Shown here: in pieces, positions 1 through 35,652 of the stretch
Layout: each line of letters starts with the position of its first letter
Position numbering within the stretch: the first letter of the stretch is position 1
Source of the DNA: an uncultured Prochlorococcus sp.
GTDB taxonomy: Bacteria > Cyanobacteriota > Cyanobacteriia > PCC-6307 > Cyanobiaceae
NCBI GenBank assembly: GCA_902627325.1
Contig: CACOIM010000010.1
Span: 1 to 35,652 of the forward strand
DNA: 35,652 bases
Direction: 5' to 3'
Translations under genes and position numbers: made by a program
Notes under the pieces: model-generated
Told to the model about the DNA's origin: nothing
Database searches by the model: none
Seen by the model: only the letters and a program-made list of their open reading frames with translations

Positions 1-1
1 T

Positions 2-715
2 GATCCAGCGGTAAAAGGGACATTGAGAGCTTTAAAAGCCGCACATAAATCAAGTGTGAAGAAAGTGATACTGACATCTTCAATAGGTTCAATAGTTTAT
101 GGACATAATAAAGAAATATGCGATCCAAGTGACTGGACTGATATCTCCGTTCCTGTTGGAGCTTATATAAAGAGTAAAACATTAGCTGAGAGAGCAGCTT
201 GGAATTATATTGATAATTTAAAAGAAAAGTCTTTTAAAATGACTTCGATACATCCTGGAATGGTATTCGGTCCATTACTGAGTAATCAAATAAATTCAAC
301 CTCGGCAAGTCTTATTATAAAAATGATTAAAGGCGATTTCCCTGCCTTACCAAATATTTATTTTTCAGTAGTAGATGTTAGAGATGTAGCGAAATTGCAT
401 GTGGAATCATTAACTAATAGTAAGAGTGATTTTAAAAGGATAATTACCTCATCATCTAAAGCAATTTCATTCTTAGAGATTTCAAAGATTTTGAGGAAAA
501 TAGGGCATAAAAAATCAACACTTAAAATAGTTCCTGATCAAATAATAAAATTATTAGCAATATTTAATAAAGATATGAAAACTTCAGAATCTATGATTAA
601 GAGAGGTAATTTTTCCTTGGATTTATCCACAACAAATGAAATTTATAATTGGCAACCTACACCTTTCTATACAACAATGTTAGATATGAGTAATTCTCTA
701 AAGGAATTTTTGTAG
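2..715 (+). CDS. NAD-dependent epimerase/dihydroflavonol-reductase-like protein (5' truncated)
   Basis: This is the C-terminal part of an extended short-chain dehydrogenase/reductase; the open frame runs to the left edge, so the N-terminal NAD-binding Rossmann glycines lie outside the window. The visible part starts DPAVKGTLRALKAA, which matches the helix before the VLTSS strand in this family. The catalytic pair is seen as YIKSK (Tyr and Lys four apart). HPGMVFGP and VDVRDVAKLHVESL are typical of dihydroflavonol-4-reductase/nucleoside-sugar epimerase members. A TTG at position 23 is an internal codon, not the start. The substrate cannot be predicted. It ends about 100 bp before the SelO gene on the same strand. 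Confidence 0.85.
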   Translation, partial: DPAVKGTLRALKAAHKSSVKKVILTSSIGSIVYGHNKEICDPSDWTDISVPVGAYIKSKTLAERAAWNYIDNLKEKSFKMTSIHPGMVFGPLLSNQINSTSASLIIKMIKGDFPALPNIYFSVVDVRDVAKLHVESLTNSKSDFKRIITSSSKAISFLEISKILRKIGHKKSTLKIVPDQIIKLLAIFNKDMKTSESMIKRGNFSLDLSTTNEIYNWQPTPFYTTMLDMSNSLKEFL

Positions 716-834
716 AAATAAAGAAATTTAACATTGAAAGAATTATTTATTAATACCTTCCAGCAAGAAACATTATCTACTAAAAAATCTATTTAATTGT
801 CTAAAATGGTTATCTGGTGAATTTAGTATTTGAT

Positions 835-2520
835 ATGAATGAAAAAAACAGCATTGATAATTTTGATGATTTCCTAAATCAGGCAGATTTTTCATTAACT
901 AAAAATCTTAATGCAGATCCTCAATCTACAGTTGATGGCAATGATCACATTCCTCGACAGGTATATTCTGGACATTATGTACCTGTTACACCCACAGCAT
1001 TGACTTCTCCCAAATATATATCTCATAGTGGACAATTTTTTAAGGAATTAGGTTTAAGTGATAAATTAATTGAAGACGAAAATTTCACTCAATTCTTTTC
1101 TGGTAATCATAAAGTTAAAACAAAAGATTTGAATGATTTTGGTTGGGCGACTGGTTATGCCTTATCAATTTACGGAACAGAATATAACAGTCAGTGTCCA
1201 TTTCGAACGGGTAATGGTTACGGAGACGGAAGAGCTATATCTATTTTTGAAGGAGTTTTTAAAGGCCAAAGATGGGAAATGCAATTAAAGGGATCAGGTC
1301 CTACTCCATATTGTCGTGGTGGAGATGGGAGAGCTGTTCTTCGCTCTAGCATTAGAGAATTTCTAGCTCAAGAGTTAATGCATTCTTTGGGTGTCCCTAC
1401 AACAAGAGCATTGACACTCTTTGTCTCAGAAAAAGATATGGTTAAACGACCATGGTATCAAAATGATTCTGAATCATTTGATCCTGACATTATGGTTGAT
1501 AATCATATTGCTATAGCTACAAGAGTTGCACCTTCTTTTTTGCGCATAGGTCAAGTTGAGTTATTTGCAAGGCGTGTTAAAAATAAATCCCATGATCAAT
1601 CATTTAATGAACTTAAAATGATTATTGAGCATTTAATTGATCGTAATTATAAGAATGAAATTAATAAAAAAAAGCCTTTTTCAGAACAAGTTATTGAATT
1701 AGCTTATATATATAGAAAGAGACTTACTTCTCTCGTGGCTAATTGGATTCGAGTCGGATATTGTCAGGGTAATTTTAATAGTGATAATTGTGCTCTTGGA
1801 GGATATACACTTGATTATGGTCCATTTGGATTTTGCGAATTGTTTGATCCTCATTTTCAACCATGGACAGGTGGGGGAGATCACTTCTCATTTTTTAATC
1901 AACCTTTAGCAGCGGAATTAAACTTTAAAATGCTATGTTCTTCTCTTAAACTTTTAGTTGAAAAAGATAAAAATTTGTCAAATAATCTCGATGAAGTTAG
2001 CAGTGGATTTTCTAAGTGCATGGAAGAAGAAATTCAAATAATGTGGAGTAAGAAATTAGGTATCAAAAGATATGATGAAAATCTTATTAAAAAACTTTTT
2101 AATTTAATGATTGTTACTCAAGTAGACTTTACTAAATTTTTCAGAAAATTATCCATTATTCCTAATAATGTATTTGATCTAAAAGAAAGTTTCTATAAAC
2201 CGTGTTCAAGAGAGCTTGAAACAAGTTGGAATATTTGGTTGAAATCTTGGAAAAGCTCTTTAGATAAAAGTGGGGACATCAAGGATATTTCAAATTCTAT
2301 GTTACAAATAAATCCAAAATATACTTGGAGGGAATGGTTAGTTGTTTCTGCATATGAGAAAGCTGAAAAAGGAGATTTAAGCGAATTTAAGGAGTTGCAA
2401 AATATATTTAAAGATCCTTATGGAGATAATTCATCGGAATTGAATAAAAAATATGATCGCTTAAGACCTTATAAATACTTTAATATTGGAGGGATATCAC
2501 ACTATAGTTGCTCTTCTTAG
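835..2520 (+). CDS. selO: Protein adenylyltransferase SelO (YdiU/UPF0061 family)
   Basis: SelO is a pseudokinase-fold enzyme that transfers AMP from ATP to Ser/Thr/Tyr hydroxyls of proteins and has been linked to redox stress. The core is intact: QLKGSGPTPYCRGGDGRA near residue 155, an NSDN metal/catalytic motif near 315, and DYGPFGF ten residues later in place of a kinase DFG. The protein ends in CSS, placing a Cys where vertebrate SelO has selenocysteine. In the usual GFCHG motif before the NTDN-type site the His is Gln here (GYCQG). About 561 residues is slightly long for bacterial SelO. I chose the ATG; an in-frame GTG at 817 would add six residues, and neither has a clear Shine-Dalgarno. 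It appears to be transcribed alone. Confidence 0.93.
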   Translation: MNEKNSIDNFDDFLNQADFSLTKNLNADPQSTVDGNDHIPRQVYSGHYVPVTPTALTSPKYISHSGQFFKELGLSDKLIEDENFTQFFSGNHKVKTKDLNDFGWATGYALSIYGTEYNSQCPFRTGNGYGDGRAISIFEGVFKGQRWEMQLKGSGPTPYCRGGDGRAVLRSSIREFLAQELMHSLGVPTTRALTLFVSEKDMVKRPWYQNDSESFDPDIMVDNHIAIATRVAPSFLRIGQVELFARRVKNKSHDQSFNELKMIIEHLIDRNYKNEINKKKPFSEQVIELAYIYRKRLTSLVANWIRVGYCQGNFNSDNCALGGYTLDYGPFGFCELFDPHFQPWTGGGDHFSFFNQPLAAELNFKMLCSSLKLLVEKDKNLSNNLDEVSSGFSKCMEEEIQIMWSKKLGIKRYDENLIKKLFNLMIVTQVDFTKFFRKLSIIPNNVFDLKESFYKPCSRELETSWNIWLKSWKSSLDKSGDIKDISNSMLQINPKYTWREWLVVSAYEKAEKGDLSEFKELQNIFKDPYGDNSSELNKKYDRLRPYKYFNIGGISHYSCSS

Positions 2521-2626
2521 ATTAATTGTTCTATTTAAAAATAAGTTATTAATCAAATAAATTTATATTTTAAGTTGACATCTTCTTTGTTTACAGTAAT
2601 TTTAAATTAAATAACATATAAAAAAA

Positions 2627-2761
2627 ATGAAAAAAATTTATAAAAAATATAATGAATTAATCAATCTTGCTGAAAATGCTAATGGAAGAAAAGAAGTAGT
2701 AAGTCTTTTAAAAAAAGCTGCAAAATTAAAGTCTATTTCTGAATATAAAACTGCTGCATAA
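2627..2761 (+). CDS. Small basic hypothetical protein, 44 aa
   Basis: A Lys-rich 44-residue frame starting MKKIYKKYNELINLAENA and ending SISEYKTAA. It is predicted all-helical, with no membrane segment and no Cys. It starts with ATG after an A-rich leader about 105 bp downstream of selO on the same strand, and the following ~85 bp before the next (opposite-strand) gene hold nothing else. The family is not recognised. Its low-complexity but protein-like composition (alternating Lys and hydrophobic residues) supports a real gene, though at this length chance cannot be excluded. Confidence 0.55.
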   Translation: MKKIYKKYNELINLAENANGRKEVVSLLKKAAKLKSISEYKTAA

Positions 2762-2847
2762 ATTACTATTAATAAAGCTATATAATCTGAAGTGAAATTA
2801 TTTTTAGGTAATTTTAATTAGAATTTTTTTTCATTAATATTAAACAT

Positions 2848-3018
2848 TTACAAACCATAATCTTCAATATTTTGAGCGATACTTCTCAAAAACTCTACTA
2901 TTTCAGAATCATCGCAATTAGTATCATCCTTTAGTCCAATTAATTCATCTTTAATTGCAACATTAGTGGACCACCAAATACCTGTACTATTTGTATCATC
3001 AAAGTCAAATTTACCCAT
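2848..3018 (-). CDS. Small acidic hypothetical protein, 56 aa
   Basis: A 56-residue acidic soluble protein starting MGKFDFDDTNSTGIWWSTN and ending RSIAQNIEDYGL. The WW pair followed by a helix-forming acidic half (KDELIGLKDD, DSEIVEFLRSIAQNI) looks like a compact folded domain rather than chance coding. There is no signal peptide or membrane segment. It is convergent with the 44-aa gene to the left and lies downstream of the DoxX-like gene on the same strand, about 120 bp apart. The function is unknown. Confidence 0.65.
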   Translation of the reverse strand: MGKFDFDDTNSTGIWWSTNVAIKDELIGLKDDTNCDDSEIVEFLRSIAQNIEDYGL

Positions 3019-3138
3019 ATTTTTATTAGTTAAATTTAATATTTAAAATTTATAATAACCTTTTAATAAAAATTTAGAAATAAACTACTTATGATTAGAT
3101 TAATTAGTTATTAGCAAAATTATTTAATTTATAAAGTT

Positions 3139-3501
3139 TTAGGTAGTTGATTTATCAATAGCAAGTAAAAGACCACCGATCAGGGAGATATTCATGATCA
3201 AATGAATTGGATCAAAATTTACTATGTGAAAAATTACAGTAGTTGGTATTAAAAAAATAAGTAAAAGAGAACTGCCCAGTTTTATTTTTTTTGTAAATAT
3301 TAAAAGGAATGATCCAATTACTAAAACTAAAATGGCTGCGACTAAAAATATTGCTGATAAAATCTCTGGAAAACCTTGTGCAGCGATATATTTGGTTTTT
3401 CCACCAAAATCTAGAATTTTGCTTGGAATAGCGTTTATGAATATTGCACTTAAAAATAATCTGCCAAGAAAATTTAGAGAATAAAAACTTTTAAAATCCA
3501 T
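3139..3501 (-). CDS. DoxX family membrane protein
   Basis: This 120-residue protein has four predicted membrane helices. It has the DoxX-type signature of an early RLFLSAIFINAIPSK helix, a loop ending YIAAQGFPEILSAI and a late NISLIGGLLLA helix. DoxX/DoxD-like proteins are small quinone-associated or redox-related membrane proteins; in several bacteria they partner superoxide- or thiosulfate-handling enzymes, but the role in cyanobacteria is not established. It starts with ATG and has the full length expected for the family. It is monocistronic, with about 210 bp of non-coding DNA upstream that must hold its promoter. Confidence 0.8.
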   Translation of the reverse strand: MDFKSFYSLNFLGRLFLSAIFINAIPSKILDFGGKTKYIAAQGFPEILSAIFLVAAILVLVIGSFLLIFTKKIKLGSSLLLIFLIPTTVIFHIVNFDPIHLIMNISLIGGLLLAIDKSTT

Positions 3502-3711
3502 AATTTTTGCGTTATTAATTTATAAATAACTAAAAACAATAAAAAATTCAATCTTTTTAAGCGGTAAAGCGTTTATTTGTATTATTTTACTTTAAATTAG
3601 TTATATATTTTTCTTATGTAATTACAGATAATAATGAGATTTTTCTAAGTAGATCTTTAAATTTCCATATGCAAGTAAGAAAATTAAATTCCTTTATAAA
3701 AAATAATTAAA

Positions 3712-4032
3712 CTAGTTGTCTTCATTAAGATCTGAGTATTCAATCTCTTTTGATAGTGGTAATTGTGAAGCACTATTTGTAGATTCGACTAGTAACTCAG
3801 TTAAAGCCTTATTCTTTTTTGAACTTTCCGCAATGCTGCCTAGAGCTCCAAGTGATGCACTTGTGCTTAAAGAGGTAGCTATGATTCCAAAATATATGCT
3901 TTTATCCATATCTTTTGATTTAAATCCAAAAGCATAAATTAATGTTCCAAATACCCCGATACTTGCAAGAACCTTGCAACTCAAGCCACTCCAACAGCGC
4001 GCCTCTTTAGCAGCTTTAATTTGTTCTTCCAT
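3712..4032 (-). CDS. Hypothetical membrane protein with Ala/Ser/Gly-rich helix, 106 aa
   Basis: A 106-residue protein with a charged N-terminus (MEEQIKAAKEARCWSGLSCK) and two likely membrane helices, one about residues 24-38 (VFGTLIYAFGFKSK) and one about 46-66 (YFGIIATSLSTSASLGALGS), followed by an acidic tail. Two Cys sit six residues apart before the first helix. A plus-strand frame on the opposite side (3716-3937) is its shadow. I do not recognise the family. It is likely a picocyanobacterial orphan; the long, biased frame and ATG start support it. Confidence 0.7.
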   Translation of the reverse strand: MEEQIKAAKEARCWSGLSCKVLASIGVFGTLIYAFGFKSKDMDKSIYFGIIATSLSTSASLGALGSIAESSKKNKALTELLVESTNSASQLPLSKEIEYSDLNEDN

Positions 4033-4322
4033 ATTAAAATTTAATATTTACAACCAATTTAATATCTTTTAGCTTTCTGCCAATCAGAATAAATACTATT
4101 TTTTCTAAATTTAATAATTTTGTAATTTTATATTTTTTGTTTTGTATACTTTGTTTTATAAGCATTGATATTTACTTAATTAATGTATTTTGAATCTTTA
4201 ATTTGTGGGATAAACAACGCCATAATAAATGTATAAAATATTACATTAACGAGTAATATTTTACCGGCCGAAGCTTTGTGTCTGCAAAATTACCTTAAAG
4301 TAATGAAGATTATTTAAATAAA

Positions 4323-4517
4323 ATGGTTACAACTTCTAGCGATCCAACTCTACTTATAGTTTTAGGAAGTATTGGTGTCCTTCTATTTGGCGCTATCGGA
4401 TACGGAATTTACACAACTGCAGGTCCGAAATCTAAGGAATTAAGGGATCCAATTAAGGAACATGCGAGGATGCATGAACTAGGAATTGCACATGGACATG
4501 GCAAAGATAATAAATAG
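4323..4517 (+). CDS. PsbN-like single-helix protein with His-rich C-terminus
   Basis: This 64-residue protein has one membrane helix (about residues 9-30, LLIVLGSIGVLLFGAIGYGI) followed by YTTAGPKSKELRDPIKEH. The latter closely matches the PsbN motif YTAFGxPSxxLRDPFEEH. PsbN is a thylakoid protein needed for photosystem II assembly or repair rather than a core subunit. Authentic PsbN usually ends soon after the EEH motif, whereas this protein continues with HARMHELGIAHGHGKDNK, giving five His. No psbH or psbT gene is nearby, so this is more likely a PsbN paralogue than the canonical psbN. About 290 bp of non-coding DNA lies upstream. Confidence 0.72.
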   Translation: MVTTSSDPTLLIVLGSIGVLLFGAIGYGIYTTAGPKSKELRDPIKEHARMHELGIAHGHGKDNK

Positions 4518-4561
4518 TTAAATTTTTTTAAATAAAAATTTTATGAGATTATCAAAAATAT

Positions 4562-4942
4562 CTATTTTTTATTTGATAAATAAAACTTCTTAATTAATTT
4601 GTTCATATCTTCTTTTTCATCAATACTTAACTTATAAGAACAAATAGTTTCAACATCTTTTGCGAAATTACCTGTTTTTTCTAATTCTTCATTTAGTGCT
4701 TTAAAGTTAACCGAATCAAAGAAGTATTCATATTTTAATATCCTCTCATTATCAAGACCTTTAAATAGATTTTTCTCCAAGGAATCACAATACTTGTATG
4801 CTAAATAATTTTCAATATTGGTAACATTTGAAAATGCAGATTCACCGTATAAAAAAAGAGTTGAGACAAAAATAATGTTTATAAGTATTAATTTAAAAGA
4901 AGAAACTAACTTTAGAAATAATTTATAGATTTTATAAACCAT
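4562..4942 (-). CDS. Secreted two-Cys hypothetical protein, 126 aa (family A)
   Basis: The N-terminus is basic then hydrophobic (LVSSFKLILINIIFVSTLFL to about residue 36), consistent with a signal peptide or anchor. The mature part has just two Cys: YKYCDSLEKNLFKG and ETICSYKL, separated by 48 residues. The same layout (signal, aromatic/Lys-Cys, helical stretch, second Cys about 48-51 residues later) recurs in the genes at 20072 and 30063, suggesting a paralogous periplasmic or lumenal family, possibly with a disulfide. No catalytic motif is visible. It is convergent with the PsbN-like gene. Confidence 0.7.
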   Translation of the reverse strand: MVYKIYKLFLKLVSSFKLILINIIFVSTLFLYGESAFSNVTNIENYLAYKYCDSLEKNLFKGLDNERILKYEYFFDSVNFKALNEELEKTGNFAKDVETICSYKLSIDEKEDMNKLIKKFYLSNKK

Positions 4943-4959
4943 ACAAAAATTTTACTAAA

Positions 4960-5070
4960 TTATTTTTTCTTATTATCTAATTTACTGATAAAGTTCTTTA
5001 TTAATGGTGGTGCAATTAGTGCATAAATAATAAAAATTAGAACAAATATAGATATTTGAGTATTGTTCAT
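4960..5070 (-). CDS. Single-helix membrane micropeptide, 36 aa
   Basis: A 36-residue frame, MNNTQISIFVLIFIIYALI followed by a basic tail ending in LDNKKK. It has one membrane helix and a Lys-rich cytoplasmic end, the design of many thylakoid small subunits, but I cannot match it to a named Psb/Psa/Pet protein. It lies 17 bp upstream of the secreted two-Cys gene on the same strand, so the two may be co-transcribed. It is short, so its support is composition and position only. Confidence 0.45.
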   Translation of the reverse strand: MNNTQISIFVLIFIIYALIAPPLIKNFISKLDNKKK

Positions 5071-5147
5071 ATCTTTTCAGTTATATATTTGCTAAAAAAT
5101 AATTTCTTATTCTATTCTATTATTATAGTTTATTTGCTTTAAAAATC

Positions 5148-5303
5148 ATGTCTAGTGATAACAATCTAGAAAAAAGTAGTCAGGATTATAAAAAATCACA
5201 GTATGGTAGTTGGTACAAAAAAAGTGCTGAAAATAAGAAAAAAATTCCTGATCCACAAGAAAACTCTTTTTTGAATAAGCTTAAAAAACTTTTTAAAAAA
5301 TAA
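5148..5303 (+). CDS. Small basic soluble protein, 51 aa
   Basis: A 51-residue ATG frame, MSSDNNLEKSSQDYKKSQYG followed by a Lys-rich middle and an amphipathic basic C-terminal helix (FLNKLKKLFKK). There is no membrane segment, but the C-terminal helix could bind a membrane surface or nucleic acid. A similar amphipathic end occurs at the N-termini of the products at 8756 and 32688. It is divergent from the 36-aa gene at 5070, with a 77-bp AT-rich promoter region between them. The function is unknown. Confidence 0.55.
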   Translation: MSSDNNLEKSSQDYKKSQYGSWYKKSAENKKKIPDPQENSFLNKLKKLFKK

Positions 5304-5337
5304 AAAATTTATAAATTTAAAAAGTTGGATATATTAA

Positions 5338-5553
5338 TTATTTGACTTGATAAACTTTAGATCGACCATTACATTTTCTAACAGCCCAAGGAATTGTTTT
5401 ATTAAAGCTTTCCTCCTTAATGCAAGTGTTCTGATAATCAGCCCATATTCTCAATGGGCCTAAATTTATTGCTATTACACTAAAAATGATAATTAAAGAA
5501 AATATAGATAATAATATTAATGTATAAATTAAATTTATATTCTTATTTTCCAT
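5338..5553 (-). CDS. Membrane-anchored hypothetical protein with two Cys, 71 aa
   Basis: A 71-residue protein with a single hydrophobic helix (about residues 9-31) followed by a short extracytoplasmic-type domain, GPLRIWADYQNTC to VRKCNGRSKVYQVK, containing two Cys 17 residues apart. It is convergent with the 51-aa basic gene, with a 34-bp spacer. No known family is recognised. The ATG start and the hydrophobic/hydrophilic layout make it a credible gene. Confidence 0.65.
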   Translation of the reverse strand: MENKNINLIYTLILLSIFSLIIIFSVIAINLGPLRIWADYQNTCIKEESFNKTIPWAVRKCNGRSKVYQVK

Positions 5554-5699
5554 TTTAAATAATATATTAATTTGACTCTAATTTAATTTAAAAAAAAAAC
5601 AATATTAATTTTCTAGTTAATTAAAAAAAATGTATTTTACTCAGGGTTGTAAATTATTCTTTAAAACGTAAAATTTATAAATAGGAATATCAAAATAAA

Positions 5700-6221
5700 A
5701 TGCCTCCCTATCTAAATCTAATTTTGTATATTACAGCCGGTTCTGCCCTTGGTTGCTTGATGCTCTTTACAGGCATACCTGCAGCACCTCTTTTAGGAGC
5801 GATTATCGGGGCAGGTCTGTTGAGTATAACTGGCAAGATTGAAATAGCTAATTGGCCTTTAGGTACAAAAACTTTATTAGGTATTGGTATCGGCACCGTT
5901 ATTGGGACAGGAATTAATAGGGAGACATTAGGAGAACTGCAAGTGCTTTGGAAACCAGCATTGCTAATAACATTATCTCTTCTATTAACAGGATTATTAG
6001 TCGCATTAGCCATAAGTAAAATTTTAGGAATAGATCCTATCGTGGCTATTCTTGGCTCTGCGCCTGGTGGAACTATTGGGATGAGTTTGATAGGGGCTGA
6101 ATATGGAGTAGGAGCTGCTGTAGCGGCTCTTCATGCAGTTCGTCTAATAACTGTCCTACTTTTAATACCAGCACTACTAAATTTATTTGGCTTTCATAAT
6201 AATATCGATTTGCCAAAATAA
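5700..6221 (+). CDS. AbrB-type membrane protein (Gneg AbrB duplication domain), half-size
   Basis: This 173-residue, very hydrophobic protein has about five helices and the repeat-type motifs of the membrane AbrB/ammonia-monooxygenase-like family (COG3180): AAPLLGAIIGAGLLS, LGTKTLLGIGIGTVIGTGI, and GSAPGGTIGMSLIGAEYGVG. It is unrelated to the DNA-binding AbrB. Most bacterial members carry two copies of the domain (about 350 residues); this has one, so a dimer may be the working unit. The biochemical role of the family is not settled. The promoter lies in the 146-bp divergent region shared with the 5553 gene. The plus-strand frame is favoured over an antisense frame at 5708-6013. Confidence 0.8.
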   Translation: MPPYLNLILYITAGSALGCLMLFTGIPAAPLLGAIIGAGLLSITGKIEIANWPLGTKTLLGIGIGTVIGTGINRETLGELQVLWKPALLITLSLLLTGLLVALAISKILGIDPIVAILGSAPGGTIGMSLIGAEYGVGAAVAALHAVRLITVLLLIPALLNLFGFHNNIDLPK

Positions 6222-6255
6222 ACAAATATCTAACTTTTTAAGGTTTATATATTTT

Positions 6256-6489
6256 CTATATTAACGCTTCAATGAAAGTCTTTAGAACTTCTTTAAACGT
6301 TAAAAAAGAATTATCCAATTGAGATTTTCCAAAAGAGATTAAAATTGGTATTCCTACAATTATTCCACTGAAAAATATAATTATAAATATACATGCAATC
6401 CTAATAAGCCATTTTGTAAAGGGATCAATTATTTTTATTTTTTCTAAGTTGATTATTTCAGATTCTTTACTTTGATTTGAAGAAAACAT
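6256..6489 (-). CDS. Single-helix hypothetical membrane protein, 77 aa
   Basis: A 77-residue protein with a charged N-terminus (MFSSNQSKESEIINLEKIKI), one or two hydrophobic segments (WLIRIACIFIIIFFSGIIVG and neighbouring residues) and a short amphipathic tail. It is convergent with the AbrB-type gene with a 34-bp spacer. No motif or family is recognised. It is supported by its ATG start and membrane-protein layout. Confidence 0.55.
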   Translation of the reverse strand: MFSSNQSKESEIINLEKIKIIDPFTKWLIRIACIFIIIFFSGIIVGIPILISFGKSQLDNSFLTFKEVLKTFIEALI

Positions 6490-6644
6490 CTTAATTATTT
6501 AATTTGTTAATCACATTAAAATAACAACTAAACTTTATCAAGAATACTTGATACAATGACTTGTCAAATTCATAAAATGATATATTAATAAATTATATAA
6601 ATACTGGAAGTTATATAATATTTTTTAAATTAAAAATATCTAAA

Positions 6645-6773
6645 TTAACTTTTTAGCTTCTTTTTATGCTTTTCACTTGTAAGTCTTTTTCTAGTATATC
6701 TTGCTTTAATAGCTAAATCAGTAATTGAATAAATACTAAATAATAAAATCAATATTCCTATAGGATATTTCAT
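6645..6773 (-). CDS. Single-helix basic micropeptide, 42 aa
   Basis: A 42-residue ATG frame with an N-terminal helix (MKYPIGILILLFSIYSITDL) and a strongly basic tail (KARYTRKRLTSEKHKKKLKS). It has the topology of a small thylakoid or plasma-membrane protein with a cytoplasmic, possibly nucleic-acid- or lipid-contacting tail. It stands alone between non-coding stretches of about 150 bp. No family is recognised. Confidence 0.55.
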   Translation of the reverse strand: MKYPIGILILLFSIYSITDLAIKARYTRKRLTSEKHKKKLKS

Positions 6774-6915
6774 TTCAAATTTAATAAATAATACATGTAT
6801 AACATTTATTAAAGAATTTTCAATAATTTTAATATTTTATCTACAAATATATGGATAAATAGATTTTAATCTTTTTTAAATTTAAATCTTCAATGTTACA
6901 TAACAATTTATTAGA

Positions 6916-7149
6916 TTATCTTTTTCTCTGATTGATTTCTTTATCTATAATCCCAATTAATGGCATTATGAAGTTTGCATTAATGCCCACAGTAAACCAA
7001 AGATATAAAATTATAAAAACAATTTTAAGAGATAAATTATTAGGTATAGAAATGTATAGTTTGAAAAATGAAGCTAAAAATAAAGTTAAAATTCCTACCA
7101 CAAAGAAAAATTTTATAAAAGAATAAATATTAATATTCTTTATTTTCAT
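6916..7149 (-). CDS. Two-helix hypothetical membrane protein, 77 aa
   Basis: A 77-residue protein with two hydrophobic helices (FIKFFFVVGILTLFLASFF and IVFIILYLWFTVGINANFI) and a charged C-terminus (DKEINQRKR). A frame on the opposite strand at 6932-7126 is its shadow: it is Lys-rich and lacks the membrane pattern. The family is unknown. About 160 bp of non-coding DNA separates it from the Nramp-like gene on its upstream side. Confidence 0.55.
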   Translation of the reverse strand: MKIKNINIYSFIKFFFVVGILTLFLASFFKLYISIPNNLSLKIVFIILYLWFTVGINANFIMPLIGIIDKEINQRKR

Positions 7150-7310
7150 AAAATTGTAAGGAAGATTATATTTTTTAATTTTACTACTTTTAAGTAATAA
7201 ATCTTATGTTATTTAGGAAAGTAGTTAATAAGAATTGTTTTATATGAAAGTAATAATAAAATAAATCTATAAGTTTCTTCAATTTAAATTTTTTGACCAA
7301 TTAACAATAT

Positions 7311-8618
7311 TTAAGAATTTCCAAAACCAAAAAATGAATTAGATATGAATAAAAAACTGAAAAATAATAAAAATCCTAATCCAATCCAAGATAGCAATTT
7401 TAAAAACTTACCATACTTGTTTATTTCGGGTACTAAATCACTATTTATTGTATCCATTGCCATCCATGCAAATACAGGCGCTGATAAGAAACTTCCTGTC
7501 ATTGCACCAAATACAAAATCTTTGACTCCAATTCCTCCTGATTTAGCTAAAAGCAGTGCAATTAATGAGGCAAAAATATGAATAACCATCCAGTTCTGAA
7601 ATCTAGTTTGTTCGAAAGAAGATTCTATCCTTCCTAAATCTGTTCCTCTAAGAAGTCCTTGAATTGATGAAATGCTTCTTGGATAAGCATCTAGGCATGT
7701 CAATGTTGTACTAAACATTGCGGCGAAAGAAGCTGGAATTATTATCCATTTTGACCACTCTCCTATTGATTCGGTATAAAGTTTAATTAGATTCTGGGCA
7801 AATGACACTCCACTTCCAGACAACATACCATCACCAGTCCCATACATAGTTATTGCTCCCAATGTTACAAAGAAAATTGCAGTTATTATCGTTATTAAGT
7901 ATCCAAGATTAAAGTCAAATTCGGCTTCTTGAACTGTAGGCCTATATTTGGATTCCTTGTTTTTGGAAAACATCCAAAGTGAAGGCCATACACATAGTTC
8001 AACTGGACAAGGCATCCAACCCATCAATGGTATAAGAAAAGATAAATTAGATAGTCTCCAGGGGCTTGTTTCTGGGTTGAAAAAAGTTGCAGTTAGATCG
8101 TTGTTTAAGCTGCCATTTATTAATAAAGAAATAACTGCGAAAAAAGTCAATATTGTAAGTAAAGAAACCAATATTTTTGATAAATTATCTAAGGCTTTGT
8201 ATTTACCAAATATTAATATAAAGCCACATATAACCAAAACTATAATTGATAAATCCATCGGTGGAAAATTTGAAAATAATGGAATATTTGTCAAAAGAAC
8301 ACCCGAGACGAAGCTAACAGCTGCAATTGTAAAAGTTCCTGTCACTAAACTAATAATCAGAAAGATAGGAAGGTATAAAGAATTTCTCTTCTTAAAACCC
8401 TCTAAGAGTGTCATTCCTGTCGATGCAGTAAAGCGGGTTCCAACAAGTAAGAATGGATATTTCAGAAAATTTGTAATGAGTATTAGAACAATTAATGAAA
8501 ATCCAAATCTTGCACCAGCTGTGGTCGATGACATAAGATGAGAACCTCCAATTGCAGCACCTGCAAAAATTATTCCAGGACCTATAACATTTTGGATTTT
8601 TGAACTAAACAAAGACAT
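7311..8618 (-). CDS. Nramp-fold transporter with altered metal-site motifs
   Basis: A 435-residue protein with about eleven helices. It opens GPGIIFAGAAIGGSHLMSS, which aligns with the first Nramp helix. Nramp proteins (Mn/Fe importers, APC superfamily) have DPGN here; this protein has GGSH. The second metal-binding element, MPH in helix 6, reads MPC in LMGWMPCPVEL. TAGARFGF, ASFAAMFSTTLTCLDAYPRS and the rest of the fold are retained, so it is a divergent subfamily and its substrate may not be a transition metal. It starts with ATG, is monocistronic and has a 137-bp upstream region. A long opposite-strand frame (7948-8541) is a shadow. Confidence 0.82.
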   Translation of the reverse strand: MSLFSSKIQNVIGPGIIFAGAAIGGSHLMSSTTAGARFGFSLIVLILITNFLKYPFLLVGTRFTASTGMTLLEGFKKRNSLYLPIFLIISLVTGTFTIAAVSFVSGVLLTNIPLFSNFPPMDLSIIVLVICGFILIFGKYKALDNLSKILVSLLTILTFFAVISLLINGSLNNDLTATFFNPETSPWRLSNLSFLIPLMGWMPCPVELCVWPSLWMFSKNKESKYRPTVQEAEFDFNLGYLITIITAIFFVTLGAITMYGTGDGMLSGSGVSFAQNLIKLYTESIGEWSKWIIIPASFAAMFSTTLTCLDAYPRSISSIQGLLRGTDLGRIESSFEQTRFQNWMVIHIFASLIALLLAKSGGIGVKDFVFGAMTGSFLSAPVFAWMAMDTINSDLVPEINKYGKFLKLLSWIGLGFLLFFSFLFISNSFFGFGNS

Positions 8619-8755
8619 ATTTTTTGTTATTTAAGTCTATTTTCTCTTCTTTTCCTTGGTTGGGCAAGATTATGTATTTTGAAAACAATTATTTTGTTCT
8701 TAATAAATTTGCCTAAACCATTATTAACTAAAGTAATTTATAAATTTCTTTTAAA

Positions 8756-8941
8756 TTAAGATATTATTTCTAACCATTTATTTTTCCAATCCTTTGAACT
8801 TCTCTTTACAAATTTTAAGTATTCTTCTGATTTTAGATTTAATTGTATAGCCTTTTTCTCAAGATTTGAAGCAGCAATAAAATGTCTTTGCTTTTTATTT
8901 CTGAATAAAGTATTTTTTAAGTTCTTAAAAATATTTGCCAT
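8756..8941 (-). CDS. Small basic hypothetical protein, 61 aa
   Basis: A 61-residue basic protein starting MANIFKNLKNTLFRNKKQRH, an amphipathic basic helix, then a predicted helical domain (AASNLEKKAIQLNLKSEEYL) and a C-terminal WKNKWLEIIS. There is no membrane segment. The first helix could associate with membranes or nucleic acid. The family is unknown. It lies upstream of the Nramp-like gene on the same strand but 137 bp away, so it is probably a separate transcript. Confidence 0.6.
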   Translation of the reverse strand: MANIFKNLKNTLFRNKKQRHFIAASNLEKKAIQLNLKSEEYLKFVKRSSKDWKNKWLEIIS

Positions 8942-9418
8942 TCTTATGAAATTTAATCTTTATCAAACTTACTTTAGAATAGTTGTATTGACAATACTAA
9001 ATATCTTTTTAGAAAACTTTTATTGTCTTTATTAATCTTTTATAGTTTATAGTTTAAATTTGTCTATATTTTATTTATAAGAACTTGATATTTTTATTTT
9101 AAATATAAATAGTAGATGCATAATCAATCATATATACTGGGTTATTTAAAAATATTTAATGGTTGCAATATACTTTCTTGATATTATTAATTAATATTTT
9201 TTATTTTAATTATTGTATTGCAGTAAAATTCAATTAAAAAAGATAGAAAAAATAGAACTTAATGATTTTAGTGAGAGAATAAAAAACTTTATTAATATTG
9301 AGAACAGAAATAAAATTAAACTATAAAATTAAGTAAATACTGTATTGATAAATTTGGTATTTTTTGATGAAGTATGAATGAAAATGTTCAGAAAATAAAT
9401 TAAATTTATAACATGTTG
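8942..9418. other. 477-bp gap with no convincing gene
   Basis: A very AT-rich stretch. The only frame with protein-like composition is a TTG-started plus-strand frame at 9213-9326 (37 codons, KKIEKIELNDFSERIKNFIN in part). It has no Shine-Dalgarno and no ATG and may be a gene remnant. The left part should hold the promoter for the 8756-8941 gene. No hairpin or repeat of note was seen. Confidence 0.4.
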
Positions 9419-9622
9419 TTAACATTTCATTAGATATAGAATCTCTAGATCTTGTCTGGAGTCAGATATTTTTTTCTTCAAGAAAATTAATTCATCTTGG
9501 CTCATTTTTGATTCCTTTATCATTTCTTCAGCTTGATTAATAGCATGTTCTATATTTTTAATTTTTATATCTCTTATTTGTGGATTAGTTTTGCATGCAT
9601 TAATAGTTGATAAATCTAGCAT
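9419..9622 (-). CDS. Small helical hypothetical protein, 67 aa
   Basis: From an ATG, MLDLSTINACKTNPQIRD is followed by a long charged helix (IKNIEHAINQAEEMIKESKM and SQDELIFLKKKISDSRQDLE), probably a short helical hairpin or coiled coil. An in-frame TTG at 9661 would add 13 residues of poor composition (including VNKKF), so I prefer the ATG. There is no signal or membrane segment. The function is unknown. The candidate sRNA at 9691-9740 lies just upstream on the opposite strand, divergent from it. Confidence 0.62.
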   Translation of the reverse strand: MLDLSTINACKTNPQIRDIKIKNIEHAINQAEEMIKESKMSQDELIFLKKKISDSRQDLEILYLMKC

Positions 9623-9678
9623 TTCTATAAATTTTTTATTTACTTTATAATAGACAAACAAATTTTTAAAGGAATAAC

Positions 9679-9684
9679 TATAAT
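9679..9684 (+). promoter_or_regulatory. Perfect -10 box (TATAAT)
   Basis: TATAAT lies in ...AACTATAATAAAA, about 6-7 bp before a run that ends in an intrinsic terminator at 9710-9740. No good -35 was seen, which is common in picocyanobacteria. Its spacing implies transcription starting near 9691. Confidence 0.5.
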
Positions 9685-9690
9685 AAAATT

Positions 9691-9740
9691 AAGAACCTTA
9701 ACCTTATCTAACCCTACTTATTACCAGTAAGGGTTTTTTT
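9691..9740 (+). ncRNA. Candidate ~50-nt small RNA
   Basis: A -10 box at 9679-9684 and an intrinsic terminator at 9710-9740 define a unit of about 50 nt with no room for a useful peptide. The 5' half is a CU-rich, unstructured stretch with a repeated ACCTTA element (AACCTTAACCTTATCTAACC); the 3' half is the terminator hairpin. This is the architecture of short cyanobacterial sRNAs such as Yfr1, but the Yfr1 core CU-rich motif is absent, so it is not Yfr1. The alternative is a leader/attenuator for the TTG-started gene at 9769. No known RNA family is claimed. Confidence 0.45.
9710..9740 (+). terminator. Intrinsic terminator
   Basis: AACCCTACT (9710-9718) pairs with AGTAAGGGTT (9726-9735) with one bulged A and a 7-nt loop, followed by a run of seven T. 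It is oriented for the plus strand, where no gene precedes it: the upstream gene is on the minus strand. Confidence 0.7.
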
Positions 9741-9768
9741 ATGTAATATTAAAAAAACATTTAAACCA

Positions 9769-10056
9769 TTGGAAGAACCCGAAATTAATCCTGACATTCA
9801 GGAAAAAGTTGAATCTCAAGCAGAAAATGCGAGTGAGCAAATTATTAATACTAATGATATTGAAAATATTGAATCTAATTCTAAGAGTGATTCAATTTTT
9901 AAAAGGGTATTAGAAAATGGTTTTGATGGGATTACTACTAACCCTAACTACAAATTATTAGCTCTTTTAATAATCTTATTGATTAATTTATCTTTATTTT
10001 TTCTAGTAGGAAATTTGGGAAAAACATTTCTTAAAAATTCTGGAATTTTAAGTTAA
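9769..10056 (+). CDS. Acidic protein with C-terminal membrane anchor, 95 aa
   Basis: A TTG-started 95-residue protein; no in-frame ATG is available, because the nearest upstream ATG is followed at once by a stop. The first ~45 residues are acidic and Ser/Asn-rich (EEPEINPDIQEKVESQAENA), then FKRVLENGFDGITTNPNYKL and a single helix (LLALLIILLINLSLFFLVG). It looks like a tail-anchored protein with a cytoplasmic acidic domain. Its C-terminal helix resembles that of the 52-aa product at 10338 (IIALLVVNILVILLL, ending GxLS). The last 4 bp overlap a convergent 48-aa gene. Confidence 0.62.
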   Translation: MEEPEINPDIQEKVESQAENASEQIINTNDIENIESNSKSDSIFKRVLENGFDGITTNPNYKLLALLIILLINLSLFFLVGNLGKTFLKNSGILS

Positions 10057-10199
10057 TTATTTAATTTATTACTTTTATTAAACTTAAGTTTTGCATACTT
10101 CAAATCATTGCTTGATATTTCCATCGGTTCACTGCGATCTAATGATCCATGAGTTGGACAATAATAAGTCATCATCATCCATTTATTATTTTTAGTCAT
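10053..10199 (-). CDS. Small hypothetical protein, 48 aa
   Basis: A 48-residue frame, MTKNNKWMMMTYYCPTHGSL followed by DRSEPMEISSNDLKYAKLKF and a basic end. The CPTH segment and conserved-looking Tyr/Trp content suggest a folded micro-domain. Three consecutive Met (8-10) offer alternative starts; MTYYCPTHG may be the true beginning. There is no membrane helix. Its stop overlaps the end of the convergent 9769 gene by 4 bp. The family is unknown. Confidence 0.55.
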   Translation of the reverse strand: MTKNNKWMMMTYYCPTHGSLDRSEPMEISSNDLKYAKLKFNKSNKLNN

Positions 10200-10337
10200 T
10201 TTTTTTTTAACTAGGTCTTATTTATTTAATATAAAAAATCCCTAATCATTGTTTCTTTAATATTTTCTTTCTTTTTCGTTTACATTTTAAATATTTATCT
10301 TTAGATATGGTATTTTCAAACAGTTTAAAATTTTAAA

Positions 10338-10496
10338 ATGGAAAGAGAACCAGAAAATCCTGTAACTTATTTATCTAAATTGATTAAAAAATTAGATATT
10401 AAAAATAGAAATGGAATAATAGCTTTATTGGTAGTAAATATATTGGTAATTTTACTACTTAAATCTTATTTAATAGGTACAGGACTACTTTCTTAG
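10338..10496 (+). CDS. Single-helix membrane micropeptide, 52 aa
   Basis: A 52-residue ATG frame, MEREPENPVTYLSKLIKKLD followed by a membrane helix (IIALLVVNILVILLLKSYLI) and GTGLLS. It has the same design, a polar head plus a C-terminal helix ending near GxLS, as the product at 9769, so the two may be distant paralogues. It is convergent with the TM2 gene, with a 17-bp spacer. Confidence 0.6.
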   Translation: MEREPENPVTYLSKLIKKLDIKNRNGIIALLVVNILVILLLKSYLIGTGLLS

Positions 10497-10513
10497 GTTT
10501 AGTTGTTAAATCT

Positions 10514-10825
10514 TTAGGCAGTTTCGAATTGTTTTGCTAATCTGAAGGCCTTTTTAATAATTAAAAATATTCCATATGCACCCGCTAATATAGGAATTAT
10601 TATTAGAGGATTTGGAGAATAATCATTATAGTTTTTGACACCGTCAACATATTCATATCCAGAACACTTTAAATATAAAAAACTAAAGAAAGTAATACTC
10701 CAACCAATTATTGAAAGTATCCCACCTTTTTTATCACCTTCATAAAACCTGTCTAGTCCTAATCCCCATCCGCCTATTAAGAATAAGCCTCTAATAATTG
10801 AATTCTTTTCTTTTTCTTTGAACAT
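10514..10825 (-). CDS. TM2 domain-containing membrane protein
   Basis: A 103-residue protein with the TM2-domain core GGWGLGLDRFYEGDKKGG. The GLDRFY...G signature lies between two short helices (residues about 12-20 and 36-50), followed by a third helix near residues 73-90 (LIIIPILAGAYGIFLI). TM2 proteins are widespread small membrane proteins with no single established function. It starts with ATG and ends FRLAKQFETA. A loop between helices holds one Cys and several Tyr. About 190 bp of non-coding DNA lies upstream. Confidence 0.82.
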   Translation of the reverse strand: MFKEKEKNSIIRGLFLIGGWGLGLDRFYEGDKKGGILSIIGWSITFFSFLYLKCSGYEYVDGVKNYNDYSPNPLIIIPILAGAYGIFLIIKKAFRLAKQFETA

Positions 10826-11016
10826 AATACTTTTTAATTTAATAATAACTTAGCTTACAAAGTTTGATTTTGCGATAACTAAACTTTAAATTGATTATTA
10901 ATATTAATGTTATTAATTTATAAAATTAGAATTAATATCAAAATTTTTAAAAATGAAGATAAAATCTTTAAATTAACAAATTAAAATAACTGGTAAAAAA
11001 ATAAGCTTAAAGTCAA

Positions 11017-11775
11017 TTATTTATTTGGTCTTATATAAATAAAAATAGATCCATAAATGTCATTCATAATTCTAAGTTCTTCATCAATAAAAATTATGGA
11101 GACTTCACATTTTGGATTGAATTTATTCCATGGTAATTTTCTCCAAACATCTTTCACTGGATACCATTTATTCATTAACAATTTGCTAAAAAGTGGAATT
11201 TTATTTAATCCTTCAACCTCAGTAACTTTTGTTTTCTGAAGACTCATTTTTATTTTTTTATCAACTAAAACTAACTCATCAGCTAATGTAGTTACCGATC
11301 CACCAAAAGTTGGTAATAGTTTAAACCAACCAAATATTGGTATTGTTGTAATTCCAAATATAATAGTATCAAAAGATGATATAAATTCTTTTTTTTGAAA
11401 GTCTATCTTTTGTGAAATCTTACCAATAGTAGATAGACCAAACGAACTTACTTGTAGTTGATGAAGTTTAAAAAATAAATCGCTCTTGACTTTATCATTT
11501 AAAGCATCTTCTACTGCCAGAAAAAAAGGCGAACTTCTAAATAACTCTACATTTGAGAATATTAACTCCCATTCTCCACTAATATTATCTTCTGTTATTG
11601 GTTCACTGTAATCTTTTAATTTATTAATGATTTTATTTATTTCAATTAATTTTTCTTGATATATAGGGGATATTAATTTATTTAACCTTTGACCACGATC
11701 TGTCAACGCTGATAATTTATAGATTTCTGTCTTTAATTTTTCTTTAATTATCATAGTTTTTTTATCTTTCTTCAA
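11017..11775 (-). CDS. PAP/fibrillin family (plastid lipid-associated) protein
   Basis: This 252-residue protein matches the cyanobacterial/plastid PAP-fibrillin layout: an N-terminal LSALTDRGQRLNKLISP helix, ISGEWELIFSNVELFRSSPF (the family's 'G.W.LlyT' strand), and a C-terminal strand cluster that includes a late DEELRIMNDIYGSIFIYIRP. Fibrillins are lipocalin-like proteins of thylakoids and plastoglobules linked to lipid and quinone handling and photoprotection. There is no signal peptide. It starts with ATG, with a second Met at residue 8 as an alternative. It is monocistronic. Confidence 0.85.
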   Translation of the reverse strand: MKKDKKTMIIKEKLKTEIYKLSALTDRGQRLNKLISPIYQEKLIEINKIINKLKDYSEPITEDNISGEWELIFSNVELFRSSPFFLAVEDALNDKVKSDLFFKLHQLQVSSFGLSTIGKISQKIDFQKKEFISSFDTIIFGITTIPIFGWFKLLPTFGGSVTTLADELVLVDKKIKMSLQKTKVTEVEGLNKIPLFSKLLMNKWYPVKDVWRKLPWNKFNPKCEVSIIFIDEELRIMNDIYGSIFIYIRPNK

Positions 11776-11848
11776 TAATAATAAAAATTTTAAAGTTTTT
11801 TTGATTAAACATTATCAAAAAAAAAGATGCTAATGAAACATTTTTTAT

Positions 11849-12031
11849 TTAACTTTCTCCCCATCTTTTTCCAATTTCAAATCCCCATGATTTTGTTAAC
11901 TTTATTACTTCATCATGATTGGAACATTTAGATAGCTCTTCCCTTTTTTCACTAGATTTTTCAATAAGTAATAAGATCTTATTTAATTGATTTATTTTAT
12001 TAATGAATTTCTCAAGATTTTCTTTAGTCAT
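11849..12031 (-). CDS. Nif11-like domain peptide, 60 aa
   Basis: From its ATG, MTKENLEKFINKINQLNKIL is followed by a helix and then DEVIKLTKSWGFEIGKRWGE. This matches the Nif11/nitrile-hydratase-leader pattern of an N-terminal 'LxxFlxkv' helix and a 'vvxlAkexGFxfs' helix. In other picocyanobacteria this domain forms leader peptides of prochlorosin lanthipeptides, but many copies are stand-alone with unknown roles. Here no Cys/Ser/Thr-rich core with a GG cleavage site follows, and no LanM-type modifying enzyme is in the window. I reject the in-frame upstream start at 12067 because it reads into hydrophobic sequence of an overlapping frame. Confidence 0.7.
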   Translation of the reverse strand: MTKENLEKFINKINQLNKILLLIEKSSEKREELSKCSNHDEVIKLTKSWGFEIGKRWGES

Positions 12032-12116
12032 AACTAAAAATATAATATAAAACAAAACCCACTCCAATAATTAGTAAAGCAACTAACAAATTAACTGTCC
12101 AGACAATTTCAATCAT
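12024..12116 (-). CDS. Possible 30-aa single-helix peptide overlapping the Nif11 gene
   Basis: An ATG frame, MIEIVWTVNLLVALLIIGVG followed by FVLYYIFSYD, is a clean single membrane helix. Its end overlaps the ATG of the Nif11-like gene by 8 bp, suggesting translational coupling. Small photosynthetic subunits are this size, but it does not match PetG, PetN, PsbM, PsbT or PsbY as I remember them. It could still be chance. Confidence 0.35.
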   Translation of the reverse strand: MIEIVWTVNLLVALLIIGVGFVLYYIFSYD

Positions 12117-12230
12117 TTTTTCTAGTTAACTCTATGGGCAAATATAATCATAACTTGAATATTATTTTTTTATTATTTCATTAGTTACTTTATAAATATA
12201 TAATTTTAATAACTAAATTCTTATAAATTA

Positions 12231-12416
12231 ATGGGTGAAGCTAAGAGGAGAGAAAAACTAGGTCTTCCTCCTAGAGAAATTAAATCAACTAAAAAAGAAA
12301 TTGGGTCAACAAGTAAATTAAATAAGATTTTAAATAAATACCCTTTTTTGCCTTATATTTTTGGTATTTCTTTATTACTGATACTTATTTTTGATTTGAT
12401 CAATTACTATAGTTAA
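12231..12416 (+). CDS. Small protein with MGEAKRR N-terminus and one membrane helix, 61 aa
   Basis: It starts MGEAKRREKLGLPPRE, a basic N-terminal signature shared by several short cyanobacterial proteins (DUF2839-type among them). A polar linker and a C-terminal membrane helix (about residues 41-58, LPYIFGISLLLILIFDLI) follow. The N-terminal match is convincing but short, so the family label is tentative. It is divergent from the 30-aa peptide/Nif11 unit and separated from it by 114 bp. Confidence 0.68.
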   Translation: MGEAKRREKLGLPPREIKSTKKEIGSTSKLNKILNKYPFLPYIFGISLLLILIFDLINYYS

Positions 12417-12588
12417 ATTAAAAAGTATATAAATTAAAAATTTATTTATTTGTATGACTTAAGAAGGGAAGAAAAATCTAGCTAAATCAATTAATAAATT
12501 GTTCAAAAATGATTATTTAGGAAATAATCAAATACTTACCACATTTACAAAAAAATTTTTCCATAATAATAATACTTATGAATTTATA

Positions 12589-12774
12589 ATGAAAAAAATT
12601 ATTCAAGCAACTCCACTAGCATTATTGTTTAGTATTTTTATTTTAAATGCAAATTTAGAAGCTGCTGGTTGTAGTTCGCATCAAAATAAAAAAGTTCAAG
12701 TAGAATGTTCTACACCAGATGATAATTGTGATAATTTAAAGTCAGATAAAAAATTTAATAAGGTAGACGCATAA
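12589..12774 (+). CDS. Secreted Cys-containing small protein, 61 aa
   Basis: I chose the ATG that gives a textbook signal peptide: MKKIIQATPLALLFSIFILN ending ANLEAAG, with cleavage likely after AEA/EAA. An in-frame start 90 bp upstream would bury the signal and is unlikely. The mature peptide, about 35 residues, holds three Cys (GCSSHQNKK, VECSTPDDNCDNLK) and is hydrophilic, so a disulfide or metal ligand is plausible. Its stop abuts the ATG of the next gene with no spacer, which strongly suggests one transcript and coupled translation. Confidence 0.68.
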   Translation: MKKIIQATPLALLFSIFILNANLEAAGCSSHQNKKVQVECSTPDDNCDNLKSDKKFNKVDA

Positions 12775-13026
12775 ATGTTTGAAAATTTTGGTACCGCTAT
12801 TGTTCAAGCGGTTGGCTTTTTTGGTGTTTTTGGTTTTTTCGTTTATCGTCTTCTTTCAGAAAAAGTATCTACTAATTCTCCAAAAGAAATTATTAAGAAT
12901 AATTCTTCAACTACGGTAAAAAGAATTAGTTCTGAAAAAAAAGGTTTATTTGGAAGGAAAAAGAAAGTTGAACAAAATATAGAAATTAAAAAGAAAGAAA
13001 ATAAAAAAGGGTGGTTTAAACGTTAG
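12775..13026 (+). CDS. Membrane protein with Lys-rich tail, 83 aa
   Basis: An N-terminal hydrophobic segment (IVQAVGFFGVFGFFVYRLLS, residues about 9-28) is followed by a strongly basic tail with FGRKKKVEQN and KKKENKKGWFKR. It starts with ATG directly after the stop of the secreted Cys protein. The VYRLLSE segment resembles FVYRFLSE in the product at 17058, so the two may share a helix type. The tail could bind nucleic acid or acidic lipids. No family is recognised. Confidence 0.65.
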   Translation: MFENFGTAIVQAVGFFGVFGFFVYRLLSEKVSTNSPKEIIKNNSSTTVKRISSEKKGLFGRKKKVEQNIEIKKKENKKGWFKR

Positions 13027-13097
13027 ATAGAAATTTTTACTTGATAAATTTTACAAATTTATATTTGTAAAGATTTTATATTTAAATTCATGCAATA

Positions 13098-13292
13098 ATG
13101 TCTAAAATTTATTATTTCATGGATAAGAAAGGCTATACCACCGAGAGTGGTGGAAGGCAAAATGGTTTTGCCTTGGAACCGGAAATGAATGTTATTTCTG
13201 AAGGCGAATCAAAAAAATCATTAATTATTTTTTCAGTGATAATTTTATCTTTGATTTGCGTAATTGTTTATTATCTTAAGGAAATTAATTAA
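13098..13292 (+). CDS. Psb34-like (ssl1498-type) single-helix protein
   Basis: The 64-residue product carries GYTTESGGRQNGFALEPEMN, which matches the N-terminal motif (YTTEEGGRxNNFAxEPxxY) of the ssl1498 family known as Psb34. That is a one-helix, Hlip-like protein that binds a CP47-containing photosystem II assembly intermediate in other cyanobacteria. It is followed by a single helix (SLIIFSVIILSLICVIVYYL). The helix lacks the chlorophyll-binding ExxNxR motif of true high-light-inducible proteins. The DNA for the conserved motif is unusually GC-rich and contains two adjacent hairpins. The family call is from memory of the motif. Confidence 0.62.
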   Translation: MSKIYYFMDKKGYTTESGGRQNGFALEPEMNVISEGESKKSLIIFSVIILSLICVIVYYLKEIN

Positions 13293-13311
13293 ATATTTAT
13301 ATTATCTAAGA

Positions 13312-13443
13312 TTAATTTTTAAAAAATTTATTTACATCAATCACTGGTAATCTTATTACAGTATTTAAAGTACAGCCAATACTTATAAATGTAAAAGCTA
13401 TTAAAAGGGGCAGATGGTAATTTGCAAGAATAATTTTGTCCAT
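13312..13443 (-). CDS. Single-helix membrane micropeptide, 43 aa
   Basis: An ATG frame, MDKIILANYHLPLLIAFTFI followed by SIGCTLNTVIRLPVIDVNKF and FKN, has one membrane helix and one Cys. It begins 2 bp after the stop of the DUF1330 gene on the same strand, so the two are probably co-transcribed. It is convergent with the Psb34-like gene, 19 bp apart. The function is unknown. Confidence 0.55.
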   Translation of the reverse strand: MDKIILANYHLPLLIAFTFISIGCTLNTVIRLPVIDVNKFFKN

Positions 13444-13445
13444 TT

Positions 13446-13730
13446 TTATAGAGTACTTATAGTTACAAGGTCAGTTAATTCTCTTGAAATTAGATAATTT
13501 TGAAAAACATCTGAGTAAAAAGCTTTTTTGGCAGCAATTTTTGAGTCAAATTCAATCACCATTCCTACATTACCTCCGTCCCAATTAGATGAATTGGAAT
13601 CTTGAGTAATATCTTTTTTAATTACAATTCCTCCAACTGATTTTAACCATGGGAGTACTGTACGAATATATTCAAGAAATAAATCTGAATTGGCGATAGA
13701 GATCTTTTTCAACCAATAACTTTTTTTCAT
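13446..13730 (-). CDS. DUF1330 family protein (ferredoxin-like alpha+beta barrel)
   Basis: From the ATG at 13730 the 94-residue product reads KSYWLKKISIANSDLFLEYI, then VGGIVIKKD, then GMVIEFDSKIAAKKAFYSDV and FQNYLISRE. This is the DUF1330 pattern of 'YxxYxxxxxxxlxxxGG' and 'ViEFpSxeaAxaFYxSpeYq', a dimeric alpha+beta barrel related to small monooxygenases; the function is generally unknown. An upstream in-frame ATG at 13799 would add 23 residues not seen in the family and is less likely. It probably forms a two-gene transcript with the 43-aa membrane peptide. Confidence 0.75.
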   Translation of the reverse strand: MKKSYWLKKISIANSDLFLEYIRTVLPWLKSVGGIVIKKDITQDSNSSNWDGGNVGMVIEFDSKIAAKKAFYSDVFQNYLISRELTDLVTISTL

Positions 13731-14389
13731 CAGAAAATATAGTCTCTGATGAATATAGCATACTAAAGTTAAGTATTTTTGCTCAACCCAAAAATTCAAT
13801 TATTACATAGCGCTTTCGTTAATAAATTTCTAGGCTTCTATCGATTTAATTTATGTGAGTTATTCTCAAAATAATATTACGAATGAAAGTTGTAAATTAG
13901 TTATTTTCATTAACGTAAAGCTATTTTGTACATTGATACAATTTTAAACACATCTATGTGGTACTTAAAATTAACGTTTTAAATTAATCCTTTTTCAATA
14001 AAAAGCGTAATCAATACTAATGATGATCTTTGACGTAACTAGATAAATAGATCAAATTATGAATCTAACTTTAAAGAATATTTACTGCTAGTTATGTTTT
14101 TTAAGAAATAATTGGTCAGTATTTATATACATATTATTTTTAATAAATTAAAAAAAATGCTAAGGGGCTTCTGTTTTGAAAAATATATTACTATTCGGTA
14201 GTTGCTGAAGAATAATTTTCCTGTTTAAATAAAAACAGTAAATGCTTTATATTAATTTATACACATAAATGTATAAATTAATAGTTCTATTAGTTTAAAT
14301 ATTAAAAATAATAACTATTAATTTACATTGACCTAAATAAAAAGAGGAATATATGAGAATAGACCTACATAAATTAATGTTCCTTAAAT
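13731..14389. other. About 660-bp gap with inverted repeats
   Basis: No frame longer than about 20 codons with credible composition lies wholly in this stretch. It carries a 14-bp perfect inverted repeat at 14250-14283, a small hairpin (CTGTTT/AAACAG, near 14221-14238), and AATAAAAAGAGGAAT at 14336-14350, repeated at 17942-17956. A Shine-Dalgarno-like GAGGAA precedes an ATG at 14353 whose 56-codon frame overlaps the PsbY/PsbF-like gene out of frame; I regard that as incidental. The right part must contain the promoter of the gene at 14390, with a long leader. Confidence 0.5.
14250..14283. repeat. 14-bp perfect inverted repeat (6-nt spacer)
   Basis: TATTAATTTATACA (14250-14263) and its exact reverse complement (14270-14283) flank CATAAA. 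No T-run follows directly, so it is not a standard terminator. It could be an operator or a transcribed hairpin about 107 bp before the PsbY/PsbF-like gene. Confidence 0.6.
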
Positions 14390-14677
14390 ATGGATTTCAG
14401 AGTTGTTTTAGTTATCGCACCGCTTGTTATTGCTTGGATATCAACAGTTTATTGGCTAGGCAAATGGGATGTATTCCGTTTAACACCTCTTGGTCTTCCC
14501 AAAAAGGATGTAGCACCTTTTAAAAATTATCAAGTTTGGGAAGACTCAGCACTAGTTCCTGAAAGTGGTAGACCTGAAGAGGGATATCCTGTTTTTACAG
14601 TAAGAACTCTTGCAGTAAACGCGTTAGGAATTCCTACAGTATTTTTTCTTGGTGCAATACTAGCGATGCAATTTTAA
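14390..14677 (+). CDS. PsbY-like/PsbF-like two-helix protein (no haem-ligand His)
   Basis: A 95-residue protein of two parts. Residues 1-26 ([16 protein letters not shown]...) resemble the N-terminus of PsbY (MDWRVLVVLLPV type). Residues 66-95, [20 protein letters not shown] then [10 protein letters not shown], closely copy PsbF, the cytochrome b559 beta chain ([30 protein letters not shown]). The His that ligates haem in PsbF is Asn77 here, so it cannot act as a normal b559 beta subunit. The linker (residues 27-65) is polar and Pro-rich. It is transcribed alone behind a long non-coding leader. The likely location is the thylakoid, near photosystem II; the role is inferred only from resemblance. 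Confidence 0.75.
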
Positions 14678-14830
14678 ATACTTGATTTGTATTCTCTGAA
14701 TGGTTTATATATTTAGCCAGAGATTATAAATATTTTTATAAACAATGAACTAAAATAAATATCTAAAAAAAATAGTTTGATTATTATCGCACTGAATATT
14801 TATTATTAGGGTTTCATAAGTTTCGTTTCT

Positions 14831-15235
14831 ATGCAAATCACATACGCTTGGAGTCTCTGTCTATCAGTGATAGTTGTTTTGGCTTCAATATTACCTCTTA
14901 CTCTTGGAAGGATTAAAGCTGGCTATTCTATTGAAAACATGTCAGCACCAAGGGCTTTATTTAATGACTTACCTGATTTTGGTAAGAGGGCAGTTTGGTG
15001 CCATCAAAATTGTTGGGAAAGCATTTCATTGCATGCTCCAGCTTGTTTATTATGCTTATTAACAACCCCAGATTCAAACTTAGCCATAATTGCTGCCTGG
15101 GCTCATCCCTTTGTAAGACTATTTTATATTCCTGCATATGTTCTTAATATTCCTGCAGCAAGAGGTATATTTTGGGCTACAGGACTTTTGGCAACTATTA
15201 TTTTGTATAAGGAAGCTATTTTTCAGATTCTTTAA
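14831..15235 (+). CDS. MAPEG family membrane protein
   Basis: A 134-residue protein with four helices and MAPEG-family features: GRIKAGYS after helix 1, RAVWCHQNCWES at residues 53-64 (the family's R..NxxEn element: Arg53, Asn60, Glu63), and RLFYIPAYVLNIPAARGI in the third to fourth helix region. MAPEG proteins are trimeric and in eukaryotes conjugate or isomerise with glutathione; bacterial COG3686 members are largely uncharacterised. A glutathione peroxidase elsewhere in the window fits thiol chemistry, but no linkage is shown. It starts with ATG and is monocistronic. Confidence 0.8.
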   Translation: MQITYAWSLCLSVIVVLASILPLTLGRIKAGYSIENMSAPRALFNDLPDFGKRAVWCHQNCWESISLHAPACLLCLLTTPDSNLAIIAAWAHPFVRLFYIPAYVLNIPAARGIFWATGLLATIILYKEAIFQIL

Positions 15236-16008
15236 TAAATGATAATTTAAAATTTTTATATATAAATTTCATTTATAAATATCACCTCACTTTATAACGC
15301 TAATTTCTTAGTGGATTTGGTAAATGTAGATCTATAAATTAAAAAACATAAGTTTCTAAAAAGTATTTTCACAAAATAACCCTCCGCACGACTCACTTGC
15401 CTAGCTCTATTGATAATCTTTGTATTGAATGCATAATCTAATAGCATCTATTGATGAAATTAGATTAACTTCTTATCATCAAGACATTTGCTTTTAACTT
15501 CCAAAAGATGTTATGTCAATTTTTAAAGGCATAAATTTTTGAAACCAATCCTTTAAAGTTTTATTTTTGAATTTTATTTAATAATTTCAAAAAAGATTTC
15601 TCTACCAATTTTTCTATGAAAGTAAACGAGTCATTATTATTTGATTTTTTTTTTATAAAAGAATTTAGTATTCGATTAATGCATTTTTAATACACAGTAA
15701 TTCTAACTTTAAAAAATAATTCAACACCTTAAAAATCCTAGTGAATATATTAAGCTATAGACAAGGAATAACCTCTTTAAATTTTGTTGAAGATCCTAAT
15801 ATATTTTTTCTTCATAAATTCTTATTTATAAGTAGATTCCTAAACCTTTTTTCAAGATATTCTTTTCAATATGGATTAATATATTTTTTCTATTTTATCT
15901 TCTAATAAATAATATTTATTTTCTTCAATTATCCGAAATAATAAAAGATAGTAATAGTATTTCAATGACTAATGTTGATTGCATTGAAATATATGTATTT
16001 AATATAAA
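15236..16008. other. 773-bp gap, mostly without recognisable genes
   Basis: This is the longest gene-poor stretch of the window. One short segment around 15380-15412 (CCCTCCGCACGACTCACTTG, then CCTAGCTC) is markedly richer in GC than its surroundings and is in no credible frame. It may be part of an RNA gene or a decayed gene. A GTG-started frame at 15741-15905 (54 codons, Phe-rich, ITSLNFVEDPNIFFLHKFLF in part) is the best coding candidate but lacks a Shine-Dalgarno and an ATG. No terminator-type hairpin with a T-run was found. Confidence 0.4.
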
Positions 16009-16260
16009 TTAAAAAATTTTTGTTTTCCTAACAAGAAAATTATTTCTTGTAATAAGAGTTGAATCTTTTACCTCAAATCCACTTATCGCTGATATTTCAC
16101 CCTTTATTCCTTCTAATGTTAATTGTTCTATTATTCCTTTTATAACTTCATCTTCTACTAATTTCCTATCAATTCTTTCAGGTGTTATGTCTGATAACCA
16201 CTTTGAGGTCTTTTTTTGAACGACTTCTGTTGCATTAGTTATTTTAAGGTAAATGGCCAT
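16009..16260 (-). CDS. Conserved-looking hypothetical protein, 83 aa
   Basis: An 83-residue soluble alpha/beta-like protein starting MAIYLKITNATEVVQKKTSK. It has a central WLSDITPERIDRKLVEDEVI, then a helix (KGIIEQLTLEGIKGEISAIS) and two C-terminal strands with RNNFLVRKTKIF. There is no signal peptide or membrane helix. The even, domain-like composition indicates a real gene; I cannot name the family. It is the last gene of a probable minus-strand transcript with the thioesterase and the 75-aa membrane protein (34-bp and 6-bp gaps). Confidence 0.72.
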   Translation of the reverse strand: MAIYLKITNATEVVQKKTSKWLSDITPERIDRKLVEDEVIKGIIEQLTLEGIKGEISAISGFEVKDSTLITRNNFLVRKTKIF

Positions 16261-16294
16261 TAATTTTTATTATATTTATTAATTATAAAACAGT

Positions 16295-16522
16295 TTATTT
16301 ATTATTTTTATCTTTACTCTCCCAATCAAGAAATTGAAAAACGAAGATAGCAAATATTGAAAAAAAAATAATAAATAATCCTAACCATCCTAAAAATTTA
16401 TTTTCTATAAATAAATTTGTAAGCATAGAATTCTCTTGATAATTTGATTCCATTTCATATTGATACGAATCAATTACTTGTAAAAAATTTTTTATAAAAA
16501 AAGTGTTGATTAAAATTATCAT
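16295..16522 (-). CDS. Single-helix membrane protein, 75 aa
   Basis: A 75-residue frame beginning 6 bp after the thioesterase stop. The main helix is at about residues 45-67 (WLGLFIIFFSIFAIFVFQFL), ending in a polar tail DWESKDKNNK. The first 22 residues are also hydrophobic; the true start could be Met23 (MESNYQENSMLTNLF) or Met33. Tight spacing on both sides supports an operon with the thioesterase upstream and the 83-aa gene downstream. The family is unknown. Confidence 0.55.
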   Translation of the reverse strand: MIILINTFFIKNFLQVIDSYQYEMESNYQENSMLTNLFIENKFLGWLGLFIIFFSIFAIFVFQFLDWESKDKNNK

Positions 16523-16528
16523 TTTTTT

Positions 16529-16954
16529 TTAAGATGCTTTACTCAAGATGTTCAAATAACTCTCTATAAAATGTGGTCTCTTTCTGACAACTTTAAAAGT
16601 TTCTTTATTTATTAAAACAACATCGACACTGGCTTCTGCATTTATTTTGTTCTTTTTGTTAATAAACTTTGAATTCACTTTAATTCTAGGGCCTTTACTT
16701 TTAATAAAGAAGCTTTTTATAATAATTTCCTCACCAATCATTATTGGTATTAGATACTTTATTTCAACTTTATAAACTGGCATTTCAAAGCCCTTATTAA
16801 GAAGCTCGATATATTGTAATCCTGCCTTTCCAATTGAATCAATTCTCGATTCTTCAAGCCAATTTAAGTATGTGCCATGCCACATTACTCCAGCATGATC
16901 TGTGTGTTGTGGTAAAACCTTTTTTTTTAATTCCCATGGATTAATGCTATTCAT
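16529..16954 (-). CDS. 4HBT-type (hot-dog fold) acyl-CoA thioesterase
   Basis: A 141-residue protein with the 4-hydroxybenzoyl-CoA thioesterase signature HTDHAGVMWHGTYLNWLEES at residues 17-36, in which Asp19 is the likely catalytic residue and HGTYLxWxEE the substrate-proximal helix. The central VEIKYLIPIMIGEEIIIKSF strand pair is typical. The family hydrolyses acyl- or aryl-CoA thioesters (YbgC/FadM-like; in cyanobacteria one member makes 1,4-dihydroxy-2-naphthoate), and the substrate here cannot be assigned. It starts with ATG and is the first gene of a probable three-gene transcript. The 103-bp divergent region to its right should hold its promoter. Confidence 0.85.
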   Translation of the reverse strand: MNSINPWELKKKVLPQHTDHAGVMWHGTYLNWLEESRIDSIGKAGLQYIELLNKGFEMPVYKVEIKYLIPIMIGEEIIIKSFFIKSKGPRIKVNSKFINKKNKINAEASVDVVLINKETFKVVRKRPHFIESYLNILSKAS

Positions 16955-17057
16955 AAAATCTATTGCACCTAAACATTAACCATATGATAATGATAAACTA
17001 TTATTAATTATTCATTGTTATAAATTATTCAAAAACAGTTTAATTGCAATTTTTCCT

Positions 17058-17294
17058 ATGTTTAGAAAAGATGATAAAGATAGAAATTTAAAGAAGATCT
17101 TTCAATGGGAAGATTATTTAAATTGGCACAAAATGTCAAGACAACAAAAGATTAATTTAAAAAGGGCTTGCTTATTCCCCTTTTTAGCTTTTTTTGTTTA
17201 TAGATTTTTATCCGAATTTACATATGCAATCTTATTATTAGTATGTATTTATCTACTTATAAGATTTAAAAATAGAAGAAGGATAACTAAATAA
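17058..17294 (+). CDS. Basic two-helix membrane protein, 78 aa
   Basis: A 78-residue protein with a charged N-terminus (MFRKDDKDRNLKKIFQWEDY), a basic linker and two closely spaced hydrophobic segments (LFPFLAFFVYRFLSE and YAILLLVCIYLLIRF), ending RFKNRRRITK. The FVYRFLSE segment is like FVYRLLSE in the 12775 product. It is divergent from the thioesterase operon. No family is recognised; the ATG start and strong positive-inside pattern support it. Confidence 0.62.
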   Translation: MFRKDDKDRNLKKIFQWEDYLNWHKMSRQQKINLKRACLFPFLAFFVYRFLSEFTYAILLLVCIYLLIRFKNRRRITK

Positions 17295-17519
17295 TGAGTT
17301 TTACTATTTACTAATCTAATTAAGAATCTAAGATCCATATTTATATTATTTCTTAACCAAAATTCACTTTATTCTTAAATTAATAATTCTCTGAATAGAA
17401 AAATTTTTTATCATTAATTGTTTTATTACTTATATTAAAAAAAAGTTTTTTTGCAAATTTTAAATATTTTTTATACAACTAATGTATTAAGAAATGCCAT
17501 TTATATAAATTGGAAGTCT

Positions 17520-17525
17520 TATAAT
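17520..17525 (+). promoter_or_regulatory. -10 box TATAAT for the 17547 gene
   Basis: TATAAT lies about 22 bp before the chosen ATG at 17547, which would leave a very short leader. No obvious -35 element is present. It is consistent with a sigma-70-type promoter after a 225-bp non-coding stretch. Confidence 0.35.
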
Positions 17526-17546
17526 GTATAAAATTTGATAAATAAT

Positions 17547-17921
17547 ATGGAATTTTTAAAGTTCTTTATTTTTGGAATAGCAGGCGTTAGTGTTATTATC
17601 TGGGTTGCTCTTATAGCTCTCTGGCATGTTTATATGTTTCCTAGAATTTTTAATCGAGATAATGTTAGTTCAACAAACGCAAATATAATTTCAGATGAGT
17701 TAGAAACAAAACCAATACTTGGCTCATTATTAAATAGTGAGAATTTACCTGAAATAACAGATAGAAAAAAATACTCAATGAAATCTCTTGTTATCGCAGA
17801 TTTTGGCAGACTAAATAATTTAAAGTTGGACCCCCTTTATACATCAGTTTCTTTAGGGGTAGTATTCGCAACTTTTACCATAATCACATACGGTCTTCAT
17901 AGTGGTTTCCCTCAAGCTTAA
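17547..17921 (+). CDS. Two-helix hypothetical membrane protein, 124 aa
   Basis: The first helix is residues about 4-27 (LKFFIFGIAGVSVIIWVALI), followed by WHVYMFPRIFNRDN. A ~60-residue polar loop ends in KSLVIADFGRLNNLKLDPLY, and a second helix (TSVSLGVVFATFTIITYGLH) ends SGFPQA. The layout suggests a thylakoid protein with a sizeable loop. I do not recognise the family. A TTG four codons earlier (17535) is possible, but the ATG fits better. It is followed on the same strand by the secreted protein at 18012 (90-bp gap). Confidence 0.7.
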   Translation: MEFLKFFIFGIAGVSVIIWVALIALWHVYMFPRIFNRDNVSSTNANIISDELETKPILGSLLNSENLPEITDRKKYSMKSLVIADFGRLNNLKLDPLYTSVSLGVVFATFTIITYGLHSGFPQA

Positions 17922-18011
17922 TTAAAATTAATTTTAAACTTAATAAAAAGAGGAATTTTTAATATATAAATTCAATGAGATTTAATTTCCTTTTTGAGTT
18001 TTACTTTTTAA

Positions 18012-18287
18012 ATGAAAACAAATAGAATAGGATTAATTAATTCATATATGAAATTTATTCTTACATCACTACTCACATTTATTTTCTCTTTTTTAATTAA
18101 CACTCAAATTGTTATTGCTGATCAATTGGATACCTCAAGCCAAATAGAAAGTGATTCATTAGAAAGGATAGAAAATACCAAGGATATTGAAAAATCCTCA
18201 AAATTAAAAAAGAGTGAGGGAGATATCTTTGGAGATGAACAAACATTTCCTTTCGTTGCTGGGTTGGGAAAAAATGCTGCACATTAA
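18012..18287 (+). CDS. Secreted/lumenal small protein ending in GDEQTFPFVAGLGKNAAH
   Basis: A 91-residue protein with a signal peptide. Either the first ATG or, more typically, Met13 (MKFILTSLLTFIFSFLI) starts it, with likely cleavage after VIA before DQLDTS. The mature part is a polar, Ser/Glu/Lys-rich linker followed by DIFGDEQTFPFVAGLGKNAA, which looks like a conserved short functional motif. It could be a lumenal photosystem-associated factor, but this is inference from its layout. AATAAAAAGAGGAAT (17942-17956) in its leader is also found before the PsbY/PsbF-like gene. Confidence 0.68.
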   Translation: MKTNRIGLINSYMKFILTSLLTFIFSFLINTQIVIADQLDTSSQIESDSLERIENTKDIEKSSKLKKSEGDIFGDEQTFPFVAGLGKNAAH

Positions 18288-18323
18288 TCATTTCTGTGCC
18301 TATTTAAGTATCTTTTATTTATT

Positions 18324-18494
18324 TTGAAAGGTTTAAGAGTTCTAGAATTAGCTAAAGCTTTGGATACTGATTATTCAGACATTCTTGCTATCTGCGCAAT
18401 TCTAAATTTAACTGCTACCTCTAGATTAAGTACTCTTTCGTTTGAAGACTGCAAGAAAATAACAGATTATTATGAGGTAATGAACAGAAAATAA
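18324..18494 (+). CDS. Stand-alone IF2_N-type domain protein, 56 aa
   Basis: A TTG-started 56-residue protein: KGLRVLELAKALDTDYSDIL, then AICAILNLTATSRLSTLSFE and DCKKITDYYE. This matches the small helical IF2_N domain found at the N-terminus of translation initiation factor IF-2 ('rVyELAKelnvsskeLl..lk.lg....s.lsls.eeakki'). Nothing else of IF-2 is present, so it is a free-standing domain. It may interact with RNA or the ribosome, but there is no direct evidence. No ATG is available upstream in frame. It lies 36 bp after the secreted protein on the same strand and is convergent with the DUF2470 gene. Confidence 0.68.
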   Translation: MKGLRVLELAKALDTDYSDILAICAILNLTATSRLSTLSFEDCKKITDYYEVMNRK

Positions 18495-18505
18495 ATTTAC
18501 TACAT

Positions 18506-18766
18506 CTATATTTCTTCAATGTTTTTAATCATTGAAACTAATGTTTTATGAATTTCATCTTCTGATATTTCTTCCTTAAAATTTATTACCGCTATTTTAT
18601 TGTCATATTTAATTTTCATTGAAGTATTATTGATTTCCTCCATCTTTGCATCTTCAAATTGTTCAATTTTGGCATAAAACTTCAAATATTTATGAATGGA
18701 ATCCATATGATCTTTATTCATATGATCGCAAACTCTTTTACTAGTTTTTTCATTAATAAATTTCAT
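18506..18766 (-). CDS. DUF2470 domain protein (HugZ-type C-terminal domain)
   Basis: An 86-residue protein starting with the DUF2470 signature, RVCDHMNKDHMDSIHKYLKF, followed by AKMEEINNTSMKIKY and strands ending in INFKEEISEDEI. This domain occurs alone in cyanobacteria and fused to the FMN-binding split barrel of haem-degrading HugZ proteins, where its His residues are near the haem. Here it is alone. A haem or tetrapyrrole link is therefore only family-level inference. It starts with ATG. The dus gene is immediately upstream? No: dus lies to its right on the same strand, 58 bp away, so the two may be co-transcribed. Confidence 0.8.
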   Translation of the reverse strand: MKFINEKTSKRVCDHMNKDHMDSIHKYLKFYAKIEQFEDAKMEEINNTSMKIKYDNKIAVINFKEEISEDEIHKTLVSMIKNIEEI

Positions 18767-18824
18767 ATAAGAATAAGAAAATAATTTTTAATTGTAATTT
18801 ATATACAAATTTTATAAAAAGGTT

Positions 18825-19820
18825 TTAACTTTTATTTTTTAGTGAAGAAATCATTAATAGAATTTCATCTTTAGCTTCTTGAGGACTTTTGGCTTTAACT
18901 AGATTTTTTCTTAAACTCTGAGCACCATCAAACTCTTTACAAGTCCATGCTATGTATTTTCTCGCCAAAAGTAATCCGTGCTGACCTTTTTCAAATATTA
19001 ATTCATCAATATGCTCAATTATTAAGTGTAATTTTTCCTCTACTGTAGGTTTCTTGAAGTTTTCTAACCCTTTAAGTGCTGAGTCAATTTCTCCTATTAT
19101 CCAGGGAGAGCCTAGAATTCCCCTTCCGATCATTATCCCATCAGCTTTTGTAATTTTTAAGCACTCAGTTGCATCCTTTACGTTGTATATGTCTCCATTC
19201 GCAATAAGAGGGATTTCTAATTCTTCCTTTAATTTTCTAATAAACTGCCAATCAGCTTTGCCATTAAAACCTTGCTCTCTTGTTCGACCATGAATTGTAA
19301 ACATATTTGCACCTGCATCTTGAAGGCGCAATAAAAAATCTATTATATTTTTGTCTTTATATGACCAACCTATTCTAGTTTTAACAGAGACGGGAATATT
19401 AACTGCTCTAGAAATCTGTTTTACTAGTTCAACAGCCAAAGAAGGATCTTTTAGAAGGGCACTACCTCCACCTTTTTTAGCTATTTTTTTGACTGGACAA
19501 CCCATATTTATATCAATTATATATGCACCTAAGGATTCTGCTTCTTTCGCAGCATCAGCAATTGAATTAGGTCTATTGTCAAATAGCTGAATACCGACTG
19601 GCCCCTCTTCATTACTTATTTGATTTATTTTTTCTAAGCCATATCCAAGTTTTAAACTTGTAGCGTTAATCATTTCTGTAAAAAGAAGTGAATCAGGAGC
19701 CCATCTTCTTATAAATTTTCTAAAAATTTTATCTGTTACACCTGCTAGTGGAGATTGAATTACATTACTTTTTATTTCCCTAGATACTCCTCTTCCCTTT
19801 ATTATTAATGAAGTATTCAT
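18825..19820 (-). CDS. dus: tRNA-dihydrouridine synthase (DusB-like)
   Basis: A 331-residue FMN-dependent TIM-barrel enzyme that reduces uridine to dihydrouridine in tRNA D-loops. Motifs in order: SPLAGVTDKIFRKF (residues 23-36), GIQLFDNRP, DINMGCPVKKIAKKGGGSAL with catalytic Cys108, SVKTRIGW, IHGRTREQGFNGKADW, LIANGDIYN and DGIMIGRGILGSPW. All FMN- and tRNA-contacting elements appear intact, and the length is normal. It starts with ATG. The DUF2470 gene follows downstream on the same strand. The upstream 250 bp to the secreted two-Cys gene are non-coding and should contain both divergent promoters. Confidence 0.95.
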   Translation of the reverse strand: MNTSLIIKGRGVSREIKSNVIQSPLAGVTDKIFRKFIRRWAPDSLLFTEMINATSLKLGYGLEKINQISNEEGPVGIQLFDNRPNSIADAAKEAESLGAYIIDINMGCPVKKIAKKGGGSALLKDPSLAVELVKQISRAVNIPVSVKTRIGWSYKDKNIIDFLLRLQDAGANMFTIHGRTREQGFNGKADWQFIRKLKEELEIPLIANGDIYNVKDATECLKITKADGIMIGRGILGSPWIIGEIDSALKGLENFKKPTVEEKLHLIIEHIDELIFEKGQHGLLLARKYIAWTCKEFDGAQSLRKNLVKAKSPQEAKDEILLMISSLKNKS

Positions 19821-20071
19821 TAATTAATTCTATAATAAGAATAATTCTAAAATATTCTTCAAATTTTATCTTTGAGAGATATCTTTAATTTTTTAAATAT
19901 ATAATTTTTTATAATAAGATTTAAGCCATAGCAACTAATTTACATAAATATTATTGTTAGTCTAAGTATTAAGGAATAATTAAAATAAATTTAGATATAG
20001 GAAAAAATAAACAATATTTACGTAATCAAGTATTACTTTTTGCTAATTTAGGTATACAAACCCTATTTGAT

Positions 20072-20467
20072 TTGTTTTATCAAGTATTACCATTTCTAAT
20101 TTCTTTATACCTTTTAGTTGTTCCAACAAAGGTAGATGCTTTACAAGGTAATATTGATTTAACTAATGCACAATCTTCTGTTGGTCAAAGATTTGCTAAG
20201 GTCTTTTGTGAAGCTAAAAAAGGAGGGGTTAATTCAGAGACTGCAAGCGAATATGCTCTCAATAATACTTACTTAAAATTTGTTGCATTCCCTGATGATG
20301 AACAATATCTAGATGATTTATGGTCTTTCACTTCAAAAAGTATAAATGATGCTTGTGGTGAAGTAGTAGATATAGATGAATTAAAAGAATTGGAAATTTT
20401 CTTTAAAGAAGAGGGGATAATAGCTTCTAATAGAGATTTATATCTACCGTCTTTTGAAAATAATTAG
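20072..20467 (+). CDS. Secreted two-Cys hypothetical protein, 131 aa (family A)
   Basis: A TTG-started protein; no in-frame ATG exists although the frame stays open back to 19973. The signal peptide (FLISLYLLVVPTKVDA) is cleaved probably before LQGN. The mature part has two Cys 48 residues apart, AKVFCEAKKGG and NDACGEVVD, matching the layout of the products at 4562 and 30063. The intervening helix includes SEYALNNTYLKFV, comparable with SAIIETENIVAFS at 30063. A periplasmic or lumenal disulfide-bearing protein is likely; the function is unknown. Confidence 0.68.
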   Translation: MFYQVLPFLISLYLLVVPTKVDALQGNIDLTNAQSSVGQRFAKVFCEAKKGGVNSETASEYALNNTYLKFVAFPDDEQYLDDLWSFTSKSINDACGEVVDIDELKELEIFFKEEGIIASNRDLYLPSFENN

Positions 20468-20514
20468 TTTAATCTTTTAACTTATACTAAACTGAGTAAA
20501 ATATTGATGAATAG

Positions 20515-20988
20515 ATGACTATTTTTGGTTTAAATTCTCCTGAGATATTTGTAATATTATTGATTTTATTAGTCATTTTAGGAACGAAAAGGATTGAAAT
20601 TGGTTTAAATCTTTTTTCAAAATTATTAAAATTTCTTTTAAACAATCGAAATAATTCGAACAAAGTAGATAAAGAGAAAGAACCAATCAAAGATATAGAG
20701 GAAACTCAAGCTAAAGAGGAAAAAATATCAAAAAATGAAAAACCAACTAATACTAAAGAGAAAGCACAATTCAAAGATATAGAGGAAACTCAAGCTAAAG
20801 AGGAAGAATCAGAAAAAAAATTAAAAATATCTAATGTAGAGAATAAAGGGAAAAATTCAATAACTACAAACGTTCCAAAAGGAATAAAGAAAGATAAAAC
20901 TGTTAATAAGTTAAAAACAAAAGTTCCAAAGAGGATTTTGAAAGAAAAAACTGCTAGAAAATCTAAAACAATAAATCAAGAGGAATAG
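20515..20988 (+). CDS. TatA-like protein with repetitive Lys/Glu-rich tail
   Basis: The N-terminus, FGLNSPEIFVILLILLVILG followed by TKRIEIGLNLFSKLLKFL, has the TatA/TatB plan of a short membrane helix, the 'LG' hinge and an amphipathic helix, although the usual 'GPKxLPelgrslG' is altered. TatA/B form the twin-arginine translocase. The remaining ~110 residues are a highly charged, low-complexity tail. KDIEETQAKEE occurs twice (about residues 59 and 87), encoded by a 35-bp exact DNA repeat, and VPKxIxKxKT also occurs twice. No tatC is nearby. It may be a Tat component or a TatA-derived protein of other function. It starts with ATG. Confidence 0.75.
   Translation: MTIFGLNSPEIFVILLILLVILGTKRIEIGLNLFSKLLKFLLNNRNNSNKVDKEKEPIKDIEETQAKEEKISKNEKPTNTKEKAQFKDIEETQAKEEESEKKLKISNVENKGKNSITTNVPKGIKKDKTVNKLKTKVPKRILKEKTARKSKTINQEE
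20687..20805 (+). repeat. 35-bp exact direct repeat, 84-bp period
   Basis: Positions 20687-20721 and 20771-20805 are identical, within the TatA-like gene; the period is a multiple of three, so the reading frame is kept and the same KDIEETQAKEE peptide is encoded twice. This indicates a recent internal duplication. Confidence 0.9.
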
Positions 20989-21181
20989 CAAGATAAATCT
21001 ACTGTAATGAATTTAAATTTAATATAAATTAAAACAACACTAGAAATTGGGAAATTACAATAATTAAGTTTATAAATCAAATTATTTTTAATCTTATATT
21101 TTTTTAAACTTATTTAATTTTCATTAATTTTGGTTGAATTTATCTCTAAAGAAACTATGTTTAAAAAAATTTAAAATATAA

Positions 21182-21355
21182 ATGAATAGAGAAAATTTAG
21201 CGTCCATAATTACTAGATTGCATTTTTGTAATAATACAAAATTAGAAAACAAAGAGGAATTTATGAGGATGAAGAAAGACTTGTTAGCTCTTAATGAAAA
21301 TGATTTTAGCCAAAAGCTTATGGAATTTGGCTTTTACGATAAAGAAGCTTCTTAA
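21182..21355 (+). CDS. Small helical hypothetical protein, 57 aa
   Basis: An ATG frame, MNRENLASIITRLHFCNNTK followed by LENKEEFMRMKKDLLALNEN and DFSQKLMEFGFYDKEAS, is a soluble helical protein. An internal Shine-Dalgarno-like AGAGGA before Met28 (MRMKKDLLALNEN) could start a 30-residue form. Its stop codon ends exactly where the convergent glutathione peroxidase gene ends. The function is unknown. Confidence 0.6.
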   Translation: MNRENLASIITRLHFCNNTKLENKEEFMRMKKDLLALNENDFSQKLMEFGFYDKEAS

Positions 21356-21835
21356 TTAAGATTCAAGAGCAACCTCGATAGCTGCTATCAAATTTTCTTC
21401 TAATGGATTAACTCCTGATTTAAATCTTGCTATCACAACACTATCTTTGCCAACTAAAAACTTCTCAAAATTCCATTCGACATCACCTTCTGGTTCCATT
21501 TTATTTAATGTGGTGTACGGTTCTGTTGTATTACCTTTGGCATGAACTTTGTCAAAAATTTGAAATTTAACGTTAAATTTTGTTGAGCAAAAAGTTTTAA
21601 TCTCATCCAATGAATCTGGTTCTTGGTTACCAAAATCATTACATGGGAAGGCTAATATCTTAAGACCTTTATCTGCATATGTATCATGTAATTTCTGAAG
21701 ATCACTATATTGAGCTGTAAACCCACAATAACTTGCGACATTAACTATTAGGAGGACATTACCGGTATAATCACCTAAAGATATAACCTTTTTGTCGTAG
21801 GTTACAATTTGCGTTTCTTTTACGTTTATAGACAT
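21356..21835 (-). CDS. Glutathione peroxidase-family thiol peroxidase
   Basis: A 159-residue thioredoxin-fold peroxidase that reduces H2O2 or lipid hydroperoxides. Motifs: NVASYCGFTAQYSDL with peroxidatic Cys37 (selenocysteine in animal enzymes), FPCNDFGNQEP with Gln71, FCSTKFNVKF with resolving-type Cys83, and WNFEKFLV with Trp121-Asn122. The active-site tetrad is complete. The usual FPCNQFGxQEP has Asp for Gln at one non-catalytic position. Non-animal members mostly use thioredoxin rather than glutathione. There is no signal peptide, so it is cytosolic. It is monocistronic, with its promoter in the ~100-bp region to the right. Confidence 0.95.
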   Translation of the reverse strand: MSINVKETQIVTYDKKVISLGDYTGNVLLIVNVASYCGFTAQYSDLQKLHDTYADKGLKILAFPCNDFGNQEPDSLDEIKTFCSTKFNVKFQIFDKVHAKGNTTEPYTTLNKMEPEGDVEWNFEKFLVGKDSVVIARFKSGVNPLEENLIAAIEVALES

Positions 21836-21938
21836 AGAACATTGAATTATTATCTGAAGATAACACTGTGGGATGTTTTTCGTGTAAAAAACCTATAAAA
21901 ATTTTTTTATTAATTATTTAATTATATATTTTTTTTAA

Positions 21939-22235
21939 GTGGAATTTTGTGGAATTGTTGGTTTTAATTTATATACTATATTTATAAATATAAAGAAATT
22001 GGATCCTTTAGACCCACTTACCGAAATAGTTAGATCGGGACAAACCTCTTCCCTTTTTATTTTTTTAGAAAGGTTTATATGGTTAATCATTGGCATTTTC
22101 TTTATTGGAGCTATGACTTCTGGATTGAAAAATGGTTTGAGGGAGCAAGGTTGGTTCAACAATAAAAAACCTTTTTTTAGCATAAATAAAAAGCTCGGTA
22201 AAGAAAATACTTCTTTAGATAAAGAAAATGAATAA
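21939..22235 (+). CDS. Hypothetical membrane protein upstream of purT, 98 aa
   Basis: A GTG-started frame with a single strong helix (about residues 46-62, FIWLIIGIFFIGAMTSG) preceded by DPLDPLTEIVRSGQTSSLFI and followed by a basic tail (KNGLREQGWFNNKKPFFSIN). The start is uncertain: a TTG giving MDPLDPLTEIV is also possible and would drop a Phe/Ile-rich stretch. It ends 27 bp before purT on the same strand and may be co-transcribed. A long antisense frame (21935-22438) covers it and the start of purT but lacks any protein signature. Confidence 0.6.
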   Translation: MEFCGIVGFNLYTIFINIKKLDPLDPLTEIVRSGQTSSLFIFLERFIWLIIGIFFIGAMTSGLKNGLREQGWFNNKKPFFSINKKLGKENTSLDKENE

Positions 22236-22262
22236 TTTTTCGGCAAACATACATTATTCCAA

Positions 22263-23441
22263 ATGAAAAACTTACCCTTCTCTAATCTAAAACTTTTATT
22301 ACTTGGAAGCGGTGAATTAGGCAAAGAATTAGTAATTGAAGCCAAGAGGCTAGGATGCGAGGTTATTGCAGTTGATAAATATGAATATGCACCCGCTATG
22401 CAAGTAGCAGATAAATATTTTGTCTTAGATATGAACAATAAAGAACTTTTAATGGATTTAATAAGTAACCTAAAACCAGATTTTGTTATCCCAGAAATTG
22501 AATCTTTTTCAATTGAAGCTCTTAAAATCTTAGAAAATAATGGAATAAAAATAGTTCCTAATTCTAGAACTGTAGAAATGACGATGAATAGAGATAAAAT
22601 TAGAGACTTGGCTTCTAATGATTTAAATATTAGAACAGCGAAATATAGGTATGTTTATGACTTGGCTAAACTTAAAGTTAGTGCTTTAGAAATTGGATTC
22701 CCTTTATTAATTAAGCCCTTAATGAGTTCTTCTGGGAAAGGTCAAAATCTTTTATTAAAAGAAGATGATTTGGAGAAAGCTTGGATTCAGGCTTTGAAAA
22801 GTTCAAGAGGAGATGTTAAAGGTGTAATTCTTGAAGAATATATTGAATTTAACTATGAATTCACATTATTATCAGTGAGAACAAATGAAGGTAAAACTAT
22901 TTTTTGTCCTCCGATTGGTCATGAACAATATAATGGAGATTATCAATGTAGTTGGCAACCTTCTCCTATTAAAAAGTCGATATTAGAGGAGGCTAAGCAA
23001 GTTACAGGTAAAATTCTAGATAATCTTAATGGGGCGGGAATATATGGTGTTGAATTTTTTGTTAAAGAATCAGATCTTATCTTTTCAGAATTATCTCCTA
23101 GACCACATGACACAGGCATGGTCACCCTATTAAGCCAAAATATCAATGAATTTGAACTTCATTTGAGAGCTTTGCTTGGTTTACCAATCCCTGAAATAGA
23201 TCTAATTAGTCCTGCTGCTACAAGAGTAATTCTTTCAGAAGGTGAGTACCAAAAATTTGCTTTCTATGGAATATTTGAAGCATTAGAAATTCAAAATTCA
23301 AAAATTTTAATTTTTGGTAAACCCTATGCTAAAAAGGGAAGGCGAATGGGTGTAGTACTTGCAACCGGCCAAGATATAGAACAAGCAAGATTAAGAGCTG
23401 ATCAATGTGCAGGTAAGATAAAAATATGTTCTACAGATTAA
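22263..23441 (+). CDS. purT: Formate-dependent phosphoribosylglycinamide formyltransferase (GAR transformylase 2)
   Basis: A 392-residue ATP-grasp enzyme that makes formyl-GAR from GAR, formate and ATP in purine synthesis, independent of folate. Motifs in order: LLLGSGELGKELVIEAKRLG near the N-terminus, EIESFSIEAL, NRDKIRDLA, the ATP-grasp loop PLMSSSGKGQ, EEYIEFNYEFTLLSVR, GIYGVEFFV, ELSPRPHDTGMVTL, and GRRMGVVLA. The length and all motifs match PurT. It starts with ATG. It follows the 98-aa membrane protein by 27 bp. Confidence 0.97.
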   Translation: MKNLPFSNLKLLLLGSGELGKELVIEAKRLGCEVIAVDKYEYAPAMQVADKYFVLDMNNKELLMDLISNLKPDFVIPEIESFSIEALKILENNGIKIVPNSRTVEMTMNRDKIRDLASNDLNIRTAKYRYVYDLAKLKVSALEIGFPLLIKPLMSSSGKGQNLLLKEDDLEKAWIQALKSSRGDVKGVILEEYIEFNYEFTLLSVRTNEGKTIFCPPIGHEQYNGDYQCSWQPSPIKKSILEEAKQVTGKILDNLNGAGIYGVEFFVKESDLIFSELSPRPHDTGMVTLLSQNINEFELHLRALLGLPIPEIDLISPAATRVILSEGEYQKFAFYGIFEALEIQNSKILIFGKPYAKKGRRMGVVLATGQDIEQARLRADQCAGKIKICSTD

Positions 23442-23528
23442 GTTCATTTATAAAAAACTACTTATTTCCTTTGTTTTTGTTTTGAAAATTGATGACTAAG
23501 CTAAAGATAGTTTAATTTGCTAAAAAAG

Positions 23529-23729
23529 ATGATAGAAAACTATAAAGGGTGGGATATAGCATTAACTTGGAGCGAAAATAAAATGTTAAAAATTCAATCA
23601 AATAATATTGAAACTTATAATCATGAGAAAAAATGGGTAGGAGTTGATTTAAAAGGACATAAAGTTTATGGTTCCTCTTTGAAGGAGATAAGACATATTA
23701 TTGATTACCCTGGGCTGCACAATAAATAA
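23529..23729 (+). CDS. Small hypothetical protein, 66 aa
   Basis: From the ATG, MIENYKGWDIALTWSENKML is followed by strands around KKWVGVDLKGHKVYGSSLKE and a helix (IRHIIDYPGLHNK). It resembles a tiny alpha/beta domain, with no membrane or signal segment. A TTG four codons earlier (23517) is possible. It lies about 90 bp after purT on the same strand. The family is not recognised. Confidence 0.68.
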   Translation: MIENYKGWDIALTWSENKMLKIQSNNIETYNHEKKWVGVDLKGHKVYGSSLKEIRHIIDYPGLHNK

Positions 23730-23756
23730 TTTATTATTAGGAAAAAGATTTATTAT

Positions 23757-23909
23757 TTAATCCCTTTCATTTTCTTGTATAAGTTCCTCTGCAATTTTTC
23801 TTAAATCCCCTTTAATTGAAACCCAACTAAAAGCTCCTATAAAAATGATACTGGATATAGCAACAGTTAATGTTTCTAATTTTGTCATCCCTAATGCAAT
23901 CGCAAACAT
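23757..23909 (-). CDS. Single-helix membrane micropeptide, 50 aa
   Basis: A 50-residue frame, MFAIALGMTKLETLTVAISS, a helix (IIFIGAFSWVSIKGD) and an acidic/basic tail RKIAEELIQENERD. Met8 (MTKLETLTVAISS) at 23888 is an equally good start and gives a more typical single-helix peptide. It is convergent with the 66-aa gene, 27 bp apart. The function is unknown. Confidence 0.58.
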   Translation of the reverse strand: MFAIALGMTKLETLTVAISSIIFIGAFSWVSIKGDLRKIAEELIQENERD

Positions 23910-24199
23910 AACATTTTATTATTTTTAATTATTATATTCTAAATTTAATTTAAATAACTAAATTAGACTTATTTTTTATAATTATTTATTTAATCTATAT
24001 TCTTAACTTATTTGAGTTGACAAACTTACTATTAATAAATCAATCTATAAGAAATTTATAATCATTACTATAGTGTTTTTAATATATGTTTTATTTTAAT
24101 AGAATTGGTAAACAAACTTAATATCCGAATTAAATAATATATTTTTTAAACTAATTAATATTACGTTTTATTTTAAACATTATTTATAAAATTAAAATA

Positions 24200-26788
24200 T
24201 TATTTTCTTAAAATTAAATCAATTACTTCTCTTGAGTTAATAGATAAATCATGAGAGTCTATAAATTTAATAGCATTAAGCATATTTGTTTTATAAGGCT
24301 CAACATATTGATCCCATCGACTAAATAGTTTAATAAATCTTGAAATAATAATTGGATTTAGTTTATCAAATTCAATTACTTTTTTTGCTATGTAGTTGTA
24401 GCCGTTACCTTCTTTATCATGAAAAAATCGATTATTAGAGACAAACCCATTAAGAATTGACCTTAGAGTATTTGGAGACTTATTATCAAAACATTTATGA
24501 TTAAAAAGATATTCTAAATTCTCAATGTAATTATCTTTTTCTATTGAAGCACAGAATGAGAACCAACTGTCCAATACAATAGAGTTCTTTTCCCATTTAT
24601 TAAAAAATTTATTAGATATTATTTCCCTTTCTTTGTAATTAAAATTTTGATATACATTCAATACTGATTTTGATAATGTCATATTATTAATATCTATAAA
24701 AGTTATTAAATTTTGCCTTAATTTAAAATCTTTTGTATGTAGTAAAAGTTTCCAAATTTTTTCAATTAATTTTCTTTCATCTCGACCTTTTGGCCATCTT
24801 TTATAGATATCTTGTTCAAGATATTTTAATTTATCATTAAGGTTATTCTTTAGCTTTTTAGCAAACTTAATGTGTAAATCTTCAGAAATTTTATACAATT
24901 TCTGAGGATCAATATTGAAGAAATTGGATTCCATGTCAGAAAAACTTGGTATACTTAGTATTTCTGATAATAGATTTAAATTATTATTTGATTGATTATT
25001 AATTATAGATTTAATAGCATTAATTAATTTATCTTCAATATCAATGTTAATTTCATTACAAATTCTTTTAGATACAATATATTTATAAATTCTATCAATA
25101 GAATCATAAACTGAAAATAAATCTATTTCATTCTCAATAATAAAAATTTCTTCATCATATGTTGTGTCAGTCTGCCATATTACAGGGGCAGAAAACTCCC
25201 TAAAATAAGAAACTATAGGTTTATCAAGTTTTGTATTTAAATCTTTAATAATTAAAATATCATTTTTTTCTTTTAAGATAAATTTATATTTCTTGAATTC
25301 TCCTGAGTCGGTAAAAACTGCAATATTAATAGGTATTATTAATGTCTTACCACTTTCATCAACTTGGGAAAAAGATATCGAAAGTTTTTTATTAATTTCA
25401 TCCCAAGATCTCTTAATGTAAACTTTTGGAGTTCCATTTTGCTTATACCATAATTTAAATTTATCAACGTTTATTTCTTTCTCTTCTGAAAATATAGAAT
25501 CTATAAAATTATCAATTGTTGCTGCTTTCCCATCAAAGTCTGAGATAAATTTCTTAAATCCTTTTTTGAATTTTTTTTCATTTAAAATTATATTTGACAT
25601 TCTAATAATTTCAGCACCCTTCTCATAAATGGTCGTAGTATAGAAATTATCTATTTCTAGATATTTTTCTGGTTGAACTGAGTGAGAGGTTGGCCCGCTG
25701 TCCTCCCTAAATTGATACTTTCTTAAAAACTTTACATCATCAATTCTTTTGTTTTCATAACTATGCATATCAGAAGTGAATTGCTGATCTCTATAGACAG
25801 TTAGACCTTCTTTTAGTGATAATTGGAACCAGTCACGACAGGTAATTCTGTTCCCTGTCCAATTATGAAAGTATTCATGAGCTACTACACCCTCTATTCT
25901 TTCTAGTTCATCATCAGTTGAAGTTTCTTCATTTGCTAAAACTAATTTAGAATTAAAAATATTTAAACTTTTATTTTCCATTGCACCCATATTGAAATGC
26001 CTGATAGCAACAATATTAAATAAATCCAAATCATATTCTAAATCGTACTGATCTTCATCCCATCGCATTGCTTTTTTTAAAGATTCAATTGCGTGTTGAA
26101 CAAAAACTTCATCTCCATCTTCAACGTATAAGTGAATTTTAATATTTCGATTTGATTTAGTTAGATATTGATCTTCAACACATTTTAATTTTCCTGCAAC
26201 TAAAGCAAATAAATATGATGGTTTTGGGAATGGATCTTCCCAAACTATATAATGACGATTATTATTTAAAACCGATCGATTTATTAAGTTCCCATTAGAG
26301 AGTAATACAGGATATTTTTCTTTGTCTGCCTCAATTCTGACAGTATATTTGCTTAAAATGTCTGGTCTATCTGGATGAAAGCATATTTTTCGGAATCCTT
26401 CTGCTTCACATTGGGTCGTTATGATCCCATTGCTTTCATACATACCTAATAGCGAGATGTTCTCTTTAGGGATTATTGAAGTTTCAATTATTAGGTTACT
26501 TTCTTTATTATTAATATTTTTAATTAATAATTCATCTTCTCTTTTACAAAATAAATTTTTATTTAACTTTATATCATTTAAATATATGTTGTTTATTTCT
26601 ATATCTTTACCTTTTAATAAAATTTGATTTGTAGATATATTTTCTTTAATCAGTTGAAGTTCCGAAATGATTTTAACATTATTATCATTTATTATTATAT
26701 TTAATTTTATCGTAGGAATTGAGTAATCATAAGGTTTATAATCATTTAATTTTATATACTTAAGATCTCTATTTTTAGCGTCATTCAT
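24200..26788 (-). CDS. pepN: Aminopeptidase N (M1 family)
   Basis: An 862-residue zinc metallo-aminopeptidase that removes N-terminal residues from peptides in the cytosol. The exopeptidase motif GAMEN is at residues 268-272, and the zinc site HEYFH at 304-308 with the third ligand Glu327 in SLKEGLTVYRDQQF. The ~860-residue length with a C-terminal helical domain, and NRITCRDWFQLSLKEG and TSHSVQPEKYLEIDNFYT, are those of the E. coli PepN type. No signal peptide. It starts with ATG; the small secreted-protein gene lies just upstream (6-bp gap), so they probably share a transcript. Confidence 0.96.
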   Translation of the reverse strand: MNDAKNRDLKYIKLNDYKPYDYSIPTIKLNIIINDNNVKIISELQLIKENISTNQILLKGKDIEINNIYLNDIKLNKNLFCKREDELLIKNINNKESNLIIETSIIPKENISLLGMYESNGIITTQCEAEGFRKICFHPDRPDILSKYTVRIEADKEKYPVLLSNGNLINRSVLNNNRHYIVWEDPFPKPSYLFALVAGKLKCVEDQYLTKSNRNIKIHLYVEDGDEVFVQHAIESLKKAMRWDEDQYDLEYDLDLFNIVAIRHFNMGAMENKSLNIFNSKLVLANEETSTDDELERIEGVVAHEYFHNWTGNRITCRDWFQLSLKEGLTVYRDQQFTSDMHSYENKRIDDVKFLRKYQFREDSGPTSHSVQPEKYLEIDNFYTTTIYEKGAEIIRMSNIILNEKKFKKGFKKFISDFDGKAATIDNFIDSIFSEEKEINVDKFKLWYKQNGTPKVYIKRSWDEINKKLSISFSQVDESGKTLIIPINIAVFTDSGEFKKYKFILKEKNDILIIKDLNTKLDKPIVSYFREFSAPVIWQTDTTYDEEIFIIENEIDLFSVYDSIDRIYKYIVSKRICNEINIDIEDKLINAIKSIINNQSNNNLNLLSEILSIPSFSDMESNFFNIDPQKLYKISEDLHIKFAKKLKNNLNDKLKYLEQDIYKRWPKGRDERKLIEKIWKLLLHTKDFKLRQNLITFIDINNMTLSKSVLNVYQNFNYKEREIISNKFFNKWEKNSIVLDSWFSFCASIEKDNYIENLEYLFNHKCFDNKSPNTLRSILNGFVSNNRFFHDKEGNGYNYIAKKVIEFDKLNPIIISRFIKLFSRWDQYVEPYKTNMLNAIKFIDSHDLSINSREVIDLILRK

Positions 26789-26794
26789 ATTTAA

Positions 26795-27121
26795 TTAATT
26801 CTTTAGAGTACATTCATGAGTAATATATTTACCATTCGGTAATAACTCATATAAAAGTGGTTCCTTTTCATTTATTTTCATATTGTCAATAAGATTGTAT
26901 CTGAAATCCCACTTTTTATCTGAAAATGATATGAATCCAACTCTCGGTGAATAAGGAAGCATAAGATCTTTTTTGTTCCATGTAATATTTATAAATCCCC
27001 CTGGTTTAATATCTGTTATATTTTCCACTACAGCAAAATCACCGTTGAGATTGTTTCTTGCAATGAGTTTTAAGTCTTCACTATCACAAATGAAATTTGT
27101 TTGTAGTGTCAAAAAAATCAA
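26795..27121 (-). CDS. Secreted hypothetical protein next to pepN, 108 aa or longer
   Basis: The assigned TTG start gives MIFLTLQTNFICDSEDLKLI, which cuts a hydrophobic signal segment: the frame stays open upstream and reads NKIFSLISSILIFLTLQTNF, a much better signal peptide, but no ATG, GTG or TTG precedes it. The true start may therefore be a rare codon, or there is a sequence error. The mature domain is beta-rich (DFAVVENITDIKPGGFINIT, SPRVGFISFSDKKWDFRYNL) with two Cys. It is directly upstream of pepN. The function is unknown. Confidence 0.6.
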   Translation of the reverse strand: MIFLTLQTNFICDSEDLKLIARNNLNGDFAVVENITDIKPGGFINITWNKKDLMLPYSPRVGFISFSDKKWDFRYNLIDNMKINEKEPLLYELLPNGKYITHECTLKN

Positions 27122-27238
27122 TATTGAGGAAATTAGTGAAAAAATTTTATTTGTCCAAGCATTAGTATTAGGATTATTATAACGAGCTTTAATTATAGAA
27201 ATAGCTCGATTAATTTAATTTATAAAAAATTTACTTAA

Positions 27239-27700
27239 TTGGATAAACAAAAAAGAACAATTTTAATTTTATTTTTGAAAGATACTATTTTCAAATTTTC
27301 TGTTAGCTTAATAATATTATGTGAAATGTTTTTCATTCCAATCAAATTAAATGCACATGAATTTGTAAATATTGATAAAAATATAACTAATTGCAAATTA
27401 ATAACAAATTGCTCATTCCAAGAGTGGAGGGTGGATGATTCCGAAAAGGCTTTTGATGAACTAATTCAGATACTTGAAAATACTCCTAGGCTTAAAATAA
27501 TTAAAAAAGATAAGGATTACATTCATGCTATTGCAACAAGTCGGATCATGAAATTTATTGATGATATAGAGATTAAAATTAATAGTGAGGATAATGTCTT
27601 TCAAATAAAGTCTTCTTCAAGGTTAGGTATTTATGATTTAGGGGTTAATAAAAAAAGAATTGATACATTGCGATTTCGCTTAATAGATCTTTATGGTTAG
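27239..27700 (+). CDS. DUF1499 family protein, exported
   Basis: A TTG-started 153-residue protein with an N-terminal hydrophobic segment (FSVSLIILCEMFFIPIKLNA) acting as a signal or anchor. The DUF1499 domain that follows contains WRVDDSEKAFDELIQILENT, IHAIATSRIMKFIDDIEIKI and SSSRLGIYDLGVNKKRIDTL. This matches the family pattern '..yvHaev.s.l.rFvDDvEf......i.vRSaSRvGysDlGvNr.Ri..'. The biochemical role is unknown. The last 4 bp overlap the convergent metallo-beta-lactamase-fold gene. Confidence 0.85.
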   Translation: MDKQKRTILILFLKDTIFKFSVSLIILCEMFFIPIKLNAHEFVNIDKNITNCKLITNCSFQEWRVDDSEKAFDELIQILENTPRLKIIKKDKDYIHAIATSRIMKFIDDIEIKINSEDNVFQIKSSSRLGIYDLGVNKKRIDTLRFRLIDLYG

Positions 27701-28410
27701 ATAATTATTGATTGCATTTGCTCTAAGTTTAAAATTTTGCAGTCAATATCTTTTTTATATTCTTCGAGTGAAATAAAAGAATTTAAAATACCACTAAATT
27801 GAGCATCGCCTCCTATCGTACTTGAAAGGATATATTTTGGATTGAATAGTTTAACTAATTCTGGTATAACATCTGCTCCTTTCACAAAAGGGCCTAATAT
27901 TGGTAATTCTAAATTCTTTGTGGGGGTAATAACAGCATCTAATTTCCTAGGTTTTAATTGATTATCTAAAAAACCATGAGGTTCAATATAAAAACTTCCA
28001 TCATCTGTTTCTATAATGTAGCCATTCTCAATTTGAGGTACCGATGCTCCTGATGTAGCTTCAATCTTTATATTATTAAATTTTAAATGTTGGCCTGGTT
28101 CCATTATATTGATTGATTCAAAATTTAATTTATCTAATACTTTAAACGCACTTTTTGTACATACAACACTAGTATTTTTAGGAAATTTTTTTAATGATGG
28201 AATATGACAATGATCTGGTAAACCTTGTGTTATGAGAATCAAATCAATATTTTTTGGAATTGGTATATCATCTTTTAATGTTCCCTTGAAAAACCATCCT
28301 CCAGGAGGAAACACTAATTCTCCTAGAAGCCATGGATCAATTACTATCCTAGATTTCATTAATTCAATTATCCATCCATTCGATCCTAAATAAGTTGCCT
28401 TAAAAGTCAT
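27697..28410 (-). CDS. Metallo-beta-lactamase-fold protein with degenerate metal site
   Basis: A 237-residue MBL-fold protein, shown by MTFKATYLGSNGWIIELMKS, RIVIDPWLLGELVFPPGGWF and LILITQGLPDHCHIPSLKKF. The usual metal motif HxHxDH reads QGLPDH (both first His are replaced, Asp-His is kept), and later ligands are not obvious. It belongs to a cyanobacterial/plant subfamily with TQGLxDHxH that I recall; a hydrolase function is uncertain, and a different metal geometry or loss of catalysis is possible. It starts with ATG. It is convergent with DUF1499 and monocistronic. Confidence 0.8.
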   Translation of the reverse strand: MTFKATYLGSNGWIIELMKSRIVIDPWLLGELVFPPGGWFFKGTLKDDIPIPKNIDLILITQGLPDHCHIPSLKKFPKNTSVVCTKSAFKVLDKLNFESINIMEPGQHLKFNNIKIEATSGASVPQIENGYIIETDDGSFYIEPHGFLDNQLKPRKLDAVITPTKNLELPILGPFVKGADVIPELVKLFNPKYILSSTIGGDAQFSGILNSFISLEEYKKDIDCKILNLEQMQSIII

Positions 28411-28501
28411 ATCTATTAGAAATATTTATAATCATATCTATATATATTAAATGATGAGAAAGCTATCGATTTTAAGCTTGATTTAAATCTCAAATAAAAT
28501 A

Positions 28502-28678
28502 TTATTTTGTTTCGTATAGGATTTGAAAGGTTTTATTCTTAGGACTAAAAATTAATACTTTTTTACCTCTTTTATTTTCAAGATCAATATTTTTTTTAAC
28601 TAAATTTATTGAAATTAAAGCCAAACCTCCAGTGCCAATAAAAACTATTGGCATTGTAATTTCATCAGTACCATTCAT
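28502..28678 (-). CDS. Small hypothetical protein downstream of the TauE gene, 58 aa or longer
   Basis: From the first usable ATG the product is MNGTDEITMPIVFIGTGGLA, LISINLVKKNIDLENKRGKK and VLIFSPKNKTFQILYETK: one short hydrophobic stretch and a beta-like tail. The same frame is open for ~100 bp upstream and reads protein-like sequence (VNNLWSELIENFGFEKAKKI) that overlaps the end of the TauE gene, but no start codon occurs there. It may be an intact gene using an unusual start, or the C-terminal part of a gene whose beginning was lost in a deletion. Confidence 0.5.
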   Translation of the reverse strand: MNGTDEITMPIVFIGTGGLALISINLVKKNIDLENKRGKKVLIFSPKNKTFQILYETK

Positions 28679-28760
28679 CTTTTGAAGGTCATTAGCTTGC
28701 GATATTATTTTTTTTGCTTTTTCAAATCCAAAATTTTCAATTAATTCTGACCAAAGGTTG

Positions 28761-29327
28761 TTAACTGATGCTAATAGAACTAAGAAAATCTAAGCCAAAG
28801 GTCTGAATTAATAAAATAGTCACTAATAGACCAGTTCCAGAAGAGATTGAGCCATTTAAAATTCCGATAATAAATGCGAAAGAATTAAATCTAAGATACG
28901 TTAATGGTTTAATATTCTTTTGAACAGATATCAGTCCTAAATTAGGTTTAATAAAAGAATAAATTCCAAGTGTGATCGTAAAAATCCCTAAAAGTAAATA
29001 TAAATATTTTTCAGATATTAAATAAACAATAAAAGTTCCTAATATAACCCCTGGAATACCAAATGAGATTAATTGAAAAATTATAAAATAATTTTTTTCT
29101 AAATTTTTATAATTTCTTATGGAACCTCCTATTCCTAAGGCTACAGTTGCAACTTTATGAATAGCAAGAGCCTTATAATAAGGAATTCCAAATAATATTA
29201 AAGCTGGCAATTGAATTAAGCCTGCGCCCCCTCCTGCAATTGATGAAAAGACGTTTGAAATATATGAAATAATAAAAATTATGAATCGACTAAAAATAGT
29301 TAAATATGGGTCATTATGGAAATCCAA
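28761..29327 (-). CDS. TauE/SafE (TSUP) family permease, C-terminally short
   Basis: A TTG-started 188-residue membrane protein with TSUP features: SSIAGGGAGLIQLPALILFG in the first half and NGSISSGTGLLVTILLIQTF in the second, the paired glycine-rich loops of the family. TSUP members move anions such as sulfite or sulfonates and usually have about 240-260 residues with a last helix pair after FFGLDF. Here the frame stops at GLDFLSSISIS, so about 60 residues are missing. It may be a truncated, possibly inactive permease; a following out-of-phase frame suggests a deletion or frameshift near 28770. Confidence 0.75.
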   Translation of the reverse strand: MDFHNDPYLTIFSRFIIFIISYISNVFSSIAGGGAGLIQLPALILFGIPYYKALAIHKVATVALGIGGSIRNYKNLEKNYFIIFQLISFGIPGVILGTFIVYLISEKYLYLLLGIFTITLGIYSFIKPNLGLISVQKNIKPLTYLRFNSFAFIIGILNGSISSGTGLLVTILLIQTFGLDFLSSISIS

Positions 29328-29463
29328 AATTATTATATCTTTTATTTAAGAGCATATAAAATTGATTATAGTGCCATATCATGAATCAAAATCAAATTCA
29401 TTATTACTTTAAAAGTCAAAAACAAGTGACATCTGCTATTATTTTAACAATTTAGTTTTATAA

Positions 29464-29805
29464 ATGCATAAACAAGATGCTATTTATTTAGAACAATTAT
29501 GTCCAAAAATAAATAACAAAAATTGGAGAGATTCACTACATAAAATAACAAGAAACAAATGTATTTATTGTGGATCGCATTCAGAATCAATAGATCACTT
29601 ATATCCTAGATCAAAAGGAGGAGAAACTATTACAAGTAATTGTGTACCTTGTTGTCTTTCCTGTAATGGTAAAAAATCAGATAATGATGTTCTTGAATGG
29701 TATAGGAAGCAAAACTTTTACGATCCTAGAAGGGCTATGGCTGTCAGAGCATGGTTTAATAATGAATTAAGATTGGCCTCTTTGTTACTAGGTTACATTA
29801 AATAG
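29464..29805 (+). CDS. HNH endonuclease-type protein
   Basis: A 113-residue protein with the HNH fold: CIYCG (Cys33, Cys36), SIDHLYPRSKGG with the catalytic-type Asp44-His45, SNCVPCCLSCNGKKSDN with Asn59 and the second CxxC pair (Cys64, Cys67) and Asn68. Zinc is expected at the two Cys pairs. This compact form is widespread in cyanobacteria and its cellular role is not established; it is not linked here to any mobile element. It starts with ATG. A short 24-codon frame (29381-29455) precedes it but is not convincing. Confidence 0.88.
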   Translation: MHKQDAIYLEQLCPKINNKNWRDSLHKITRNKCIYCGSHSESIDHLYPRSKGGETITSNCVPCCLSCNGKKSDNDVLEWYRKQNFYDPRRAMAVRAWFNNELRLASLLLGYIK

Positions 29806-29870
29806 ATATCTTAAATATGTAGATTAATTAATTTAATAAATTTTCATTTTCATTTTCATTAATTTCTAAT

Positions 29871-30053
29871 TTATAAATAAGTTTTGCTTGAAGAATTACT
29901 ATTCTGGTAACTATTTGTATAGTTATCTTTCCAAATTAAAGGAGAATCAATAACTTTCCTTTCTGGAGATTTTACAGAAAAAATTAGTCCAAAAATAAAA
30001 AAAATAGTTACTAATATTATAATAATTACATTTTTATCAGATATATTATTCAT
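29871..30053 (-). CDS. Single-helix hypothetical membrane protein, 60 aa
   Basis: A 60-residue protein with one membrane helix (about residues 9-26, IIIILVTIFFIFGLIFSV) and a polar Ser/Asn-rich tail with IDSPLIWKDNYTNSY. It starts with ATG, 9 bp after the stop of the secreted two-Cys gene on the same strand, so the two are probably co-transcribed. No family is recognised. Confidence 0.6.
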   Translation of the reverse strand: MNNISDKNVIIIILVTIFFIFGLIFSVKSPERKVIDSPLIWKDNYTNSYQNSNSSSKTYL

Positions 30054-30062
30054 ATATTTAAA

Positions 30063-30464
30063 TTAGCCAGATAACTTTTTATTTGGTGTAGTTTTTTCAT
30101 TTATTTCTAAGAAATACTTCTTAAAGTAATTTATACCCTCTTTACCTGAAAGTCCAAAAGACCATCCGCATTTATTTATAACTTTAATAGATATTTGATT
30201 TGCTAAATCATCTTTTAATATAAACTTTTTTTGAGGATTTATAGAAAAAGCAACAATATTTTCAGTTTCAATAATTGCAGATCGCATTGCTTGATCTTTA
30301 GAAAAACCACTTTCAATTCCTTTACAGTATTTATTGGAAAAGTTATTTGAAATTCTATTCCTTAGAGCAATTGCGCTTGGATTTGTAGCCGTAGATGAAA
30401 ATCCAGGAATTGGATAAATCACCATAATACTAAGACTTATTAAACTAATTAAAATTTTGATCAA
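30063..30464 (-). CDS. Secreted two-Cys hypothetical protein, 133 aa (family A)
   Basis: The signal peptide is MIKILISLISLSIMVIYPIP with cleavage probably after GFSS or FSSTA. The mature domain has two Cys 51 residues apart, SNKYCKGIESGFSKDQAMRS and VINKCGWSFGLSGKEG. The YC-K-x-I-x-x-G-x-S-x-x-x-A pattern and spacing resemble the products at 4562 and 20072, so these are probably members of one secreted family. It is likely periplasmic or lumenal. The ATG start and full signal peptide support it. The 60-aa membrane gene follows. Confidence 0.72.
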   Translation of the reverse strand: MIKILISLISLSIMVIYPIPGFSSTATNPSAIALRNRISNNFSNKYCKGIESGFSKDQAMRSAIIETENIVAFSINPQKKFILKDDLANQISIKVINKCGWSFGLSGKEGINYFKKYFLEINEKTTPNKKLSG

Positions 30465-30618
30465 TTTAAATAATATGCAATAAATTAATAATAAATTAAA
30501 AAAATTAAATATTGAGACAAAATATTTTCAAATGATTTAAATATTTAAATTTCAATTTATTAAAAATATCCTAATTTTTCAACTCTTTAAGCCATAGTAT
30601 TAAAAAATCTTCTACGAA

Positions 30619-30840
30619 ATGTATAATCTCTTTTCAACTTTATTATTTTTTCCCGATTGGTCTAACGGTTTTCCATCTGATTTCCTAATACTTCATTTTT
30701 TTGTAGGTGCTATTTTCATACCTTTTCTTATGATTAGCAGAAGAGCCAGAGCTTTTGATAAAAAAAATCCTGAAGCATATTTAAGTGGTTATAAAGATTT
30801 CAATAAATCAACATACCTTGGATATGAAGAAGTAAATTAA
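30619..30840 (+). CDS. Small membrane protein, 73 aa
   Basis: A 73-residue protein, MYNLFSTLLFFPDWSNGFPS followed by a helix (DFLILHFFVGAIFIPFLMIS), then RRARAFDKKNPEAYLSGYKD and a C-terminal TYLGYEEVN. The RRARAFDKK positive patch right after the helix fixes the topology. Its compact, aromatic-rich sequence looks conserved but I cannot name the family. It is followed 26 bp later by another single-helix gene on the same strand. Confidence 0.7.
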   Translation: MYNLFSTLLFFPDWSNGFPSDFLILHFFVGAIFIPFLMISRRARAFDKKNPEAYLSGYKDFNKSTYLGYEEVN

Positions 30841-30866
30841 TTAATTCTATTTTTTGTAAGAATCAT

Positions 30867-31079
30867 ATGAAAGAGAATGTAGATCTCACAATTTTTAGCC
30901 CAACTGCACCTTTAGGAATATTTATAATAATTTGTGGCCTAATATTTAGTACTATCGTTTTCTATATAATTTATGCAGTAAGTACTGATAAGGAATCTCT
31001 AGAAGATAAGAAAATTAGAAACAAAAAGGACATAATTCAAAAGGAAAAGATTAAGCGCTTATTTCCTAAGAAAAAATAG
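30867..31079 (+). CDS. Single-helix membrane protein with basic tail, 70 aa
   Basis: A 70-residue protein, MKENVDLTIFSPTAPLGIFI with a helix running to residue ~38 (IIICGLIFSTIVFYIIYAVS), then a charged tail rich in Lys (EDKKIRNKKDIIQKEKIKRL). It is the second gene of a probable pair with the 73-aa protein. The family is unknown. It is followed by 240 bp of non-coding DNA holding only a weak 20-codon frame (31258-31320). Confidence 0.65.
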   Translation: MKENVDLTIFSPTAPLGIFIIICGLIFSTIVFYIIYAVSTDKESLEDKKIRNKKDIIQKEKIKRLFPKKK

Positions 31080-31306
31080 CATTTATAATTTTTATTTTTG
31101 AAAGATATTTATTTGAATTTGACACAACCAAATCAATTGGATCAAAAAACATTTTTTCAACTTCAGTAAAACTAAACATACTTAAAAACATATAATATCA
31201 AGGTAAATTTTATATTGTGAGAGAAAATAAACTTTTAGTAAAGAAAGATAGTTATAAATGATAAAAAAAAATTTATTATTTAAACTTTTATTAACACATC
31301 TGAATC

Positions 31307-31312
31307 AGGAGG
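31307..31312 (+). promoter_or_regulatory. Strong Shine-Dalgarno (AGGAGG) fixing a TTG start
   Basis: AGGAGG lies 10 nt before the TTG at 31323 and is one of very few full Shine-Dalgarno sequences in the window. It supports TTG as the real start of the 167-aa gene. Confidence 0.6.
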
Positions 31313-31322
31313 ACAATTAACT

Positions 31323-31826
31323 TTGATAAGAAGAAATTTATATTTGATTCTTGCTAGTGGAGAAATTAATGGAATAGGTTTTTGGCTAATTGATACTACT
31401 TCTAATGAATTTCCCATGATAGAAAATAAAGATTTGCTTGAATGTCACAGAAAGGAATTAATAGGCGAGGAATCTGCAAGCGATATTCTATTTGCGATAA
31501 ATTTTAATTTTAATAATTTAATAAATGATTTACAAAAAGATGGATTTAATATTAATAAACCCCCTAAAGGAATATCTTTTAATCTACCGTTGGATGTTAT
31601 AGAAGATATTTTTGACTTTTGGATAGATACATATAAAAATAAAAATTTATGGCAAACGGCGATTGGGTTATTAAAAATAAAAAAAAGAGTCTCTTTAACC
31701 AGCATTATAAAAAGTAAAGCAATTAAAAATCATGTAAAAGAATTAGCAAACATCATTGAGAAACTTCATTCTTATAGACCTATTACTCGAGAAAAATATG
31801 AAAATAAAGATCCAATGTGGAAATAA
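31323..31826 (+). CDS. Hypothetical soluble protein, 167 aa
   Basis: A TTG-started protein preceded by AGGAGG. It opens IRRNLYLILASGEINGIGFW, LIDTTSNEFPMIENKDLL, continues through a helical region (SDILFAINFNFNNLINDLQK) and ends SYRPITREKYENKDPMWK. There is no signal peptide, membrane helix or recognised motif. It is larger and more evenly composed than the neighbouring orphans and looks like a folded enzyme- or scaffold-like domain. The family is not recognised. The next gene on the strand starts 75 bp later. Confidence 0.72.
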   Translation: MIRRNLYLILASGEINGIGFWLIDTTSNEFPMIENKDLLECHRKELIGEESASDILFAINFNFNNLINDLQKDGFNINKPPKGISFNLPLDVIEDIFDFWIDTYKNKNLWQTAIGLLKIKKRVSLTSIIKSKAIKNHVKELANIIEKLHSYRPITREKYENKDPMWK

Positions 31827-31901
31827 TTATTATTAAAGTATTAGTGAATATAAGATAAGCGATAATTTGTAAGGTCTATAATAAATAATATTTAAATAAA
31901 A

Positions 31902-32081
31902 ATGAGTAAACAGTTTTCTTTCAGCGAAGATGAAATGAACGGAATAGTTGAAGATACATATAAAAATATAATTATTGAATGTAAAAATTTGATTAGTGAA
32001 ACAAAATGTCCAAATGAGCAGATTATTGCTTTATTAAGTTTAGTAGCATCAACCTTTACCCCAACTCTTTCTGAAGAATAA
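31902..32081 (+). CDS. Small soluble hypothetical protein, 59 aa
   Basis: An ATG frame, MSKQFSFSEDEMNGIVEDTY, KNIIIECKNLISETKCPNEQ and IIALLSLVASTFTPTLSEE, is an all-helical acidic protein with two Cys eleven residues apart. There is no membrane segment. It is downstream of the 167-aa gene and upstream of rpsU on the same strand, with ~270 bp before rpsU. The function is unknown. Confidence 0.65.
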   Translation: MSKQFSFSEDEMNGIVEDTYKNIIIECKNLISETKCPNEQIIALLSLVASTFTPTLSEE

Positions 32082-32327
32082 ATAAAAATAACTTAAAACT
32101 ATATAAAGTAATTTAAATTATTATTTTGCGAATATTTTAAATGGTTAGCATTACCATATGATTAAAATTCTTATATATTAAATTTGAATATTGCTTCAAA
32201 AAATTTAATTATGAAAAAATTTGAAGGAAAGTAAAGGAAAGATATTTAAATTCTCTTTTAAATAAAAAATAAATAAATTTTCAAAGATAATAAACAAGAA
32301 TAAAGCCTTATTTGGCATGTTAAGTGT

Positions 32328-32333
32328 TATAAT
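32328..32333 (+). promoter_or_regulatory. -10 box TATAAT upstream of rpsU
   Basis: TATAAT lies 21 bp before the rpsU TTG, implying a very short leader. A small inverted repeat (AATGAT/ATCATT, 32331-32347) overlaps it and could act as an operator or leader hairpin. Confidence 0.4.
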
Positions 32334-32354
32334 GATTTTTTATCATTTCTTATT

Positions 32355-32531
32355 TTGACACAAGTAACTGTAGGAGAAAATGAAGGAATTGAGTCTGCTT
32401 TAAGACGTTTTAAGAGACAAGTATCTAAAGCTGGTATATTTGCTGATCTAAAAAGGCTTAGACATCATGAAACACCAATAGAAAAATATAAAAGGAAACT
32501 ACAGCAAAGAAGAAAGGCAAGAAGAAGATAG
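32355..32531 (+). CDS. rpsU: Ribosomal protein S21
   Basis: A 58-residue protein of the S21 family: [40 protein letters not shown] and [18 protein letters not shown]21 sits on the 30S platform near the anti-Shine-Dalgarno end of 16S rRNA. The TTG start is fixed because the family begins with '[20 protein letters not shown]' and no ATG is near. There is no Shine-Dalgarno. It is transcribed alone, from a -10 box at 32328-32333; it is convergent with the helix-hairpin-helix gene. Confidence 0.97.
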
Positions 32532-32687
32532 AGCTCTTTGAATTTGAACTAAGAAAAAAAGACTTTAAATAATTTCGAATTTAAACTGTATTACATAAAT
32601 AAATTTTTAAATAATTTAATTAAAAAGTTTCAAAATGATGTATTTAAAAATTTTTAAAGTTTATTTAAAATCTATTTTTTTTCTTAA

Positions 32688-33035
32688 TTAAGATTTGTAA
32701 TCCTTCAACTTTTTTACTAGATTTATACCCACCCCAGGAACTGCTAAAAGCTCTTCATCTTTTGCAGAAAGAATATCCTTCGTAGATTTAAATCCAGCTT
32801 CATAAAATGCTTTAGCACTTTTCGCTCCAACCCCTGGGATTGATGTAAAACTCTCAAGTAAGAGTTTAACTTCTTGTTTCTTTCCCTTAACAGGCTTTGC
32901 TGCTTTTGCTGTTTTTGAGGATTTTGTTGTTTTAGAGGTTTTTGTTGTTTTTGAAACTTTCTTTGGCTTAGAAGTCTTTGAAATTGATTTTTTACCAAAG
33001 ATAGATTTTAATTTATTTAAGATTTTGGAAAACAT
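32688..33035 (-). CDS. Helix-hairpin-helix DNA-binding protein with Lys-rich N-terminal tail
   Basis: A 115-residue protein in three parts. Residues 1-16 (MFSKILNKLKSIFGKK) form a basic amphipathic helix. Residues 17-55 are a Lys/Thr/Ser/Ala-rich low-complexity tail of repeated SKT/TTK units, like a histone H1 or eukaryote-style Lys tail. Residues 60-112 hold a tandem helix-hairpin-helix with two PGVG turns (SIPGVGAKSAKAFYEAGF, LAVPGVGINLVKKLKD), a DNA-backbone-binding fold. It is likely a nucleoid-associated or repair accessory protein; that is inferred from its composition. It starts with ATG. A frame on the same strand at 32744-32998 is an artefact of the Lys-rich repeat. Confidence 0.82.
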   Translation of the reverse strand: MFSKILNKLKSIFGKKSISKTSKPKKVSKTTKTSKTTKSSKTAKAAKPVKGKKQEVKLLLESFTSIPGVGAKSAKAFYEAGFKSTKDILSAKDEELLAVPGVGINLVKKLKDYKS

Positions 33036-33442
33036 TTAATCAATTAAGTAATTAATAAAATTAAAATTTATTAGAAAACTAATAATTAGTAATTCAAGTG
33101 AAATTAGATTTTATATATTCACAATCTTATAAAGACACATTTTTAAATGTTATGCAAGTTAATAATCCTAATAAGAGTGAAATTATCATTTTTATTTATT
33201 GATTTTGATAATTAATAATTATTGATCACATGATTATTGAGGCATTTATTTTATTCAAATAATATGGCAAGAACAAATGAAGAATTTTTGTTTATTCAAG
33301 TTTAAAAAGTTATCTCTTTTTTAATCCACTGGTAATAAATTATTAAGTCTCTATACAAATATTTATATTTGTGGTTAATGATTCTAAAAATTTTAAGTAT
33401 ATTTATAATTTTCTTAGCTTGAATAATAAACATTTAATTTTA
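33036..33442. other. 407-bp gap without a gene
   Basis: Very AT-rich, with only a 13-codon ATG frame (33264-33305) inside it. It must contain the divergent promoters of the helix-hairpin-helix gene and the P-loop kinase gene. No strong hairpin or repeat was recognised. Confidence 0.4.
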
Positions 33443-34048
33443 ATGAAAATAATTATCATTACAGGTCCTTCTGGGAGTGGAAAAACAAGTCTTGCAAAAA
33501 AACTTATGGCTAAATTAGAAAATTGTCATGTCATCAGTACAGATGATTTTTATAGAACTGGCAAAATAAGTAATTTACTTTCTAAGTTTCTGGAATCATA
33601 TTTTGATAAACAAATTAGTCATAATGATAAATTATTAAAAAAAACTATAAATAACATCCTAATAAATAAAGAGGTAAATTATTCATACAAATATGATTTC
33701 ATAAAAAAAAGAACAGAAATTATTTATATGAAGTCAACTAATATTAATAACCTAATAATCGAAGGAATATTCACTTTGGAATTACTTAAATTTATATCAA
33801 CTTATGATTATCTATTGATCAGATTAAAACTCAATAAAGATATTTGTATGAAAAGAATTTATGAAAGAGATCATAATGAAAGAGGTAAAAGCAAAAAAAA
33901 GTCAATAGAGGAATTTAAAAAAGCATGGGATATTTATAAGAAAAAGGAAAAATCTTATCAAAATAATGGTCTTGGTAAAGAATTAATCTTTAAAAAAGAT
34001 CCTAATATAAATACTATTCTTCAGAATTTATCTAATAATATTCAATAA
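33443..34048 (+). CDS. Uridine kinase-like P-loop kinase
   Basis: A 201-residue protein starting MKIIIITGPSGSGKTSLAKK, a Walker A (GPSGSGKTS) followed by HVISTDDFYRTG, as in uridine kinase/phosphoribulokinase-like enzymes. Then comes a Walker B-type NNLIIEGIFTLELL and an Arg-containing lid (KRIYERDHNERGKSK). The substrate is not certain. I chose the ATG before the P-loop; a GTG at 33371 would add a 24-residue Asn/Lys-rich stretch. The 3' end overlaps the convergent FAD oxidoreductase gene by 17 bp. Confidence 0.85.
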   Translation: MKIIIITGPSGSGKTSLAKKLMAKLENCHVISTDDFYRTGKISNLLSKFLESYFDKQISHNDKLLKKTINNILINKEVNYSYKYDFIKKRTEIIYMKSTNINNLIIEGIFTLELLKFISTYDYLLIRLKLNKDICMKRIYERDHNERGKSKKKSIEEFKKAWDIYKKKEKSYQNNGLGKELIFKKDPNINTILQNLSNNIQ

Positions 34049-35189
34049 ACTTATTTGATAAATTTAAACCACTAAGTACAGCGCCTGCTGCAGAACCATA
34101 ACCCTCTAGTTGAATCCAATCTCCGCAAAAACCAATATTATACTCTTTGCATAGTTGAAGTCTTTCGGGGATCCCTTCACCAATAGGTTGTGAGGCTCTC
34201 CAATTCATCCTGGAAATATCACTTAATAAAAGATTTTTAAAAGTTATTTTATTTTTAATTAAAAAACTATTTAATTTATTTAAGACATACTGATATAAAA
34301 TTCTTTCATCTTCCATATCATACTTATTTTGTAAGAAATCAATATTTCTTGTATGAATAACTATTCCAAGACTTTTATCAAATTGTTTTTGTATTATTAT
34401 TCTTTCAAATCCAATATACTTTTGTAAGTTCTTATGAAAAATAAAATGAACAATTTCTTTATTAAAAATCCCCTCTAAATTATAATTTTTTTTTGTAAAT
34501 ATTAAAAAATTTATTCTTTTAATATATTCTTGTTTGTTAGTTTTATCAATAACTTCATCTATCTTAATATCATTTTTTTTAGCTATAGCCTCTCTTAACG
34601 GGACTTCTTTTACATTTAAAATATCTATAGATCTCTTATGTAATAAAAGATTACTAGAGCAAACTAAAAATCTTCCAGTAAACTCTTTATTTTTATTTGA
34701 TGTAATGTTCCATAATTCCGATTTAAAATTTAATTTAATAATCAAAGTTTGAAAATAAAAATCAATTTTATTCTCTGCATTGTAAAGATTAAAAAGATTC
34801 TCTACTAGTTTACTCATATTACTAGTCGAGGTATAAACATCGCCAGAATAAAAATAATTGTCATTTACATTTGAAAATTTATAATTTTCATCTAAATTAA
34901 AGAATGAATTGTCTAAACTCCTTATAAAGTTTTTATCTAAAAGTTCTTTAATAAAATTATCTAATAAAGAATTTTTCAGAGAATTTTCTACATTAATAAT
35001 GGGACAGCCATGATTTAAAGCCAATTTCCTATCCTCATTGGGATATCTAGTACTGCATCTGCCTCCTAACCCTCTTCCTGCTTCAATAACAGCTATCGTT
35101 CCCTTAAAACCTTGTTTCAATATATTGGATATAAAGGCAGAGGATGATATGCCTCCACCAATAACAACTAAATCATAAATATTTTGCAT
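34032..35189 (-). CDS. FAD-dependent oxidoreductase (renalase/amine-oxidase-like)
   Basis: A 385-residue flavoprotein. FAD-binding parts: LVVIGGGISSSAFISNI at residues 7-23, EAGRGLGGRCSTRYPNEDRK, NHGCPI, and a C-terminal YNIGFCGDWIQLEGYGSAAG followed by AVLSGLNLSNKF, the 'GD' end of the FAD fold. These resemble renalase-like NAD(P)/FAD amine oxidases rather than phytoene desaturases. The substrate is unknown. It starts with ATG. It is downstream of the MTHFR-like gene on the same strand (18-bp gap), so the two probably form one transcript. Confidence 0.88.
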   Translation of the reverse strand: MQNIYDLVVIGGGISSSAFISNILKQGFKGTIAVIEAGRGLGGRCSTRYPNEDRKLALNHGCPIINVENSLKNSLLDNFIKELLDKNFIRSLDNSFFNLDENYKFSNVNDNYFYSGDVYTSTSNMSKLVENLFNLYNAENKIDFYFQTLIIKLNFKSELWNITSNKNKEFTGRFLVCSSNLLLHKRSIDILNVKEVPLREAIAKKNDIKIDEVIDKTNKQEYIKRINFLIFTKKNYNLEGIFNKEIVHFIFHKNLQKYIGFERIIIQKQFDKSLGIVIHTRNIDFLQNKYDMEDERILYQYVLNKLNSFLIKNKITFKNLLLSDISRMNWRASQPIGEGIPERLQLCKEYNIGFCGDWIQLEGYGSAAGAVLSGLNLSNKFIEYY

Positions 35190-35207
35190 AGTATATTAAA
35201 AAGATTT

Positions 35208-35652
35208 TCATAAATCAAAAAAGTTTTGAGCATTAGCAAATTGTTTTTCTGTAGATAATTCTGTCTCTACTAATGGAATAATATTATTTTTTAAATAAAA
35301 ATCTAATATATTTTTTGTAATTTTTTCTGATTCTTCTAAAGAATTTAAATATTTATTTGATAAGTAAACACCTTTCCATGGCCTAAATTTAAATCTTGCA
35401 AGAAACTGTTTAGAGGGAATAAAAAGACTCCCATATAAATGTATATCTTTGTCAATAGATTGTTTAGAGTTAACTATTATTTTATTTAGAAAATTTATTT
35501 CTTTGGAAAGTTGATTTATTTCAGAACCAGATTGCAACCAAATAGACTGAACAAAATAAGAATTTAATTTATCTATTAATCTACTTCTTTCAATTGTACA
35601 ATCGATATCATTAAAGGAATAAGGATTGAATGCTACTCCAAATTTAAATTTT
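35208..35652 (-). CDS. Methylenetetrahydrofolate reductase-like TIM-barrel protein (partial)
   Basis: The frame is open to the right edge, so the N-terminus is outside the window; a TTG at 35537 is internal. Visible segments, FGVAFNPYSFNDIDCTIERS, KLNSYFVQSIWLQSGSEINQ, LYGSLFIPSKQFLARFKFRP, WKGVYLSNKYLNSLEESEKI and NNIIPLVETEL, follow the C-terminal half of MTHFR/MetF barrels (adF..TQ..., PI, ...ARF...GV.ip..l...le). Canonical motifs are weak, so this may be a diverged MetF paralogue rather than the true enzyme. It is probably co-transcribed with the FAD oxidoreductase. Confidence 0.55.
   Translation of the reverse strand, partial: KFKFGVAFNPYSFNDIDCTIERSRLIDKLNSYFVQSIWLQSGSEINQLSKEINFLNKIIVNSKQSIDKDIHLYGSLFIPSKQFLARFKFRPWKGVYLSNKYLNSLEESEKITKNILDFYLKNNIIPLVETELSTEKQFANAQNFFDL

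Follow-up and report, generated by a model that had tools for sequence, protein, structure and literature searches.

I propose that a short intergenic unit is probably an independent small RNA (sRNA) gene of high-light Prochlorococcus, one whose leader would pair with other RNA in trans and whose transcript would end at a terminator of its own. The unit was noticed in a stretch of 35,652 nucleotides from an uncultured Prochlorococcus (contig CACOIM010000010.1, called the window below), where an intergenic gap holds, on the plus strand, TATAAT (9679-9684), a 6-nt spacer and about 50 nt that run to a hairpin and seven T (9691-9740; Table 1). According to the model, RNA polymerase would start near 9691, directed by the -10 box at 9679-9684, and transcription would stop at the hairpin and T7 of 9710-9740, giving an RNA of about 50 nt (53-56 nt in HLI/HLII-type relatives). 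The 19-nt single-stranded leader, with its strong constraint on primary sequence, is the most likely working surface and would act in trans by pairing with a target RNA, in the manner of the short Yfr1 RNA; the main alternative is a partner protein. The terminator hairpin would also protect the 3' end of the RNA and keep the transcript out of the downstream gene (DG), which would start from its own promoter. A trans-acting role by base-pairing is chosen because the leader is unpaired and constrained and because the Yfr RNAs provide a precedent. I regard the unit as real as sequence, probable as RNA, and a candidate as regulator.

Table 1. Coordinates of the unit and its neighbors in the window.
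Feature	Position	Strand	Remarks
N1, divergent neighbor, 67 aa, ATG 9622	9419..9622	-	no named family above cut-off; search anchor
CAAA tract near -35 position	9659..9662	+	conserved C 96/96, A 89/96, A 95/96, A 95/96; role putative
-10 box TATAAT	9679..9684	+	TATTAT in most relatives; T1 96/96, A2 94/96, A5 93/96, T6 96/96
variable spacer, -10 to predicted +1	9685..9690	+	commonest base per column 34-72%
predicted sRNA, ~48-50 nt	9691..9740	+	start placed by -10 spacing and the point where conservation begins
predicted single-stranded conserved leader AAGAACCTTAACCTTATCT	9691..9709	+	19 nt; from alignment and folding
terminator hairpin	9710..9735	+	9710-9715 with 9730-9735, 9716-9718 with 9726-9728, bulged A 9729
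T7 of intrinsic terminator	9734..9740	+	from the sequence
TAATAT, possible -10 of DG	9744..9749	+	TGTAATATA in HLI/HLII relatives; promoter putative
DG, downstream gene, 95 aa, TTG start	9769..10056	+	TTG invariant 96/96; no named family above cut-off

Chance and conservation

The first-pass annotation had pointed to a perfect TATAAT and, with no intervening gene, a hairpin with a run of seven T. All of this holds: the box is there, the hairpin AACCCT.ACT-TATTACC-AGT.A.AGGGTT (9710-9735) is predicted to have 9 bp and one bulged A and overlaps the T7, and no ORF of at least 30 aa is listed on the plus strand between 9326 and 9769. Nor does 9691-9740 contain an ATG, and no plus-strand ORF of that length is listed within the predicted transcript. 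The fold energy by itself is unremarkable for its composition (-7.7 kcal/mol in the window, z = -0.47, with 67 of 200 shuffles equally good). A simple terminator scan of the window did not list the hairpin at 9710-9735, presumably because of the bulge, and the -10 box at 9679-9684 was absent from the output of a promoter scan. A TATAAT followed within 25-75 nt by a hairpin of -7 or better with T6 is found at two places in the window; 40 dinucleotide shuffles gave 0.10 on average, and four of them had at least one. The second place (30018) overlaps ORFs of the opposite strand and looks accidental. The window sequence taken alone is suggestive; conservation in relatives is the decisive evidence, and a chance origin of the unit is rejected on synteny together with the held-out covariance model described below.

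Relatives were found by searching for N1 in named genome contigs, and the best 80 of at least 142 were kept (77 from records titled Prochlorococcus and three from Synechococcaceae; two contigs occur twice). The unit lies beside N1 in 78 of these best 80 orthologous loci; a contig end truncates the other two (L041 and L107), of which L107 retains part of the unit. A full unit was present in 107 of 122 loci, some genomes having been retrieved more than once, and the 96 distinct sequences were aligned; L041, L107 and 13 weak BLAST hits were excluded.

In the 96-sequence alignment the commonest base makes up 80-100% of each column at 9691-9709, as against 34-72% in the preceding six bases. Comparison between clades (16 hand-chosen representatives in four groups) gives ungapped identities of 0.25-0.53 for upstream DNA, values that would rise somewhat with gaps, 0.60-0.86 for the -10 box, and 0.78-0.96 for the 19-nt leader. 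The spacer stands at 0.36-0.50 in five of the six comparisons and at 1.00 for the pair of the window's clade and G206. A variable spacer between a preserved TA..AT and a sequence constrained from 9691 onward is what a promoter followed by the 5' end of a transcript should leave, and I read it as their footprint. As in an sRNA gene, the -10 box stands at a fixed distance from the conserved position where the RNA is predicted to start.

In the cultured strain MED4 (G015) the unit lies at complement(968794..968847). The HNLC1 scaffold contains two sets of N1, unit and DG start (L032 and L033), about 637 kb apart, which may be an assembly duplication or a true copy. In G204 the seed is found in two copies, and the second DG match spans residues 1-42 only.

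About 1 kb from the unit the window encodes an Nramp-family metal transporter (7314-8618, minus strand; PF01566, NCBIfam Nramp_1), present by sequence in the same-clade relatives L003 and L004 too, whereas the HLI/HLII loci examined have instead what I take, from its sequence, to be an OsmC-like protein. On the plus strand, the small proteins encoded at 9769-10056 and 10338-10496 both have a hydrophobic stretch and similar ends (GILS and GLLS), match no named family above cut-off and may be mutually related. At 11852-12067 on the minus strand lies a gene for a Nif11-domain protein (PF07862); proteins of this type are often leaders of ribosomal peptides.

Covariance model, distribution and hairpin

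A covariance search of other Prochlorococcus genomes had been suggested in the first-pass annotation, and it recovers the unit. The model, R1, was built from 53 distinct HLI/HLII-type sequences with the window's clade held out. It matches the window at 9691-9741 with 40.0 bits, the next best match there having 14.7, and it matches five related loci at the corresponding places; all six matches rest on the leader and the base of the stem, the inner hairpin being left unaligned. Throughout the genus, R1 finds 199 of 266 genomes at E <= 1 and 174 of 266 at E < 1e-3 (a hand count from the table), although one of the 174, G020, is really the terminator of another gene. Among genomes at least 90% complete, 77 of 87 have a match at E <= 1, three of them weak (G104, G036 and G261). 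Many genomes are incomplete, so a miss by R1 is not proof of absence.

Several lesser matches deserve comment. Those in G063, G257, G104 and G105 each mark the terminator of some other gene, while the one in G088 is the unit itself, truncated by a contig end. In the window's own genome (60% complete) the next R1 matches were rejected as paralogues: the one of 24.8 bits is the terminator of a gene, and the one of 20.1 bits is a coding-looking stretch. G146 has a second, weak match (L192, about 1501-1556; 28.4 bits) that contains the leader-like AAGAACTTTAACAATAGCTA but differs in its hairpin and T-run; it may be chance or a distant second copy.

Outside the genus, a draw of 300 genomes from the family, searched with R1 under stricter filters, gave two weak matches (E 0.07-0.1). 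N1 itself ranges more widely: its matches in a family draw come from 52 of 151 genomes, six of them in this genus. Of 24 loci from other genera, 22 gave N1; the DG motif was found within 1500 nt in none of the 22, and the unit was not seen by eye within 250 nt. DG was matched outside the genus in a single genome, weakly. In viruses, two contigs contained the 21-base pattern, both spanning the end of an unrelated coding gene and neither with the N1 or DG motifs. As judged by these searches, the unit is found in one genus only and appears to be a genus-restricted candidate.

The first-pass annotation's unstructured leader followed by a terminator agrees with the predicted folds. A hairpin is predicted in all 22 sequences taken from 17 HLI/HLII-type loci (chosen from the 53 distinct ones), four of the window's clade and G206, and the leader is predicted to be unpaired in 20 of them, the exceptions being L092 and L051. 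Two divergent sequences were also folded, L285 with a hairpin and L282 without.

Compensatory change is less telling. Among HL-type genomes the paired share of cells is 96.4%, and double changes occur in two pairs (C-G to U-A and U-A to C-G), each value being reached by 14 of 500 shuffles. When the structure is slid by -3, -2 and +1 columns, 3, 2 and 2 double-change pairs result, as many or more, so the count lends weak support. The slid structures pair at most 49.8% of cells, though the reference structure derives from these same sequences; the share of paired cells is the clearer support. Compared by hand, both arms of the inner stem vary between clades: ACU/AGU in the window's clade, CUC/GAG in HLI/HLII. 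Stem counts were not taken from MAFFT alignments, which misplace the hairpin of the window's clade because it is 3 nt shorter. The hairpin evidence supports a terminator and is silent on the role of the leader. As would be expected of an sRNA gene, the terminator appears to be kept in relatives, and it is decayed in four of five divergent genomes. The proposal of a candidate sRNA of about 50 nt is supported by conservation and by the held-out R1 model, and weakly by covariation of the hairpin.

Independent transcript or attenuator

A function in cis is conceivable, since the unit lies directly upstream of DG in the loci examined. The unit might be an attenuator or riboswitch-like leader of DG, such that transcription from 9691 ends at the hairpin unless a signal permits read-through. 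The order of promoter, hairpin and DG is fixed in the loci examined, and within the window's clade a pairing of the leader with the terminator's 3' arm is predicted at -7.4 kcal/mol, against -7.3 for the terminator itself, a competing pairing matched by 37 of 500 shuffled leaders (63 of 500 for L004). This pairing fades to -6.7 in G206 (173/500), -5.1 in an HLII sequence (252/500) and -2.2 in MED4 (404/500), while the leader stays conserved. No conserved antiterminator pairing was found across the five sequences tested; one is possible in the window's own clade.

Then there is DG itself, whose TTG start lies 28 nt past the T-run. The T-run is followed by TGTAATATA in most HLI/HLII relatives, by TGTAANAT in the window's clade and by a different stretch in G206. 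The motif past the T-run and the invariance of the TTG in all 96 sequences suggest that a promoter belonging to DG itself lies directly past the terminator. The promoter-like motif and the TTGGAAGA start are kept in five divergent genomes (G061, G154, G226, G104 and G105), and the hairpin has decayed in four of them (-1.3 to -1.0 kcal/mol; -3.9 in G154). It is this survival of the downstream motif where the hairpin has decayed that favors an independent sRNA over an attenuator. The group to which such loci belong (L231 and L233-L236), divergent within the genus, with a decaying unit and a preserved downstream motif, amounts to a natural experiment on cis versus trans. Weaker matches to DG, at E near 1e-7, are not DG as judged by the motif, and G135, G075 and G139 have no readable upstream stretch.

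Terminator-type attenuators resemble the unit in having a promoter, a short leader and a terminator just upstream of a gene. The unit differs in that the alternative pairing is not kept (five sequences), there is no leader peptide, the leader having neither an ATG nor a listed ORF, and DG apparently has its own promoter. I consider an attenuator, which the first-pass annotation had offered as its alternative, unlikely, less likely than an independent sRNA, and least disfavored in the window's own clade, where the leader pairing gives it some standing.

It may also be asked whether there is a functional RNA at all. The unit might serve as insulator only, a weak promoter plus a fail-safe terminator lying between divergent genes. 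The hairpin and T-run would then suffice to account for the changes in the stem, and a degraded or weak unit is tolerated by five divergent genomes, a fact that counts against the sRNA reading too. But an insulator does not account for a 19-nt leader, outside the stem, that is 78-96% conserved between clades, above upstream DNA. I give this explanation very little credence.

The leader, known RNAs and possible roles

How the leader of the proposed sRNA would act is less certain than that it is conserved. It had been called CU-rich; it is rather G-poor, with pyrimidines at only 10 of its 19 positions. The repeated ACCTTA noted at the outset is an exact doubling in the window's clade and in G206 and is not exact elsewhere. 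The idea that it pairs with purine-rich ribosome-binding sites fares poorly, both because the exact doubling is not kept outside those genomes and because, in four genomes, antisense matches to TAAGRTTAARGTTC with at most one mismatch numbered 32, five of them the locus itself, as against 47 for a reversed control. Predicted duplexes with Yfr2, Yfr5, Yfr10 and Yfr10-like RNA were reached by 52-271 of 300 shuffles.

Another view is that the RNA acts not by base-pairing but through an RNA-binding protein, for which it would be a decoy or sponge. The leader is conserved and unpaired with no sign of conserved targets, and no Hfq was found in any of seven genomes searched (one just 60% complete; the control was positive in 5 of 14 known genomes), all of which would suit it. 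I know of neither a protein partner nor a binding motif for the leader, and I consider this view improbable. With more doubt than I attach to the sRNA gene as such, I would suggest an unnamed trans-acting sRNA, encoded at a single locus throughout high-light Prochlorococcus, the clade of iron-poor waters (HNLC) among them, that has an unpaired 19-nt leader, an inner stem that varies between clades yet stays paired, and a setting in which Hfq was not found.

Is the RNA already known? Rfam 15 has no match in the window, the best score at 9600-9800 being 17.6 bits against a threshold of 56.4. The Yfr1 motif, ACTCCTCACAC, has no match in the window with at most one mismatch, bearing out the earlier remark that the unit has the size and plan of Yfr1 without its motif. 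Yfr1 is described as a 54-nt sRNA between guaB and trxA with two stem-loops, located in MED4 at complement(1000744..1000797) (PMC1242208), and is reported throughout cyanobacteria (PMC2518516). The two have in common their size, an unpaired stretch, a 3' intrinsic terminator and an intergenic place. They differ in that the unit lies elsewhere in MED4, has one stem-loop and is found in one genus, while Yfr1, as described there, has two and is cyanobacteria-wide.

Yfr2-Yfr21 are short RNAs of MED4, those of the 2008 set described as mostly confined to high-light strains (PMC1242208, PMC2518516). None of the MED4 rows for Yfr1-Yfr21 in Table 2 of Axmann 2005 (PMC1242208) and Table 1 of Steglich 2008 (PMC2518516) overlaps 968794..968847, a comparison confined to those two tables and separate from the 276 units of the 2008 array; the nearest among Yfr2-Yfr21 are yfr5 (972088..972176) and Yfr18 (972284..972388). 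Yfr28, as described by Lott 2020 (PMC7368042), is present in HLI and HLII, where its synteny is likewise highly conserved, but it is 72 nt long and nitrogen-induced, and has ftsQ and ftsZ, on the opposite strand, as its neighbors. The Yfr10 of MED4, by its Rfam match, lies at 346661..346738. Yfr22-Yfr27 are said to come from Voigt 2014. An earlier description of the unit is possible, as this comparison stops short of the start sites mapped in MED4 by Voigt 2014, the candidates listed by Lott 2020 and the five ncRNAs reported in Wang 2014, and for that reason I make no claim that the unit is unpublished.

The 2008 array study allows that very short RNAs and RNAs near protein genes may have escaped it (PMC2518516). 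The candidate sRNA is both very short and close to a protein gene, hence of the class prone to escape, and its exact place is known in MED4, a strain in culture. Prochlorococcus is described as having few regulatory proteins, most strains being reported to lack Hfq (PMC2518516), and sRNAs may for these reasons carry much of its regulation.
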